In this document: positions 1-64,000 of the stretch, one piece after another
Layout: every line of letters starts with the position of its first letter
Numbering within the stretch: position 1 is the stretch's first letter
From: Fodinicola acaciae
Lineage (GTDB): Bacteria > Actinomycetota > Actinomycetes > Mycobacteriales > HKI-0501
Assembly (NCBI RefSeq): GCF_010993745.1
Contig: NZ_WOTN01000002.1
Location: 1,612,001 to 1,676,000, forward strand
Length of the DNA: 64,000 nucleotides
Direction: 5' to 3'
Program-made: the position numbers and the translations under genes
Notes under the pieces: generated by a model
The model's input: the letters and a program-made list of their open reading frames with translations, nothing else
The model's database searches: none
Told to the model about the DNA's origin: nothing

Positions 1-357
1 CACTGTTGCGCCGCGGACGCGCCGTTGGCGTTGTTCCGGTCGGCTGGGGCTTCGGCGGTGTCGTTGGACCTGTCGCTGGTGTCGCAGGCCGACTATGACG
101 ACCTGGCCGAGCACATCGACGCTGGCGGCGTGTTGGTCGCTGGCGTTGTGCCTGGCGGTGGGGGCGACGTGCCGTCGGTGGAGGAGGTGGCCGATCCGCT
201 GCGGACGCTGGTCACCGGCCTCGGCTTCGCGCCGGAACGCGTACCGGCCGCCGTGACCCTGTCGCCGTCCTGTGGCCTGGCCGGTGCCACGTCGGCGTAC
301 GCGCGCGCGGCTCTGCGACGCTGCACCGAGGCCGCCCACAAGCTTGCCTCCGGCTGA
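1..357 (+). CDS. C-terminal part of a cobalamin-independent methionine synthase-like protein
   Basis: The reading frame is open from the first base of the window and ends at 357, so this is the last roughly 118 residues of a gene that starts upstream. It begins HCCAADAPLALFR and carries LSPSCGLAGA near the end. Both match the C-terminal zinc-site region of the MetE/UROD-like family, where a His-x-Cys motif and a late Cys bind zinc. In actinobacteria a short MetE-like protein without the N-terminal half commonly sits directly upstream of ligA, and that arrangement is seen here. Whether it makes methionine or acts on another methyl donor cannot be judged from the fragment. Confidence 0.75.
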   Translation, partial: HCCAADAPLALFRSAGASAVSLDLSLVSQADYDDLAEHIDAGGVLVAGVVPGGGGDVPSVEEVADPLRTLVTGLGFAPERVPAAVTLSPSCGLAGATSAYARAALRRCTEAAHKLASG

Positions 358-2845
<2,488 letters not shown>

Positions 2846-2928
2846 CGCTCCTGTGCCGCTGGCGCGCGTGCACGTGCATTCGCACGCTATCGTCTGCGCA
2901 AGACCTGACTTTGGGGCATGGGGGTTTG

Positions 2929-5004
2929 GTGACAACTGCCGATCCGCGTGATCTCACGCCGTCCTGGCGTGAGTGGCGGTTTTGGCTGTTCGTCACCCTG
3001 GTCGCCATTGGCGCGCTGGCGGTCATCCGGTTCGGTGCCGCCGAGGACATCAGCGAGCTCGGCCAGTTGCCGGTGACTTTCTGGGTTATCGCGGCGATGG
3101 TGGTGATCGGCGAACTGTGGCCGGTGGCGGTCATGGCGACGGACGGTCGCCGGCCGACCGCACAGGGTAACGGATTGGTCGCCTCGACGACTTTTGTCTT
3201 CGCCGTACTGATTTTCTGGGGCCTCGGCGCCGCGATCGTCATCCAGGCGATCGGCGTCATGCTCACCGACCTGCCGAAGCGCCGCGCGATCTATCGGACG
3301 ATCTTCAACATCAGCCAGTACGCGATCAGCTGGGGCGCCGCGCATGTGGTGTTGACCACAATGGCGCAGAACCGCCATCCGTCGCACACGCTGGCGCTGC
3401 AGCCGCGGCTGTTGCCGGCGATCGTGCTCGCGGCCGTCGCGTACTTCCTGATCAACAACCTGGTCGTGTCGGTGATGGCCAAGCTGCACACCGGCGGCAC
3501 CGTACGCAGTCACTATTTCTACGCGTTCGGCTATCACCTTTTCAGCGAAGGCGCGTTGCTCGCGCTGGCGCCGATCGTCGTGCTCGCCCTGCAACAAAGC
3601 TCCTGGTATTTACCGTTGTTACTGGTCGCGTTGATCGCCGTGCAACAAAACGCGAGGGTCAGCAACCGGCACCAGCGGCTCGCGCTGCACGACGAGTTGA
3701 CCGGTCTGGCCAACAGAAAACTGCTGCACGACAGCGCCGTGCAGGCGCTCGCCGACGCGCGCGAGACAAATCGGTCGGTCGGCGTTCTTTTCCTCGATCT
3801 CGACCATTTCAAGAGCGTCAACGACACATTGGGACATCACGTCGGCGACCAGCTGTTGCAGGATGTGGCCGCGCGGCTGACGCGTTCGGTGCGTTCCGAC
3901 GACATCGTCTCGCGACTCGGTGGCGACGAGTTTGCCGTTCTTTTACCGGGACTGGTGGACCAGTGGACCGCGGCCGAGGTCGCCGAGCGGGTGTCCGACG
4001 CGCTGGCCGCGCCGTTCAGTCCGCACGGCGAGGCGGCCGTACGCATCGACCTCGGCGGCTCGATCGGCATCGCTTTCTTCCCCGCGCACGGCGAAGACGT
4101 CGACACGGTTTTCCAGCGCGCGGACGCCGCGATGTACACGGCGAAATCGCGTGGACTGGACAGCGTCGTCTATTCCGACGACGGCACCGAGGGAATCGGC
4201 GGCGCCATTCTCACCGAGCTGCGCGAGGCGCTGCAAAACGGACCGGAGGCGGCCGGCCTGGCCGTACATTTCCAGCCACAGGTGGAGCTGGGGTCCGGCC
4301 AGGTGGTCGGCGTGGAGGCGCTCGTACGGTGGAAACACCAGCGGCTGGGGTGGATCGCGCCGACCGAGTTCATCCCGATGGCCGAGCGCGGCGTCCTCAT
4401 CGGCGAGCTGACCCGGTGGATGCTGGACAACAGCCTGGCGCAGCTGCGCGACTGGGAAAACGCCGGCCTGAAGCTGCAGGTCGCGGTGAACATCAGCATT
4501 CGCGACCTGCAGTCGGTGGAGCTGGCCGACTTTTTGGCGCGGCGGCTGGTGCATTACCAGCTGCCGGCCGACCGGTTGAAGGTGGAAATCGACGACGCGA
4601 GCACGATTTCCGGCCGCGAGAACGTACAGGCGGCATTGCGCGCGCTGGAGGATCTCGGCGTCGGAATCAGCCTGGATCATTTCGGCATCGGCTATTGCAG
4701 CCTGACCAGACTGCGGCGTTTGCCGGTCAGCGAAGTGAAAATCGACTCGTCATTTGTCTCGCGGCTCATCACCGACGACGACGACGCGGCGGTCGTACGG
4801 TCCATTGTGGACCTGGCCAACGCGCTGGAACTGGACGTGGTCGCCGAAGGCGTCGAGGATGAGCCGACCTGGCGCGCGCTCGCCGCACTCGGCTGCAACG
4901 ACGCGCAGGGCAACTACTTCGCCGAGCCGATGCCGCCGGAGGACGTGGTGCTGCTCCTGCGCGACGGCGGCCGTTTCCCGTTGTTGCACGCCGTCGGCAC
5001 CTGA
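2929..5004 (+). CDS. Membrane-anchored GGDEF-EAL protein (cyclic di-GMP turnover)
   Basis: About 691 residues. The first 220 or so form a hydrophobic domain with several membrane segments. A GGDEF domain follows, with an intact active site SRLGGDEF and an RxxD inhibitory site (RSDD) five residues before GGDEF, so diguanylate cyclase activity and product inhibition are both plausible. The C-terminal EAL domain keeps EALVRW, NIS, a late Lys (SEVKID) and AEGVED. It reads EIDDAS where active enzymes usually have an ELTES-type motif, and DHFGIGYCSL where they have DDFGTGYSSL. One metal-binding Asp is therefore His, and phosphodiesterase activity is doubtful. GTG at 2929 is chosen because a run of five G lies just upstream; a TTG at 2911 would add six residues. 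Confidence 0.9.
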   Translation: MTTADPRDLTPSWREWRFWLFVTLVAIGALAVIRFGAAEDISELGQLPVTFWVIAAMVVIGELWPVAVMATDGRRPTAQGNGLVASTTFVFAVLIFWGLGAAIVIQAIGVMLTDLPKRRAIYRTIFNISQYAISWGAAHVVLTTMAQNRHPSHTLALQPRLLPAIVLAAVAYFLINNLVVSVMAKLHTGGTVRSHYFYAFGYHLFSEGALLALAPIVVLALQQSSWYLPLLLVALIAVQQNARVSNRHQRLALHDELTGLANRKLLHDSAVQALADARETNRSVGVLFLDLDHFKSVNDTLGHHVGDQLLQDVAARLTRSVRSDDIVSRLGGDEFAVLLPGLVDQWTAAEVAERVSDALAAPFSPHGEAAVRIDLGGSIGIAFFPAHGEDVDTVFQRADAAMYTAKSRGLDSVVYSDDGTEGIGGAILTELREALQNGPEAAGLAVHFQPQVELGSGQVVGVEALVRWKHQRLGWIAPTEFIPMAERGVLIGELTRWMLDNSLAQLRDWENAGLKLQVAVNISIRDLQSVELADFLARRLVHYQLPADRLKVEIDDASTISGRENVQAALRALEDLGVGISLDHFGIGYCSLTRLRRLPVSEVKIDSSFVSRLITDDDDAAVVRSIVDLANALELDVVAEGVEDEPTWRALAALGCNDAQGNYFAEPMPPEDVVLLLRDGGRFPLLHAVGT

Positions 5005-5005
5005 T

Positions 5006-5710
5006 TCAGCGCAGGTGGGTGGCGAAGAAGGCGAGTACGCGTTTCCACGCGTCGGCATTGGCCTCGTGGTCATAGCCGAGGCCGGCGATCCGCAGCAGCG
5101 GCGCGAACGGTCCGACCGGCAGCCGGTTGGCGAAGCCGTGGCCGGCTTTCGGATATTCCTTGACGTCGTGCGGCACGTCGCGCTCGGTCAGCAACCGGTC
5201 GAGCTTGTCGGCCGCGCCGCGTAGTCCGGCGTCGCGGCCGCCGAAGCTCGCCACGATCGGGCACGCGTCGTCGAAAACGCTGTCGTCCAGCGGCATCGGC
5301 CCGTAGTACGGCGCGCTCGCGTCGAACCCACGTGCGGCGGTCACCAGCGCGAAGCCGCCGCCCATGCAGAATCCGGCGACGCCGACCTTGCCGTTGGAGT
5401 TGGGATGCGACAGCAACTCCGTACGCGCCGCCTCGATGTCGTCGAAGGCCTGGCCCTCGGCGTTGAACAGCTGCCGGAAGACGCCCTGTACGCAGCGTAC
5501 GAAGCCGCCGCGGTGGTAGAGGTTGGGGACGAGCGCGAAATAGCCGGCGGTGGCAAACCGGTCGGCGATCTCGCGGATGTCGTCGCTCATGCCGAAGGCG
5601 TCGAAGACGATCACCACGCCCGGCCACGGCCCGTCGCCGGACACCTCCGGCTGCGGCACCGCCAGATAGCCGCCGATGGACCCGTTTGACGTCGGAATCG
5701 TCACATCCAC
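5006..5710 (-). CDS. Dienelactone hydrolase family protein
   Basis: An alpha/beta hydrolase of 234 residues, the usual size for the family. The catalytic triad is visible in order: nucleophilic Cys in GFCMGGG, Asp in GGRDAG, and His in AGHGFAN. Known members hydrolyse dienelactones in aromatic catabolism or related small esters and lactones. No aromatic-degradation genes lie nearby, so the substrate is unknown. There is no signal peptide, so it is probably cytoplasmic. It converges on the GGDEF-EAL gene with a 1-base gap and is divergent from gatC. Confidence 0.88.
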   Translation of the reverse strand: MDVTIPTSNGSIGGYLAVPQPEVSGDGPWPGVVIVFDAFGMSDDIREIADRFATAGYFALVPNLYHRGGFVRCVQGVFRQLFNAEGQAFDDIEAARTELLSHPNSNGKVGVAGFCMGGGFALVTAARGFDASAPYYGPMPLDDSVFDDACPIVASFGGRDAGLRGAADKLDRLLTERDVPHDVKEYPKAGHGFANRLPVGPFAPLLRIAGLGYDHEANADAWKRVLAFFATHLR

Positions 5711-5846
5711 GCCGCGCAGACTACTCCCTGCCGCAGGTCCGCATGGCCACCGAGCTCAGCGGTAATGCAGTGGAAGTCGGGCCGGGCACTGTCCGTAAAC
5801 TTGGGATGGTTCACCGCTCTACGGACGAAAGCGAGCCCGCACCAGC

Positions 5847-6143
5847 ATGTCCGTCATCACCCGAGCCGAGGTCCAGCATCTGGCGAAACTGGCCCGGATC
5901 GAGCTCACCGACGACGAGCTCGACCACTATTCCGGCCAGCTCGACGTGATCCTGTCCTCGATCGCGCAGATCTCCGAGGTCGCCGCGGACGACATCCCGC
6001 CGACCTCCCACCCGTTGCCGCTCACCAACGTGATGCGGCCGGACGAGCCGCGTCCGTGCCTGCCGGCCCAAGCTGTGCTGGCTGGTGCGCCGGCGGCCGA
6101 GCAGCAGCGGTTCCGCGTACCGCAGATCCTGGGGGAAGAGTGA
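5847..6143 (+). CDS. gatC: Aspartyl/glutamyl-tRNA amidotransferase subunit C
   Basis: A 98-residue small subunit that stabilises the GatA-GatB interface. The sequence ITRAEVQHLAKLARIELTDDEL followed by a C-terminal DIPPTSHPLPLTNVMRPDEP stretch is typical of GatC. It is first of gatC-gatA-gatB, and the 93-base gap to gatA shows no other gene. The complex converts Glu-tRNA(Gln), and usually Asp-tRNA(Asn), to the correct amide in bacteria that lack the matching synthetases. Confidence 0.95.
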   Translation: MSVITRAEVQHLAKLARIELTDDELDHYSGQLDVILSSIAQISEVAADDIPPTSHPLPLTNVMRPDEPRPCLPAQAVLAGAPAAEQQRFRVPQILGEE

Positions 6144-6236
6144 TGACGCGAGGCGACAGGTTCGCCAGCATCGACCGTGAGGCCGGCGCGGCAGCGATCG
6201 GCCGACCGAGGAGCGCAGCGGTTCTGGAGGCGAGCA

Positions 6237-7742
6237 ATGCACTCTGACGTGACCGCGCTGACCGCGGCGGAGCTCGGCGCCAGGATCGCCAGCCGCGAGG
6301 TGAGCAGCCGCGAGGTGGTGGACGCGCACTACGACCGGATCGCCAAGATCGACGACAGGGTGCACGCTTTCCTGCATCTCGACCACGAAGGCGCGCGCAA
6401 GCAGGCCGACGAGGTCGACGCGCGGATCGCCAGCGGCGAAAAGCTCGGTCCGCTGGCCGGCGTGCCGTTGGCGCTCAAGGACGTGATGGTCCAGAAGGAC
6501 ATCCCGACCACCTGCGGCTCCAAGATCCTGGAAGGCTGGCGGCCGCCGTACGACGCGACCGTCGTCGGCAAGCTGCGCGAGGCCGGTGTGGTGATCCTCG
6601 GCAAGACCAACATGGACGAGTTCGCGATGGGGTCGTCCACCGAGCACTCCGCGTACGGTCCGACCCACAACCCCTGGGACCTCGACCGCATCCCCGGCGG
6701 CTCCGGCGGCGGTTCCTCTGCGGCGGTGGCCGCGCGGATGGCGCCGCTGGCCATCGGTACGGACACCGGCGGCTCGATCCGCCAGCCCGGCGCGGTGACC
6801 GGCACGGTCGGCATGAAACCGACATACGGAGGCGTCTCGCGCTATGGCCTGATCGCCTTCTCCTCCTCTCTCGACCAGGCCGGTCCGTGCGCGCGCAACG
6901 TACTGGACGCGGCGCTGCTGCACGAGGTGATCGGCGGCCACGACCCGCTCGACTCGACCTCGATCGACGCGCCGGTGCCGCCGGTGGTGGAGGCGGCCAG
7001 AAACGCCGACGTCAGCGGCATGCGCATCGGTGTCGTACGCGAGTTCGCCGGCGACGGTTTCCAGCCCGACGTGTCGGCGCGCGTCGACGAGGCGGTGGCG
7101 TTGCTGACCAAGCTCGGCGCCGAGGTCGTCGAGGTGTCGTGTCCGCACTTCGTACACGCGCTGCCGGCTTACTACCTGATCGCCCCGAGCGAGTGCTCCT
7201 CCAACCTGGCGCGCTTCGACGCGATGCGATACGGCCTGCGGGTCGGCGACGACGGCACCAGATCGGCCGAGGAGGTCACCGCGCTCACCCGCGAGGCCGG
7301 CTTCGGACCGGAGGTCAAGCGCCGGATCATGATCGGCACGTACGCGCTGTCGTCCGGCTACTACGACGCTTACTACGGCCAGGCGCAGAAGGTCCGCACG
7401 CTCATCACCCGCGACTTCGAGGCCGCCTTCGAGCAGGTCGACGTGCTGGTGTCGCCAACCACGCCGACCACCGCGTTCCGGATCGGCGAGCGGATGGACG
7501 ACCCGATGCAGATGTACATGTCCGACATCTGCTCGATCCCGTCCAACCTGTCCGGCGGCGCGGCGATCAGCGTGCCGGTCGGCGTCGACGCCGACAACCT
7601 GCCGGTCGGCATGCAGATCATGGCGCCGGCGATGGCCGACGAGCGGTCCTACCGTGTCGGTGCCGCGCTGGAGAAGGCGCTGGTCGAGCAGTGGGGTGGT
7701 CCGTTGCTGGACCGCGCTCCGGAGCTGGAAGGTGCGCGCTGA
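6237..7742 (+). CDS. gatA: Aspartyl/glutamyl-tRNA amidotransferase subunit A
   Basis: Amidase subunit that releases ammonia from glutamine. It is 501 residues from the ATG at 6237, which has a good GGAGG ribosome-binding site; an upstream in-frame start at 6177 lacks one. The amidase-signature triad is Lys81 (PLALKDVM), cis-Ser156 ([11 protein letters not shown]) and Ser180 (TGGSIRQPG). The stop overlaps the gatB start (TGATG), which suggests translational coupling. Confidence 0.97.
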
Positions 7743-9238
7743 TGAGCGACCTGATGGGTTACGACGAGGCGGTCGCCACCTTCGACCCGGTCTTCGGGCT
7801 GGAGGTGCACGTCGAGCTCGGCACGGCCACCAAGATGTTCTGTGGCTGCTCGACCGAGTTCGGCGCCGAGCCCAACACGCAGACCTGCCCGACCTGCCTC
7901 GGGCTGCCCGGCGCGCTGCCGGTGGTCAACGAGATCGGCGTGGAGTCGGCGATCCGGATCGGGCTCGCGCTCAACTGCTCGATCGCGTCCTGGTGCCGCT
8001 TCGCGCGGAAGAACTACTTCTATCCGGACATGCCGAAAAACTTCCAGACCTCGCAGTATGACGAGCCGATCTGCTACGACGGCTATCTCGACGTCGAGGT
8101 CGACGGTGAGACCGTACGGGTCGGCATCGAGCGCGCGCACATGGAGGAGGACACCGGCAAGTCGCTGCACGTCGGCGGCGCGACCGGCCGCATCCACGGC
8201 GCGTCGCACTCGCTGGTCGACTACAACCGCGCCGGCATCCCGCTGATCGAGATCGTCACCAAGCCGGTCGAAGGCATCGGCGCGCGTACGCCCCAGGTGG
8301 CTCGCGCGGTCGTCGCCGAGCTCCGCGAGATCGTCCGCGGCCTCGGTGTCTCCGAGGCGCGGATGGAGCGCGGCCAGCTGCGCTGCGACGCCAACCTGTC
8401 GCTGCGGCCGTCGCCGGACGCGCCTTACGGCACGCGGTCGGAGACCAAAAACGTCAACTCGCTGCGCAGCGTCGAGCGAGCGGTCACGTACGAGATCCGC
8501 CGGCAGGCCGCGCTGTTGGCCGGCGGCGGCAAGATCGTGCAGGAGACGCGGCATTTCCACGAGGACAACGGCACCACCACCTCCGGCCGGGTCAAGGAGG
8601 AGGCCGAGGACTACCGCTATTTCCCCGAGCCAGACCTCGTACCGGTCGCGCCTTCACCGGAATGGGTGGAAAAGCTGCGTGCCGCGCTGCCGGAGCGGCC
8701 GAGTGAGCGGCGTCGCCGGCTGCAGTCGGAGTGGGGTTTCACCGACAAGGACATGAATTCCGCGGTCGGCGCCGGCGCGGTCGACCTGATCGAGGCGACG
8801 GTCGCCGCCGGCACGACCGCGGACGCCGCGCGCAAGTGGTGGCTCGGCGAGTTGGCCAGGCGTGCCAACGAAAACGGCAAGGAGCTGGACGCGCAGGGGG
8901 TCACCCCGGCGCAGATCGCCGAGCTGCAGTCGCTGGTGGATTCCGGCCGGTTGAACGACAAACTCGCTCGCCAGGCGCTGGACGGCGTGTTGGCCGGCGA
9001 GGGCTCACCGACCGAGGTCGCGCAGGCGCGCGGCCTGGCGATCGTCTCCGACACCGGCGCGCTCGGCGCGGCCGTCGACGAGGCGATCGCGGCAAATCCT
9101 GACGTCGCCGAGAAAATCCGTGGCGGCAAGGTCGCGGCAGCTGGCGCTCTGGTCGGCGCGGTCATGAAAGCGACGAAGGGACAGGCCGACGCCAAGACCG
9201 TACGCGAGCTGATCCTGGACAAACTCGGCGCTTCGTGA
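7742..9238 (+). CDS. gatB: Aspartyl/glutamyl-tRNA amidotransferase subunit B
   Basis: Kinase and tRNA-binding subunit that phosphorylates the misacylated Glu or Asp before amidation. It is 498 residues. The [10 protein letters not shown]-terminus, the zinc site CGCSTEF ... CPTCLGLPG, the [18 protein letters not shown] motif and a C-terminal helical YqeY-like tail ending LILDKLGAS are all visible. The ATG overlaps the gatA stop, and the last codons overlap the next small gene. Confidence 0.97.
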
Positions 9239-9648
9239 CCGGACCAGCGGCCGTGCCGGCGTATGTCGACGCGTCGGACCCGATCTTCACCGGCGCGTAC
9301 GGCCGGCCGCCGGCGATGTATGTCGAGGTCGCGCCTGGCCGTATCGTGCAGCTGCGGCCAGGACGCAACGAGCTCGAGCTGCCGTGCGGACGCCGCCGGC
9401 TGCGGTTTTACTCGCAGTACTGGTTTTTCCAGGTCGGCCGCGCCGAGCTGGACGTGGACGCCCGGCCGGGCCAGCCGCTGTGGCTGCATTATGCCGCGCC
9501 ATACCTGATCTATTCACGCGGTCGAGCGGGCTTCGGCCAGCTCGGCCGGCGGCCGGGTGCGGCGGCCGCGGCCATGATCCTGGGCTCGGCGCTGCTGCTC
9601 CCGCTGGCCCTGGTCGGCATCTTCCTGCTGATCAGGGCTCTGAGCTGA
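9235..9648 (+). CDS. Small membrane-anchored protein downstream of gatB, function unknown
   Basis: A 137-residue product starting at a GTG that overlaps the gatB stop, so it is probably co-translated with gatB. The N-terminal 95 residues look like a beta-rich domain ([15 protein letters not shown] ... [13 protein letters not shown]). They are followed by an Arg/Gly hinge and one strongly hydrophobic C-terminal segment ([21 protein letters not shown]), which predicts a tail-anchored protein. I do not recognise the family. A link to tRNA amidation rests on position only. Confidence 0.7.
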
Positions 9649-9711
9649 CTGTCGTACCTCGGACGTAATGTGAGGTCGTCGATACGCTCCGCCTGAGGAC
9701 GGGACGGTTGG

Positions 9712-11325
9712 ATGACGCTGTTGGGACCGCTGCGCTGGGCCGTGGTGGATGTCGAGACGACCGGCCTGTCGCCTGGCACCGATCGCGTGCTGTCGGTCGC
9801 GGTGGTCCACGTCGACGAGGACGGCCGGATCGAGCAGACCTGGTCGACGCTGCTCAATCCCGGCCGCGATCCGGGGCCGGTGCACGTACATGGCCTGACC
9901 GCACAGATGCTGGCCGGCGCGCCGACGTTCGAGGCGATCGCCGACGAGTTGCGTGAGCGGCTGAGTGGTCGGGTTTTCGTGGCACACAACGCCGATTTCG
10001 ACTGGGGGTTCCTGGCCGCGGAGGCGGCGCTGGCTGGCACCGCGCTGCCGAGCACGCATCGGCTGTGCACTCTCGCGCTCGTACGCCGGCTCGAGCTGGG
10101 TCTGCCCAACCACCGCCTCGGCACGCTGGCGCAGCACTGGGGGATCGCGCAGCAGCACGCGCACGACGCGCTCGACGACGCCCGAGTTGCCGCGCAGGTG
10201 TTGAAAAACGCGACGCTGGAGGCGTTGAAAGCCGCCGTACCGTTGCCCCTCCTGCCGCTGACGGACTGGCTCTGGCAGCAGCCGCCGCTGCCGGTGTACG
10301 GCCGGGAGTGGACCAATCCTGGCATCCTGCGCGGTCCGCTCGTGCAAGGCATGCGGGTGGTGATCACCGGTCCGACGGCGACCAACCGCGCCGAGTTGTA
10401 CGCGCGTTGCCATGCCGCTGGCCTCGACGTGAAAGACCGGGTCAACCGGCGCTGCAGCGTCCTGGTCTGCAACGATCCGCTGTCGACCACGGTCAAGTCG
10501 CGCCGAGCCGCCGCGCACGGCATTCCGGTGATCGACGAGTCGGTGCTGGTGCGACTGCTTGACGACGTACGGCCCGGTGTGGCCGCCGAGACGGCGCCGG
10601 TTCACCGGCAGGTGCGGCCGCGTCCGGCGCCGGTCGGCGCGCTGGCGATGCGGCGGATCCTGGTGCTCGGCGGTCCGTACGAGCGGGCCGCGAGCTTCCG
10701 GTCGCGGATCGCCGCGGCCGGCGGCCTGCCGGCGGTCAACCTGACGCCGCGGATCAGCCACGCGGTGGTGCTCGACGGCGGCGAGCACGATCCGCGCTTC
10801 GAGCGGCTCGGCGCGCTCGGCGTCACGATCGTGCCGCCGGCGGACTTCGACGCGCTGTTGGCCGACCGGCGGCCGCGCGGCGATGTCGATCCGCTGGTGT
10901 TGCCGGCCGGCGGCGACAGCGACCTGCCGGTCGACGCGTACGGTCCACAGTGGACGGTGAGCGCGTCGCGGGTCTGGGAGAGCCCGGCCGATCTCGACCT
11001 GGTCGCGTATGCGCTGGACGAGTCGGGCGAGATCGGCGACGAGCTCGACGCGGTCATCGACGCGCCAAACGAGCGGTCCGTCCGGCTGGATGTCGACGCG
11101 CTGCCGGTTTGGTGCGCGCGCGTACGCGTCGTCGCCGGTGTCACCGCCGGCGCTGAGCTGGGGCCGGTGCAGGTGCACATCCGCGACGCCGGCGACGCCG
11201 ACTGGTGCACCAGCACACTCGACGCGCCGCCAGGCTGTCGCTCGCTGACCCTCGTCGACCTCTACCGCCGCGCCACCCGCTGGCGCCTCGTTGTGACCGG
11301 CTCGCCCGCGGACCTCGCCGACTGA
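9712..11325 (+). CDS. DnaQ-type 3'-5' exonuclease fused to BRCT and TerD-like domains
   Basis: A 537-residue three-part protein. Residues 1-185 are a DEDDh exonuclease: D13 and E15 in VDVETTG, D95 in HNADFDW, and H151 and D156 in the HxAxxD motif. About 210-290 reads as a BRCT fold (GMRVVITGPTATNRAELYARCHAAGLDV). The last roughly 140 residues resemble the TerD/tellurium-resistance calcium-binding fold (WTVSASRVWESPADLDLVAYALDESGE ... LTLVDLYRRATRWRLVV). The exonuclease part resembles proofreading subunits but is not placed with polymerase genes. DNA damage or stress processing is the likely role, by inference. It stands alone, 63 bases after the previous gene. Confidence 0.85.
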   Translation: MTLLGPLRWAVVDVETTGLSPGTDRVLSVAVVHVDEDGRIEQTWSTLLNPGRDPGPVHVHGLTAQMLAGAPTFEAIADELRERLSGRVFVAHNADFDWGFLAAEAALAGTALPSTHRLCTLALVRRLELGLPNHRLGTLAQHWGIAQQHAHDALDDARVAAQVLKNATLEALKAAVPLPLLPLTDWLWQQPPLPVYGREWTNPGILRGPLVQGMRVVITGPTATNRAELYARCHAAGLDVKDRVNRRCSVLVCNDPLSTTVKSRRAAAHGIPVIDESVLVRLLDDVRPGVAAETAPVHRQVRPRPAPVGALAMRRILVLGGPYERAASFRSRIAAAGGLPAVNLTPRISHAVVLDGGEHDPRFERLGALGVTIVPPADFDALLADRRPRGDVDPLVLPAGGDSDLPVDAYGPQWTVSASRVWESPADLDLVAYALDESGEIGDELDAVIDAPNERSVRLDVDALPVWCARVRVVAGVTAGAELGPVQVHIRDAGDADWCTSTLDAPPGCRSLTLVDLYRRATRWRLVVTGSPADLAD

Positions 11326-11326
11326 G

Positions 11327-11479
11327 GTCCGATTGTCGCCTTCTTGACCGGTCTCCCCAGGAAACTGGTCAAGAAAGCCGCAATCGGACGCCAGGTCGCT
11401 GGTCCGATTGTCACCTTGGCCGACAAAACCTCAGGTCAGCCGGCACCAGACGACGCAATCGGATTCCGATTGCGTCGTC
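11327..11479. repeat. Dispersed palindrome family A, copy 2, at a convergent junction
   Basis: This stretch fills the gap between two converging genes. It contains a perfect inverted repeat with 15-base arms and a 1-base centre (11449-11463 and 11465-11479, arm GACGACGCAATCGGA). Upstream of it is an imperfect repeat between TCCGATTGTCGCC... and ...GGTCAAGAAAGCCGCAATCGG, and then another GTCCGATTGTCACCTTG unit. It may serve as a two-way terminator. The same words recur at 381-470 and 62642-62668. Confidence 0.7.
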
Positions 11480-11481
11480 GG

Positions 11482-12633
11482 TCAGAGCTGGCTGACGCCG
11501 CCGCCCCCTGGCGGCACGACGCGCAGGATCTTGTCGTCGTCGGCGGCCGGAGTGCCGCGGCCGTCCTTGTTGGACGTGGTGACCCACAGCGACCCGTCCG
11601 GCGCGACCATGACCGTACGCAGCCGGCCAAACTGGTCTTTCAGAGCATCAGAAGGCTTGCCGGTGACGCCGCCGGTGTTGGCGTCGAGCGTGACGATCCA
11701 CAGCCGCTTGCCGGCCAGGCCGCCGAGCACCGCGCTGTTGCCGGCGACCGCCAGACCGGCCGGCGAGGCCTCGGTGGTCGGCCAGGTGACCAGCGGGTTC
11801 ACGTAGCGCGGATCGCTGCCGACCCCCTCGACCGCTGGCCAGCCGTAATTCTTCCCCGGCTGGATCAGGTTGAGCTCATCGAACCGGTCCTGCCCGAACT
11901 CGGTGGCATAGAGCCGCTTCTTGTCGTCCCAGGCCAGGCCTTCGACGTTGCGGTGACCGTAGGAATAGACCAGCGAGTTGGGAAACGGGTTGCCCGGCGC
12001 CGGCTTGCCGTCCAGTGTCATCCGCAGGATCTTGCCGCCGAGGCTCGCCTTGTTCTGCGCGTTGGATGTGACGCCGGCGTCGCCGGTGCCGGCGTAGAGA
12101 AAGCCGTCGGGTCCGATCGCCAGCCGGCCGCCGTCGTGGAAGTTGGCCGCCGGGATGCCGGTGACGATCGGCTGCGGCTGGCCGCCGAGCACCAGCTTGG
12201 CGATCCGGTTGTCGGTCGCGGTCGTGTAGTAGACGAAGACCGTCTTGTCGCTCGCGTACTTCGGCGACACGGCGATCCCCAGCAGTCCGCCTTCGCCGCG
12301 GTTGGTGACGCCGTTGACCGTCTGCACCGGTGTGACCGCGCCGTTTGGGGCCACCTTCAGGATGCGGTGGCTGTCCCGCTCGGTGACCAGCGCGTTTCGG
12401 TCTGGCAGGAACGCCATCCCCCACGGCACCGCGAGGTTTTTGGCCAGCACCTGTACGCCGGGACCGCCGTCGTCGGCGGTCGGCGAGTCGCTCGGCGTCG
12501 GCTGGGTCGTCGGGGTCGGCAGGTTGGGTGGCTCGCCCGAGGTGTCGCTCGGCGGTCCGAACGCACAGCCGGCGAGGCCGAGCAGCAGCACCGCTCCAAG
12601 AACGGTCCGCCGCATCGCGCTCGCCACACTCAT
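11482..12633 (-). CDS. Lipoprotein PQQ-dependent sugar dehydrogenase (glucose/sorbosone dehydrogenase family)
   Basis: A 383-residue exported protein. A lipoprotein signal ends in LAGC (Cys about 23), followed by a Pro/Thr/Ser-rich linker. A six-bladed beta-propeller follows, with the family signatures [60 protein letters not shown] and GKNYGWP. Members oxidise sugars using pyrroloquinoline quinone on the outer face of the membrane. No PQQ synthesis genes are in the window, so either the cofactor is acquired or the activity differs. It is followed by a long palindrome at the convergent end. Confidence 0.92.
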
Positions 12634-12690
12634 ACGGCAAAGCCTAACGACCCCGTGCGACCATCCGAGCGACCGAGCCTGCCGAACGGG

Positions 12691-14082
12691 CTACTGCACG
12701 GCGCCGGCCTCGCTGAGCATTGTCTGGTACCAGTCGGCCGACGGTGAGTTGGTCGCCGGATAGTTGGCCAGCGGCTGCGTCGCGAGGTCGGCCGAGTCGA
12801 AGTCCCAGCCGCGTACGAGGTGACCGGAGTTGCGCGCGGCGACGATGAACGACTTGTTCGACGCCGTCGATCCGTAGAACAACGCGTCTTCCTGGAGCTG
12901 CGCGTTGTCGCCGGCCTGGAACTCGTCGAAGGCGGTCTGCTGATAGCGGATACGTCCAGACGCGCGGTCGGTCGTCCAGTGCAGTGTCTGCGCCGGCATA
13001 GGACCATCCGCACTCGTCGATACGGTGACGCGCGCGCTGCCGCGTACGGACGTCGACTTGTCGAAGCGCGGGTCGGAGGTCTTGGCGTTGCCGGTCCAGC
13101 TGACCGTGCCAGCGGCCGTGTTGAGCGTGCCGAGCCACTGCCAGTTTTGGCTGTTCGACTGGCTTTGGTGGATCTCGCGCAGGCCGGAGCCGGTGAACGC
13201 GACGGTCGGCAGCACGCCGTTGTCGTACTGGTGGCTCGGCGACCAGCTGATCTCGCCATCGGCGGCGAGATGGCCGACGTGGTACCAGATCGTGCTGGAC
13301 GACTGCGACTTGTGCACCTCCACCAGCCAGCCGTCGTCGTTGAGCGCGACCGCCGGCGTGACGCCGGAGTCGTACTTTCCGTGCCGCTGCCAGCTGATCG
13401 TGCCGTTGGCCTGGTACGTGCCGGTCCAGTACCAGAGCGCGCCGCCGCCGGAGTCGTGCACCTCCACGACCTGGCCGTGCCCGTTGAGCGCTACAGCGGG
13501 GTTGTAGCCGACATCGCGCCGGTATTCCGTACGCGTCGAGCCGTTGCCGGAGAGCAGAGTCAGCACCTTGCCGCGGAGCGCGTCGACCGACTGGCCCGCG
13601 TAGTCGGCCGGCCGCAGCAGCCGGGTTCCGAAAGCCGCCTCCAGTTCGTGATTGAGCGCGGTGAGGTTGCCGGCCGCGTACGACGGGTTGTCGGTCAGGT
13701 CGTCCTTGAGGTCGAGCATGACGACGATCGGCGCGGCGGCCGGATGTGCGGCCGACCAGGTCGCGACCGTGGCGAGCCAGTCGTGCAGCAGATTGGAGGC
13801 CGGGTTGCCGTTGTGGTCGACCTCGTCGCCAGGTGAGTTGTGGCCGATGCCGTAGTCGTGGTTGGTCGCGTAGTCGTTGTCATGCACATCGAACTCGATG
13901 AACCGTACGCCGTGGTCCAGTTGGCTAGTGATCGATCCGCGCTCGCCGCCCGAGTAACTGTTGTGTGTCGCCGCGAAAACCGCCTGCGTGAAGGGTACGT
14001 CGGCGGCAACCGGCCCGGGGGAGAGTCCGACGGCGCACGCGATGATCGCGACAACAGACGTACGTACCAGCGACCGAGCCAT
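12691..14082 (-). CDS. Secreted PI-PLC-like phosphodiesterase interrupted by a three-repeat module
   Basis: 463 residues with a signal peptide (first ~28). The N-terminal barrel has THNSY (H40), VRFIEFDVHD and GHNSPG (H81); the His spacing matches the two catalytic His of bacterial phosphatidylinositol phospholipases C. LDLKDDLTD follows. From about residue 193 to 332 come three repeats of 46-48 residues with the pattern NPAVALN-G-VVEVH-S ... WYW-G ... G-ISW. The barrel-like C-terminus resumes afterwards (SFIVAARNSGHLVRGWDFD ... LANYPATN). The repeats look like small beta-propeller blades or lectin-like units inserted in the barrel. Substrate unknown; it acts outside the cell. Confidence 0.8.
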   Translation of the reverse strand: MARSLVRTSVVAIIACAVGLSPGPVAADVPFTQAVFAATHNSYSGGERGSITSQLDHGVRFIEFDVHDNDYATNHDYGIGHNSPGDEVDHNGNPASNLLHDWLATVATWSAAHPAAAPIVVMLDLKDDLTDNPSYAAGNLTALNHELEAAFGTRLLRPADYAGQSVDALRGKVLTLLSGNGSTRTEYRRDVGYNPAVALNGHGQVVEVHDSGGGALWYWTGTYQANGTISWQRHGKYDSGVTPAVALNDDGWLVEVHKSQSSSTIWYHVGHLAADGEISWSPSHQYDNGVLPTVAFTGSGLREIHQSQSNSQNWQWLGTLNTAAGTVSWTGNAKTSDPRFDKSTSVRGSARVTVSTSADGPMPAQTLHWTTDRASGRIRYQQTAFDEFQAGDNAQLQEDALFYGSTASNKSFIVAARNSGHLVRGWDFDSADLATQPLANYPATNSPSADWYQTMLSEAGAVQ

Positions 14083-14180
14083 CGGGTCCCCTCACGTCAG
14101 GCCTGCCCGCCGACACCCTCCCACGTACGCGCGACATGTCGGCGGTATTCGCGAAAATTCGGCCGGAAAAGGAAAACCGT

Positions 14181-14576
14181 TCAGCTCGTGGTCGCGTTCC
14201 CGTCGTCGTTCTCGGCGACGTCCTGCCTGCCGGCACGCAGCAGGCGGGCGAGGTCGCCGGGTTGCACGGCCGGCAGCCGGACGACGTTGCCGTCGGTGAG
14301 CTTGGCGGCGACCCGCCGGCCCTCGGCGTCGAAACCGGCGACCTGCGACCACGGCAGCGACCGGTTGGTGACCGCGGACCGTACGCGGATCCAGTCGGGG
14401 GACACGTCGACGCCGGTGCGCAGCGCGTACACGAACAGCGCCAGCGGGATGAGCATCAGCGGCGCGGTCCACCAGGTCTGCCCGGCGACCGCCGCGCTGC
14501 CGACCAGCAGGATGAGGCAGGCGATCGGTACGGCGACCGGCTGGCGAAACTTGACGACATCGGGGTTGCGTGCCAC
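14181..14576 (-). CDS. PH-domain membrane protein (low-molecular-weight antigen 6-like)
   Basis: 131 residues. There are two hydrophobic segments at about 15-50, followed by a short bacterial PH-like domain ([49 protein letters not shown]). That layout is typical of the small actinobacterial PH-domain proteins related to mycobacterial CFP-6. The role is not established. It is divergent from ilvD with a 125-base gap that must hold both promoters. Confidence 0.85.
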
Positions 14577-14701
14577 AACCCAGATGCTCGCAGACCCCGA
14601 CGGCCGCCGTAGTGTGGGTCTACCGCCTTGTCACGTCGATCTCTCGGTGCCGACCCCGGTGCTCCGCGACCGACAACGTACGAACGCTCGAAGGACGAGG
14701 A

Positions 14702-16390
14702 ATGAGCACCGAATCGAAGTACGCTCCGAAACCGCGCAGCGCCGAGGTCACCGACGGTCTCGAGCGGTCGGCCGCTCGCGGCATGCTGCGCGCGGTCGGG
14801 ATGGGGGACGAGGACTTCCAAAAGCCGCAGATCGGCATCGCCAGCAGCTGGAACGAGATCACCCCGTGCAATCTGAGCCTGCAGCGGCTGGCGCAGTCGG
14901 CCAAGGAGGGCGTACACGCCGCCGGCGGCTATCCGCTGGAGTTTGGCACCATCTCGGTCTCCGACGGCATCTCGATGGGCCACGTCGGCATGCACTTCTC
15001 GCTGGTCTCGCGGGAGATCATCGCGGACAGCGTGGAGACCGTCATGCAGGCCGAGCGGCTGGACGGGTCGGTCCTGCTGGCCGGCTGTGACAAGTCGCTG
15101 CCCGGCATGTTGATGGCCGCCGCGCGGCTCGACCTGGCCGCGGTCTTCCTCTACGCCGGCAGCACGCTGCCAGGCCGGGTCGGCGACAAGGACGTGACGA
15201 TCATCGACGCCTTCGAGGCGGTCGGCGCGTGCGCGCGTGGACTGATCACGCGCGAGGAGGTCGACGCGATCGAGCGCGTGATGTGCCCGGTCGAAGGTGC
15301 CTGCGCCGGCATGTACACGGCCAACACGATGGCCAGCGCGGCCGAGGCCCTCGGCATGGCGCTGCCCGGCTCGGCCGCTCCGCCGGCCGTCGACCGGCGC
15401 CGGGACGGGTACGCGCGCGCGTCCGGCGAGGCGGTCGTACAGATGCTGCGCCAGCGGCTGACCGCGCGGCAGATCCTCACAAAGGAGGCCTTCGACAACG
15501 CGATCACCGTGGTGATGGCGCTCGGCGGCTCGACCAACGCGGTGCTGCACCTGCTCGCGATCGCGCGCGAGGCGGGTGTCGACCTGACCATCGACGACTT
15601 CAACCGGATCGGCGACAAGACGCCGCATCTGGCCGACGTGAAGCCATTTGGCCGTTACGTGATGAGCGACGTGGACCGGATCGGCGGCGTTCCGGTCGTC
15701 ATGCGGGCGCTGCTCGACGCGGGGCTGCTGCACGGCGACGCGATGACGGTGACGGGGCGTACGCTCGCGGAGAACCTGGCCGACATCGACCCGCCCGACC
15801 CGGATGGCACGATCATCCGCGCGATGTCCGAGCCGCTGCACCCGACCGGCGGCCTGACGATCCTGCGCGGCTCGCTGGCGCCGGACGGCGCGGTCGTGAA
15901 GAGCGCCGGCTTGCCGTACGACGTCTTCGAAGGCACCGCACGCGTCTTCGAGCGTGAGCAGGGCGCGATGGACGCGGTCACGCAGGGGACGCTCAACAAG
16001 GGTGACGTCATCGTCATCCGCTACGAAGGCCCCAAGGGTGGTCCCGGCATGCGCGAGATGCTGGCGGTGACCGGTGCGATCAAGGGTGCCGGGCTCGGCA
16101 AGGACGTGCTGCTGCTGACCGACGGCCGGTTCTCCGGCGGCACGACCGGTCCGTGCGTCGGCCACGTGGCGCCGGAGGCGACCGTCGGCGGTCCGATCGC
16201 GTTGGTCGAGGAGGGCGACCGGATCCGGCTGGACCTGTCCGCCCGTACGCTCGACCTGCTGGTCGACGACGCCGAGCTGGAGCGCCGGCGTGCGAACTGG
16301 AAGCCGGAGCCGCCGCAGTTCAGCACCGGTGTGCTGGGGAAGTACGCGAAGCTGGTCGGGTCGGCCGCGCAAGGCGCCGTCTGCGAGTAG
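14702..16390 (+). CDS. ilvD: Dihydroxy-acid dehydratase
   Basis: Third common step of valine and isoleucine synthesis, dehydrating 2,3-dihydroxy acids to 2-keto acids with an Fe-S cluster. 562 residues from the ATG at 14702, behind a GGACGAGG site. Cluster and active-site signatures are present: [53 protein letters not shown] and [13 protein letters not shown]. It is monocistronic; ilvBNC and leuB are more than 9 kb away. A weak hairpin follows the stop. Confidence 0.97.
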
Positions 16391-16403
16391 GCCATGCGAA
16401 CTT

Positions 16404-16421
16404 TTCGGGACGGGTCCCGAA
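16404..16421 (+). terminator. Possible hairpin after ilvD
   Basis: TTCGGGA (16404-16410), loop CGGG, TCCCGAA (16415-16421), starting 14 bases after the ilvD stop. There is no T tract, and the stem is only 7 bp, so termination is a guess. Confidence 0.35.
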
Positions 16422-16445
16422 GGGGGCTGGGTAGCGTACCCGGCT

Positions 16446-16874
16446 ATGGATGAGGCGCCGAAGTCACTGCGTACTGTCCGGGTGATCCTCTACATCCAGG
16501 GGATCCTCGGCATCATCGGAGCGCTGCTGCTGTTCGCCGTGCTCAGCGCCACGCCGGACGCCCCCGGCTGGGTCGTCGGCGTGATCCTGCTGAGCCTGGT
16601 CGCGGCCGTGCTGCTGGTGGTCGTCGCCGCGACGATCGTCTCGCCGGGCCGCAAGTGGCCGTGGACGCTGGCGGTCGTCGTCGAGGCGTTCGCGGTGCTG
16701 TCCGGCCTGGTCAACGTGTTCACTGGCGCGGTGCAGGCGCTGGTCGGCGTCGGCCTCGGCATCGTCGTGCTGGCGCACCTGTCGCGCGCGGACGTACGTG
16801 AGTACCTCGGCCTGAGCCGGCCCACCATCGACCGCGCCTGGGAATCTGACGACGATCGATTCCCACATGACTGA
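16446..16874 (+). CDS. Four-segment membrane protein, function unknown
   Basis: 142 residues from the ATG at 16446. Four hydrophobic segments cover almost the whole chain (VILYIQGILGIIGALLLFAV, VGVILLSLVAAVLLVVVAA, WPWTLAVVVEAFAVLSGLV, and VQALVGVGLGIVVLAHL). A polar C-terminal tail ends in DDDRFPHD. No catalytic motif is visible. It lies between ilvD and an Lrp-family regulator, on the same strand. Confidence 0.7.
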   Translation: MDEAPKSLRTVRVILYIQGILGIIGALLLFAVLSATPDAPGWVVGVILLSLVAAVLLVVVAATIVSPGRKWPWTLAVVVEAFAVLSGLVNVFTGAVQALVGVGLGIVVLAHLSRADVREYLGLSRPTIDRAWESDDDRFPHD

Positions 16875-16926
16875 GCCATCGATTCCACTCTTTCCGTAGA
16901 ACGAGGCCCGTCGATCGACGGAATCG
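16855..16926. promoter_or_regulatory. Candidate Lrp operator: repeated ATCGATTCC half-sites
   Basis: ATCGATTCC occurs twice in direct orientation (16855-16863 and 16878-16886), and GGAATCG in inverted orientation at 16920-16926. All lie just upstream of an Lrp/AsnC gene whose start is at 16975. Such regulators often bind several spaced half-sites at their own promoter. This is a pattern reading only. Confidence 0.35.
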
Positions 16927-16974
16927 GTGGGTTTGACGTTGACATCCCACCGGTGGTCGACCCAGAATGGCCCC

Positions 16975-17445
16975 ATGCCGGGAACGGGTGGTCGAGAGCC
17001 GTCGCTTGACGAGACGTCACGCGCCATCATCGGTGAGCTGCAGGCCGACGGCCGCAAGTCGTACGCGGCCATCGGCAAGGCCGTCGGCCTGTCCGAGGCG
17101 GCCGTACGCCAGCGCGTGCAGCGGCTGCTGGACGCCGAGGTCATGCAGATCGTGGCGGTGACCGACCCGCTCACGGTCGGCTATCACCGTCAGGCGATGG
17201 TCGGCCTGAAGGTCAGCGGTGACGTGGAGAAGGTGGTCGAGAAGCTCGTCGCCGTCGACGAGATCGACTACGTGGTCGTCACGGCCGGCTCGTTCGATCT
17301 CATCGTCGAGGTCGTGGTGTCCGACGACGAACACCTGCTCCGGCTGCTGAACGAGACCATCCGGGCCATCGACGGAGTGACCTCCACCGAGACCTTCGTC
17401 TATCTCCGGCTCGCCAAGCAGACCTACTCGTGGGGAACCAGATGA
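16975..17445 (+). CDS. Lrp/AsnC family transcriptional regulator
   Basis: 156 residues. An N-terminal helix-turn-helix (LDETSRAIIGELQADGRKSYAAIGKAVGLSEAAVRQRVQRLLDAEVMQIVAVTDP) is followed by a RAM/AsnC ligand-binding domain (VGLKVSGDVEKVVEKLVAVDEIDYVVVTAGSFDLIVEV). The start at 16975 fits the family length; an upstream ATG would add 16 residues. The stop overlaps the ATG of the following aminotransferase gene, so the two are very likely an operon in which the regulator controls the enzyme in response to an amino acid or amine. Confidence 0.93.
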   Translation: MPGTGGREPSLDETSRAIIGELQADGRKSYAAIGKAVGLSEAAVRQRVQRLLDAEVMQIVAVTDPLTVGYHRQAMVGLKVSGDVEKVVEKLVAVDEIDYVVVTAGSFDLIVEVVVSDDEHLLRLLNETIRAIDGVTSTETFVYLRLAKQTYSWGTR

Positions 17446-18821
17446 CCCAACAGATCAGCACCGCGCAGCAGCTGTCCCAGTCCGCACGTGACCACCTCTG
17501 GATGCATTTCACCAGGCTGTCCTCGTACGAGCAGTCGCCGGTGCCGGTGATCGTGAAAGGCGAGGGTCCCTATGTCTGGGACGCCGCCGGAAAGCGTTAC
17601 CTGGACGGGCTTTCCGGTCTTTACGTGGTCAACGCCGGCCACGGCCGCACCGAGATCGCCGACGCCGCCTCGCGGCAGGCCGCCACGCTCGGCTATTTCC
17701 CGGTCTGGTCGTACGCCCATCCGGCCGCGATCGAGCTGGCCGAGCGGCTGTCCACGCTGACGCCGGGCGATCTCAACCGGTTTTTCTTCACCAGCGGCGG
17801 ATCCGAGGCCGTCGAGAGCGCGTGGAAGCTGGCCCGGCAATATCACAAGGCCACCGGCAATCCCAACAAATACAAGATCCTGAGCCGCAACATCGCCTAT
17901 CACGGCACCACCATGGGCGCGCTGTCGATCACCGGAATCCCGGCCATCCGTACGCCTTTCGAGCCGCTGGTGCCTGGCGCGGTGAAGGTGCCGAACACGA
18001 ATTTCTACCGCGCCACCGAGCATGCCGACAATTATGCGGAGTTTGGCCGTTGGGCCGCTGACGCGATCGCGCAGACCATCGAGATCGAGGGTCCGGAGAC
18101 GGTCGCCGCGGTGATTTTGGAGCCAGTGCAGAACTCCGGCGGTTCGTTTCCGCCGCCGCCCGGCTATTTCGAGCGCGTACGCCAGATCTGCGACGAGAAC
18201 AACGTGCTGCTGATCTCCGACGAGGTCATCTGCGCCTTCGGCCGGATCGGTGACTATTTCGCCGCCAACCGCTATGGCTACGTGCCCGACATGATCACCT
18301 GCGCCAAGGGCCTGACCTCCGGCTATGCGCCGCTCGGTGCGCTGATCGCCAGCGACCGGATAGTCGAGCCGTTCCTGTCCGGCAGCAACTCTTTCGCGCA
18401 CGGCATCACTTTCGGCGGTCATCCGGTGTCGTCGGCGGTCGCACTGGCCAACCTGGACTATTTCGAAAAGGAAGACCTCAACGGAAACGTGCGCCGCAAC
18501 GAGGCAGCTTTCCGTGCCACCCTGGAGAAACTGTCCGACCTGCCGATCGTCGGCGACGTACGCGGCGACGGGTATTTCTACGCGATCGAGCTGGTGAAGG
18601 ACAAGGCCAGCAAGGAGACCTTCAACGACGAGGAGGCCGAGCGGCTGCTCCGCGGTTATCTTTCCACCGCGTTGTACGAGCACGGCATCCACTGCCGCGC
18701 CGACGACCGCGGTGACCCGGTCATCCAGCTCGCGCCGCCGCTGGCCTGCGACCAGTCGCACTTCGACGAGATCGAGGCGACGCTGCGCACCGTACTCACC
18801 GAAGCCTGGTCTCGGCTGTAG
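17442..18821 (+). CDS. Class III PLP-dependent aminotransferase (omega-amino acid/diamine type)
   Basis: 459 residues. Class III features are a long N-terminus with MHFTRLSSYEQSPVPVIVKGEGPYVWDAAGKRYLDGLSGLY, the FFTSGGSEAVESAWKLARQYH phosphate-binding loop, ISDEVICAFGRIG with the cofactor Asp, and the Schiff-base Lys in ITCAKGLTSGY. The family transfers the terminal amino group of compounds such as putrescine, beta-alanine or GABA to pyruvate or a keto acid. The exact donor cannot be read. It is translationally coupled to the Lrp regulator (ATGA overlap). A nested hairpin follows. Confidence 0.9.
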   Translation: MTQQISTAQQLSQSARDHLWMHFTRLSSYEQSPVPVIVKGEGPYVWDAAGKRYLDGLSGLYVVNAGHGRTEIADAASRQAATLGYFPVWSYAHPAAIELAERLSTLTPGDLNRFFFTSGGSEAVESAWKLARQYHKATGNPNKYKILSRNIAYHGTTMGALSITGIPAIRTPFEPLVPGAVKVPNTNFYRATEHADNYAEFGRWAADAIAQTIEIEGPETVAAVILEPVQNSGGSFPPPPGYFERVRQICDENNVLLISDEVICAFGRIGDYFAANRYGYVPDMITCAKGLTSGYAPLGALIASDRIVEPFLSGSNSFAHGITFGGHPVSSAVALANLDYFEKEDLNGNVRRNEAAFRATLEKLSDLPIVGDVRGDGYFYAIELVKDKASKETFNDEEAERLLRGYLSTALYEHGIHCRADDRGDPVIQLAPPLACDQSHFDEIEATLRTVLTEAWSRL

Positions 18822-18840
18822 GCGGTGTCGATTTCGGCCG

Positions 18841-18882
18841 CCTCCGTACGTCTTCTCAGCAACCTGAGACAACGTACGGAGG
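18841..18882. terminator. Nested hairpin between converging genes
   Basis: Outer arms CCTCCGTACGT (18841-18851) and ACGTACGGAGG (18872-18882) enclose an inner TCTCAG-CAAC-CTGAGA stem. It lies about 20 bases after the aminotransferase stop and before the end of the opposite-strand deacetylase gene, so it may terminate in both directions. The right arm also supplies a GGAGG six bases before an ATG at 18888. Confidence 0.55.
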
Positions 18883-18887
18883 TTGCC

Positions 18888-19001
18888 ATGAACCTGCTGG
18901 ACATGTTCGAGCGCTGGGGACAGCTGCTGCTTACGCCTGTGCCGACACGTAGTCGACGACCTGCGCGTGCGTCGCGAACCAGACGCCGTCGTGGCCGCTG
19001 A
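18888..19001 (+). CDS. Possible small ORF (37 aa) with strong ribosome-binding site
   Basis: ATG at 18888 is preceded by CGGAGG at an ideal distance and begins MNLLDMFERWGQLLLTP, an amphipathic run. It then turns Arg-rich where it overlaps the antisense deacetylase gene. The GGAGG is part of a hairpin arm. The tail composition suggests shadow coding, so this may be a peptide, a remnant or chance. Confidence 0.2.
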   Translation: MNLLDMFERWGQLLLTPVPTRSRRPARASRTRRRRGR

Positions 19002-19821
19002 TGTGGTCGAGCAGGTCGGCGAGCACCGCGATGCGGGAGCGGTGACCGATGACGTGCGGATGCATGGTGAGCTGGAAGATGCCGCCGTCGGCGTACGCGG
19101 CGTCGAACTCGTCGCGCCAGATGGTCAGTGCGGCGCGGGGCGGTGTGTAGGGCCGTGACGAGCTGAAACGGTCCATCGTGAAGTACGGCGCGTCGTCGCG
19201 TATCCACTCCACCGGCAGCTCCACGACGCCGGTCGGCTCGCCGTTTTCCAGCAGTTCGTAGCAATCGTCGTCGGCCATCAGTGAAGAGTCATATTTCAGG
19301 CCGAGTTGTCGCGTGACCGCGAGCGTTTCGGCGGAAAAGTCCCAAGAAGGCGTACGGATGCCGACGGGCCGTACGCCGGTCAACCGCTCGAGCGTGTCGG
19401 CGGCGCGGAAGGCCAGCTCGCGTTCCTCGGCCGCGGTCAACGCCGTGTTGCGCTCGTGGATCCAGCCGTGCAACGCCACCTCGTGTCCAGCGTCCACATA
19501 GGACTTCGCCTCGCCTTCGTGCAACAGCGCCGAGACCGCCGGCACGAAGAAGGACGCCGGCGCGTCATAACGCTCCAGCAACCGCAGCACCCGCGGCACG
19601 CCGACCCTGGCGCCGTACTCACCCTGCGAGAGTTTTCCGGGCAACACCTGCCCATCGCGCAGCGCGAGCGTCTCGTGATCGGAGTCGAACGACAGCGCCA
19701 CGGCCACTCTCGCGCCACCAGGCCAGACATCCGGCCGCAAAGCCCGGCCGGCGCGTACCTGGCGGACATGTCCACGCCAGGTCGCTTCGTCCCATTTCCA
19801 CGGCTGTTCGTGCGTCGTCAT
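18931..19821 (-). CDS. Polysaccharide deacetylase/PuuE-like family hydrolase
   Basis: 296 residues from the ATG at 19821 (MTTHEQPWKWDEATWRG). The NodB-type fold shows VALSFDSDHET (metal-binding Asp pair), HEVALHGWIHERN (HxxxH-like metal site), and GIRTPSWDFS, with a late FQLTMHPHVIGH. The extended N-terminus without a signal peptide, and a tryptophan-rich first 20 residues, match the cytoplasmic PuuE/allantoinase-like or amide-hydrolase branch more than cell-wall deacetylases. It may act with the neighbouring aminotransferase in nitrogen-compound catabolism, by inference. Confidence 0.85.
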   Translation of the reverse strand: MTTHEQPWKWDEATWRGHVRQVRAGRALRPDVWPGGARVAVALSFDSDHETLALRDGQVLPGKLSQGEYGARVGVPRVLRLLERYDAPASFFVPAVSALLHEGEAKSYVDAGHEVALHGWIHERNTALTAAEERELAFRAADTLERLTGVRPVGIRTPSWDFSAETLAVTRQLGLKYDSSLMADDDCYELLENGEPTGVVELPVEWIRDDAPYFTMDRFSSSRPYTPPRAALTIWRDEFDAAYADGGIFQLTMHPHVIGHRSRIAVLADLLDHISGHDGVWFATHAQVVDYVSAQA

Positions 19822-19916
19822 ACAGAAAATATGACACCGCCGCGGCCGCCACACAGGTCGCTTCCGAGTGGTCTGGATGGCGGGGGATTGTCGGGGGTGG
19901 TGGGCATACTGGCGGC

Positions 19917-20693
19917 ATGACGGAGTTTGTGGAACAGAACTTGGACGGGGCTCGGTTCCGGAATGTCTCGCTGGCCGGTGCGAGGTTTCGCAACGTCAAC
20001 CTCGCCGGTGCGTCGATCCGCGGCGCGTACGCGGTCGACCTGGAGATCGATGGCGACGTGCGCAACCTGACGGTCAACGGCGTCGATGTAGGGCCGCTGG
20101 TGGAGGCCGAGCTCAACCGCCGCGACCCTGACCGCGCACTGGTTTTCGCGCCCGGTGCGGACGGCATGCGGGAGGCATGGGCCATGCTGGAGCGGCGGTG
20201 GCAGCACACCGTCGATCGCGCTCGGAGCCTGCCGGCGGAGCTGCTCGACGAGCGCGTCGACGACGAGTGGTCGTTTGTCGAGACGCTGCGGCATCTGGTT
20301 TTCGCGACGGACGCATGGGTCCTGCGCGCGTACCTCGGTCAGCCGGCGCCGTGGCATCCGCTCGGCCTGTCGCACGAGGAGGCTGACGAGATTCCCAGCA
20401 TGCGGCTCGATCGGCAGGCCAAGCCGTCGTTGGAGGAGGTCTTGGCGCTGCGGGCCGACCGGATGGCGACCGTACGGCAGGTGCTCGCCGATCTCACCGA
20501 CGAGCGGTTGGCGGGCACCACGGAGCCGGTGCTGGAGCCGGGCTATCCGGCGTCGGAGAGCTATCCGGTCGAGCGCTGCCTGCGCTGCATCCTCATCGAG
20601 GAATGGGAACACCGCCGCTTCGCCGAACGCGATCTCGCCATCCTGACGTCGCGGGCGTCTAGCCCTTCCGGCGCCGGCGGATCGCCGTCTTGA
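19917..20693 (+). CDS. Pentapeptide-repeat plus DinB-like domain protein
   Basis: 258 residues. The first 60 contain pentapeptide-like repeats (NLDGARFRNVSLAGARFRNVNLAGASIRGA). The remainder is a four-helix DinB/mycothiol-dependent-enzyme-like domain (AWAMLERRWQHTVDRA ... DDEWSFVETLRHLVFATDAW ... EEWEHRRFAERDLA), with His residues at the family's metal positions. Such proteins are common in actinobacteria and often bind a metal; the reaction here is unknown. The last 35 bases overlap the opposite-strand gene. Confidence 0.85.
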   Translation: MTEFVEQNLDGARFRNVSLAGARFRNVNLAGASIRGAYAVDLEIDGDVRNLTVNGVDVGPLVEAELNRRDPDRALVFAPGADGMREAWAMLERRWQHTVDRARSLPAELLDERVDDEWSFVETLRHLVFATDAWVLRAYLGQPAPWHPLGLSHEEADEIPSMRLDRQAKPSLEEVLALRADRMATVRQVLADLTDERLAGTTEPVLEPGYPASESYPVERCLRCILIEEWEHRRFAERDLAILTSRASSPSGAGGSPS

Positions 20694-21516
20694 CCTCGGC
20701 GATCACCTGCCGTTCGCGGTGGAGCAGGTCGTCAGCTCCGAACCGCAACACGAGCCACCCATGCCGCTCCATCGTCCGTACGCGATCGAGGTCCGCCCGG
20801 GCCTGGTCGCGATCGAGGTGATGACCGCCGTCGTACTCGATGGCGATCTTGTGCTCGACCAGCGCGAGATCGGTACGTGCGATGATCACGTCGAAGTCGT
20901 CGGCGATGCTGACCTGCGGGACGACCATGAGGTCGGCCGCGTGGAGAACCAACCGGGTGCGCGTTTCCCACGGCGATTCAGCGCGTTCGTCAGCGGCCTC
21001 CAGGCTCCGTCGCGCGGCTTTCGCGCCGCGGTGACCGGCACGTATCGCCGCGGTAAGGCGCTCGCGGGTGGACAGTCCGCGATGCAGGATCGCGTCGGTG
21101 ATCGCGACATGATCGTAGAAGTGGCACGTCGCGGCGAGATCGAACCAGGTGCGACCGACCGACGTGACCGGTATGCCGTCGAGTTCGGCTATGTCACAGG
21201 CGGCGAGCAGGTTTTCATGGACGCGTACGCCTTTCCGGTGTCGAGGCCGAGGCGGACGTACGGTGACGTGCACAGGCCGCCGACCATCACAGCCGATCGG
21301 CAGCGGCAGCCGCCAGCGAGCCGCCGCGGAGAAATGGCTGAGTGTCGCGTCATGGCCCGCCGCGGCGAGGGCCGCCTTGTACGGCGTGGCGTCGTCAACG
21401 ATGCCAAATCGGACGTAGACACCGCGATGCTGCCGGGCCCACTGCCGGCCGCGTAGCTTGTTGTCGGTCTCGCCGCGCGCCAATGCGCAAGACCTGGTGA
21501 TGGGATCGAACATCAT
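20659..21516 (-). CDS. AbiEi-like antitoxin fold fused to DUF559 (Vsr-like) nuclease domain
   Basis: 285 residues. The N-terminal 180 look like the AbiEi/type IV antitoxin architecture: short winged-helix start (LRGRQWARQHRGVYVRFGIVDD), then SHFSAAARWRLPLP and VTSVGRTWFDLAATCHFYDHVAITDAILHRG. The C-terminal 90 residues are DUF559, a restriction-endonuclease-like fold (KIAIEYDGGHHLDRDQARADLDRVRTMERHGWLVLRFGADDLL). This two-part arrangement is widespread in actinobacteria. No AbiEii-type toxin lies beside it. Catalytic acid residues (E and D in IEYDG) are present, so nuclease activity is possible. Confidence 0.85.
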   Translation of the reverse strand: MMFDPITRSCALARGETDNKLRGRQWARQHRGVYVRFGIVDDATPYKAALAAAGHDATLSHFSAAARWRLPLPIGCDGRRPVHVTVRPPRPRHRKGVRVHENLLAACDIAELDGIPVTSVGRTWFDLAATCHFYDHVAITDAILHRGLSTRERLTAAIRAGHRGAKAARRSLEAADERAESPWETRTRLVLHAADLMVVPQVSIADDFDVIIARTDLALVEHKIAIEYDGGHHLDRDQARADLDRVRTMERHGWLVLRFGADDLLHRERQVIAEVKTAIRRRRKG

Positions 21517-21569
21517 CCAATTCTTCCGGCGGCGATGCCCCTACCAGGCGTTATCCACAGCCGCACTTT

Positions 21570-21631
21570 CACGAGCTCGACGTTTTCGTGGCACCCATCG
21601 GCGTGTCGACAACGAAAACGTCGAGTTCGTG
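21570..21631. terminator. 20-bp-arm inverted repeat after the coiled-coil gene
   Basis: Arms CACGAGCTCGACGTTTTCGT (21570-21589) and ACGAAAACGTCGAGTTCGTG (21612-21631) differ at one base and enclose 22 bases. It lies 2 bases beyond the stop of the minus-strand coiled-coil gene, so it probably ends that transcript. Confidence 0.55.
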
Positions 21632-21633
21632 AC

Positions 21634-22800
21634 CTAGCGGCGCGGCGGCTGGGGGTTGCGGCTCGGCTGTGGGGTGGGGGCTGGAGAGCCGCCGGCGGGT
21701 TGTCGAGTGGGGGCCGGGGTGCGGCGGCGAGCGGTGGGGAAGGGCTCGGGTTGTTGCGCGTGGTGCGGTCCCCATGGCGGGCGAGGCACGGTGGTGGCCG
21801 GTCCAGGGGCTTCCGGCGCCGGCGGATGCGGCGTGGCCCGGGCCGCCGGCCGCACCGGTGCCGGCGCCGGTTCGCCGCGGCGGCGGGGCTGCGCCGCCGT
21901 ACGCGCCGCCTGCTCGTCGATGCTCTCAGCGTGCGCGTTGAGCACCTGATGATGGCTGTTGACGTGCGCGAACACGTAGTTGGCCGCGTCGGCGTTCTGG
22001 TTGGTCACCTGTACGTGGGTGTCGTGCCGTTCGTTCAGATCGTTCAGGCCGCGGGTCAGGTCGTTGGCCGCGACCTGGGTGTCCTCGATGCGCTCGGACA
22101 GATCGGAATCGACCCGCCCGATCTCGGCTTGCAGATGTCCATCGGCTGATTGCCTGGCGTACGTCTCAGTGGCGATCTGACTCGCCAACTCGGTTTTGGC
22201 TTGCTGTAGCTCGGATCTGAGCTGGTTGACTTCCTGCCGTAACGGTGTGGTTGCCTGCGCGACCGCATCGTTGATCATGCGTTGTACGTCGGCAGGGGTG
22301 AGCTGTTTGTCTCGCAGCTCGGTGATGGCGTCGGCGACATCGGCCATGTCCGTGGCGCGCTGCCGACCTTCTTGGCGCAGTTGGGTCTGGAGGTCGCGAT
22401 CGCGCACCTGACCTTCGTGCGCTACGCGGTCCAACTCGACCATCGGCTCGGCTTCCGGATCCTGCCCGCGCTCCCGCTGCGCCTGGAACTCCTTGGACTC
22501 CTTCTTGCCGCCACGCAAGTTGAAATAAGTCTGGGCTACCAGCTGCAGGCCGGCGCCGCCGACGAGTTTCAACGCAGCCTCGGTCATCGAGCCGGAAAAT
22601 GCGGCCCAGCCGGAACTGAACCAGAGACTAAGAGTGGTCGCGGTGGTGAACACCATTTGTGCCGGCATCGACTTCGCGGCTGACGAGAAGCTCTCCCTGA
22701 ACTTCTTGATGACGTTCTTCTTGGCAGCAGGGTCCGCCACGCCTGCTCTATCCAGCAGGTCGTCCGGCCAGTTTCCGAGACCGCTTCTGGAAAAGCTCAT
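21634..22800 (-). CDS. Coiled-coil protein with Pro-rich tail, function unknown
   Basis: 388 residues. About 48-90 is a moderately hydrophobic stretch (MVFTTATTLSLWFSSGWAAFSG ... LVGGAGLQLVAQTYF) that may associate with the membrane. From 110 to 290 come long heptad-rich helices (VADAITELRDKQLTPADVQ; LRQEVNQLRSELQQAKTELASQ; LSERIEDTQVAANDLTRGLNDLNERHD). The last 90 residues are Pro/Ala/Arg-rich and low-complexity. I recognise no family. Its ATG overlaps the stop of the preceding small gene, so the two probably form one functional pair. Confidence 0.75.
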   Translation of the reverse strand: MSFSRSGLGNWPDDLLDRAGVADPAAKKNVIKKFRESFSSAAKSMPAQMVFTTATTLSLWFSSGWAAFSGSMTEAALKLVGGAGLQLVAQTYFNLRGGKKESKEFQAQRERGQDPEAEPMVELDRVAHEGQVRDRDLQTQLRQEGRQRATDMADVADAITELRDKQLTPADVQRMINDAVAQATTPLRQEVNQLRSELQQAKTELASQIATETYARQSADGHLQAEIGRVDSDLSERIEDTQVAANDLTRGLNDLNERHDTHVQVTNQNADAANYVFAHVNSHHQVLNAHAESIDEQAARTAAQPRRRGEPAPAPVRPAARATPHPPAPEAPGPATTVPRPPWGPHHAQQPEPFPTARRRTPAPTRQPAGGSPAPTPQPSRNPQPPRR

Positions 22801-23369
22801 GACATTTGCAGGAATCCGCAGCGATTCGCCACGATGAGTGGCAGAGCTTGAGCAACGGGCACTGCGACTTCGTCTGGAGCTACGCCGATTTCATCGGCGT
22901 ACGCGACCACTGCATCCCAGAGCGAGTCGTGGTATGCGGCGATGCACCACGTCGCGTAGACGGGTTGGTTGGCGCGGATCATCACGCGCCCTTCGCGCGC
23001 GATCTGATAGATGCCGCGCTCGTTCTCAATTGCGCCAAAGCCATCGGCGAGTGGAAAAAGCCGGTGTCCCTGGAGAAACTCAGTGGGCTTATCGGTGTCT
23101 AGCTCCGTCAGCAGGTGATCGTCGATGAGAGCCTTCGCGTGTTCGCTGGCGGACGGGATGCCTAGCTTCGTCGCTGCGTCGATCAATCGGTCGAGACTAA
23201 GGCTGAGCGAGGCTGCCGACTCGAGATCGGCGAATGCCACCGTCCAGACCTTCCAAACGTCTGGCGGTAGCTTGGCGTAGCCGCCCGGGAGGATTACCTC
23301 GTGGTGCTGGACGCCGGCCTGGTAGCGGGGGCCGGACTCGAAACCGATCGGGACAACGACGACAGGCAT
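22797..23369 (-). CDS. Unknown protein coupled to the coiled-coil gene
   Basis: 190 residues from the ATG at 23369 (MPVVVVPIGFESGPRYQAGVQHHEVILPGGYAKLPPDVWKVW). The open frame continues upstream to 23492, but that part is Arg-rich and implausible. The middle alternates short helices and strands like a winged-helix domain (ESAASLSLSLDRLIDAATKLGIPSASEHAKALIDDHLLTEL). That is a shape impression, not a match. The stop overlaps the start of the coiled-coil gene by 4 bases. Two Cys and several Trp/His are present, but no catalytic motif. Confidence 0.7.
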   Translation of the reverse strand: MPVVVVPIGFESGPRYQAGVQHHEVILPGGYAKLPPDVWKVWTVAFADLESAASLSLSLDRLIDAATKLGIPSASEHAKALIDDHLLTELDTDKPTEFLQGHRLFPLADGFGAIENERGIYQIAREGRVMIRANQPVYATWCIAAYHDSLWDAVVAYADEIGVAPDEVAVPVAQALPLIVANRCGFLQMS

Positions 23370-23419
23370 GCGGCCGAGCCTAACAGCGAACCGGTGCCTA
23401 CCGTGTGTAGAGACAGGAA

Positions 23420-23448
23420 CCGCCCAGCCCCTGACGCGGGCTGGGCGG
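23420..23448 (-). terminator. Rho-independent-like terminator after the DUF397 gene
   Basis: Arms CCGCCCAGCCC (23420-23430) and GGGCTGGGCGG (23438-23448) are perfectly complementary with a 7-base loop. On the minus strand they are followed by a pyrimidine-rich TTCCTGTCT. It lies 7 bases after the stop of the 59-residue gene. Confidence 0.7.
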
Positions 23449-23455
23449 CGAGGTG

Positions 23456-23635
23456 CTACCGGCCGCGGAGCTGACCGACGAACGACGACCACGCCGTTGC
23501 GGAGAAGGACAGCGCCGCGCCATTCCGGTTCTTGCTGTCACGAACTCCGACGACCGATCCCGCTGTGCCGACCTCAACACACTCGGCCTGGCTGCCGCTG
23601 CGTGTGCTCTTGCGCCAGTTGCCGATCACCGTCAT
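23456..23635 (-). CDS. DUF397 small protein
   Basis: A 59-residue protein starting MTVIGNWRKSTRSGSQAECVEV and running through VGVRDSKNRNGAALSF to AWSSFVGQLRGR. WRKS, the Cys-Val-Glu-Val stretch, VRDSK and F-x-x-AW-x-x-F are the family hallmarks. DUF397 proteins are found in actinomycetes next to Scr1-like XRE regulators and are thought to act as small partners, in some cases like a toxin or an anti-regulator. The ATG overlaps the stop of the XRE gene (ATGA). Confidence 0.93.
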   Translation of the reverse strand: MTVIGNWRKSTRSGSQAECVEVGTAGSVVGVRDSKNRNGAALSFSATAWSSFVGQLRGR

Positions 23636-24519
23636 GTACCGACTCCCCTGATGAGATCGATGGTCTCCTGCTGGCTCAAGGATGCCTGATGCACGCGGTT
23701 GAATAGAACCTCGTAGCGCGTAATTTTTTCGCTTGCGGTGACGTGGAGCTCCTTGGTTTCGGTCTCGACCACCGCGACCTCAGGTGAGTTTCCGATGTCA
23801 AAAAGGTAGAAGGAGTTCAGCGGCGGAGCTGCATGCTTGACATCTGCGTTGAACGGCAGCACCCGCAGGTCGACGTTTGGAAGGCCGGCAACCTCGATGA
23901 GGTGCCGGAGTTGACCGGCCTGCACCTCGACCGGTGCTGTCCGGCGGCGGATGACGCTTTCGTCAAGCACAACGGCGTACGTCGTAGGGTCGCCCTCGCG
24001 GCTCAGGATCTTTTGCCGCTCTTGGCGGTTGACGATTGCTGAGCCGTCGTCTATTGGGAGCACTGCCTCGGTGTCGCGGAACCTGACTGCCATGTAGTCA
24101 GCAGTTTGGAGTAGGCCCGGGACGAACATCAGCGAGAAGACCCGCAGCCGCCTGGCGTCTGACTCCAGTTCGGCGAAGGCGGCTTGACGCTCGGGCATGC
24201 CGCTGGTTTTCCACCAGGCGCGGTCGTTGGCGTCGCGGGCCTGCTTGATGAAGACGTTGGCCTGCTGGGGCGGCACTTCCAGCGCGTCCATGATGTTCAT
24301 GACGAGCGCTACGTCAGGCGTGACCTCGCCGGTCTCCAGGCGCGAGATGCGCGTACCAGAGCAGCCGCACCGCTTGCCGAGCTCGATCTGCGACAACCCG
24401 GCGGCGACCCGGAGCATGCGCAGTTCGTCGCCGAACCTCAAACGGCCGAGTCGCAACGCATCACCTGAGTCCGCAAATTTGCGGTACCGCTTGCGATTCG
24501 ACCCTGCTTCGTTGCTCAT
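23632..24519 (-). CDS. Scr1-family XRE regulator (helix-turn-helix plus DUF5753)
   Basis: 295 residues. The helix-turn-helix is at about 29-85 (LRFGDELRMLRVAAGLSQIELGKRCGCSGTRISRLETGEVTPD). The DUF5753 domain follows (FSLMFVPGLLQTADYMAVRFR ... RQERQKILSREGDPTTYAVVLDESVIRRR ... LPNVDLRVLPFNADVKHA). It forms the typical operon with the DUF397 gene. The extra 30 N-terminal residues (NEAGSNRKRYRKFADSGDALRLG) may be a late start or a genuine extension. A perfect palindrome lies inside its first codons (24471-24484). Confidence 0.93.
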   Translation of the reverse strand: MSNEAGSNRKRYRKFADSGDALRLGRLRFGDELRMLRVAAGLSQIELGKRCGCSGTRISRLETGEVTPDVALVMNIMDALEVPPQQANVFIKQARDANDRAWWKTSGMPERQAAFAELESDARRLRVFSLMFVPGLLQTADYMAVRFRDTEAVLPIDDGSAIVNRQERQKILSREGDPTTYAVVLDESVIRRRTAPVEVQAGQLRHLIEVAGLPNVDLRVLPFNADVKHAAPPLNSFYLFDIGNSPEVAVVETETKELHVTASEKITRYEVLFNRVHQASLSQQETIDLIRGVGT

Positions 24520-24638
24520 CGCCTTCCCCGCTTATCTTCTGGTCCTGAAATTCGGTGGATACCGCCGCCAACATGGCAGAGATTCGCGGATTTCACAAAT
24601 ATGCGCCATACGGTTGAATCGACAGCGAAAATTTGCGC
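24471..24638. promoter_or_regulatory. Two related palindromes flanking a divergent junction
   Basis: CCGCAAATTTGCGG (24471-24484, perfect palindrome, within the first codons of the XRE gene) and GCGAAAATTTGCGC (24625-24638, just before the plus-strand ATP-grasp-like gene) share CG-n-AAATTTGCG. The junction is AT-rich for this genome. They could be operators for the XRE regulator; untested. Confidence 0.4.
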
Positions 24639-24661
24639 TTGCATCAGCGGAAGGAAGCGTT

Positions 24662-25420
24662 ATGAGCCTGGTTCTCGTCGTTGCAAAAGAGCCTTCCCGC
24701 GCGGCCATATGTGCCGAGTTGGCGGCTCGCGGTGTCGCGCATGCATTGCTGGAGATGTCGCGCCGACCGCTGGTGGAAGCGTGGCTCGACCGCAAGCCGA
24801 ATGGCGACGTCTCGGTCCGATGGGCCGGCTTTCTTCATACGGCCGGTGGCCGCATCGCTCTGGAGGATGTCACCGGCATCTACTGGGACGTTCCTTCGCG
24901 GATTGTCGACGACCCGATCGCGGGTGTGCTCGGTACGCTCGACTGCCAATGGGTCAACAATCCGGCGGCCGTCGCCGCGGACACGTGGCCGCGCCGTCAG
25001 GAACGGGGTGCCAGGCTCTTCCCGTCGGACCGGTTCCTGATAACTGACGACAAAGCCGCAGTGCGGCGGCTGAAGTGTCGCCCACGCAGCCGCCGCTACT
25101 TCTACACCGCGCCGCGGCTCTCCGAACGGGTGATTCACTTTTTCGTCGTCGGCAAGCGAGTCTTCTTGGTTGCGGTGTTCGAGGGCAGGGAGACGGTGTC
25201 CAAGGTGTCTGACAAGCTCGGTTTCACGCTGTCGGCATACGTGGCATTGGGCGGCCTCACCTACTCCGCGGTGACGTTCGGAATGGCCGACAATGGACGG
25301 TGGATCTATCTGGGATCCGACCCGACCGCCGACTGGACGTCGTACGCCGAGCGCCTCAACCTGCCGATCGCGGAGGCCATCGCCGACGAGCTGACACGTC
25401 CACAGAGTGGGACGAGTTGA
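24662..25420 (+). CDS. Degenerate ATP-grasp peptide-maturase-like protein
   Basis: 252 residues from the ATG at 24662 (GGAAGG upstream). The N-terminal third matches the pre-ATP-grasp domain of graspetide synthetases (LVLVVAKEPSRAAICAELAARGVAHALLEM ... FLHTAGGRIALEDVTGIYWDVPSR ... CQWVNNPAAVAADTWPRRQ). The ATP-grasp part is short. The usual nucleotide-binding Lys region is replaced by RRLKCRPRSRRYFYTAP. The expected E-x-NPNGQW metal-binding motif appears as LGSDPTADW, though the following LPIAEAIADEL tail is kept. Typical members have about 300-330 residues. No precursor gene is seen in the 142 bases upstream. A non-catalytic relative, or one with altered chemistry, seems likely. Confidence 0.75.
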   Translation: MSLVLVVAKEPSRAAICAELAARGVAHALLEMSRRPLVEAWLDRKPNGDVSVRWAGFLHTAGGRIALEDVTGIYWDVPSRIVDDPIAGVLGTLDCQWVNNPAAVAADTWPRRQERGARLFPSDRFLITDDKAAVRRLKCRPRSRRYFYTAPRLSERVIHFFVVGKRVFLVAVFEGRETVSKVSDKLGFTLSAYVALGGLTYSAVTFGMADNGRWIYLGSDPTADWTSYAERLNLPIAEAIADELTRPQSGTS

Positions 25421-25453
25421 CTCATGCGATGGGATAGTGCCAAGCTAGGCGGC

Positions 25454-25483
25454 GTGCAGGTGCAGATTCTCGTACTCCGCTAG
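25454..25483 (+). CDS. ilvB leader peptide (branched-chain attenuation)
   Basis: A nine-codon ORF, GTG start, reading M-Q-V-Q-I-L-V-L-R then TAG. Five of nine residues are Val, Ile or Leu, the amino acids whose synthesis the operon controls. It is immediately followed by a stem-loop and then a terminator before ilvB. Ribosome stalling at the Ile-Leu-Val-Leu codons when these charged tRNAs are scarce would favour read-through. Confidence 0.8.
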   Translation: MQVQILVLR

Positions 25484-25545
25484 CGCGTCGCCAGCTTCTC
25501 CAGGCGTCGCGCTCACCCCGGTTGCTTCGGCAAACGGGGTTTTTT
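25482..25545 (+). promoter_or_regulatory. Attenuator: pause stem and rho-independent terminator
   Basis: Pause/protector stem: AGCGCGTCGCC (25482-25492) and GGCGTCGCGCT (25503-25513), one mismatch. Terminator: CCCCGGTTGC (25516-25525), loop TTCG, GCAAACGGGG (25530-25539), then six T (25540-25545). The leader stop codon overlaps the base of the first stem, as expected for attenuation control. The terminator has one G-A mismatch. Confidence 0.85.
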
Positions 25546-25582
25546 GTTGTCCAGCTCAAACCTAGGGGTCAGGAAGAGAAAG

Positions 25583-27352
25583 ATGAGCTCTCCCGGTCAG
25601 GACGCCATAACCGGCGCGCAGTCGCTGGTCCGCTCGCTCGAAGCGGTTGGCGCCGACGTCGTATTCGGCATTCCCGGCGGGGCCATTCTCCCCGCGTACG
25701 ACCCGTTGCTGGACTCCACCGCCGTACGGCACGTGCTGGTCCGCCACGAGCAGGGCGCCGGTCACGCCGCCGAGGGGTATGCGCAGGCCACCGGCAAGGT
25801 GGGCGTGTGCATGGCGACGTCCGGGCCCGGGGCGACAAACCTGGTGACCCCGATCGCCGACGCGTACATGGACTCGGTGCCGATCGTGGCGATCACCGGC
25901 CAGGTGGCCAGCGGTTCGATCGGCACGGACGCCTTCCAGGAGGCGGACATCTGCGGCATCACCCAGCCGGTCACCAAGCACAACTTCCTGGTGCAGTCGG
26001 CCGAGGAGATCCCGCAGGCGATCGCCGAGGCGTTCCACCTCGCCAACACCGGCCGGCCCGGCCCCGTGCTGGTCGACCTGCCGAAAGACATCCTGCAGGC
26101 GCGTACGACCTTCCACTGGCCGCCGCACATCGACCTGCCCGGCTATCGGCCGACGCTGCATCCGCACGCGAAGCAGGTGCGCGAGGCCGCGCGGCTGCTG
26201 ACGACCGCCAAGAAGCCGGTGCTCTACATCGGCGGCGGCGTGCTGAAAGCGCGCGCCTCGACCGAGTTCCGCGTGCTCGCCGAGCTGACCGGCGTGCCGG
26301 TGGTCACGACATTGATGGCCCGCGGCGCGTTTCCGGACAGCCACAAGCAGCACCTCGGCATGCCCGGCATGCACGGCACGGTCGCCGCGGTCAGCGCGCT
26401 GCAGAAAGCCGACCTGATCGTGGCGCTCGGTACGCGCTTCGACGACCGCGTGACCGGCCAGCTGTCGAGTTTCGCGCCACACGCGACCGTCGTGCACGCC
26501 GACATCGACCCGGCGGAGATCTCCAAGAACCGGGTCGCCGACGTGCCGATCGTCGGTGACGCGCGTGAGGTGATCGCCGAGTTGGTGGTCGCGGTGCAGG
26601 CGGAGATCGACGCCGGCCATGTCGACCCCGACCGGCTGACCGACTGGTGGAAGCTGCTGGACCGTACGCGCAGGACCTACCCGCTGGGCTGGGAGGACCC
26701 GGCCGACGGCGCGCTGGCGCCGCAGCGGGTCATCAAGCGGATCGGCGAGATCGCCGGACCGGACGCGCTCTACGTCGCCGGCGTCGGTCAGCACCAGATG
26801 TGGGCCTCGCAGTTCATCTCGTACGAGAAGCCCAACACCTGGCTCAACTCCGGCGGCCTCGGCACGATGGGTTACGCGGTGCCGGCGGCGATGGGCGCCA
26901 AGGTCGGCCGGCCGGAGGCGACGGTGTGGGCCATCGACGGCGACGGCTGTTTCCAGATGACCAACCAGGAGCTGGCCACCTGCGCGCTGGAGGGCATCCC
27001 GATCAAGGTCGCGGTGATCAACAACGGCAACCTGGGCATGGTGCGGCAGTGGCAGACGCTGTTCTATGACCAGCGTTATTCCAACACCGACCTGAAAACG
27101 CACAAACACCGCGTGCCCGACTTCGTACGGCTGGCGGACGCACTCGGCTGCGTCGGCCTGCGCTGCGAGTCGGCCGACGACGTGGACTCGACCATCGAGA
27201 AGGCGATGGCGATCAACGACCAGCCGGTCGTGGTCGACTTCCTGGTCGGGCAGGACGCGATGGTGTGGCCGATGGTGCCGGCCGGTACGAGCAATGACGA
27301 GATCCTCGCCGCACGCGACCAGCGTCCGGTGTGGGGCCCGGACGACGTGTGA
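25583..27352 (+). CDS. ilvB: Acetolactate synthase large subunit
   Basis: Thiamine-diphosphate enzyme that makes acetolactate or acetohydroxybutyrate from pyruvate, the first common step of valine, leucine and isoleucine synthesis. 589 residues from the ATG at 25583 (AGGAAGAG upstream). The cofactor-activating Glu lies in [29 protein letters not shown]-type FAD-region motifs and the metal-ThDP motif [17 protein letters not shown] ... [13 protein letters not shown] are intact. First of ilvB-ilvN-ilvC, controlled by the upstream leader peptide and terminator. Confidence 0.97.
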
Positions 27353-27365
27353 GGACACTGGACCT

Positions 27366-27896
27366 ATGAGCAGGCACACACTTTCGGTCCTGGTGGAGAA
27401 CAAGCCAGGTGTCCTGGCCCGGGTTTCCGGCCTGTTCTCCCGCCGGGGCTTCAACATCGACTCGCTCGCGGTCGGTCCCACCGAGCATCCGGAGATCTCC
27501 CGGATGACGATCGTGGTGACCGTCGAGGAGTTTCCGCTGGAGCAGGTCACCAAGCAGCTCAACAAGCTTGTTAACGTCATAAAGATCGTGGAGCTGGATC
27601 CGTCCGCCTCGGTGCAGCGCGAGCTGATGCTGATCAAGGTGCGCGCGGAGCCGGCGACCCGGTCCCACGTACTGGAGACCGTGCAGCTGTTCCGCGCCAA
27701 GGTCGTCGACGTGTCCACCGACGCGGTGACGATCGAGGCAACGGGTACGCAGGACAAGCTGGACGCGCTGATCCGCGTCCTGGAGCCGTACGGGGTGAAG
27801 GAGCTGGTGCAGTCCGGCATGGTCGCGGTCGGCCGTGGCGCTCGGTCGATCACCGGGCCGGTCGTCGCGCTTCGCAGTGTCGAGCGACCCGCGTAG
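27366..27896 (+). CDS. ilvN: Acetolactate synthase small (regulatory) subunit
   Basis: 176 residues with an N-terminal ACT domain (HTLSVLVENKPGVLARVSGLFSRRGFNIDSLAVGPTE) that binds valine and mediates feedback inhibition, and a C-terminal domain that activates IlvB. Start ATG at 27366, 13 bases after the ilvB stop. Also named ilvH in many genomes. Confidence 0.96.
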   Translation: MSRHTLSVLVENKPGVLARVSGLFSRRGFNIDSLAVGPTEHPEISRMTIVVTVEEFPLEQVTKQLNKLVNVIKIVELDPSASVQRELMLIKVRAEPATRSHVLETVQLFRAKVVDVSTDAVTIEATGTQDKLDALIRVLEPYGVKELVQSGMVAVGRGARSITGPVVALRSVERPA

Positions 27897-27906
27897 TTCT
27901 CGTTGA

Positions 27907-28947
<1,041 letters not shown>

Positions 28948-28961
28948 GCCGTCCTGTCTTT

Positions 28962-29016
28962 TGGTCGCATGGCCCCCATGCGTGCGTTCGATGCACGCAT
29001 GGGGGCCATGCGACCA
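28962..29016. repeat. Long-arm hairpin family B, copy 1 (after ilvC)
   Basis: A perfect inverted repeat with 24-base arms: 28962-28985 (TGGTCGCATGGCCCCCATGC...) and 28993-29016, around a 7-base loop GTTCGAT. It lies 15 bases past the ilvC stop and could terminate the ilvBNC transcript, although no T tract follows. Near-identical hairpins occur at 46931-46979 (same loop, opposite orientation) and 60084-60129. Confidence 0.8.
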
Positions 29017-29029
29017 TCTGCGTCGACAG

Positions 29030-29083
29030 CTGGGACGTCTCAGGGAGTGAGAGCGTCGTCCCAGTGAGTCCCATCACGATGGG
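29030..29083 (+). promoter_or_regulatory. Paired hairpins in the serA upstream region
   Basis: CTGGGACG (29030-29037) pairs with CGTCCCAG (29057-29064), with a TCTCA/TGAGA stem inside. Next comes CCCAT-CACG-ATGGG (29070-29083). They lie 100-150 bases before the serA start and could belong to its leader or to the end of the previous transcript. No known riboswitch is recognised. Confidence 0.35.
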
Positions 29084-29186
29084 CGCCTTCGAGTAGGTAA
29101 GGGGCACTGTCCGGCTCGTACGATTGGCCGCGTCGCCGTCGGCGGCACCGTCCCCGAGAGCACAACTACAGCTGAGGAAGTCGCCT

Positions 29187-30797
29187 GTGGCCGAGAACGC
29201 CGCCACCAAGCCCGTGGTCCTCGTCGCCGAGGAACTCGCTCCATCCGCGCTGGACGTGCTGGCGCACGACTTCGAGGTCCGATCGGTGGACGGGGCCGAC
29301 CGATCCCAGCTGCTGCCGGCACTGGAGGACGTCGACGCCGTCCTCGTACGCTCCGCGACCAAGATCGACGCGGAGGCGCTGGCCGCCGCTCCGAAGCTGA
29401 AGGTCGTCGCGCGCGCCGGCGTCGGCCTGGACAACGTCGACGTGCCGGCCGCGACCGCGCGCGGCGTCATGGTCGTCAACGCGCCGACCTCCAACATCGT
29501 CAGCGCCGCCGAGCAGGCCGTCACGCTGCTGCTGGCCACCGCGCGGCACACCGCCAACGCCAACGCCTCGCTGAAGGCCGGCGAGTGGAAGCGCTCCAAG
29601 TTCACCGGCGTCGAGGTCGCCGACAAGACCGTCGGTGTCGTCGGCCTCGGCCGGATCGGCGTCCTGTTCGCGCAGCGGATGAGCGCCTTCGGCACCAGGC
29701 TGATCGCGTACGACCCTTACGTGCAGCCGGCGCGCGCCGCGCAGATCGGCGTGCGGCTGGTCAGCCTGGAGGAGCTGCTCGCCGAGAGCGACTTCATCTC
29801 CATCCACCTGCCCAAGACTCCGGAGACTCTCGGCCTGATCGGCGAGAAGGAGCTTCAGCTGGTCAAGCCGAGCGTACGGATCGTCAACGCCGCGCGCGGT
29901 GGACTGATCGACGAGCAGGCGCTCGCGACCGCGATCGCCGAGGGCCGGGTCGCCGGCGCCGGCATCGACGTGTTCGCCAAGGAGCCGTGCACCGAGTCGC
30001 CGCTGTTCGACCATCCCAACGTGGTCGTCACGCCGCACCTCGGAGCGTCCACTGTGGAGGCTCAGGACAAGGCCGGTCTCGCGGTCGCCAAGAGCGTGAA
30101 ACTGGCGCTGCAGGGCGAGTTCGTGCCGGACGCGGTCAACGTGCAGGCCGGTGGGGTGGTGGCCGAGGACGTACGCCCGGGCCTGCCGCTGGCGGAGAAG
30201 CTCGGCCGCGTTTTCACCGCGGTCGCCGGCGCGGTCGCGCAGTCGATCACCGTCGAGGTGCGCGGCGAAATCGTGGAATACGACGTGTCGGTGCTGCAGT
30301 TGGCCGCGCTGAAGGGCATTTTCGCGGATATCGTTGAGGAATCCGTCACGTACGTGAACGCGCCGCTGCTGGCCAAGGAGCGTGGCGTCGACGTCGGCAT
30401 CACGACCAGCAACGAGAGCCCGGAATATCGCAACCTGGTGACCGTACGCGGCGTGCTCGGCGACGGCCGCGAGGTGAGCGTGTCCGGCACGCTGACCGGT
30501 CCGCGGCAGGTGCAGAAGCTGACCGAGATCGACGGCTTCGACATCGACCTGGTGCCGGATGGCCACCTGCTTTTCCTGCGCTACGAAGACCGTCCGGGCA
30601 TCGTCGGCAAGCTCGGCGTGACGCTTGGAAACGCTGGCGTCAACATCGCCGGCATGCAGGTCGCGCGCAAGCAGAGCGGCGGTGAGGCGCTGATGGTGCT
30701 GACCGTCGACAGCGACGTGAACCCCGACACGCTTTCCACGCTCGGCAATGAAATCGCCGCCTCCTCGGCGAGTGTCGTCGACCTGACCGAGGTCTGA
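29187..30797 (+). CDS. serA: D-3-phosphoglycerate dehydrogenase
   Basis: First step of serine synthesis, oxidising 3-phosphoglycerate with NAD. 536 residues, the long form. Substrate and NAD domains (VVARAGVGLDNVDVPAATARGVMVVNAP; GVVGLGRIGVLFAQR; RIVNAARGGLIDE; Glu in FAKEP and His in TPHLGAST) are followed by the ASB domain and a C-terminal ACT domain (LFLRYEDRPGIVGKLGVTLGNAGVNIAGMQVAR) that binds serine. GTG at 29187 with GAGGAAG upstream is the start. An ATG further upstream would add 21 residues of low-quality sequence. Confidence 0.96.
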   Translation: MAENAATKPVVLVAEELAPSALDVLAHDFEVRSVDGADRSQLLPALEDVDAVLVRSATKIDAEALAAAPKLKVVARAGVGLDNVDVPAATARGVMVVNAPTSNIVSAAEQAVTLLLATARHTANANASLKAGEWKRSKFTGVEVADKTVGVVGLGRIGVLFAQRMSAFGTRLIAYDPYVQPARAAQIGVRLVSLEELLAESDFISIHLPKTPETLGLIGEKELQLVKPSVRIVNAARGGLIDEQALATAIAEGRVAGAGIDVFAKEPCTESPLFDHPNVVVTPHLGASTVEAQDKAGLAVAKSVKLALQGEFVPDAVNVQAGGVVAEDVRPGLPLAEKLGRVFTAVAGAVAQSITVEVRGEIVEYDVSVLQLAALKGIFADIVEESVTYVNAPLLAKERGVDVGITTSNESPEYRNLVTVRGVLGDGREVSVSGTLTGPRQVQKLTEIDGFDIDLVPDGHLLFLRYEDRPGIVGKLGVTLGNAGVNIAGMQVARKQSGGEALMVLTVDSDVNPDTLSTLGNEIAASSASVVDLTEV

Positions 30798-30869
30798 CCC
30801 ATCTGACGACGTGACCGGTCGGGGACAATCCGGCCGGCACGCCAGGTTCAGTCCATACGATCGGCGTTC

Positions 30870-31799
30870 ATGCGGATCGGTATGGGTTTGTTGGCGGCGG
30901 CCGTCGCGCTCGCCGTTTTGCCTTCCACGGCAACGGCCGCCCGGCCAGAGACGTGTGCGTCGGCGCCGACCGGCGATGTGCCGGTGACGATCACGTCAGG
31001 CGGCATTTCTCGTACGTTCCTGACGTACGTGCCGCCCGGCCGGCACCGAAACCGGCCGCTGCTGCTGGATTTGCATGGCAGCAGCGGAAACGGTGCCGGA
31101 CAGCTCGACTACAGCCGGATGCGGGCGACCGCCGATCGCTTCGGCTTTCTGGTGGCGGCACCGGATGGCGCGCTGCCGCTCGGCGGCGGCCATGCCTGGA
31201 ACATCCCCGGCGTGCCGCTCACCGACGGCTCGTATCCGCCACCTGGCGCACCTGACGACGTACGTTATCTCAGCGATGTCATCGACGCGGTCGCCGCGCG
31301 TTGGTGCACCGACTCGCATCGCGTTTATTCGACCGGATTTTCCGGCGGCGCGCGGATGACCTCACTGCTCGGTTGCGAGCTCGCCGCGAAAATCGCCGCG
31401 ATAGCGCCGATCAGCGGCCTGCGCGCCGGCCGGCCGGGCGCCGACGGCAAACCGGATCCGGCGACCTGCCGGCCATCGCGTCCGATGCCGATCTTCACCG
31501 TGCACGGCACGGACGATCCGACCAACCCCTACGGTGACGGCGGTCCGCCCTACTGGGTTTACGGTGTGGACGCGGCACTTGCTCGATGGTCCACATTGGA
31601 CCACTGTGCGTACGGTCCACGTACGCGCGCGATTTCCAGCGTACTGACGGAAATCTCGTACGGCGGCTGCCGCGCCGGCGTGCGGCTGCTGCGGATCGCC
31701 GGTGGTCATCACGAGTGGCCCGGCAGCCCCGGCGCGGTCGATCCCGGTGTCGACGTCAACACGGTCATCTGGCAGGAGCTCTCCCGCCACCGCCGTTGA
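30870..31799 (+). CDS. Secreted PHB depolymerase/feruloyl esterase-like hydrolase
   Basis: 309 residues with a signal peptide ending near ATAA (about 24). Alpha/beta hydrolase of the LpqC/esterase family: LLDLHGSSGNGAGQ oxyanion region, nucleophile in YSTGFSGGARM, Asp in TVHGTDDPTNPY, and His in IAGGHHEWPGS. Several Cys suggest disulfides, as expected outside the cell. Likely acts on plant ester-linked phenolics or polyester; the substrate is inferred from the family only. Confidence 0.88.
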   Translation: MRIGMGLLAAAVALAVLPSTATAARPETCASAPTGDVPVTITSGGISRTFLTYVPPGRHRNRPLLLDLHGSSGNGAGQLDYSRMRATADRFGFLVAAPDGALPLGGGHAWNIPGVPLTDGSYPPPGAPDDVRYLSDVIDAVAARWCTDSHRVYSTGFSGGARMTSLLGCELAAKIAAIAPISGLRAGRPGADGKPDPATCRPSRPMPIFTVHGTDDPTNPYGDGGPPYWVYGVDAALARWSTLDHCAYGPRTRAISSVLTEISYGGCRAGVRLLRIAGGHHEWPGSPGAVDPGVDVNTVIWQELSRHRR

Positions 31800-31871
31800 G
31801 GCCGCGCAGATAGGGGAGCGGGCGATAGCCTGGATCTCGACTCTCACCCACTCCCCTATCTGCGCGACCTC
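31798..31871. terminator. Inverted repeat between converging genes
   Basis: Arms GAGGCCGCGCAGATAGGGGAG (31798-31818, overlapping the stop of the esterase gene) and CTCCCCTATCTGCGCGACCTC (31851-31871) differ at one position and enclose 32 bases. The opposite-strand gene ends at 31872. A two-way terminator is the simplest reading. Confidence 0.65.
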
Positions 31872-32291
31872 TTATCTCAGCACAAACCAGAGGATGACGC
31901 CGACGAGCGCAACGAGAAACAGCACGACGGCGATGATGCCGAGGATCATGCCGGTGACGGCGGCGCCGCGGCCGGGTCGGTTGCGGTGGCGGGCGGTCTG
32001 GCTGAGGCCGACGATCGCGAAGACGACCGCGACGATGCCGATGACCAGCGCGAGGATGCCGCTGATCTGCGCTCCGATCACCAGCGGCGGCAGGAACGAC
32101 CGAAAGCCGACCAGCCGGTAGAGCGGCCGCCAGACACCGCCGTAGAGCAGCCGGAAGACGGTTGGGATCTGGGTCAGCAGCAGGCACACCAATGGCAGGC
32201 CGAGGCTGATCGCGCCGGCGACGACACTGAACCGCGCCGCCCCGGATGGCTTGCCGGCGTGACCCGGCGCGGGGTGGGGCGGTGTCGTCAT
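31872..32291 (-). CDS. DUF4190-like small membrane protein
   Basis: 139 residues from the ATG at 32291 ([17 protein letters not shown]). After a Pro-rich start come membrane segments ([76 protein letters not shown]). The [20 protein letters not shown]-x(n)[14 protein letters not shown] pattern is typical of DUF4190 proteins, though an extra hydrophobic stretch is inserted before it. Function unknown. Divergent from leuB. Confidence 0.8.
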
Positions 32292-32437
32292 GGCCGGCTC
32301 CTCGCTCGTCTTTGCTGGCGGCGCGGCCATTGTGGCACGAGCGGCACAGCCGCCGATGTCACATGGTGGGAACCGACGTCCGTCAGCTGGGACGAGGCCC
32401 GTACGCTGGACGGCAGGCATCGAGTGAGGAGGCAGCA

Positions 32438-33466
32438 GTGGGTGGCGTGAAGCTCGCGGTGGTCGGCGGCGACGGCATCGGACCGGAGGTGGTCGCCGAG
32501 GGGCTCAAGGTGCTCACCGCGGTGCTTCCCGAGGTGACGACGACGACGTACGACCTCGGCGCGACCGCCTTCCACCGCACCGGCGAGCCGCTGCCCGACG
32601 CGGTGCAGGCCGAGCTGGCCGAACACGACGCGATCCTGCTCGGTGCGATCGGCGACCCGTCGGTGCCGCCGGGCGTGCTGGAGCGCGGCCTGCTGCTGCG
32701 GCTGCGATTTGCCTTCGACCACTTCGTCAACCTGCGTCCGGCGCGCATCTGGCCGGGGACCAAGACGCCGCTGGCCGATCCGGGCGAGGTCGACTTCGTG
32801 GTCGTACGCGAGGGCACCGAGGGCCTGTATGTCGGCGCCGGCGGCACGCTGGCCAAGGGTTTCCCGCATGAGGTGGCGACGGAGGAGAGCGTCAACACGC
32901 GAGCCGGTGTCGAGCGCGTCGTGACCGACGCGTTCAAGCGCGCCGCCGCGCGGCCGCGCAAGCACCTGACGCTGGTGCACAAGACCAACGTACTCACCAA
33001 CGCCGGCGGCCTCTGGTCGCGCGTTTTCGCCGAGGTGGCGGAGAAGTTCGGTGAGGTGGCGACGGCGTACCAGCACGTCGACGCGGCCTCGATGTTCATG
33101 GTGACAGACCCCGGTCGCTACGACGTGATCGTCACCGACAACCTGTTCGGCGACATCCTCACCGACATCGCCGCCGCGGTGACCGGCGGCATCGGCCTCG
33201 CCGCCAGCGGCAACATCAACCCGACCGGCGCGTTTCCGTCGATGTTCGAGCCGGTGCACGGCTCGGCGCCGGACATCGCCGGCCAGGGGATCGCCGACCC
33301 GGTCGCAGCGATCCTGTCGACCGCCCTGCTGCTCGACCACCTCGGCCACGCCAAGGAGGCCGCTCGCGTGCAGGACGCGGTGGCCGAGGAGCTGGCCACG
33401 CGCAAGCCCGGCGAGCCGATCCGTACGACCGAGGTCGGCGACCGCATCGCCTCCGCCGTCTCCTGA
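32438..33466 (+). CDS. leuB: 3-isopropylmalate dehydrogenase
   Basis: Leucine synthesis: oxidative decarboxylation of 3-isopropylmalate with NAD. 342 residues from a GTG at 32438 behind GAGGAGG. Motifs: [50 protein letters not shown], metal-binding Asp in [15 protein letters not shown], and [21 protein letters not shown]. The GTEGLY motif fits the actinobacterial type. Stands alone, with ilvE 2.8 kb downstream. Confidence 0.95.
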
Positions 33467-33861
33467 TGGGCGACTTGCTGCCTGGCTTGAGGTTTTGACG
33501 TTTGCCGATTGCTTGATAGGTGTTCGGGGTGTCGGCTGTCTGTTCGTGGCGTTTTGAGAGTGGGGTGCGTTTTTCGATTGTTGCGTTGGGAAGGTGGTGG
33601 ACCAGGAGTGTGGCCAGGTTGCCGGAGGCCCGATGGCGTCCCGGTCTGTGGCGAGAAGGTCCAGTATGTGGGATGTGAAGGCATGTGGAGCGCTAAATGT
33701 CTGGATTGAGAGGTTCGCGGATGGCGTGAATGTCGAGTTTCTTGCGCTGGACGCAAGAAACAAGGCCTTCACGCCGCCGCGATCATCAGAGGCTGTGACG
33801 GGTGTGGCTACTGCGGCTGGTAATGCTGTGTGACTGCTCGACCGGCCAAGGCGCCAACTTC
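33467..33861. other. Intergenic region filled by a dispersed repeat
   Basis: No credible gene. G/T-rich on the plus strand. Apart from the repeat at 33593-33833, its first 120 bases hold TTTTCGATTGTTGCGTTGGG, a word also found in the block at 44343-45243. Confidence 0.6.
33593..33833 (+). repeat. Dispersed intergenic element C, copy 1
   Basis: About 240 bases that align base for base with 44521-44762, roughly four in five positions identical by eye. Conserved blocks include GTGGACCAGGAGTGTGGC, GTCCAGTATG, GTGTGGAGCGCTAAATGTC and GAATGTCGAGTT. A stem GTTTCTTGCG-CTGGA-CGCAAGAAAC is perfect here, and an outer GTGAAGGC/GCCTTCAC pair is also present. No frame is protected in both copies. It lies between the ends of two converging genes. 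Confidence 0.75.
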
Positions 33862-35064
33862 CTATCCGACCGTCCATTTCTGGTTGGGGCCACCGTTGCA
33901 GTCCCAGATCTGCAGCTGCGTGCCGTTGGCGGTGTTGCCGGCCGGCAGGTCGAGGCATTTTCCGAGCGCGCGGATGGTGCCGTCGGAGCCGACCGTCCAC
34001 GACTGCGCGTTGGTGCCGTTGCAGTCATAGAGCTGCACTTTGGTGCCGTTAGCGGCATTCGCGGCCGTCACGTCCATGCATTTGCCCAGTGCCTGCAGCG
34101 TGTTGCCGGAGCGCGTCCAGGCCTGCGCATTGGTGCCATTGCAGTCATAGAGCTGGATCGGCGTGCCGTTGGCGGTGTTCGCCGCCGCCACGTCGACGCA
34201 TTTTCCGCCAGGCCCGGTGATCCGGCCGCCGCCGCCACTGCTGCTGGTGTCGGTGACGTGTACGTAGTCGATCACCATGCGCTGCGGGAAAACCGTGCTG
34301 CCGTCCGGATTTCCCGGCCAGTCACCGCCGACCGCGAGGTTGAGGATAATGAAGAACGGGTGGTCGAAAACCCACTGGTTGCCGTTGATGTCGGCCGAGG
34401 TCTTGGTCGAGTAGACGTTGCCGTCGACCGACCAGGCGATCCGGTTGGGCGACCAGTCGACCGCGAAAGTGTGGAATCCGTCGGCAAAAGCGGCGCCACC
34501 GGGCAGCGTGTAGCCGGCGCCGATGCCGCCGGCACCGGAATAGCCGGGACCGTGGATCGTGCCGTGTACGGTGCCCGGCTCGAAGCCGACGTTTTCCATG
34601 ATGTCGACCTCGCCGCTGTTCGGCCAGCCGACCTGGCCGATGTTGTCGCCGAGCATCCAGAACGCGGGCCACATGCCCTGGCCGCGCGGGATCTGGATCC
34701 TGGCCTCGAAACGACCGTATGCCTGAGTGAACCGGCCGGCCGTGTTCATCCGCGCGGAGGTGTACTGGCACGGGCCGTTCCAGCAGTTCTGGCCGATGTT
34801 CTCGCGTTTCGCGGTGATGACCAGATGGCCCTGGCCGTCCAGCGCGGCGTTGGCGGCGCCGGCGGTGTACCACTGCAGCTCGTGGTTGTTGCCGCTGTTG
34901 TTGCCGGTTTCCTGCACCCACTTGCCGCCGTCGACCGCCGAGCCGGCCGGTCCGTCGAAGTCGTCGGTGAACGTGGCCGCCGCGGCTGCCGGAGTTCCCT
35001 GCGGCAGCAACGAAGCGGCCAGCAGGATGACTACCGCGAGCAGGCTCTGTCGCGTCCGGGACAT
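33862..35064 (-). CDS. Secreted GH16 endo-beta-glucanase with ricin-type (CBM13) domain
   Basis: 400 residues. Signal peptide ending near AAAA (about 30). GH16 domain with the catalytic motif GEVDIMENVG, flanked by ARIQIPRGQGMWPAFWMLG and WSVDGNVYSTKT. A Ser/Gly linker leads to a C-terminal beta-trefoil with three QxW-type repeats (CVDVAAANTANGTPIQLYDCNG; CMDVTAANAANGTKVQLYDCNG; CLDLPAGNTANGTQLQIWDCNG). Family members cut beta-1,3 or mixed-linked glucans; the trefoil binds carbohydrate. The frame stays open into the upstream paralogue region, but the ATG at 35064 with its signal peptide marks the start. Confidence 0.93.
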   Translation of the reverse strand: MSRTRQSLLAVVILLAASLLPQGTPAAAAATFTDDFDGPAGSAVDGGKWVQETGNNSGNNHELQWYTAGAANAALDGQGHLVITAKRENIGQNCWNGPCQYTSARMNTAGRFTQAYGRFEARIQIPRGQGMWPAFWMLGDNIGQVGWPNSGEVDIMENVGFEPGTVHGTIHGPGYSGAGGIGAGYTLPGGAAFADGFHTFAVDWSPNRIAWSVDGNVYSTKTSADINGNQWVFDHPFFIILNLAVGGDWPGNPDGSTVFPQRMVIDYVHVTDTSSSGGGGRITGPGGKCVDVAAANTANGTPIQLYDCNGTNAQAWTRSGNTLQALGKCMDVTAANAANGTKVQLYDCNGTNAQSWTVGSDGTIRALGKCLDLPAGNTANGTQLQIWDCNGGPNQKWTVG

Positions 35065-35099
35065 GACTCTTCCGTCCTTTGCTGACAAGGAAATCCGCC

Positions 35100-35927
35100 T
35101 CAGGTGGTGACGTGCACGTAGTCGATCTTCATCTGCTGCGGGAAAACCGTGCTGCCGTTGGGGCTGCCCGGCCAGTCGCCGCCGACGGCGAGATTGATGA
35201 TGATGAAGAACGGGTGATTGAAGACCCACTGGTTGCCGTGCGTGTCGGACGGCGTTTTGGTGCCGTAGGCATGGCCGTCGACGGAGAACGTCACCGCCGA
35301 CGACGACCAGTCGATGCGGAAGACGTGGTACGTGTCGGCGAAGGCGCCGCTGGACAGCGAGTACGCCGAGCCGAGGCCACCGGAGCCGGAATAGCCCGGG
35401 CCGTGCAGCGTGCCGTGCACCGTACGCGGCTCGAAGCCGACGTTTTCCATCGCGTCGATCTCGCCGCACGCGGGCCAGCCGACGCTGCCGATGTTGCTGC
35501 CGAGCAGCCAGAACGCCGGCCACATGCCCTGGCCGCGGGGGATCTGGATCCTGGCCTCGAAATGGCCGTACGTCTGGGTGAACTTGCCGGCCGTGTTGAG
35601 CCGCGCGGCGGTGTACTGGCACGGGCCGTTCCAGCAGTTCTTGCCGATGTTCTCGTGCTTGGCGGTGATCACCAGGTGGCCGTTGCCGTCCAGCGCGGCG
35701 TTGGACGTGCCGCCGGTGTACCACTGCAGCTCGTGGTTGTTGCCGCCGTTGTTGCCGGTCTCCTGCGTCCACCGGCTGGTGTTCACGCCGGAGCCGGCCG
35801 GACCGTTGAAGTCCTCGGTGAAGGTCGCCGCCGCGGCCGCCGGAGTTGCCCGCGGCAGCAACAAAGCCGCGACCAGGATGCCGACGGCGAGCAGGCACCG
35901 TCGCGTTCGTGACAGGTTTTGGGACAC
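35100..35927 (-). CDS. Secreted GH16 endo-beta-glucanase, catalytic domain only
   Basis: 275 residues from a GTG at 35927 with GGGAGAGG upstream; another GTG at 35969 would add 14. Signal peptide (CLLAVGILVAALLLPRATPAAAA), then a GH16 domain with GEIDAMENVG and the same ARIQIPRGQGMWPAFWLLG and WVFNHPFFIIINLAVGGDWPG blocks as its neighbour. Very similar throughout to the adjacent downstream gene but without the trefoil, so the two arose by tandem duplication. The 35-base gap suggests co-transcription. One residue of the motif differs (ENVG kept, DIM to DAM). Confidence 0.92.
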   Translation of the reverse strand: MSQNLSRTRRCLLAVGILVAALLLPRATPAAAAATFTEDFNGPAGSGVNTSRWTQETGNNGGNNHELQWYTGGTSNAALDGNGHLVITAKHENIGKNCWNGPCQYTAARLNTAGKFTQTYGHFEARIQIPRGQGMWPAFWLLGSNIGSVGWPACGEIDAMENVGFEPRTVHGTLHGPGYSGSGGLGSAYSLSSGAFADTYHVFRIDWSSSAVTFSVDGHAYGTKTPSDTHGNQWVFNHPFFIIINLAVGGDWPGSPNGSTVFPQQMKIDYVHVTT

Positions 35928-36285
35928 AGCTGAGCCGCCTCTCCCGAACAGGGTCAGGGTCCGGGACACACCACCGCGGCAGTGGTCGTACGCGCCGAAG
36001 TGTCAGCCTCACTCCGGCGCCGGCGGTGCGTCCGTGCGGGACGAAAAACCGTTGATATCCACGAACAATGTGGCATCTGCGAGTATGGGAGGAGTGCGCC
36101 GGGTTGGCAACACTTTGGCACCCCCATTATTTGCGATTAAGTTCAAGCTAGGAACTTTCTCGATTCGGTGGATCCGGCAAACCGGTCGAACTCCGGCGCC
36201 GTACGTCCGGCCTCGGCTTAACGCTGGTTGAGGTAGGTTCAGCTATGTCGCGTGTCACGAGCAGAGAAGAAGGAGGCGCTCATCC
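35928..36285. other. Divergent promoter region between GH16 genes and ilvE
   Basis: No gene seen. The AT-richer middle part (about 36110-36160) contains TTGGCAACACTTTGGCACC and TTATTTGCGATTAAG and is the best place for promoters in both directions. AGAAGGAGG just before 36286 is the ilvE ribosome-binding site. No leader peptide rich in Val, Leu or Ile was found. Confidence 0.5.
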
Positions 36286-37404
36286 ATGAGCACTGAGTTG
36301 GCTACCGGAGCGCCAACGTTCCCCATAGCCCTGCGTCCGAACGCGACCCCGGTATCCGACGACGAGCGCGCCGAGCTGCTGACCAATCCCGGATTTGGCC
36401 GAGTTTTTACCGACAACATGGTCGTTGCGCAGTTCGCCAACGGCGGCTGGGGCGACGCGGAGCTGCGCGCGTACGGCCCGGTGCCGCTCGACCCGGCCGC
36501 CGCCGCCATGCACTATGCGCAGGAGATTTTCGAGGGCCTGAAGGCATACCGGCAGCCCGACGGCGGCACCGCGCTGTTCCGGCCGGAGCGGAACGCCGCT
36601 CGCTTCCGGCACTCGGCGCGCCGGCTGTCCATGCCGGAGGTGCCGGACGAGCTGTTCCTGGAGTCCATCCGGGCGCTGGTCGAGCAGGACCGCGCGTGGG
36701 TCCCCGAGTTCGCCGAAGGCAGCCTCTACATCCGGCCGTTCATGTTCGCCAACGAGCCGTTCCTCGGCGTACGGCCGGCGCTGAGCTACATATACGCGGT
36801 GATCGCGTCGCCGGTTGGCGCGTACTTCCCGCGTGGCGTCAAGCCGGTCAACCTGTGGCTGTCGACCGACCGCGTACGCGCCGTGCCCGGTGGCACCGGC
36901 GACGCGAAGTGCGGTGGCAACTACGCGGCGAGCCTGCTGGCGCAGTCCGAGGCCGCCGAGGCCGGCTGCGAGCAGGTCGTCTTCCTCGACGCGGTGGAGC
37001 GGCGCTGGGTCGAGGAGCTGGGCGGGATGAACATCTTCTTCCTGTTCGACGACGGCGCCGCCGGCCGCCGGCTGGTCACGCCGCCGCTGACCGGCTCGCT
37101 GCTCGCCGGCATCACCAGGGACAGCCTGCTCACCCTGTCGGCCGACCACGGCCATCTGGTCGAGGAGCGGCCGGTGTCGATCGAGGAGTGGCGCTCGCGC
37201 GCCGCCGACGGCTCGCTGCTGGAGGTCTTCGCCTGCGGCACCGCCGCGGTCATCACGCCGATCGGTCGCGTACGCGGCAAGGACGGCGAGTTCGTGATCG
37301 CCGACGGCGAGGCCGGTCCGGTCACCACCGAGCTGCGGCAGTCGCTGCTGGACATCCAGTACGGCAAGGCCCCCGACAAACACAACTGGATGCGCGCGGT
37401 CTGA
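36286..37404 (+). CDS. ilvE: Branched-chain amino acid aminotransferase
   Basis: Last step of valine, leucine and isoleucine synthesis; class IV PLP enzyme. 372 residues, the longer actinobacterial type. MHYAQEIFEGLKAYRQPDG, RFRHSARRLSMPEVP, the PLP Lys in GDAKCGGNYAASLLAQ, EELGGMNIFFLF, and TPPLTGSLLAGITRDSLL are intact. AGAAGGAGG precedes the ATG. Followed by a clean hairpin (37418-37444). Confidence 0.96.
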   Translation: MSTELATGAPTFPIALRPNATPVSDDERAELLTNPGFGRVFTDNMVVAQFANGGWGDAELRAYGPVPLDPAAAAMHYAQEIFEGLKAYRQPDGGTALFRPERNAARFRHSARRLSMPEVPDELFLESIRALVEQDRAWVPEFAEGSLYIRPFMFANEPFLGVRPALSYIYAVIASPVGAYFPRGVKPVNLWLSTDRVRAVPGGTGDAKCGGNYAASLLAQSEAAEAGCEQVVFLDAVERRWVEELGGMNIFFLFDDGAAGRRLVTPPLTGSLLAGITRDSLLTLSADHGHLVEERPVSIEEWRSRAADGSLLEVFACGTAAVITPIGRVRGKDGEFVIADGEAGPVTTELRQSLLDIQYGKAPDKHNWMRAV

Positions 37405-37417
37405 CGGACACGCGTTC

Positions 37418-37444
37418 TGGCGTCTCTCACACCGAGAGACGCCA
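37418..37444. terminator. Hairpin after ilvE
   Basis: TGGCGTCTCTC (37418-37428), loop ACACC, GAGAGACGCCA (37434-37444): an 11-bp perfect stem 14 bases past the ilvE stop, followed by AAAC on the plus strand. The opposite-strand toxin remnant ends at 37458, so it lies between converging units. Confidence 0.6.
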
Positions 37445-37457
37445 AAACATCATGCCC

Positions 37458-37896
37458 TCACTCCTGGAACGGATTGAGCACCCGTACAGCGGCGGCTTGA
37501 AAATCCTTGGTGTTACGAGTGACCACCGTCCAGCCGTGCACGGCCGCTGTGGCCGCGATCAGCGCGTCCCGGCCGGAGCCGACCGGGCGGCCTGGTCTCG
37601 TCCCCACGACTTCGCCACGTCGACGGTCACCGGCACGATCCTGCCGCCGAACGCGTCGACGATATCGTCCAGCCAGGCTGCGAACACGGCCGCCTGGCCA
37701 GCGTCGCCTCGGCGATCGAGCCGGGCTGTCCCGCGCTCGATGTCGCCGATGGTAAGCGTGGAAACATGCATCTGGTCCCGGTCGGTTTCGGCGAACCAGG
37801 CGCGGACACCTCGATCTCCTGGACAGCGCGCAGCACGGCGCTGAAGCGCTGCTTGGCTTCCTGCACCTGCCAGTGGTCTCCGACGTGCTCGCTCAT
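37458..37896 (-). pseudogene. Collapsed vapBC toxin-antitoxin remnant
   Basis: On the minus strand the frame starts MSEHVGDHWQVQEAKQRFSAVLRAVQ, the N-terminus of a Phd/YefM-like antitoxin. It then passes, in another frame, straight into the middle of a PIN toxin (WFAETDRDQMHVSTLTIGDIERGTARL ... VDVAKSWGRDQAA). The toxin C-terminus (DALIAATAAVHGWTVVTRNTKDFQ ... VLNPFQE) is in a third frame after a shift near 37575-37590. The antitoxin C-terminus and the toxin N-terminus with its first catalytic Asp are missing, consistent with one internal deletion plus a frameshift. Not functional. Confidence 0.85.
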
Positions 37897-38015
37897 CGGC
37901 CCACCTCCGCACCTGTCCGTCATGGAAGGCGTAGCCTGCGGATTGCTCGCGGATGGCCCCCCTTCATAAGACCTGATCCGACCGTACGAAGACCGACCGA
38001 CAGAAACGCGCCGCT

Positions 38016-38366
38016 CTAGCGCCAGGTGGTCTGCAGGCGTACGACGATGACGGCGAGCACGATCAGGGCGACCGCGAGCAGCACACCGCTCCAGCGATCG
38101 TTTTTGGCGACCTGCGTCGCGGTGACCGGAAGCGCCGCCAGCGAGACGACCAGGTAGGCGAGGTGCGTCACCGGCTCCGCCGGACGGTGGCCGCCGAGTT
38201 GGCCGACGAGGTCGAGGAGAGCCTGCAACAGCAAGGCGGCTTCCAGGATCGCGACGGTCGGCCAGGCGGCGCGCCAGCGATAGCGGTCGAGCGCGGCGGC
38301 GGCGAGTACGGCGATGCCGGCGGCCGCGCAGGTGAGCGTGATCGCCAGCGCGAGACCGTCGATCAT
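38016..38366 (-). CDS. Small four-segment membrane protein coupled to PepSY gene
   Basis: 116 residues from the ATG at 38366, which overlaps the stop of the PepSY gene (ATGA). Four hydrophobic segments (LALAITLTCAAAGIAVLAAAAL; WPTVAILEAALLLQALLDLV; THLAYLVVSLAALPVTATQV; SGVLLAVALIVLAVIVVRL). No known motif. Co-transcription with an iron-box-controlled PepSY protein suggests an iron-related membrane role. Confidence 0.75.
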   Translation of the reverse strand: MIDGLALAITLTCAAAGIAVLAAAALDRYRWRAAWPTVAILEAALLLQALLDLVGQLGGHRPAEPVTHLAYLVVSLAALPVTATQVAKNDRWSGVLLAVALIVLAVIVVRLQTTWR

Positions 38367-39622
38367 GCCAGCCGTTTTCGCCGTTTTCGCGTACGGCGGC
38401 GGAAAAGCCAGGTCGACGCGGCCGTCACCGCGAGCGCCAGCGGCGTGAGGCCGAGCACGAACCAGATCGCCCGCCACCACGGATTCACCAGCCAACCGAA
38501 ATGGCTCGCCTCGAAAACCTTGTCATAGAAGGTGTTCGCCAGCGGCTCGCCGGTGGTGTCGACCACCTTGACGTGGGCCGGATCGTGGCTGTCGACCATG
38601 ACGGTGGTGTCACCGCTGTAAAAACCGCGATATTGGTACGCGGAGTACGAGCCGGCCAGCGAGATCGAATAATAACCCGGCGTCAGCGTCGCCGGTGTCG
38701 TCGCGTACGCCAGCCGGCCTGGATAGTGTTGCCGCGCGATCTGGATCGCTTTGTCCAAGCCGATCTCCGGCGCACCGGTCTTGTGTGGTCTGAACGCGAA
38801 CCGGTTCTCGTCGACGGCATGTCCGCCGGTGACCGCCAACCACGCGTTTTCCACCGGTGGAAAGTAAATCGCCGCGCCCGTCAGTCCCCACATGAACAGG
38901 AAGGGCAGTGCGATCATGCCGATCACGTTGTGCAGGTCATAGTCGCGCGCGAAGCGGCCTTTGGTCGTACGTACGCGCCAGCCGTGGGAGAACCGGCGAC
39001 ATCCCGGCCACCAGGTGATCAGGCCGGTGATCGCCAGCAACACCATCAGCAGGCCGAGGACCACCAGGATCGCGGCACCCCAGGTGACCGACAGGCCGCC
39101 GACGTTCTGGCCGAGAAACGGCAGATAGCCCGGATATCCCTTGCAGCCGAGGCCACAGTCGTGCAGGTTGACCAAAAACCCCATCGCACCGCCGTTGAGC
39201 GCGGCCAGACCGGTGATCCGTCCGGTGCCCGGATCGACGCCATAGACATGCTCGTACGTCTGGTCGCCGACCGCGAGAATGCCGCCGTCCGCGCTGACCC
39301 AGGCGGCCGGAAACTCCGGATGCGCCGTTCGGACGATGTCGTACGCGCGCTGCGCGCTGACCGGATGTGCGGTCGCGCTGTGCCGATAGAGCTCTTGGTG
39401 CGTGGCGCGGAAATACTCCGCGTTGTAGAGCACGATCGCGCCGGATGTCGTTTCGACCAGCAGAAACAGGCCGAGCACCAGCGAGGTCCAGCGATGCGTG
39501 ACCACCAGCGACCGGCGGATTGGCCGGCGCCGCCACCATTTCCGCAGTCGGCCACCGGACGTCGACCGTGCTCGCGCCACCTCGGTACGCGTCAGCACGG
39601 CCTCGTCGACGTCGGTGCGCAC
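38363..39622 (-). CDS. PepSY-associated transmembrane protein (iron-uptake-linked)
   Basis: 419 residues from a GTG at 39622 with GGAGG seven bases upstream; the frame is open further but lacks a site. Four main membrane segments: after RRSLVVTHRWTSLVLGLFLLVETTSGAIVLY; AAILVVLGLLMVLLAITGLITWW; VIGMIALPFLFMWGLTGAAIYF; and FVLGLTPLALAVTAASTWLF. PepSY-like extracytoplasmic regions lie between them. Conserved His residues in membrane segments (VTHRW, DLHNVIG) resemble haem ligands of the iron-regulated membrane family thought to reduce ferric siderophores. A DtxR/IdeR-type box lies 32 bases upstream, which supports iron-responsive control. Confidence 0.88.
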   Translation of the reverse strand: MRTDVDEAVLTRTEVARARSTSGGRLRKWWRRRPIRRSLVVTHRWTSLVLGLFLLVETTSGAIVLYNAEYFRATHQELYRHSATAHPVSAQRAYDIVRTAHPEFPAAWVSADGGILAVGDQTYEHVYGVDPGTGRITGLAALNGGAMGFLVNLHDCGLGCKGYPGYLPFLGQNVGGLSVTWGAAILVVLGLLMVLLAITGLITWWPGCRRFSHGWRVRTTKGRFARDYDLHNVIGMIALPFLFMWGLTGAAIYFPPVENAWLAVTGGHAVDENRFAFRPHKTGAPEIGLDKAIQIARQHYPGRLAYATTPATLTPGYYSISLAGSYSAYQYRGFYSGDTTVMVDSHDPAHVKVVDTTGEPLANTFYDKVFEASHFGWLVNPWWRAIWFVLGLTPLALAVTAASTWLFRRRTRKRRKRLA

Positions 39623-39654
39623 GGCTGACCTCCGCTCACGATGGCATAGCGGAG

Positions 39655-39673
39655 ATAGGTTAGCCTTACTTAA
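39655..39673 (-). promoter_or_regulatory. DtxR/IdeR-type iron box upstream of the PepSY operon
   Basis: ATAGGTTAGCCTTACTTAA reads as a 19-base imperfect palindrome. It agrees with the mycobacterial IdeR consensus (TTAGGTTAGGCTAACCTAA) at 15 of 19 positions. It lies 32 bases before the GTG of the PepSY gene, a usual location for repression by iron-loaded regulator. No siderophore genes are in the window. Confidence 0.75.
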
Positions 39674-39707
39674 GTCGTGAGTCCAGACGATCGGTGCGTG
39701 GCGAAGA

Positions 39708-40541
39708 TCATCCGCCGAGCACGCCGAGCAGATGTGCGACCTGGTCGGCGACCGCGTCCCGGCCGGGACCGAGATACTTGCGGGGATCGACCAGTTTTTC
39801 GTCCTCCGCAAGGCGATCGCGTACGGCCGCGGTCAGGGCCTTGTTGAGATGCGTGGCGATGTTGATCTTCGTCATGCCGGCGGCGACGGCGGCGGCGAGG
39901 CCGTCGTCGGGCACGCCGGAGGAGCCGTGCAGGACCAGCGGCACCGCTACGGCCGCATGGATGTCGTGGATGAGCTCGTTGTCCAGCACGGCATCGCGCG
40001 TGAGCATCGCGTGCGAGCTGCCGACGGCGACCGCGAGAGCGTGGATGCCGGTCGACGCCACATATCGCGCCGCTTCGTCGGGATCGGTACGCACACCAGG
40101 CGCGTGTACGCCGTCCTTGCCGCCGACCTCGCCGAGCTCGGCCTCCACACGTGCGCCGAAGTCGCCGCACCAGCGTACGACCGCCGCCGTCGCGGTCACG
40201 TTTTCCTCGTACGCCAAAGCGGAACCGTCATACATGACCGACAGAAAGCCGAGTTTCACCGCCTCCTGAATGAGATCCTCACGCGTCGCATGGTCCAGGT
40301 GCACCGACACCGGCACGGCCGCGGCCTCGGCGATCGCCAGGCAGGCGCGGCCGATCGGCGCCAGCCGGCCGTGAAACTTGACGGTGTTTTCGCTGATCTG
40401 CAACACAACCGGCGCGCCGGCCCGTTCGGCGGCGGTGACGATCGCCTCGGCGTGTTCGAGCTGGATGACGTTGAAGGCGCCGACTCCGTGGCCGGCTTTC
40501 GCGGCTGGCAGGAGAATCTCGGCGATGTCGACGTGCGCCAT
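39708..40541 (-). CDS. Class II ketose-bisphosphate aldolase (GatY/KbaY-like)
   Basis: 277 residues. Zinc-dependent aldolase motifs: VSVHLDHATREDLI, VEAELGEVGGKDG, VLHGSSGVPDDGL and KINIATHLNKALT. The length and GEVGGKDG-type region match the tagatose-1,6-/fructose-1,6-bisphosphate aldolases of amino-sugar and galactitol pathways rather than long Fba. Last gene of the SIS-ROK-nagA-aldolase operon; its ATG overlaps the nagA stop. It would split the bisphosphate into two triose phosphates. Confidence 0.9.
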   Translation of the reverse strand: MAHVDIAEILLPAAKAGHGVGAFNVIQLEHAEAIVTAAERAGAPVVLQISENTVKFHGRLAPIGRACLAIAEAAAVPVSVHLDHATREDLIQEAVKLGFLSVMYDGSALAYEENVTATAAVVRWCGDFGARVEAELGEVGGKDGVHAPGVRTDPDEAARYVASTGIHALAVAVGSSHAMLTRDAVLDNELIHDIHAAVAVPLVLHGSSGVPDDGLAAAVAAGMTKINIATHLNKALTAAVRDRLAEDEKLVDPRKYLGPGRDAVADQVAHLLGVLGG

Positions 40542-41659
40542 CAGATCTCCCGGATCCATCGGCCGGCGCGTACGACTCCGGCCACGTCCAGATTTTCGTC
40601 CCACACCACGAGATCCGCCCGCAGGCCGGTGGAAATCGCGCCGACATCGGACAGGTTGTGCAGTCGCGCCGGCGTGAGAGTCGCGGCGCGTACGGCGTCG
40701 GTGAAAGCGACCCCCATGCCGACCGTACGAGCGACGACCTGCGCCAACGTCGCCGTACTGGAGGCGATGGAGCCGTTTTCCAGCCGTGCCACGCCATCCA
40801 CGACGTGCACCTTGAGGTGGCCGAGCTGAAACTCGCCGTCGCCGACACCGGCGGCCGACATCGCATCGGTGACCAGTGCGATCCGGTCGGCGCCGAGTGT
40901 CGCGAAGAGCATGTCGACGGTGCCTGGAGCGAGGTGTACGCCGTCCGCGATCACCTCGCAGATCGCGCCGGCGGCGGCCATCGACGCGGCGATCGGACCC
41001 GGATCGCGGTGGTGCAAGGGCCGCATGCCGTTGAAAAGGTGCGTCGCCATCGAGGCGCCGGAGTCGAAACCGGCGCGCACGTCCTCGTACGACCCGTCCG
41101 TGTGGCCGACCGCCGTCACCACGCCGTGGTCGGCGCATCGCTTGATCAGGTCGAGGCCGCCGGGCAGCTCCGGCGCGATCGTCACCTGCCGCACGTGGCC
41201 GCGGCCGGCCTCGAGCACCGACTCCATCAGCTCGACGTCCGGCATCCGCAGCAGCTCGGGATCGTGCGCGCCTTTTCGTGCCACGTTCAGGAAAGGACCT
41301 TCGAGATAGATGCCGGCCAGCTCGCCGGCGTCGCAGCTGTCGGCCACCACGGCGGCGGCCGTACGCATGTCGTCCGGCTTGCCGGTCACCAGGCCGCCGA
41401 GCATCGACGTCGTACCAAAAGAGCGGTGGAAGTCGGTGACGGTCTGCACGGCTTTCGGCTCTGCGGCGTTGAACGCGGCGCCGTTGCCGCCATGGACGTG
41501 AATGTCGATCAGCCCGGGCGTCAGCCACCGGCCGCCGAGGTCGACACCGTCGGCCGGTCCCTCGCCGATCTCGGCGATCCGGTCGCCGTCGATGCGCAGC
41601 CAGCCGGCCTCGACCACCCGGTCCGGCAGCACCAGCCGAGCGTTGGACAGCACAGTCAT
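40541..41659 (-). CDS. nagA: N-acetylglucosamine/galactosamine-6-phosphate deacetylase
   Basis: 372 residues. Amidohydrolase fold: TPGLIDIHVHGGNG, YLEGPFLNVARKGAHDPEL (metal Glu), AVGHTDGSYEDV, THLFNGMRPLHHRDPG, GVHLAPGTVDML and LVTDAMSAAG with the catalytic Asp. Removes the acetyl group from GlcNAc-6-P or GalNAc-6-P. Overlaps both neighbours by 4 bases, so the operon is translationally coupled. The aldolase and SIS neighbours tilt the substrate toward GalNAc-6-P. Confidence 0.92.
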   Translation of the reverse strand: MTVLSNARLVLPDRVVEAGWLRIDGDRIAEIGEGPADGVDLGGRWLTPGLIDIHVHGGNGAAFNAAEPKAVQTVTDFHRSFGTTSMLGGLVTGKPDDMRTAAAVVADSCDAGELAGIYLEGPFLNVARKGAHDPELLRMPDVELMESVLEAGRGHVRQVTIAPELPGGLDLIKRCADHGVVTAVGHTDGSYEDVRAGFDSGASMATHLFNGMRPLHHRDPGPIAASMAAAGAICEVIADGVHLAPGTVDMLFATLGADRIALVTDAMSAAGVGDGEFQLGHLKVHVVDGVARLENGSIASSTATLAQVVARTVGMGVAFTDAVRAATLTPARLHNLSDVGAISTGLRADLVVWDENLDVAGVVRAGRWIREI

Positions 41660-42561
41660 GTCGTCTCTTTCCCGTTGAGGTTGTCCCAGGCCAGCAGGCC
41701 GGCGCCGATGACGGTGGCGCGCGCCCCGAGCTTGGCCGGCACGAGCGCGGGCAGTTGCTGGAAAGTGACCCGAGCGGCCATCGCCGCGTGCAGCGGCTCG
41801 AACAGCTTCGCGCCCGACTCGGCCAGGCCGCCGCCGACCACGATGACGCTCGGCGCGAGCAGGCTGACGTACGACACGAGTGCGCGCGCCAACGCCTGGA
41901 CGGCCTCGTCCCAGACCTTGTCGGCGACCGGATCGGTGCCGAGCCGGTCGGCGATCTCGGCGGCCGTACGCTGCGTGCCGGCCTTCGCCGCGTAGTGCCG
42001 CGCGATCGCCGCGGCAGAGGAGATCGCCTCGAGGCAACCGCGGGCGCCGCAGCCGCAGAGCGGACCGCCTTCTTCCACGATCACGTGGCCGATCTCACCG
42101 GCCTGGCCGTGGCCGACGGTGATCGGATGTCCGCCGGCGGTGATCGCGCCGGCGATGCCCGTACCGATCGCGATGAACAGCTGGTCGGCGACTCCGGCGC
42201 CGGCGCCGATGCGCGCCTCGGCGAAGCCGCCGACCGCCAGGTCGTGCACGACCGTCGCGTTGATGCCGAGGCGCTGCTCGACGAGCTTGCGCAGCGGCAC
42301 GTCGCGCCAGCCGATGTTGGCCGACCACAGCGCGATGCCCTGCTCGGCGTCGACCAACCCCGGCACCGCGAGCGAGGCCGCCTCGACCTCGTACTCGGCG
42401 GTCAGCTCGGCGCACAGCCGCAGGATCGTCTCGACGACGGCGTCCGGCCCGCGCTCCGGACCGGTCGGCGTCGTACGCGCGGTGACCGGCCGCAGCTGCT
42501 CGTCGAGGACCTCGGCCTTGATCCCAGTGCCGCCGACGTCGACGGCCAACACGGCTCGCAT
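41656..42561 (-). CDS. ROK family sugar kinase
   Basis: 301 residues. ATP-binding AVDVGGTGIKAEVLD, VHDLAVGGFAEARIGAG, GTGIAGAITAGG, and the ROK zinc motif CGCGARGCLEAISS are intact. In this operon the expected job is phosphorylating free N-acetylhexosamine ahead of NagA. A glucokinase-type activity is the alternative. 14-base gap from the SIS gene. Confidence 0.9.
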   Translation of the reverse strand: MRAVLAVDVGGTGIKAEVLDEQLRPVTARTTPTGPERGPDAVVETILRLCAELTAEYEVEAASLAVPGLVDAEQGIALWSANIGWRDVPLRKLVEQRLGINATVVHDLAVGGFAEARIGAGAGVADQLFIAIGTGIAGAITAGGHPITVGHGQAGEIGHVIVEEGGPLCGCGARGCLEAISSAAAIARHYAAKAGTQRTAAEIADRLGTDPVADKVWDEAVQALARALVSYVSLLAPSVIVVGGGLAESGAKLFEPLHAAMAARVTFQQLPALVPAKLGARATVIGAGLLAWDNLNGKETT

Positions 42562-42575
42562 TCCCTGAGTCTGCC

Positions 42576-43463
42576 TCAGGTCAGGATGACCGAGCGGGTC
42601 AGATGCCGCGGGTTGTCCGCATCCAGACCGAGCGCGTTGGCCTTGGCCAGCGCCACGCGGTGCAGGCGTACCAGGTCGGCCAGCGGGTCCAGCTCGCTGG
42701 TCTCGAACCGGCCGCCGGTCGCCGCCACCTGCTCGGCCAGGCCTTCCGGCGCCGTGCCGAACATCCAGCTGACCCGGCCGGTCGTGGTGATCGCGATCGG
42801 ACCGTGGCGATATTCCATCGCCGGATAGGACTCGGTCCACGACTGCGTCGACTCGCGCATCTTGAGCGCGGCCTCGTGCGCCAGGCCGACGGTCGCGCCG
42901 CGGCCGAGGAAGGTGTATTGGTCGGCCTTCACCAGGTCCTCGTCGATCGGCGCGTCTAGGGCCTTGCGGCCGTCGGCGATCGTCGCGGTCAGGTCTTCGC
43001 CGAGGTGCGCGCGAAAGGTCGCGATCGCGGTCGTGGCGAAACGCGTCTGCACCACCGACTTCTCGTCGGCCCAGTCCAGCGCGACGACGTCGGTGGTCAG
43101 GTTGGCGAGCGGGGTCGAGGTGTCGGCCAGGATGGCGGTCGTACGCGTGCCGCGAAGCTGATCGGCGACTTCGAGGACCTCGGTCGTCGTGCCGCTGCGG
43201 CTCAACAGGACCACGCGGTCATAGCCGCGGCCGAGCCGGTGCTCGCTGGCCGCGTACGCGTCGGTGAGGCCGTGGCCGGCGTCCTCGCGCAGCGCTGCGT
43301 AGACCTGCGCCATGAAAAACGACGTGCCACAGCCGACGACGGCGACCTTCTCACCGGCCGCCGGCAGCGCCTGCCGGACCTGTTTTGCCTGGTCGACCGC
43401 GCGTTGCCAGGCATCCGGCTGGTCGGCGATCTCGGCGGCGAGATACTGGTTGGCGTCGGTCAC
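42576..43463 (-). CDS. SIS-domain sugar-phosphate isomerase/deaminase (AgaS/GlmS-like)
   Basis: 295 residues from a GTG at 43463 behind GAGGAG. Double SIS fold: AVVGCGTSFFMAQVYAALRE, VVLLSRSGTTTEVLEVADQL, YTFLGRGATVGLAHEAALKMRE, ESYPAMEYRHGPIAITTTG. It lacks the glutaminase domain of GlmS. In GalNAc operons AgaS of this type converts galactosamine-6-P to tagatose-6-P plus ammonia. First gene of the operon. A tagatose-6-P kinase, needed before the aldolase, is not in the window. Confidence 0.9.
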   Translation of the reverse strand: MTDANQYLAAEIADQPDAWQRAVDQAKQVRQALPAAGEKVAVVGCGTSFFMAQVYAALREDAGHGLTDAYAASEHRLGRGYDRVVLLSRSGTTTEVLEVADQLRGTRTTAILADTSTPLANLTTDVVALDWADEKSVVQTRFATTAIATFRAHLGEDLTATIADGRKALDAPIDEDLVKADQYTFLGRGATVGLAHEAALKMRESTQSWTESYPAMEYRHGPIAITTTGRVSWMFGTAPEGLAEQVAATGGRFETSELDPLADLVRLHRVALAKANALGLDADNPRHLTRSVILT

Positions 43464-43571
43464 GAAGTCTCCTCAGTTGCGCGTTTCTGCTCGATAAGCG
43501 TCTCGTACGAACATGTCTGCGCGCAATTATTACCCTCATCACAGCGGGTGTACGCAGGTATGGTCAGTTTC

Positions 43572-44342
43572 ATGGCGTACGAATTCGTGCTTGTCGAGCA
43601 GGATGGCCCGGTCGCCACCATCACGATGAACCGGCCCGGGCGCCGCAACGCGCTCTCGCTCGGCCACCTGCGCGAGCTGCAGGCGGCGTTTGCCGAGGTC
43701 GCGGCGTCGGAGGCGAGCGGGATCGTGTTGGCCGGGGCCGGCAAGGTGTTCTCCGCCGGCCACGACTTCGCCGACGTGGCGTCGGCCGACCTGCACGGCG
43801 TACGTGCGTTGCTGCGCACCTGCACCGACCTGTGCCAGACCATCCAGTCGGTGCCGCAGGTCGTCGTCGCACGCGTACACGGCCTGGCCACCGCCGCCGG
43901 CTGCCAACTGGTCGCCACCTGCGACCTCGCCGTCGCCGCCGAGTCGGCCGCTTTCGCCGCTCCGGGTGGAAAAGGCGGTTGGTTCTGCCACACCCCAATG
44001 GTCTCCATCGCGCGCAACGTCGGCCGTAAGCGCGCCATGGAGCTTGCGCTGACCGGCGACATGATCGACGCGCGCACGGCGTACGAGTGGGGACTGGTGA
44101 ACCGGGTCGTGGCCGACTCGGATCTGGACAAGGAAGTGGCGTCCTTGTTGGCGGCGGCCACGCGGGGGAGCCGGCGGAGCAAGGGACTGGGGAAGGAAAC
44201 GCTGTACGCCCAACTCGACCGTCCGGAGGCGGATGCGTATGCGTTGGCGCTGGAAGTGATGGCTGCGGCCAGCCAGACGGAGGAGGCGCGCGAGGGGATG
44301 GCGGCCTTCATGGAGAAAAGGTCGCCAGTCTGGCCCGGGTGA
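43572..44342 (+). CDS. Enoyl-CoA hydratase/isomerase family protein
   Basis: 256 residues. Crotonase fold: VATITMNRPGRRNALSLGHL, GIVLAGAGKVFSAGHDFADVAS (oxyanion), VARVHGLATAAGCQLVATCDLAVAAESAAFAAPGGKGGWFC, and ALTGDMIDARTAYEWGLVNRVV. The usual hydratase Glu after the second oxyanion loop is not obvious (GGKGGWFC), so isomerase or another crotonase reaction is possible. ATG at 43572 is preferred; 43560 would add four residues. Divergent from the amino-sugar operon. Confidence 0.88.
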   Translation: MAYEFVLVEQDGPVATITMNRPGRRNALSLGHLRELQAAFAEVAASEASGIVLAGAGKVFSAGHDFADVASADLHGVRALLRTCTDLCQTIQSVPQVVVARVHGLATAAGCQLVATCDLAVAAESAAFAAPGGKGGWFCHTPMVSIARNVGRKRAMELALTGDMIDARTAYEWGLVNRVVADSDLDKEVASLLAAATRGSRRSKGLGKETLYAQLDRPEADAYALALEVMAAASQTEEAREGMAAFMEKRSPVWPG

Positions 44343-44403
44343 GTGGCTGGATTTATGGTTGTTGCGGTTGAGGGTTGAGTTTTCCTGATTGTTGCGTTTT
44401 GGG

Positions 44404-44472
44404 GGTGGTTGGGTTTTCGCCTTCGCGGCGGGCGCTCCTGCGCGGAGGGCGACCTCAAGGGGAGGGGCGCGC
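44404..44472 (+). repeat. Inverted element D, left copy
   Basis: GGTGGTTGGGTTTTCGCC followed by CGGCGGGCGCTCCTGCGCGG and AGGGCGACCTCAAGGGGAGG. The reverse complement of 44994-45062 is nearly identical. It contains the short stem CTCC-TGCGC-GGAG. Not found elsewhere in the window. Confidence 0.7.
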
Positions 44473-44520
44473 GGGGTTTCGCTGTTGGTCCGGTTGGGTG
44501 CCGCGGGTGCGGTTTCGTAC

Positions 44521-44762
44521 GTGGTGTGGACCAGGAGTGTGGCTGGGGCGCCGGAGCTGCGGTGGCGTCCCGGTGGGTGGCGTGAGGGTCCAGTATGCGG
44601 GACGCGAAGGCGTGTGGAGCGCTAAATGTCCGGCTTGTGAGGGTCGCGGATGGCATGAATGTCGAGTTACTTGCGTTGGACGCAAGGAACAAGGCTTTCA
44701 CGCCACAGTGATCCCCGGAGGCTGTGACGGGTGTGACTACTGAGGCTGATAATGCTGTTGTG
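44521..44762 (+). repeat. Dispersed intergenic element C, copy 2
   Basis: Aligns with 33593-33833 over its whole length. The central stem is GTTACTTGCG-TTGGA-CGCAAGGAAC, one mismatch where copy 1 is perfect. The outer GAAGGC/GCTTTC pairing is weaker. In the frame that is open in copy 1 (ALNV ... LALDARNKAFTP) this copy stops just after TPQ, and most differences change the residue, so a protein is unlikely. Confidence 0.75.
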
Positions 44763-44993
44763 GCTGTTGGGCTGCACCAAATGTCTATTTTGATGTCTTG
44801 TTAAACAAGTATTACGCAGCCGATCCGCCTCACCCGCATTGCCAGCCACAGTAGCCACACCAGCACCACCCGGACGCTGTGATGGCGTCCATGCCGACGG
44901 GTTGCTTCCCATACGTGACCGAGCAAGCCCAGAAAACCCAGCCCCGCCCACAAACCACCGCCCGCACCCCCATGCACACCGATTGGCATCCAC

Positions 44994-45062
44994 GCGCCCC
45001 CTCCCTTGAGGTCGCCCTCCGCGCAGGAGCGCCCGCCGCGCAGGCGAAAAAACCAACCACCC
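44994..45062 (-). repeat. Inverted element D, right copy
   Basis: Reverse complement of 44404-44472 with only a few changes. It runs directly into the 33-bp tandem repeat, whose reverse complement (GTTGCGTTGGGTGGGTGG) resembles the sequence just before the left copy. The array may have grown from the edge of element D. Confidence 0.7.
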
Positions 45063-45160
45063 ACCCAACGCAACAAACAGAAAACCCAACCACCCACCCA
45101 ACGCAACAAACAGAAAACCCAACCACCCACCCAACGCGACAAAGCAGAAAACCCAACCAC
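45051..45160 (+). repeat. 33-bp tandem repeat
   Basis: Three units of about 33 bases (core CCCACCCAACGCAACAAACA), the third partly changed, then decaying copies up to about 45200. Units abut with no spacers, so this is a minisatellite and not a CRISPR array. Confidence 0.85.
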
Positions 45161-45243
45161 TTCACCAACGCGACAACCAGGAGACGCACCACCTCACCAA
45201 CGCACCAACGCCATCAATCCACCACCAGCCCTCAGCCCGCCCC

Positions 45244-46884
45244 TTAATGCGCCCCACTAGCAACCAACACCTTCGCCAACCCAGCCCGAGTCGCAACCAC
45301 AAAAACAGTCTGCCCACCAACCAATCGATGCGCCAGCTCCGGCTGCCAAACAACCCCGCCTTCCTCCGTACGCACCCCAAAAACCCGCAACCGACCCGCC
45401 GCGTCCACTGTGGACAGTGCCGCACCGTCCAAGTCGCTGCCAGCGCCGACTGGGACGGCGGCGACGAGGAGGACGCGGCGGCCGGCGGGGATGGCGGCGA
45501 GGACCTGGCGGCCCATCATGGCGGCGGCGAAAACTGGCGCGGCGGCGTAGGAGACGCTGCGTGAGACCGACAGGCCGAGCCGGCGGTCGACGCGGTCGGC
45601 GAGGTCGGGGTCGAAGAGGCGGAGTACGACGCGCGTGTCGGGGCGCAGCGCGCGTGCCGTCAGGCCGGCTTCCAGGTTGACGACGTCGTCGTCGGTCACC
45701 GCGACGACGCAACGCGCGCGACCGGCGCCGGCGGCGGCCAGAGTGCTGGCGTCGCTGGCGTCGCCGCTGACCATCGGTACGCCGAGCCGTCGCGCAGCGG
45801 CGAGCATCGCCGGCGAAGGATCGCGCTCGATGCCTACGACCTCGACTCCAGCCGCGCGCAGCTGGTCGCAGACGCGCAGGCCGACCGTACCCATGCCACA
45901 CACGACGATGTGATCCTGTGGCCGGCCGACCGGCGGTCCCAACGCGCGTACCAACCGCGCGCCGACCAGGTTGTCGACGACCGCGGCCGTGAGGAGCGCG
46001 ACGACGAGTACGCCCAGCAGCATCACCACGACACCGGCGAGCTGCAGCCAGGCCGGCGCCTCCGCCAGGTTGATGTCGCCATAGCCGGTGGTCGTCACGG
46101 TCGTGACGGTGAAATACAGCGCCTCGACCCAATGCAGCCGCAGGCCAAACTTGAACAGTACGGTCGCCAGCACCACGACGACCGTGAGGCTGGCCAGCGC
46201 GAGCCGCAGTCGCTGGTCGGTGAACTGACCCAATACGCCGAACCATTCCGTCAGCCGCCGCTTGACGGCACCCGGTTGCGCGGCGGCGGCTGCGACCACT
46301 GTTCGCAACAGGGACGCGGATGGCGTGCCGAGCACCAGGAAAGCATCGTCGGTGGAGGCCGGCAGCATGCTGATGTTGCCGTCGTCGCGATAACGCGCGA
46401 GCGGCACGACGACATCGTCGACGGCAGTCGGTGCGCCGGCGGTGAAGGTGCGGTCGGCGGCCGCGATTGGCCGGCCGCGGCCGTCGCCGAGGGCCGCCTC
46501 GACGAAGGACGGCGCCGCGATGGCCGACGCCGACAGGACCGTACAGTCGTCGAACAGGTCGTCGATGCGCTGGCCGAGTCGCAGGTTGAACATCCGCATG
46601 ACCAGCCGCAGCCGCGGGTTGAGCTCGGCGGCGACCAGTGCGGCGTGCACGTTGGTCTCGTCGCCTTCGCCGACCAACGCGAGCGCTCTCGCGTTTTCGA
46701 CACCGGCTTTGACCAGCACGGCGGCGTCGGTCGGTGAGCCGGTGACGACCTCGGCGCCGAGTTCGCGGACCAGCCGTACGACCTCGGGATGGCCGTCCGC
46801 GATCACCGCGACCGCGCGCTCGTCGAGCATGGCGAGCTCCTCGAGCATCCGTACGACCAGCGTGTCGTCGCCGCAGACGATCAT
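45244..46884 (-). CDS. Two-RCK potassium channel protein (TrkA-N/ion channel)
   Basis: 546 residues from the ATG at 46884, which has GAGGG eight bases upstream. The frame stays open to 46962, but that part reads through a repeat hairpin. Order: N-terminal TrkA/RCK domain (MIVCGDDTLVVRMLEELAMLD), two membrane helices flanking a pore with TVTTVTTTGYGDINLAE (K+ filter TGYGD), then a second NAD-binding RCK domain (HIVVCGMGTVGLRVCDQLRAAGVEVVGIERDP) and its C-terminal TrkA-C-like part. RCK domains gate the pore by binding nucleotide or ions. Ends beside the repeat block. Confidence 0.93.
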   Translation of the reverse strand: MIVCGDDTLVVRMLEELAMLDERAVAVIADGHPEVVRLVRELGAEVVTGSPTDAAVLVKAGVENARALALVGEGDETNVHAALVAAELNPRLRLVMRMFNLRLGQRIDDLFDDCTVLSASAIAAPSFVEAALGDGRGRPIAAADRTFTAGAPTAVDDVVVPLARYRDDGNISMLPASTDDAFLVLGTPSASLLRTVVAAAAAQPGAVKRRLTEWFGVLGQFTDQRLRLALASLTVVVVLATVLFKFGLRLHWVEALYFTVTTVTTTGYGDINLAEAPAWLQLAGVVVMLLGVLVVALLTAAVVDNLVGARLVRALGPPVGRPQDHIVVCGMGTVGLRVCDQLRAAGVEVVGIERDPSPAMLAAARRLGVPMVSGDASDASTLAAAGAGRARCVVAVTDDDVVNLEAGLTARALRPDTRVVLRLFDPDLADRVDRRLGLSVSRSVSYAAAPVFAAAMMGRQVLAAIPAGRRVLLVAAVPVGAGSDLDGAALSTVDAAGRLRVFGVRTEEGGVVWQPELAHRLVGGQTVFVVATRAGLAKVLVASGAH

Positions 46885-46930
46885 CCGCGGAGCCCTCGCG
46901 TCACTGGTCACGCGCGGATCGTACCGATGG

Positions 46931-46979
46931 CCGCATGGCCACCATGCGTGCATCGAACGCAAGCATGGTGGCCATGCGG
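46931..46979. repeat. Long-arm hairpin family B, copy 2
   Basis: Arms 46931-46951 and 46959-46979 (CCGCATGGCCACCATGCGTGC and its complement, one mismatch) with loop ATCGAAC, the complement of the GTTCGAT loop of copy 1. It starts 2 bases beyond the thioesterase stop on the minus strand and lies just before the channel gene. Confidence 0.8.
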
Positions 46980-46980
46980 A

Positions 46981-47388
46981 CTACAGCCCGAGGTGGTGCG
47001 GAGCGGCGGCCAGCGCGCGCCAGTGGCTGGCGGGGTCGGGGAGCAGCCGGCGGGTACGCAGGTCGAGCAGGCCGCCGACGCTGCTGACCTCGGCGACCGC
47101 GGTGCCGTCGGCGAGCGTGAACCGCTGCGAGACGCGGCTGGTTTTGCCGCTGCCGTAGGAAAAAGCCGTTGCGATGTGCACCTCGTCGCCGGCCCGCAGC
47201 TCATGCTGGAAACGGACCGTCGTCTCCAGGTTCACCGGTCCGACCCGTGCCTCCGCCAAGGCGTCCAGCGACACGCCGGCCGCGCGTACGCACTCCCAGC
47301 GCGCGTGGTCGGCGTAGTCGAGATACGCCGAGCCGCGCACGTGTCCGTTGGTGTCCAGATCCCACAGCCGTACGGCGATCGTGACCAT
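46981..47388 (-). CDS. 4-hydroxybenzoyl-CoA thioesterase-like hotdog protein
   Basis: 135 residues. Hotdog fold with the AB/4HBT-type active site DLDTNGHVRGSAYLDYADHARWE (Asp in the DxDxNGHV motif). Such enzymes hydrolyse acyl-CoA or acyl-carrier thioesters; the acyl group is unknown. 24 bases after the AraC gene on the same strand, so probably co-transcribed. Confidence 0.9.
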   Translation of the reverse strand: MVTIAVRLWDLDTNGHVRGSAYLDYADHARWECVRAAGVSLDALAEARVGPVNLETTVRFQHELRAGDEVHIATAFSYGSGKTSRVSQRFTLADGTAVAEVSSVGGLLDLRTRRLLPDPASHWRALAAAPHHLGL

Positions 47389-47412
47389 GTCGCCAGCCTG
47401 CCGGCCGCGGCC

Positions 47413-48180
47413 TCAGCGGTCTGGAAGATTCCGGCCAACCTCGCGCTGCGCCGACCAGCGCCGCACCAACGCGCCAGGCGACGACCCGGACAGCGCCAGG
47501 CACTCGCGACCCAGATGCGACTGGTCGGCATAGCCGAGATCGGCGGCCACCGCTGCCAACCCGAAACCAGCGGCGACCGCCGGCAGCCGTCGTACGAACC
47601 GCTGGAAGCGCAGCACGCGATGCAGCGTCTTGGGGCCATAGCCGACCTGGTCACGAAACACGCGCCGGAGCTGCCGATCGCTCAGACCGACCGCGTCCAG
47701 CCGCGACACGCCACCGGCCACCAGCGACGCGGCCGCCAACGCCACCCGGTCCGGCTCGCCGGCCAGCTCACCGACCAGCCGGAGCAAGGCGAGCCGCGGA
47801 TCGCCGGCCAGCGACTCCTGCCACCGGCGCGCGCGTCGACCGTGCAGAGCCTCGAGCCGGCCAGGCAGCTCATTGGCCGGACAGCCGAAGACCGTACGCG
47901 CCGCACCTGGCCGCAGCCGTACGCCGACGCTCACCACCTCGGCCTCGACCGGCTCGCGTACGGCGTGCGCGACCGCGCCGGCGACCAGCAGCTCGCGGCC
48001 GTTCCAGACCAGCTCGGTGCAGCCGTCCGGCAGCACGCGCAGCCGCCGCGACCAGCCGGCCTGACCGCGCCAGCTGCCGGCGACGAGGTCCCTCAGCGCT
48101 GGTGGCGGTGGATACGCGACGTATTCGGTCAGCCGCCCGCCGGCGCCGGCCAGCCGTCCACCACGCAGCGGCGACGGCAA
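47413..48180 (-). CDS. AraC-family transcriptional regulator
   Basis: About 255 residues. N-terminal sensing part of the short DUF6597-like kind (YVAYPPPPALRDLVAGSWRGQAGWSRRLRVLPDGCTELVWNG), C-terminal double helix-turn-helix (LSDRQLRRVFRDQVGYGPKTLHRVLRFQRF ... AAVAADLGYADQSHLGRECLALSGSSPGALVRR). The start is uncertain: TTG at 48180, 1 base after the upstream DUF2252 stop, is chosen because the frame further upstream is inside that gene. Target unknown. Confidence 0.85.
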   Translation of the reverse strand: MPSPLRGGRLAGAGGRLTEYVAYPPPPALRDLVAGSWRGQAGWSRRLRVLPDGCTELVWNGRELLVAGAVAHAVREPVEAEVVSVGVRLRPGAARTVFGCPANELPGRLEALHGRRARRWQESLAGDPRLALLRLVGELAGEPDRVALAAASLVAGGVSRLDAVGLSDRQLRRVFRDQVGYGPKTLHRVLRFQRFVRRLPAVAAGFGLAAVAADLGYADQSHLGRECLALSGSSPGALVRRWSAQREVGRNLPDR

Positions 48181-48181
48181 C

Positions 48182-49564
48182 TCAGACGCCTGTCGTCGCG
48201 GCGATCCGGCCGTTTTTCGCCGCGGTCGCCAGCGCCTCGTGGTCGGCCTCCGTGCGGTCGGCGTACGCGACCGCGAAGGTCTCGGTCGCCTTGTCGAACG
48301 CGTCGCCGTCCTTGCCGGCACCGAGATAAGCGTGCAGCAGCTTGGCATCGACCGACATGCAGTGCGCGCGACCGAGCACCGCGCCGGTGATGCGCGCGTA
48401 GTCATCGAGCTGGTGCGCCTTCAGCAGCGCCGGATCCACGCTGCCTTTCATATCGCGGAACTGGCGGACGAGATAGGGCCGGTCGTCGATCGTCGTCCAG
48501 CCGAGCAGGATGTCGTTGACGGTCTGCATCCAGCGCTGGCCGCGGATGATCCGCTCGCCCTGGTGATCATACGGGCCGGGATCGGTCCACGGCGCCAGAG
48601 CGCTCGTCCGAGCCTCCTTGACCTGCAGGATCAGCACGTCGTCGTCGCCACCGTTGCCATGCAGCAGCACAACGTAGCCGCGGTTGCCGACGCTGCCGAG
48701 ACCGCTGACCCGGAAGGCGACGTCGGCCACCGCGAACCGGCCGAGCAGGAAGCGCAGCTCCGGTCCGAGGCCGGCCGCGTACGTCCCAAGACCGCCGAGG
48801 ATGCCGTCGCGCTCCTCGCCGTGCACGCGCCGCAGGATCGGCGGGTCCTCGACGAAGTGGAACTGGTCCGTACGCGGCCGCTGCGCGAACTTCGTCGCCG
48901 CGCGGTGGCTGGTGTTCTTGCGCGCTTTCTTCGACACGCGCTCAAAAGTGTCCTCAAGATCGTCCAGGTCGAAGTGGCCGAGCGTGGTCTCGTCGTTGGT
49001 GACATACCAACCGTCCATGGTCGGCAGCGTCGCGATCTCGTGCACGGCGGCGCGATACGTACGCGCGGCGTGGCGTGCGGCCTTGCGGCACGCGTCGTCG
49101 TCGGCGCCGGCCTCGCGACCGGCGACGACCAGGCTGGTGGCCAGCCGGCGCAGGTCCCATTCCCACGGACCGCGTACGGTCTCGTCGAAGTCGTTGAGGT
49201 CGAAGACCAGCCGCCGCTCCGGGGAGGCGTAGAGGCCGAAGTTGGCGGCGTGCGCGTCGCCGCAGATCTGCACGTCGACGCCGGTCTTCGGCGCTGTCGC
49301 CAGGTCGGCCGCCATCAGCGCCGCCGAGCCGCGCAGGAAGGCGAACGGCGAGCTGATCATCCGGCCGACGCGTACGGCGGCCAGGTCGGTCAGCCGCTCC
49401 GCGTTGGTCCGCTCGGTGATCGCCACCGGATCGGCGCCGGTGCGGTCCGGCAGCACGGCGTGCCGGTCGTGCGGACACGACTCGCGCAGCTTCTCGCCGG
49501 CCGCGCGGACTTGGTCAGGATCGATATGGACGGAGAAGGGATTCGCTTGGGTCACCTCTGGCAC
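48182..49564 (-). CDS. DUF2252 family protein
   Basis: 460 residues, the family's usual length. The DUF2252 signature is VQICGDAHAANFGLYASPERRLVFDLNDFDETVRGPWEWDLRRLATSL, followed by YVVLLHGNGGDDDVLILQVKEA and AGAVLGRAHC-type blocks (ITGAVLGRAHCMS). The GDAHxxNF and DxNDFDE motifs resemble aminoglycoside-phosphotransferase-type kinases, so it may phosphorylate something, but no substrate is known. GTG start at 49564. Probably heads the DUF2252-AraC-thioesterase run. Confidence 0.93.
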   Translation of the reverse strand: MPEVTQANPFSVHIDPDQVRAAGEKLRESCPHDRHAVLPDRTGADPVAITERTNAERLTDLAAVRVGRMISSPFAFLRGSAALMAADLATAPKTGVDVQICGDAHAANFGLYASPERRLVFDLNDFDETVRGPWEWDLRRLATSLVVAGREAGADDDACRKAARHAARTYRAAVHEIATLPTMDGWYVTNDETTLGHFDLDDLEDTFERVSKKARKNTSHRAATKFAQRPRTDQFHFVEDPPILRRVHGEERDGILGGLGTYAAGLGPELRFLLGRFAVADVAFRVSGLGSVGNRGYVVLLHGNGGDDDVLILQVKEARTSALAPWTDPGPYDHQGERIIRGQRWMQTVNDILLGWTTIDDRPYLVRQFRDMKGSVDPALLKAHQLDDYARITGAVLGRAHCMSVDAKLLHAYLGAGKDGDAFDKATETFAVAYADRTEADHEALATAAKNGRIAATTGV

Positions 49565-49597
49565 GTTATAACCCCGCGGCGACAGTCCGCGGCCGAT

Positions 49598-50350
49598 TCA
49601 CCTCGGCGGCAGCCGGTGTGAGATCTCGCGGGTCAGCGCTGAGGCAGCGGTGCGGACGGCCGGTGCGAGTCGCTCCGCGTCCAGCCGGCGCGCGTTGCCG
49701 GTGATCGAGATCGCCGCCACGATCCGCCGCCGGCTGTCGAAGATCGGCGCCGCGACCGCCGACACGCCGACTTCAGCCTCCTCGTGATTGACCCCGTAGC
49801 CGCGCTCCACGACCCGCGCCAGGTCACGTTGCAGCAGGCCAGGCATCACGATCGTGCGCGGTGTGTGCCTGGTCAGGCCGGCGCTGACCGCCTGCCGAAA
49901 CCACTCCGGCGGACCGAGCGCGAGGAAGGTCTTGCCGGTCGCCGTGCAGTGCACCGGCATCCGGCCGCCGGCACCGGACAGGATCGGCGTCGACCGGTGG
50001 CCGTTCAGCTTTTCCACGAACAGTGTGTGTACGCCGTCCGGCACCGCCAGGTGAATGTTTTCGTGCGTGGCCTCGTAAAGATCCTCCAGATACGGCAGCG
50101 CCGCCTCACGCAGGTCGCGCCGCCGCGGCACCCGGTGGCCGAGCTCGAACAGCTTCATGCCGAGCCGATAGCCGCCGGCCGTGCGCTCCACGCCACCCCA
50201 CTCGGCCAGGCCGTTGACCAGCCGGTGTGCGGTGGGTTTGGGCAGGCCGGTGCGCGCGGCCAGCTGCGCGAGCGTCAGCTCGGTGTCCGCCTCGCCGAAC
50301 GCGTCGAGCAGCAGGAGACCACGAGCCAGCACCGACTTCGGCAGCTCCAT
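49598..50350 (-). CDS. IclR-family transcriptional regulator
   Basis: 250 residues. Winged helix (SVLARGLLLLDAFGEADTELTLAQLAARTGLPKPTAHRLVNGLAEWGGVERTAGGYRLGMKLFELGHR) and an effector domain (GRMPVHCTATGKTFLALG ... ERGYGVNHEEAEVGVSAVAAPIFD). Located 12 bases after the decarboxylase gene on the same strand, it probably controls this catabolic locus and perhaps the divergent transporter operon. Confidence 0.94.
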   Translation of the reverse strand: MELPKSVLARGLLLLDAFGEADTELTLAQLAARTGLPKPTAHRLVNGLAEWGGVERTAGGYRLGMKLFELGHRVPRRRDLREAALPYLEDLYEATHENIHLAVPDGVHTLFVEKLNGHRSTPILSGAGGRMPVHCTATGKTFLALGPPEWFRQAVSAGLTRHTPRTIVMPGLLQRDLARVVERGYGVNHEEAEVGVSAVAAPIFDSRRRIVAAISITGNARRLDAERLAPAVRTAASALTREISHRLPPR

Positions 50351-50362
50351 CCGTCGATGATG

Positions 50363-51940
50363 CTACTGGCGGCGGTGGCTTGTCACCGGAACGTCGACCA
50401 ACAGCGGACCGTCGCGCCGAATCGCGGCGCGCAGCTCGTCGGTGTCGGCGACTCGTACGGACGGAATGCCGAAAAAGGCCGCGGCGGTCGTCCAGTCCAG
50501 CCCTCCGAGCGTCAGGCCGGTGTATTCGCCGAGCTGCGTCGACCTGCTCTTGTCGCGGTCCAGCGTTTCCTTGAGCGTGCGGTATTCGCCGTTGTTGATC
50601 ACCACAAACGTCACCGGCACGGCGTAACGCGCCGCGCTCCACAGTCCCTGCAGGCCGAACATCGTGCAACCGTCGCCGAGCACCGCGACCACCGGCCGGT
50701 CCGGCGCGCCGAGTTTCGTACCGATGGCCGCGCCGACTCCCCAGCCGAGGCCGCCGCCGATCGTGTGGACGTACGACCGGGGCCGGTCCTGCCGGAGCAC
50801 CTGGCGCAGGTGTACGCCGGCGGTGATCGCCTCCTCGACCACCACCACGTCTTTCGGTAGTGCCGCAACGATCGCGCGTACGGCCGTGAGTGGATCGATC
50901 GGCGCGTCGGCTTTCGCTACTTCTATCGCTGCTTGTGCCTTATGTGGTTTTGGTTGTGATGATGGCAAAAGCTCGGCGATGGCGGCGAGCGACGGTGCGA
51001 GTCCACCGACCAGTCCGGCGCGTACGGCGAAATTCCGGCCGATCTCGGCGGCATCGGTGTCCAGCTGGACAACCGTCGCGCCGTCCGGGATCGGCGAGCC
51101 GGGTGTGTAGTGGTGCGGCATGAATGCGTGGCAGCCGACGATCAGCACGACGTCGTATGGACTCAGGGCCGCGCGGATCGCCGCGTTGGTCGGAGTCAGC
51201 GGACCGGCGAAAAGCGGATGGTTGCCGGGAAAGTTGACGCCGTCGTTCATCGGCTGGTGATAGACGTGCGCGTCGAGCGCCTCGGCGACCGCCACCAGCT
51301 CGTCGACAGCGTCGTCGCGGCCGACGCCGTCACCGGCCACGATCACCGGATTTCGCGCATTCTTGAGGATTTCCGTGGCATCGGCGACCTCGGCGGCCGC
51401 GAACGGCGCGACCGTGGAGCGGCCCGGCACCTGCACCGAGGTCTGCTCGGCGAGCAGATCCATCGGGATGGAAAGGAAAACCGGTCCGGTCGGCGGCTGC
51501 GTGGCCAAGGCGAAGGCGCGCCGCAGCGCTGTCGGCAGATCGTAGGCGTGCTGCACCTCGTACGCGTGTTTCACCGCAGCGGAAGCCAAACCGACCAGGT
51601 CGCCGGACAACATCGGGTCCTGCAACCGGTGCCGGCGGTCCTGTTGGCCGGCGGTGACGACCATCGGCGTACGCGACCGGCTCGCGTTCAGCAGGCCGAT
51701 CAGGCCGTTGGCGACGCCGGCGGCCACATGCAGGTTGACGAAGGACGGCCGGCGGGTCGCTCGCGCATAGCCGTCGGCCATCGAAACCGCCGACAACTCC
51801 TGCAATGCGAGCAGATACTCGAAGTCCGGGTTGCCGGCGAGTGCGTCGATCAGCGGCAGCTCGGTCGTACCCGGATTGCCGAAGATCCGGTCGACGCCTT
51901 CCTCGCGCAGGATCTGGAACAGCGCTTCAATCGGTGTCAC
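50363..51940 (-). CDS. Benzoylformate decarboxylase-like ThDP enzyme
   Basis: 525 residues. ThDP fold: RIFGNPGTTELPLIDAL, cofactor Glu in [40 protein letters not shown], and the metal motif LGDGCTMFGLQGLWSAARY ... INNGEYRTL. By comparison with Pseudomonas benzoylformate decarboxylase, its His70 (NLH) and His281 (MPHHYTPGSP) are kept, but the active-site Ser26 position is Thr (NPGTTE). A 2-keto-acid decarboxylase with a different side chain is likely. GTG start with GGGAAGGA upstream, 18 bases after the SDR gene. Confidence 0.88.
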   Translation of the reverse strand: MTPIEALFQILREEGVDRIFGNPGTTELPLIDALAGNPDFEYLLALQELSAVSMADGYARATRRPSFVNLHVAAGVANGLIGLLNASRSRTPMVVTAGQQDRRHRLQDPMLSGDLVGLASAAVKHAYEVQHAYDLPTALRRAFALATQPPTGPVFLSIPMDLLAEQTSVQVPGRSTVAPFAAAEVADATEILKNARNPVIVAGDGVGRDDAVDELVAVAEALDAHVYHQPMNDGVNFPGNHPLFAGPLTPTNAAIRAALSPYDVVLIVGCHAFMPHHYTPGSPIPDGATVVQLDTDAAEIGRNFAVRAGLVGGLAPSLAAIAELLPSSQPKPHKAQAAIEVAKADAPIDPLTAVRAIVAALPKDVVVVEEAITAGVHLRQVLRQDRPRSYVHTIGGGLGWGVGAAIGTKLGAPDRPVVAVLGDGCTMFGLQGLWSAARYAVPVTFVVINNGEYRTLKETLDRDKSRSTQLGEYTGLTLGGLDWTTAAAFFGIPSVRVADTDELRAAIRRDGPLLVDVPVTSHRRQ

Positions 51941-51958
51941 GGCGGTCCTTCCCAGACG

Positions 51959-52699
51959 CTAGACGAAAGCGGAGCCGCCATCGACGTTAATCGTCTGTCC
52001 GGTCAGAAAACCGCTGCCGTCGGCGCAGACGTAGAGCAGAGTGGAGATCAGGTCCGCCGGGCTTTCGGTGCGGGGGATCGCCTGCATCGCGCGTACGCGC
52101 TCAAACCCGCCGTCCGCGCCGGTCGTACGCGCCGCTGTCTCGGTCGACGCGAGACCCGGTGAGATCGCGTTCACGGTGATGCCGTCGGCGCCGACGGCGT
52201 TGGCCAGAGCCCGGGTGAAACCGACCAGGCCGGCCTTGGATGTCGTGTATGCCACCAAATCCGGCGGTCCGAGAAAGACGACCGCCGACACGATGTTGAC
52301 GATCCGGCCCCAGCCGGACGCCTTCAGATGCGGCAGGGCCGCGCCGGTCACCAGAAACGGACCGTCCAGGTTGAGCCGCATGATCCGGTGCCAGTCGTCG
52401 ATGGTCGTCTTCTCGAACGGGATCGGCGGATAGATCCCCGCGTTGTTGACGACGATGTGCACCGCGCCGAATTTCCTTATGACGGCCGCGATCGCCGCCC
52501 GCACCTGGGCAGGCTCGGTGACATCTGCCTTGACCGGCAGGAACTCGCCGCCGGTGTGCGCGATCCGCTCGGCCGTCTCGGCCTGGTCGGCGATGTCCCA
52601 GCCGGCGACCGGATATCCACGCGCCGCCAGCGCGACGGCGAACTCCTGGCCGAGTCCACGCGCGGCACCGGTGACGACCGCGATCCGGTTGGTCTGCAT
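51959..52699 (-). CDS. Short-chain dehydrogenase/reductase
   Basis: 246 residues from the ATG at 52699. Classical SDR: VVTGAARGLGQEFA cofactor motif, NNAG, catalytic Ser in IVNIVSAVVF, Tyr and Lys in YTTSKAGLVGF, and C-terminal GQTINVDGGSAFV. First of SDR-decarboxylase-IclR. Probably oxidises the sugar or hydroxy acid imported by the divergent ABC transporter, by inference from position. Confidence 0.92.
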   Translation of the reverse strand: MQTNRIAVVTGAARGLGQEFAVALAARGYPVAGWDIADQAETAERIAHTGGEFLPVKADVTEPAQVRAAIAAVIRKFGAVHIVVNNAGIYPPIPFEKTTIDDWHRIMRLNLDGPFLVTGAALPHLKASGWGRIVNIVSAVVFLGPPDLVAYTTSKAGLVGFTRALANAVGADGITVNAISPGLASTETAARTTGADGGFERVRAMQAIPRTESPADLISTLLYVCADGSGFLTGQTINVDGGSAFV

Positions 52700-52802
52700 G
52701 CGGCCAGCCTGAAACGTCCGGGATGTCGCGGACAAGAGTGGCGTTTCTTTCAGTGAAACGCGCGCCTTGCCGGTCGCGTCCGCAGCCTCGACGCTGACGC
52801 CT

Positions 52803-53804
52803 GTGACGCACGCCGCAAACCGAAGCCGCTCGCTCGGCATGCTGCGCGACCAGCTCGGTGTGGTCGTCGTCCTGGTCATCCTGGTGGCCGCCGTCGGCAT
52901 CGCCCAGCCAAACTTCCTGCGTACGTCCAACCTGCTCTCCACGGTGCAGGGATCGGTCTACGTCGGCCTGATGGCGGCCGGCATGGTTTTCGCTTTGGCG
53001 ATGCGGGAAGTCGACCTGTCCGTCGGTGGCACGTACGCGCTGACGGTCGTCGTCGGAGCGGTGTTGATCCGCGACGGGTTCTCGCCGTGGGTCGCGATGC
53101 TGGTCATTCTCGCCCTGGCCGCGCTGCTCGGTGCCGGCAACGGCGTGGTCACCACGTATCTGCAGTTGCCGTCCTTCATCGTCACGTTGGCCAGTTCGTT
53201 GCTTTTCCGCGGCGTCGCGCTGGCGATGGCCAACGGCAAGCAGATCAGTGGCCTGCCGCAGGACCACCCGTTTTTCGCCGTACTCGGCGGAAACGTCGCC
53301 GGAGTGCCGGCGTCGATCTGGATCCTGCTGATCGCCACGGTGGTTTTGGCGGTGTTGTTCGCGAAAACGCGGTTTGGCGCGCGCGTACGCGCGGTCGGCT
53401 CGAATCCGGACGCGGCGCGGTTCAGTGGGCTCCCGATCGCGCGTACGCGCATCTTGGCACTCGGCCTGTCCGGCCTGATGGCCGGCGTCGCCGGCGTGCT
53501 CGGGCTGGCTTTCTACACGGCCGGCGATCCGACCATCGGCGGTGGCTACGAGCTGACCGCGATCGCCGCCTGCATCATCGGCGGCACACCGCTGGCCGGC
53601 GGCCGCGGATCGGTGCCTGGTGCGGTGATCGGCAACCTGATCCTGTCGACGGTGGCGGCCAGCCTGGTGTTCTTCCAGGTGCCGATCAACTGGACGACCT
53701 TTGCCACCGGTGCGGTGATCCTGATCGCCGTCGCGTTCGACAGCGTGTTGCGCCGCCGCGGCTTTTCCTGGTTTCGCAGGCAAAACTCCGGGAGGACGGA
53801 ATGA
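52803..53804 (+). CDS. Ribose-type ABC transporter permease
   Basis: About 333 residues (start uncertain; TTG 52767, GTG 52803 and ATG 52839 are all possible, and none has a strong ribosome site). RbsC/BPD_transp_2 fold with 8-10 membrane segments and family blocks DLSVGGTYALTVVVGAVLI, LPSFIVTLASSLLFRGVALAMANGKQI, RAVGSNPDAARFSGLPI and AIAACIIGGTPLAGGRGSVPGAVIG. Only one permease gene is present, so it would form a homodimer. Its stop overlaps the binding-protein ATG. Confidence 0.92.
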   Translation: MTHAANRSRSLGMLRDQLGVVVVLVILVAAVGIAQPNFLRTSNLLSTVQGSVYVGLMAAGMVFALAMREVDLSVGGTYALTVVVGAVLIRDGFSPWVAMLVILALAALLGAGNGVVTTYLQLPSFIVTLASSLLFRGVALAMANGKQISGLPQDHPFFAVLGGNVAGVPASIWILLIATVVLAVLFAKTRFGARVRAVGSNPDAARFSGLPIARTRILALGLSGLMAGVAGVLGLAFYTAGDPTIGGGYELTAIAACIIGGTPLAGGRGSVPGAVIGNLILSTVAASLVFFQVPINWTTFATGAVILIAVAFDSVLRRRGFSWFRRQNSGRTE

Positions 53805-54847
53805 ACCGGAAAGCGACCGTCGCCGTGGTCATGGCGTGCGTGCTGTTCGCGGCCGGATGCGGTGGATCCGGTGGTGCGTCCGGAAAGCTCAGCATGGGGA
53901 TCGTGGTCGCCAACATCAGCCTGAACTTCGGCCACGAGATGGCGCAAGGTGCCACGCTGGCCGCGCAGCACGAAGGCGGTGTGGACTTCAAGGCGGTCGG
54001 CCCGCCGAACACCGATGGTCCGGCGGAGGTGCAGCTTTTCCAGAATCTCACGACGACCTCGCCGGACGGCATCATCGTGATGAACCTGGATCCGCCGCTG
54101 TTCACCAGGCCGGAGTCGCAGGCCATCGACAAGGGCATCCCGGTGTTGGCGCTGGACACCGCGCCACTCAGCGGCAGCAAGGTGAGTTTCTACGTAGGAA
54201 ACGACAACTACGATCTGGGTGCGCAGCTGGCGCAGGAGGCGATCAAGCGGCTGCCGAAGAATCCGACCGGCCAGGTCGTTGTCGGCGTACCGAATCCCGG
54301 CACGCCGGTGCTGGACTCGCGCGCTCTCGGCATCAAGGAGACTTTTGCCAAGCTGGCGCCAAATGTGCAGGTGCTCGGACCGTTCCAGACCTACAGTGAC
54401 CCGAACCAGAACTACACCGCGTGGAGTGCGTTGGTGCACGCACATCCGCAGGCGCTGGCGTTTCTCGGGGTCGGCGACGCGGACAGCTACGACCTGGCCA
54501 AGATCAAGCAGACCGAGAAGGGAAGATATCTGGTCGCCGGCACCGATGTCGACGCGCAGACGCTGCGATATGTGAAGGCCGGCGTGGACTTCGTGACGAT
54601 CGATCCGGAGCATTTCCTGAAGGGCTACATCGCTGGCGCACTGCTGGTCCGGTTGCGCAAGGCCGGCAAGCCGTTGCCGCAGGGATGGCTGCGGATGCCG
54701 GGTCTGGTGGTCGACCAGTCCAATGTGGACAAGGTGATCGCCAGGGAGAAGTCGCCGCAGGCCGCGTACGCGTTCTACAAGCCGCAGATCGACCAGATTC
54801 TCGGCGACCAGGCGGCATACCTGAAACCGCTGACCTCGGCGCGCTGA
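53801..54847 (+). CDS. Ribose-type ABC transporter substrate-binding lipoprotein
   Basis: 348 residues with ACVLFAAGC as a lipoprotein signal (Cys20). Periplasmic-binding fold type I (LSMGIVVANISLNFGHEMAQGATLAAQ; TTSPDGIIVMNLDP; GIPVLALDTAP; VGNDNYDLGAQLAQEAIKRL; GVGDADSYDLAKIKQ; VAGTDVDAQTLRYVKAG). Binds a sugar, polyol or related small molecule on the outer membrane face. GGGAGGA precedes the ATG. The ligand is unknown. Confidence 0.93.
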   Translation: MNRKATVAVVMACVLFAAGCGGSGGASGKLSMGIVVANISLNFGHEMAQGATLAAQHEGGVDFKAVGPPNTDGPAEVQLFQNLTTTSPDGIIVMNLDPPLFTRPESQAIDKGIPVLALDTAPLSGSKVSFYVGNDNYDLGAQLAQEAIKRLPKNPTGQVVVGVPNPGTPVLDSRALGIKETFAKLAPNVQVLGPFQTYSDPNQNYTAWSALVHAHPQALAFLGVGDADSYDLAKIKQTEKGRYLVAGTDVDAQTLRYVKAGVDFVTIDPEHFLKGYIAGALLVRLRKAGKPLPQGWLRMPGLVVDQSNVDKVIAREKSPQAAYAFYKPQIDQILGDQAAYLKPLTSAR

Positions 54848-54848
54848 C

Positions 54849-56315
54849 ATGGTCGTGCTGGCCGCCAGCGGGATCGTCAAACGCTATGGCGGTGTGACCG
54901 CGCTGGACAATGTGGACATCCGGTTGCGTCAGGGCGAAGTGCACGGACTGGTCGGTGAGAATGGCGCCGGAAAGTCCACGCTCGTACAGGTGCTGTGCGG
55001 TGTCACCCGGCCGGACCGCGGCACCATCGAGCTGGACGGCGAGCCGGTCACGTTTGCCAACGCCCGCCGTGCCGCGGCCAACGGTGTGGCCATCGTTTCG
55101 CAGGAACTGAGCCTGTTTCCCGACCTGACCGTGCCGGAAAACCTGTTTCCGCACGACCTGCCGGTCTTCCTGCGGCCGCGGCGGATGGAGCGAGCCGCGC
55201 GACCGGTCCTCGACGAGCTCGGTCTGGACGTGCCAGCACGCGCTCGGGTCGGCACGCTGAGTCTGGCCGACCAGCAGTTGCTGGAGATCGCACGCGCGTT
55301 GCTGCAGAATCCCCGCGTACTCATCCTGGACGAGCCGACTTCGGCGCTGCCGAAGGAATCCGTCGACCGACTGGAGGCGGTCATCCGTACGCTCGCCGCT
55401 CGCGGCATCGCCGTGCTCTACATTTCGCACTTTTTGGAGGAAGTGCTGCGGTTCGCCGACCGTATCACGGTTTTTCGCGATGGTCACACGGTTGTCGACG
55501 GCGCCGAGACCGGCACGGTCACTCTCGACAACCTGGTCGCCGCGATGCTCGGCGGAAGTGTCGCCGCAGCTGAGATCGTGCGCTCGTCGAAGGTCGGCGC
55601 AGTGACCGTACGCTTCGACCACGTCAGCGTTTCCGGCTATCTGGACGACATCTCTTTCACCGCCGCGGAAGGCGAGATCGTCGGCCTGGCCGGCCTGCAG
55701 GGCGCCGGGCACCTGACCGCACTGGAGGTCCTATGTGGACGGACCGCCGTCACGTCGGGATCGGTGTGGCCGGCATCGCGCTCGTTGCGCGCCGCCGTAC
55801 GATCCGGCGTCGCCTTTGTCTCCAGCGACCGCAAGCGTTACGGGCTGATGATGGACAAGCCGGTCTGGCAGAACGTCAGCGCGGTAAGCTGGCTCGGCAT
55901 CGGTCGCGGCGGTTGGTGGCTGAACCGTGGCCGGTTGACTCGTGTGGCGACCGAGCATGGCCAGCGCCTCGGCATCCGCGCCACCGCCGACGCCGTGACG
56001 GCGAGCCTTTCCGGTGGGAACCAACAGAAAGTCGTCTTCGCCAAGTGGCTCGTCGCGGATCCGTCGGTAATAGTCCTCGACGACCCAACCCGCGGTGTCG
56101 ACGTTGGCGCTCGCGCGGAGATGCATGCCGTGACGGCTCGTCTTGCGGCGGACGGGAAGACGGTGTTGTTGGCGTCCAGTGACCTGACTGAGTTGGTGGA
56201 GCTTTGTCAGCGCGTGTTGGTTTTCCAGCGGGGACGGTTGGTGGATGAGCTGGCGGGGCAGAGGCTGAGTGAGCAGGAACTGAGTGTGGCAATGAATGCC
56301 GGATTCGCGAGTTGA
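54849..56315 (+). CDS. Ribose-type ABC transporter ATP-binding protein
   Basis: 488 residues, two fused nucleotide-binding halves as in RbsA. First half: Walker A GENGAGKST, SQELSLFPDLTVPENLF, signature LSLADQQLLEIARAL and Walker B LILDEPTSAL. Second half: degenerate Walker A (GLQGAGHLT), SDRKRYGLMMDKPVWQN, signature LSGGNQQKVVFAKWL and IVLDDPTRGVDVGAR. The loss of the second Walker A is normal in this family. One base separates it from the binding-protein stop. Confidence 0.93.
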   Translation: MVVLAASGIVKRYGGVTALDNVDIRLRQGEVHGLVGENGAGKSTLVQVLCGVTRPDRGTIELDGEPVTFANARRAAANGVAIVSQELSLFPDLTVPENLFPHDLPVFLRPRRMERAARPVLDELGLDVPARARVGTLSLADQQLLEIARALLQNPRVLILDEPTSALPKESVDRLEAVIRTLAARGIAVLYISHFLEEVLRFADRITVFRDGHTVVDGAETGTVTLDNLVAAMLGGSVAAAEIVRSSKVGAVTVRFDHVSVSGYLDDISFTAAEGEIVGLAGLQGAGHLTALEVLCGRTAVTSGSVWPASRSLRAAVRSGVAFVSSDRKRYGLMMDKPVWQNVSAVSWLGIGRGGWWLNRGRLTRVATEHGQRLGIRATADAVTASLSGGNQQKVVFAKWLVADPSVIVLDDPTRGVDVGARAEMHAVTARLAADGKTVLLASSDLTELVELCQRVLVFQRGRLVDELAGQRLSEQELSVAMNAGFAS

Positions 56316-56332
56316 GCCGAGGAGAATGGCTG

Positions 56333-56554
56333 GTGACCAACGCGCGGCTCACCGACCGCGAGCTGAGCCAGCTCGGCAAACAGGTGCACGGCTGGATGCG
56401 CCGCGGCATCCAGCCCTTCCATACCGAGAACGATGGTGATGTGCTGTTTGCCATGACGACCGACGAGGTGGACCTGACCGGAGTCGAGCCGACCGGCCTC
56501 GGCGCGCTGGCGTCCGAGCTGGCGTGGGACGCGATTCTGTGTGGTGCGGCATGA
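56333..56554 (+). pseudogene. C-terminal remnant of a P1 (S58/DmpA) family peptidase
   Basis: A 73-residue frame starting at a GTG with GAGGAG seven bases upstream. It reads VTNARLTDRELSQLGKQVHGWMRRGIQPFHTENDGDVLFAMTT..., then GLGALASELAWDAILCG. This matches the last roughly 70 residues of P1 aminopeptidases/D-esterases (TNA-L ... AHDGLARAI-P-HT-FDGD-FALAT). The N-terminal nucleophile Ser and most of the enzyme are absent. It keeps a ribosome site and ATGA coupling to the next gene, so it could be translated. A remnant is the likelier reading. Confidence 0.65.
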
Positions 56555-57561
56555 GTTTCCCGGTGACCGACCTGACCGGACGCGCGTTCGGTGAACGCTG
56601 GCACGCCGACATCCACGCGACCGTCGCCGGCTATGCGGAGCTTTTCGCCGCGCACAAGGCGAAACGCGTGCGCGTGTGGAGTGAACAGGCGTTGGCGGCG
56701 ATCGATGCCTGGTCACCGGATCTCGCGACCGAGATCCGCGACATCGCGGCCGGTGCCGGGTTGGAAGCGTGGCAGGTCGCGTCGCTCAACGCGCGTACGG
56801 AGATTTTGGCCGCGGCGCGGGTAAGCGGCGTTGGCGAGTGCTCGACGGCGGTGCTGCTGGACCCGGTGCCGCGGACGATCCAGACCTGGGACTGGGTCGA
56901 CAGGCTCAGTTTCACGCCGGTTTTGTGGCACTTCGGCAAGGTGCGGACCTTCACCGAGTTTGGTGTGCTGGCAAAGATCGGCCTGAACGCCAACGGTCTC
57001 GGCCTACATTTCAACATCCTGGAACACGTCTCGGACAGCGACCAGATCGGCGTGCCGGTGCACGTGCTGGCGCGGCGGATCCTCGACGAGGCCGCCACGG
57101 TCGCCGAGGCGGTCGACATCGTACGGTCGGCGCGCACGTCCGCATCGACCGCGATCACCGTGGTGACCGGGAAAGAGGCCGCGACGATCGAAGTCTCACC
57201 GGCTGGGATTGGCGTCGTGCCGGCGCGGGACGGTGTTTTGTTGCACTGCAACCACTTCCTGGATGACGCGCTGGCCGACGGCGAGCGGCTCGGGCCGGTG
57301 CGGCCGGGGACCTACGACCGGCTGGCCTATCTGCGCGAGCACGCCGACGACCTGCGTACGGACGACATGACCAAGCGTGCGACCGCGATGCTCAGCCACC
57401 GGCCGGCGGCCCCGGTCTGCGCGCATCCGGAGCCGGACGTGCCGTTCCAGGAGCGCTGGGAGTCGGTCGCGACGATCAGCCTCGACCTGGCCAACGGCCG
57501 GCTGCTGGCACATCAGGGCGGTCCGTGCCGCGTACGACCGTCCACCTGGCAGGTCATCTGA
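56551..57561 (+). CDS. C45 family acyltransferase/peptidase (penicillin acyltransferase-like)
   Basis: 336 residues. Ntn-hydrolase related to acyl-CoA:6-aminopenicillanic acid acyltransferase; the self-processing nucleophile is Cys97 in VGECSTAVLLD. Conserved RTEIL, TWDWVDRLSF, ARTSASTAITVVTGKEAATIEVSP and LLHCNHFLD follow. Known members cut or make amide bonds on small acyl amino compounds. As the last gene of the sugar-type ABC operon it suggests that the imported compound carries an amide or acyl group. Ends overlapping the convergent AraC gene by 8 bases. Confidence 0.88.
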   Translation: MSFPVTDLTGRAFGERWHADIHATVAGYAELFAAHKAKRVRVWSEQALAAIDAWSPDLATEIRDIAAGAGLEAWQVASLNARTEILAAARVSGVGECSTAVLLDPVPRTIQTWDWVDRLSFTPVLWHFGKVRTFTEFGVLAKIGLNANGLGLHFNILEHVSDSDQIGVPVHVLARRILDEAATVAEAVDIVRSARTSASTAITVVTGKEAATIEVSPAGIGVVPARDGVLLHCNHFLDDALADGERLGPVRPGTYDRLAYLREHADDLRTDDMTKRATAMLSHRPAAPVCAHPEPDVPFQERWESVATISLDLANGRLLAHQGGPCRVRPSTWQVI

Positions 57562-58486
57562 CGCGCCGCCAGGCGGTCGGACTCTGGCCGTGCCTGCGTT
57601 TGAAGGCCGCGCTGAAGGCAAAAGCGTTCTGATAGCCGACCTGACCGGCGACCGCGGCGATCGTGTCGTCGGTGTCACGCAACAGATCCGCGGCCAGGGT
57701 CAGCCGCCAGCCGGTGAGATAGCTCATCGGCGGCTCGCCGACCAGACCGGCGAACCGCGCGGAAAACGCGGCGCGCGACATGCCGACCTCGCCGGCCAGC
57801 GCCGCCGTCGTCCAGCCGCGTCGCGGATCGGCGTGCAGGATCGTCAGCGCCTCGCCGATGGCCGGATCGGTGGCCGCGGTCAGCCACGCCGGCAGCCGCG
57901 ATCCGTTGGCGCTCCACCACCGCAGCGCGACGACGAGTACGAGGTCGAGCAGCCGGCTGAGCACCGCGTCCTGTCCCGGCTCGTCGCGCTCCGCCTCGGT
58001 GGAGAGCAGCTCGAGCGGTCCGCGCGTACGCGGTCCGGCCGGCACCACCGTCACCGTCGGCAACATGTCCAGGAGCCGGTCACCGACGCTGCCGTGCAGG
58101 TCATAGATGCCGTGCAGCATCACGATCGCGCCGGGACAGCGGTCACCGTACGTGCGCGACGAGATCTTCCTGGCTCGCGCCGTGGCGACCGCCTCCGGGC
58201 CGCCGACGATGTGCTTGACTCCCTGCCGGATGACCACCTGGTCCGGCGTGGTCGGATCGTCGGCGATCGTGTACGCGCCACCTTTGACCAGCGCGATGTC
58301 ACCGGTCTGCAGCGTGACGCCGCCGGCATTGCGCGGCGACACCGACACGCCTCCGGCCAATGCCGCGACCACCGACAGCGGTTGGCGGTCGGCGAGCGTG
58401 ATCGACCACGGTGGCTGCTGGATGAACTGCCGTACGACCGCGTTCTTCGCTCGCGCGCGGTGCAGCAGATCGCTCAGGACGTCCAC
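57554..58486 (-). CDS. AraC-family regulator with cupin sensor
   Basis: 310 residues from a GTG at 58486. N-terminal cupin_6 domain (SDLLHRARAKNAVVRQFIQQPPWSITLADRQPLSVVAALAGG ... GDIALVKGGAYTIAD) and C-terminal double helix-turn-helix (AALAGEVGMSRAAFSARFAGLVGEPPMSYLTGWRLTLAADLLRDTDDTIAAVAGQVGYQNAFAFSAAFKRRHGQSPTAWR). Divergent from the NmrA-like gene, which it most probably controls; this regulator-NmrA pairing is common in actinobacteria. Confidence 0.93.
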   Translation of the reverse strand: MDVLSDLLHRARAKNAVVRQFIQQPPWSITLADRQPLSVVAALAGGVSVSPRNAGGVTLQTGDIALVKGGAYTIADDPTTPDQVVIRQGVKHIVGGPEAVATARARKISSRTYGDRCPGAIVMLHGIYDLHGSVGDRLLDMLPTVTVVPAGPRTRGPLELLSTEAERDEPGQDAVLSRLLDLVLVVALRWWSANGSRLPAWLTAATDPAIGEALTILHADPRRGWTTAALAGEVGMSRAAFSARFAGLVGEPPMSYLTGWRLTLAADLLRDTDDTIAAVAGQVGYQNAFAFSAAFKRRHGQSPTAWRRVR

Positions 58487-58567
58487 GCCCCGACCGTAGA
58501 CGATCACGAAGGAATCGTGGACAGACAACCATTCATCGTCCGCCGCGGAGACGCTTTGCTGGCAGAC

Positions 58568-59389
58568 ATGGACGACATCCTTCTCATCGGCGGCACCGGC
58601 ACGACCGGCCGTCGCGTCGCGCAACGGCTTCAGCACGTACGTGTCGCCTCCAGGACACGCGGCGACGTACGTTTCGATTTCGACGATCCGTCGACCTGGC
58701 CGGCCACCTTTGCCGGCATCGCCGCCGCTTACATCGTGTTTCCGGACATGCGCACCGCCGCGGCGGCACCGCGGCTCGTGAAGACCGCCGTGTCGGCCGG
58801 CGTACGGCGGCTGGTCATGCTGTCGGCGCCCGGCGTCGACGGCAACCCCGGTCATCCGCTCTGGCCAGCGGAGCAGGCGGTGCGCGGCTCGGGTCTGGAG
58901 TGGACGCTCGTACGGCCCAACTGGTTCGCACAGAACTTCAGCGAGACCTTCTGGCGGTCGGGGATCGTCGATGGCACGCTGGCGCTGCCGACCGGCGATG
59001 GAGCGACGGCGTTCATCGACGCCGAGGACATCGCCGACGTGGTCGCCGCCGCGCTCACCGACGATGGCCACGACGGCGAGGCGTACGTGCTGACCGGGTC
59101 GCGCGCGATCACCTTCGGCGAGGCCGTCGAGATCATCGGCCAGGCGATTGGCCGCACCGTCCGCAATCTCGACGTCGGTCCGGACGAGTTCATCGAGGCG
59201 CAGGTCGCCAACGGCCTGCCCGCAGATGCCGCCAAGCAGCTGGCGAGGCTCTACACCTCGATCCGCGACGGCCGTGCGACGGCGATTTTCGATGGCGTAC
59301 AACGTGCGCTCGGCCGGCCGCCGCGCTCCTTCGAGGATTACGTCCGCGCCGCGGCAGCCGCCGGGGCCTGGAACGTGGCCGCCGGCTGA
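58568..59389 (+). CDS. NmrA/NAD(P)-binding atypical SDR protein
   Basis: 273 residues. Rossmann start ILLIGGTGTTGRRVAQRL, then VMLSAPGVDGNPGHPLWPAEQAVRGSGLEWTLVRPNWFAQNFSETFW, typical of NmrA-like atypical SDRs that lack the classic Tyr-x-x-x-Lys. C-terminal helices cover the substrate site. Could be a redox sensor or a quinone/enone reductase. ATG at 58568. Confidence 0.9.
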   Translation: MDDILLIGGTGTTGRRVAQRLQHVRVASRTRGDVRFDFDDPSTWPATFAGIAAAYIVFPDMRTAAAAPRLVKTAVSAGVRRLVMLSAPGVDGNPGHPLWPAEQAVRGSGLEWTLVRPNWFAQNFSETFWRSGIVDGTLALPTGDGATAFIDAEDIADVVAAALTDDGHDGEAYVLTGSRAITFGEAVEIIGQAIGRTVRNLDVGPDEFIEAQVANGLPADAAKQLARLYTSIRDGRATAIFDGVQRALGRPPRSFEDYVRAAAAAGAWNVAAG

Positions 59390-59407
59390 TCTTCTACGCT
59401 GGGCCGG

Positions 59408-60073
59408 GTGCGCCTGGTGATTGCTCGCTGTTCCGTGGATTACGTCGGCCGGCTGACGGCTCACCTGCCGATGGCCGAGCGGCTGTTGATGGTGAAGGCC
59501 GACGGCTCGGTGCTGGTGCATTCGGACGGCGGCTCGTACAAGCCGCTGAACTGGATGTCACCGCCGTGCCGGCTGGAGGAGGACACCGGGGCCGGTGTCT
59601 GGCGGGTGATCAACAAGGCCGACGAGAAGCTGATCATCACGCTCGACGAGGTGCTGCACGAGTGGCACTACGACCTCGGCGTCGATCCGGGCCTACAGAA
59701 GGACGGCGTCGAGGCGCACCTGCAGGAGCTGCTGGCCGAGCACGTCGAGGTGTTCGGCACCGGCTGGCGGCTGGTGCGCCGGGAGTATCCGACCGCGATC
59801 GGGCCGGTCGACCTGATGTGCCGCGACGCCGACGGCGTACACGTGGCGGTCGAGGTGAAGCGACGCGGCGAGATCGACGGTGTCGAGCAACTGACGCGCT
59901 ATCTGGAGCTGCTCAACCGCGACACGCTGCTGGCGCCGGTACGCGGAGTTTTCGCCGCGCAGCTCATCAAGCCGCAGGCTCGTACGCTGGCCGAGGACCG
60001 CGGGATCGACTGCCTGACCGTCGACTACGACGCGCTCCGCGGCGCCGACGACCCGTCCGCTCGCCTGTTCTGA
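59408..60073 (+). CDS. nucS: Mismatch-specific endonuclease NucS/EndoMS
   Basis: 221 residues from a GTG at 59408. N-terminal beta-rich DNA-binding half ([50 protein letters not shown]) and C-terminal RecB-like nuclease ([38 protein letters not shown]) with the D-x(n)-EVK catalytic set. NucS replaces MutS-MutL mismatch repair in most actinobacteria and is a good taxonomic pointer. Confidence 0.96.
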
Positions 60074-60083
60074 GGCTTGTGGT

Positions 60084-60129
60084 CGCATGGCCCCATGCGT
60101 GCGCTGGATGCACGCATGGGGGCCATGCG
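60084..60129. repeat. Long-arm hairpin family B, copy 3 (after nucS)
   Basis: Arms CGCATGGCCCCATGCGTGC (60084-60102) and its complement with one extra base (60110-60129), loop GCTGGAT. It starts 11 bases beyond the nucS stop. Same family as 28962-29016 and 46931-46979. Confidence 0.8.
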
Positions 60130-60207
60130 GTCGTACGTGGGGAATGCCACCCGCACAGCCGCCGGGGTCGTGACAGACTCACCAACAGTCCGTAACTGCT
60201 GGGAGGG

Positions 60208-61986
60208 ATGATGGCGCGAGAGTTCTCGACGGTCGGGGTGGTCGGCCTGGGCACGATGGGGGCCGGCATCGCCGAGGTGTTCGCGCGGGCCGGCCTGTCG
60301 GTGATCGGGGTCGAGGCCGACCAGGACGCCAAGGAGCACGGCCGCGAGATCCTCACCGCCTCGACCCAGCGCGCGGTCGACCGCGGCAAGCTGGAGGTCG
60401 CCGACCAGCAGGCGCTGCTCGGCCGCGTGTCGTACTCGACCAGCCTCTCCGACCTGGCCGACGTCGACCTGGTGGTCGAGGCGGTGCCCGAGCACCTGGA
60501 GCTCAAGCAGCAGATCTTCGCGCAGCTGGACAAGGTCTGCAACGACGACGTGATCCTGGCGACCAACACTTCTTCGTTGTCGGTCACCGAGATCTCGGTC
60601 GCCACCGGGCGGCCGAGCCGGGTCATCGGCATGCATTTCTTCAACCCCGCGCCGGTGATGAAGCTGATCGAGGTCGTACGCACCGTGGTCACCGACCAGC
60701 AGGTGGTCGACGACATCGAGAGTTTGGCGCGTACGCTCGGAAAAGTCGACGTGACGATCGGCGACAAGGCCGGTTTCATCGCCAACGCGCTGCTGTTCGG
60801 TTATCTCAACCACGCGGTCAGCTTCTACGAGTCCAAGTACGCCTCGCGCGAGGACATCGACGCGGCGATGAAGCTGGGCTGCGGCCTGCCGATGGGGCCG
60901 CTCGCGCTGATGGACCTGATCGGCGTCGACACGGCGTACGAAATCCTTGACACGATGTACAAACAGGGTCGTGACCGGTTGCACGCGCCGTCGCCGCTGA
61001 TCAAGCAGATGGTCACCGCCGGCCTGCTCGGCCGCAAGTCCGGCCGCGGTTTCTACACCTACGACAAGCCGGGCTCGCCGAAGGTCGTCGATGACCTGGA
61101 GACGCCGGACAACGGAAAAGCCAACGGCTCGGCCAAAAAGGTGGTTTCGGTCGGAGTCGTCGGCTCCGGCACGATGGCCTGCGGCATCGTCGAGGTCTTC
61201 GCGAAGGCCGGCTATGAGGTCACGTTTGTCACGCGTGCGGCGGAAAAGGTGGCCAAGGTCCGGTCCACTGTGGAGCGTTCGCTGGAAAAGGCCGTACAGC
61301 GCGGAAAACTCGACTCGGCAGACCGCGACGCGGCGCTGAAACGGCTGCACGGCTCGACCCGGCTGGACGATCTGTCCACTGTGGACCTGGTGGTCGAGGC
61401 GGTGGTCGAGGAGCTGGCCGTCAAGCAGGCACTTTTCGAGAACCTGGACGAAATCTGCAAGCCCGGCGCCGTACTCGCCACCACCACGTCGTCGTTGCCG
61501 GTGATCGAGTGCGCGCAGGCCACCAGCCGGCCGGCCGACGTGGTCGGCCTGCATTTCTTCAACCCCGCGCCGGTGATGAAGCTGGTCGAGGTGGTGCACA
61601 CCGTGTCGACGTCGCCGGAGACGCTGGCGACGGCGCGCACGGTCACCGAGCAGCTCGGCAAGCATCCGGTGGTCTGCCGCGACCGGTCCGGCTTCATCGT
61701 CAACGCGCTGCTTTTCCCGTATCTCAACGACGCGGTGAAAATGCTGGAGGCCAATTACGCCTCCGCCGACGACATCGACGCGGCCATGAAGGTCGGCTGC
61801 GGCTATCCGATGGGGCCGTTCGAGCTGCTGGACGTGGTCGGCCTGGACGTGTCGCTGGCCATCGAGCGCGAGCTCTACCTGGAGTTTCGCGAGCCCGGTT
61901 TCGCGCCGGCGCCGCTGCTGGAGCACCTGGTGACGGCCGGATATCTGGGTCGCAAGGCCGGTCGCGGTTTCCGCACCTACACGTGA
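60208..61986 (+). CDS. Tandem-duplicated 3-hydroxyacyl-CoA (hydroxybutyryl-CoA) dehydrogenase
   Basis: 592 residues made of two complete copies of the roughly 285-residue FadB2/Hbd-type enzyme. Copy 1: VGVVGLGTMGAGIAEVFARAG, NTSSLSVTEIS, MHFFNPAPVMKLIEVV, KAGFIANALLFGYLNHA. Copy 2 from about residue 310: VGVVGSGTMACGIVEVFAKAG, TTSSLPVIECA, LHFFNPAPVMKLVEVV, RSGFIVNALLFPYLNDA. The second GxGxxG motif carries Cys for Gly (GTMACG) and may bind NAD less well. The catalytic His in HFFNPAP is kept in both. A Lys/Gly/Ser-rich linker joins them. ATG at 60208 behind GGGAGGG. Confidence 0.93.
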   Translation: MMAREFSTVGVVGLGTMGAGIAEVFARAGLSVIGVEADQDAKEHGREILTASTQRAVDRGKLEVADQQALLGRVSYSTSLSDLADVDLVVEAVPEHLELKQQIFAQLDKVCNDDVILATNTSSLSVTEISVATGRPSRVIGMHFFNPAPVMKLIEVVRTVVTDQQVVDDIESLARTLGKVDVTIGDKAGFIANALLFGYLNHAVSFYESKYASREDIDAAMKLGCGLPMGPLALMDLIGVDTAYEILDTMYKQGRDRLHAPSPLIKQMVTAGLLGRKSGRGFYTYDKPGSPKVVDDLETPDNGKANGSAKKVVSVGVVGSGTMACGIVEVFAKAGYEVTFVTRAAEKVAKVRSTVERSLEKAVQRGKLDSADRDAALKRLHGSTRLDDLSTVDLVVEAVVEELAVKQALFENLDEICKPGAVLATTTSSLPVIECAQATSRPADVVGLHFFNPAPVMKLVEVVHTVSTSPETLATARTVTEQLGKHPVVCRDRSGFIVNALLFPYLNDAVKMLEANYASADDIDAAMKVGCGYPMGPFELLDVVGLDVSLAIERELYLEFREPGFAPAPLLEHLVTAGYLGRKAGRGFRTYT

Positions 61987-62600
61987 GTCTCGGCGGCATC
62001 CTGCGTGCCGCCGCCGACGGCGAGTTTCCGCCTGTCGACGGCAAAATCGAAGTGGTGCCGCCATATCGCACCGGCCTCGAGGCGGTCGTCGCGTTCACCG
62101 GTCACGCGGTTTTCGCGACGACGCTTGACGTCGAGGTCATCCGTGGCCTCGGCGCGGACGGTTATGGCGGCGCGTACGCGCCATCGGTGATGGCCGCTCT
62201 CGGTGGCGCCGGCGCGCGGCTTGACTGCCTGGACGCGATGTTGGTCGCGCGGGGGACCGGCGGTGGTGGGTTGGCCGTACGCGCCGATCTCGACGACCAT
62301 CCGCGCGTACGGTTGGCGCGGTCGCTGCGCGACGACGTCGCCGTCTATGGCTCGGGTGCCGGCTTTGTCACGCTCGGCCGCGGTGTCGGTGGTCTGCCTG
62401 AGCTGAGCGTCGAGGTGTCGGCTCCCGGTCGCGGTTTCGGTCGTAGGCTCATCCGCTCGGCGCTCGGTCTGGTGCCGGCTGGCGAGGTCGTGGTCGCCTG
62501 CGTGGCGCCTGGCAACGCCATCTCGACGCGTGCCTTCCTGGCCACCGGCTTCACGCCGATCGGCTCGGTGCAGCTGGTCCACCCTGGTGTCCGAATGTGA
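61983..62600 (+). CDS. GNAT-like acetyltransferase domain protein
   Basis: 205 residues from a GTG overlapping the dehydrogenase stop. The last 80 residues look like an acetyl-CoA-binding half (FVTLGRGVGGLPELSVEVSAPGRGFGRRLIRSALGLVPAGEVVVACVAPGNAISTRAFLATGFTPIGSVQLV), including R/Q-G-x-G/A-like GRGFGRRLI and an FLATGF end motif. The N-terminal 120 residues resemble no family I know. Coupled to the dehydrogenase gene, so possibly connected with acyl-CoA metabolism. Confidence 0.75.
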   Translation: MSLGGILRAAADGEFPPVDGKIEVVPPYRTGLEAVVAFTGHAVFATTLDVEVIRGLGADGYGGAYAPSVMAALGGAGARLDCLDAMLVARGTGGGGLAVRADLDDHPRVRLARSLRDDVAVYGSGAGFVTLGRGVGGLPELSVEVSAPGRGFGRRLIRSALGLVPAGEVVVACVAPGNAISTRAFLATGFTPIGSVQLVHPGVRM

Positions 62601-62641
62601 CCGCCGCCGGCATCCCCCAGCTCACCCACCCCCCGAGGTTC

Positions 62642-62668
62642 CAATCGGCTTCCGATTGCGTCGTCTGA
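62642..62668. repeat. Dispersed palindrome family A, copy 3
   Basis: CAATCGGCTTCCGATTGCGTCGTCTG between converging genes. It shares TTCCGATTGCGTCGTC with the copy at 11449-11479 and CCGATTGCGTCGTCTG with the copy at 381-470. The palindrome is reduced to AATCGG/CCGATT. Confidence 0.6.
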
Positions 62669-62676
62669 TGCCGGGG

Positions 62677-64000
62677 TTAGCGGCGGCCGTAGAGCATGCG
62701 GGCGAGCCGCAGCAGCTGGCGGTCGTCGGACGCGCGGCGGGTGAACGTCGTCGTACGCACCGGCGACGCGAAGCGCTGCCGCGTGATGGCCTTGGGCCGC
62801 GCGAACTCGCGCAGGCCGTCCGGTCCGTGGATGCGGCCGAAGCCGGAGTCGCCGACGCCACCGAACGGCAGCGACGGTACGCCGGCAAAGGTGATGACGC
62901 CGTTGACAGAGGTCATCCCGGACCGCATCCGCCGCGCCAGCTCCAGGCCGCGCGCGCGTGAGAAGACCGCGCCGCCGAGGCCGTACGAGGTGGTGTTGGC
63001 GCGCTTGAGCGCCTCGTCCATGTCCGGCACCTTGGCGATCGTCAGCGTCGGCCCGAAGGTCTCCTCGCGTACGGCCGCCGACTCCTCCGGCACGTCGACC
63101 AGCACGGTCGGCTGCACGTAGCGGTCGCCGACCGCGTCCAGGCCGCCGACCAGCGCGCGGCCGCCGTGCTCGATGGCGTCGGCGATGTGCCGGCGGATGA
63201 TGTTGAGCTGCGACGGCATGGTGATCGGACCGATCGGCTCGCCGTCGCCGGCCTTGAGGTCCTTGGCCAGTCCGACGACCTTGTCGACGAAGGTGTCGTA
63301 GACGCGCTCGTGTACGTACACCCGCTCGACCCCGACGCAGGTCTGGCCGGCGTTGCTCATGCCGCCCCAGACCGCCGCGTCGGCGGCCGCGTCCAGGTTG
63401 GCGTCCTCGTCGACCAACAGCGCGTCCTTGCCGCCGGCCTCGATGATGACCGGCGTCAGCGTCTCGGCGCAGGCCATCATCACCTTCTTGCCGGTCGCCG
63501 CGGAGCCGGTGAACGCGAGCTTGTCGACGCCGGAGCGGCAGAGTGCGGCACCGGTCGCGCCGAGGCCGGTGACCACCTGGAACAGCGGCAGGTCGCCGGC
63601 CACCTCGCGGAAGCTGTCGGCGAGCCACTGGCCGACGCCCGGCGTGTATTCGCTCGGCTTGAAGACCACCGCGTTGCCGGCGGCCAGCGCGTACACGATC
63701 GAGCCGGCCGGCGTGAACACCGGATAGTTCCACGGACCGATCACGCCGACCACGCCGAGCGGCTGGTATTCCAGCGTCGCGCTCTGGTTGATCATCAGCA
63801 TGCCGGACGACACGCGCCGCTGTCCGAGCGTCTTCTTCGCGTGCTTGCTGGCCCAGTCCAGGTGGTCGGCGGCCAGTACGATCTCGATCATCGCGTCGGC
63901 GTGCGGCTTGCCGTTTTCCTGGTGCATCAGCTCGGCCAGCTCGGCCGACCTGCGGATGAGTACGGACCGCCACGCGCGCAGCACGCGGCCGCGGTCGGCG
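62677..64000 (-). CDS. Aldehyde dehydrogenase (succinate-semialdehyde type), partial
   Basis: The 5' end lies beyond the window; about 440 residues are visible. ALDH motifs: VGVIGPWNYPVFTPAGSIVYALAAGNAVVFKPSEYTPG, LAFTGSAATGKKVM, catalytic Glu in VIIEAGGKDALLVDEDA (Ala in place of the usual Leu), catalytic Cys in SNAGQTCVGVERVYV, and EETFGPTLTIAKV ... PFGGVGDSGFGR. The C-terminal tail FARPKAITRQRF matches the actinobacterial succinate-semialdehyde dehydrogenase-like group. Converges on the GNAT-like gene. Confidence 0.93.
   Translation of the reverse strand, partial: ADRGRVLRAWRSVLIRRSAELAELMHQENGKPHADAMIEIVLAADHLDWASKHAKKTLGQRRVSSGMLMINQSATLEYQPLGVVGVIGPWNYPVFTPAGSIVYALAAGNAVVFKPSEYTPGVGQWLADSFREVAGDLPLFQVVTGLGATGAALCRSGVDKLAFTGSAATGKKVMMACAETLTPVIIEAGGKDALLVDEDANLDAAADAAVWGGMSNAGQTCVGVERVYVHERVYDTFVDKVVGLAKDLKAGDGEPIGPITMPSQLNIIRRHIADAIEHGGRALVGGLDAVGDRYVQPTVLVDVPEESAAVREETFGPTLTIAKVPDMDEALKRANTTSYGLGGAVFSRARGLELARRMRSGMTSVNGVITFAGVPSLPFGGVGDSGFGRIHGPDGLREFARPKAITRQRFASPVRTTTFTRRASDDRQLLRLARMLYGRR

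Follow-up and report, generated by a model that had tools for sequence, protein, structure and literature searches.

A rare valine codon and two abutting hairpins in the ilvB leader of Fodinicola acaciae and its actinobacterial relatives

Leaders and terminators upstream of actinobacterial ilvB genes were described in 2005, in a paper that calls the mode of regulation unclear and some attenuator parts missing (PMC1262725). In Streptomyces lividans/coelicolor, the ilvBHC leader encodes the IlvL peptide MRTRILVLGKRVG and is reported to be leaderless (PMC8079986). The evidence from codon replacement differs between genera: a codon swap upstream of S. coelicolor ilvB is relayed, second-hand, as having had no effect (PMC1262725), a swap in Corynebacterium glutamicum is reported to have led to loss of the response (PMC11857589), and a swap in Mycobacterium tuberculosis led to loss of induction (PMC13236596).

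We analyzed the ilvB leader of Fodinicola acaciae (the host) within a 64,000-nucleotide stretch of its genome (the window), together with upstream regions from its relatives. A first-pass annotation of this DNA had proposed mutating the Ile-Leu-Val-Leu codons of the leader – an experiment that has been done by others in relatives, with conflicting outcomes (S. coelicolor versus C. glutamicum and M. tuberculosis). That codon swaps have given conflicting results between genera, on top of the unclear mode of regulation, is what makes the question of mechanism matter. The original S. coelicolor ilvB codon-swap study is reportedly Craster 1999.

The host ilvB leader is a member of the known family of actinobacterial ilvB leaders (Streptomyces, Mycobacterium, Corynebacterium). 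As in the IlvL family, a short open reading frame with Ile, Leu and Val codons precedes the ilvB operon, and an intrinsic terminator with a U-tract lies between the two.

The ilvB leader and its relatives

The elements of the locus are as follows.

25417 to 25422, plus strand: -35-like element TTGACT, from the sequence; relatives have a TTGA-type element
25441 to 25446, plus strand: -10-like element CAAGCT, 7 nt before the GTG
25454 to 25483, plus strand: leader peptide gene, from the sequence and relatives; GTG start at 25454-25456, peptide MQVQILVLR (nine residues), TAG at 25481-25483
25466 to 25477, plus strand: regulatory codons ATT CTC GTA CTC, of which GTA at 25472-25474 is the near-invariant one
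25482 to 25513, plus strand: hairpin H1, base AGCGCG/CGCGCT, overlapping the stop codon (the A of TAG opens H1)
25515 to 25540, plus strand: terminator hairpin T, TTCG loop, beginning 1 nt past H1
25540 to 25545, plus strand: U-tract of six T, from the sequence
25583 to 27352, plus strand: ilvB, acetolactate synthase large subunit, first gene of the operon, ATG at 25583 (NF005860, 1117 bits, cut-off 881)
27366 to 27896, plus strand: ilvN, acetolactate synthase small subunit, start codon picked from the profile match (NF008864, 236 bits, cut-off 119)
27922 to 28947, plus strand: ilvC, ketol-acid reductoisomerase (NF004017, 551 bits, cut-off 336)

The structural claims of the first-pass annotation were confirmed. 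The codons after the GTG read CAG GTG CAG ATT CTC GTA CTC CGC TAG, giving the nine-residue leader it described (Q-V-Q-I-L-V-L-R after the start) at 25454 with its TAG at 25481. The annotated ending inside a strong stem corresponds to the overlap of this TAG with the base of H1, in which 25482-25492 pairs with 25503-25513 through 10 pairs plus a U.U mismatch; the energy of H1 is -18.4 kcal/mol, which none of 200 shuffles equalled (z -4.56). The TTCG-loop terminator with six T, at 25515-25545 ahead of ilvB at 25583, has the sequence ACCCCGGTTGC-TTCG-GCAAACGGGGT and is the sole terminator-like site on the plus strand of 24900-26000. Folding of the whole leader gave -40.7 kcal/mol (z -3.86; 0 of 200 shuffles equally good), with H1 and T both present in the folded RNA.

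To place the leader among its relatives, we assembled 151 regions upstream of ilvB: the host, 80 named contigs, 30 genus, family and order loci, and 40 further order regions. The order sample comprised 143 relatives with a match, for 68 of which upstream DNA was taken. Four regions shorter than 250 nt (L006, L011, L024, L026) were dropped, and H1 followed by T was parsed in 145 of the remaining 147, the failures being L152 and L178. Collapsing nine groups of identical leaders to one entry each gave 136 distinct upstream regions. The start codon was not found by rule in 11 of these, and one more was dropped for a wrong start (L124), leaving 124 leaders. By ilvB, the closest named relatives are Frankiales MAGs and Micromonosporaceae (about 80-82%); the same-genus leader encodes MQVKILVLS-stop and a same-family one MQPMILVLA-stop.

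Covariation was evaluated in the 42 sequences with the stop at the H1 base (the host and 41 relatives). Both-side changes occurred at 10 of 17 modelled pairs – 5 of 9 in H1 and 5 of 5 in the upper stem of T – and 95.4% of cells were paired. None of 500 shuffles was as good, and slid controls were far lower. Given this covariation and these controls, H1 and T are very probably real and selected. A narrow covariance model, R1, matched 40 of 246 phylum genomes at E 0.01, a count that understates the spread because R1 misses all six f7 genomes listed as well as the cimA leader of the host itself (see below). One leader from outside the host's class, in a genome listed under the same phylum (L202, genome G158), encodes MQRVGILVVT-stop followed by H1 and T, with GTC where GUA is expected.

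We observed a similarly regular arrangement at the promoter. A TTGA-type -35 element is present 35-38 nt before the leader start in all 125 relatives with a rule-found start (search span 30-41 nt). Of 124 leaders, 117 (the host's included) carry a NANNNT element whose end lies 6 or 7 nt ahead of the start codon, compared with only 0-8 of 124 at each of the remaining spacings from 0 to 25 nt. These spacings suggest that the host leader is probably leaderless, with transcription starting at the GTG itself. The assignment leans on the relatives because the host -10 element is poor and was missed by a plain promoter scan; judged by promoter spacing alone, the host leader shares the leaderless start reported for IlvL of S. 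lividans (PMC8079986). Just upstream of the promoter, within 23632-25420, a Sco1979-type regulator gene on the minus strand (under the model cut-off) adjoins a plus-strand open reading frame whose end is weakly similar to ATP-grasp peptide maturases.

The leader codons differ sharply from those of the gene they precede. Using a parse that made no demand for GUA, we found GUA in frame in 123 of 124 leaders, the exception (L017) having GUC; within ilvB coding sequences from 80 loci, GUA makes up 31 of 3902 valine codons (0.8%). Likewise, AUU accounts for 45 of 97 isoleucine codons in leaders versus 52 of 2607 in ilvB genes, and CUU for 87 of 258 leucine codons versus 37 of 3307. Five host genes gave 12 of 227 for GUA and 3 of 95 for AUU – rare, but less so than in ilvB of the 80 loci. 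Near H1, Val and Leu codons are present in all 124 leaders and Ile codons in 82. Since GUA is near-invariant and Val and Leu occur in every leader while Ile occurs in only 82 of 124, the ilvB leader is, on codon usage, a sensor centred on the rare valine codon GUA. The earlier suggestion that the leader senses branched-chain amino acids thus stands as far as an attenuator is concerned, with 136 regions, covariation and codon bias behind it; an even sensing of isoleucine, leucine and valine does not. Earlier work on M. tuberculosis and C. glutamicum had recognized GUA as a control codon (PMC13236596, PMC11857589), and theory developed for E. coli holds that attenuators favour codons at which decoding responds most strongly to supply (PMC1183508).

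The end of the leader peptide is more variable than its regulatory codons. The stop lies at the H1 base (TAG, position -1) in the host and 41 other leaders, at -2 as TGA in 22 leaders, chiefly from Micromonosporaceae, and 8 to 17 nt into the H1 arm in 57 leaders, for example in Streptomyces (ILVLGKRVG-stop) and Pseudonocardiaceae (LVLPKRVDA-stop). The bases of the H1 arm are retained whichever stop position a leader has. Where Streptomyces has a CAG or AAG codon the host has TAG, hence its short peptide.

Sister leaders at cimA and leuS

The first-pass annotation reported no similar leaders at ilvD, leuB or ilvE. This holds for the 300 nt upstream of each of these window genes, which contain zero short open reading frames with three consecutive Ile, Leu or Val residues and zero terminator-like sites on the plus strand. 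It does not extend to the genome, as sister leaders precede cimA and leuS on other contigs. Separately, the window encodes at 60208-61986 (plus strand) a 592-residue protein with two tandem 3-hydroxyacyl-CoA dehydrogenase domains in a single chain.

A search of the host genome with R1 identified a second site, before leuS (host contig C1:555765-555826, plus strand; L201 / L184). The leader there, ATG GCG GCA TAC GGA CTG CTC CTT ACC TAG, encodes MAAYGLLLT-stop and is followed by a hairpin and a terminator. Its TAG is at the hairpin base and the hairpin abuts the terminator; in relatives the peptide continues to LLLTEPC-stop or LLLPGPR-stop. With an anchor present in 28 of 30 sampled loci (one having only 101 nt upstream), leuS leaders were found in 14 of the 28.

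The host citramalate synthase gene, cimA, is preceded by a leader encoding MHIGRLIIST-stop, then H1 and T (L204, contig C3 near 329703-329761, minus strand). When the host genome was scanned with a pattern for the H1-T layout, exactly two sites came up, at ilvB and cimA, although the reversed control pattern also gave five chance matches. By eye, a cimA leader is present in 22 of 30 order loci and absent in eight (L215, L217, L227, L228, L231, L233, L239, L241); H1 and T were seen in 21 of 34 upstream regions, in two of which (L235, L238) H1 is doubtful. A strict leader rule accepted 17 of 31 (the 30 order loci and the host); 15 of these 17 carry Ile codons and none carries GUA. On these sequences, codon identity follows the gene: Ile at cimA, Leu at leuS and mixed at ilvB. 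Our literature search, covering few subscription journals, found no description of a cimA leader; such leaders would extend the regulon to isoleucine supply.

Two leuA loci bear mention here. A leucine-rich leader resembling the LEU element, MRMAQLLLRCRGGA-stop, precedes host leuA (L207, contig C4 upstream of 233745); inspection by eye showed no terminator. In a genome listed under the same phylum (L203, genome G199), a leuA-type gene is preceded by MSQNLLLT-stop with the H1-T layout, unlike the host leuA leader.

Ribosome position and termination

The spacing of the leader elements is narrowly constrained. From the last GUA to H1 the distance is 7 nt in 88 leaders, 8 nt in 22, 10 nt in 11, and 2 and 9 nt once each (n=123). 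The gap between H1 and T is 0 nt in 100, 1 nt in 30 and 2 nt in 6 of the 136 distinct leaders, counts that take in a few rows whose parsed stretch is longer than H1 (L054, L113, L146, L168, L179). By comparison, the folded trp and thr leaders of E. coli have their nearest hairpin 11 nt and 17 nt from the terminator, respectively.

We modelled the ribosome as a mask, assumed to cover 12 nt. The median probability of the H1 base was 0.59 with GUA in the A site versus 0.00 with the ribosome at the stop, where it was below 0.1 in 121 of 123 leaders. In these computations, then, H1 stays mostly free while GUA occupies the A site, and its 5' arm is covered when the ribosome is at the stop; because of this difference H1 can, in the model, report ribosome position.

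These considerations lead us to a working model in which ilvBNC is controlled by a ribosome-dependent transcription attenuator with an added abutment step. Transcription would start at the GTG, as promoter spacing indicates, so that the ribosome would load at the extreme 5' end. When branched-chain amino acids are ample, and charged valyl-tRNA to read GUA in particular, the ribosome would reach the TAG and cover the 5' arm of H1; with that arm masked, as computed, T would form and transcription would end. When GUA is read slowly, the ribosome would halt just before H1, and H1 is computed to form. Formed H1, 1 nt from T, would then hinder closing of the T base within the RNA polymerase exit channel, allowing read-through into ilvBNC. 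In published work on two relatives, expression rises on stalling, so formed H1 should oppose termination, and the constancy of the abutment suggests that H1 and a closed T base cannot both fit at the polymerase exit. Protein factors that narrow or fill the polymerase exit channel are known, and by analogy we infer that an RNA hairpin could fill the channel as they do.

We hold the parts of this model with different confidence. That ribosome position governs attenuation at ilvBNC is very likely, whereas hindrance of T by formed H1 in the exit channel is a tentative proposal, and the model as a whole is our somewhat probable best explanation. Starvation or codon swaps in relatives act in the expected direction (PMC13236596, PMC11857589). 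Against the model, H1 and T can coexist, swaps in S. coelicolor are reported second-hand to have had no effect (PMC1262725), and stalling lowers rather than raises sequestration of the T 5' arm in 37 of 123 leaders, which taken alone is the wrong direction.

The alternative closest to textbook attenuation – an antiterminator that pairs with the T 5' arm when the ribosome stalls, as in the trp operon – has been put forward for M. tuberculosis and C. glutamicum (PMC13236596, PMC11857589). Those accounts give the antiterminator role to a hairpin lying close to where H1 is, one that overlaps T by three bases in C. glutamicum. We examined RNA ending before the T 3' arm and compared sequestration of the T 5' arm between a GUA stall and the stop, requiring a difference above 0.3; the test disregards pseudoknots and folding within the polymerase. 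The E. coli trp control behaved as it should, with the T 5' arm captured at 0.62 at the Trp codons and 0.01 at the stop, yet 0 of 123 ilvB leaders had sequestration higher by that margin on a GUA stall. In the 37 leaders mentioned above, it was lower by more than 0.3 (host, 0.10 versus 0.54). The parsed folds, in which H1 and T are separated by 0-2 nt and never overlap, also speak against trp-type pairing, which we consider unlikely here. The description of the host leader as a complete attenuator is therefore not supported, as a test that recovers the antiterminator of E. coli trp finds none here.

Two other analyses were set aside. A full-length equilibrium version of the mask test was discarded, as terminator probability was 1 at every codon, the E. 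coli trp leader included; among ilvB leaders the minimum fell below 0.5 in 5 of 124, a result as uninformative as that of the trp control. Pairing of CUCGU in the leader with ACGAG in the T 3' arm was rejected as an antiterminator because it needs codons that lie under the stalled ribosome; by eye, the match is also weaker in the host leader.

H1 might instead only pause RNA polymerase while a ribosome loads on the leaderless transcript, with no say in termination. A pausing role has been proposed for a leader hairpin in C. glutamicum (PMC11857589), and the distance of H1 from the T loop would suit a hairpin pause. A pause hairpin, however, would not need a gap of 0-2 nt to T in all 136 parsed leaders, and the decision on termination would still fall to a second element, for which the antiterminator test found no candidate. 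We regard this reading, too, as having little chance of being correct.

Improbable, in our assessment, is a fixed terminator that merely trims expression, with the leader codons irrelevant. The S. coelicolor swaps reported to be without effect (PMC1262725) would fit such an element, but GUA in 123 of 124 leaders against a background of 0.8% is hard to explain without decoding. So are Ile-only codons at cimA and Leu-rich codons at leuS: one H1-T layout whose codons are Ile, Leu or mixed according to the gene argues for decoding and against a fixed terminator.

A ligand-binding RNA, such as the ppGpp riboswitch found before some ilvB genes in other bacteria (PMC10272879) or an amino acid riboswitch, is highly improbable, as two plain hairpins with variable loops leave scant room for a pocket and an Rfam search of the window at curated scores gave 0 matches (the sole weak one, anti-hemB at 25476-25547, scored 20.3 bits against a cut-off of 49.5 and is taken as a chance likeness to a terminator).

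Returning to the abutment model, we entertain, as a rather doubtful extension, that a single reusable actinobacterial module precedes ilvB, cimA and leuS. In such a module H1 would never pair with T but would block it by flush abutment; the switch would be set by space rather than by competition between bases, and tuned by rare hungry codons – GUA (valine), AUU (isoleucine) and CUU (leucine), respectively. With so fixed a geometry (GUA, about 7 nt, H1, 0-2 nt, T), how actinobacterial ilvB leaders act becomes a directly testable question. Specialist attention is warranted for the cimA branch, for the lack of an antiterminator, and for the constancy of the abutment and of one single codon.

Comparison with known attenuators

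The E. coli trp attenuator resembles the host leader in that ribosome position probably decides termination in both. It differs in having a computable antiterminator and in the position of its nearest hairpin, 11 rather than 0-2 nt from the terminator. The host leader has regulatory codons for the product of its operon but lacks antiterminator pairing with the T 5' arm; we do not file it as classical trp type, yet it may work like one.

The Streptomyces leuS attenuators likewise combine a leader peptide, a hairpin and a terminator (PMC1262725; LeuL2, MRAVRLLLSEPR, in PMC8079986), and in the host the leuS leader (MAAYGLLLT) is laid out like the ilvB leader. Unlike the latter, the Streptomyces leuS attenuators carry Leu codons only.

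The C. glutamicum ilvBNC attenuator, or ilvB-II motif, shares Ile, Val and Leu codons and a terminator before ilvB, and its start codon, 1 nt from the transcription start, is a further likeness (PMC11857589, PMC10272879). Its peptide, usually of 15-17 residues, and its three overlapping hairpins set it apart from the host leader with nine residues and non-overlapping H1 and T. As the Corynebacterium ilvB-II class has an antiterminator overlapping T, the host leader, with its 1 nt gap, falls outside it.

The M. tuberculosis ilvB1 leader (LVVI codons) has GUA as a regulatory codon, a short open reading frame and a Rho-independent terminator, as does the host leader, and codon swaps there abolish induction by an acetolactate synthase inhibitor (PMC13236596). 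It is longer, and the same source proposes an antiterminator that excludes T, whereas none is predicted in the host.

By identity, the host ilvB leader is an ordinary member of its family, and it resembles IlvL of S. lividans/coelicolor in its ILVL core, its probable leaderless start, its hairpins and U-rich tract, and its operon. Where it departs from Streptomyces IlvL is in its stop at the H1 base (TAG for a CAG or AAG codon), which gives a peptide of nine rather than 13 residues; 13 of the 136 distinct ilvB leaders begin MRTRILVLG, as Streptomyces IlvL does.
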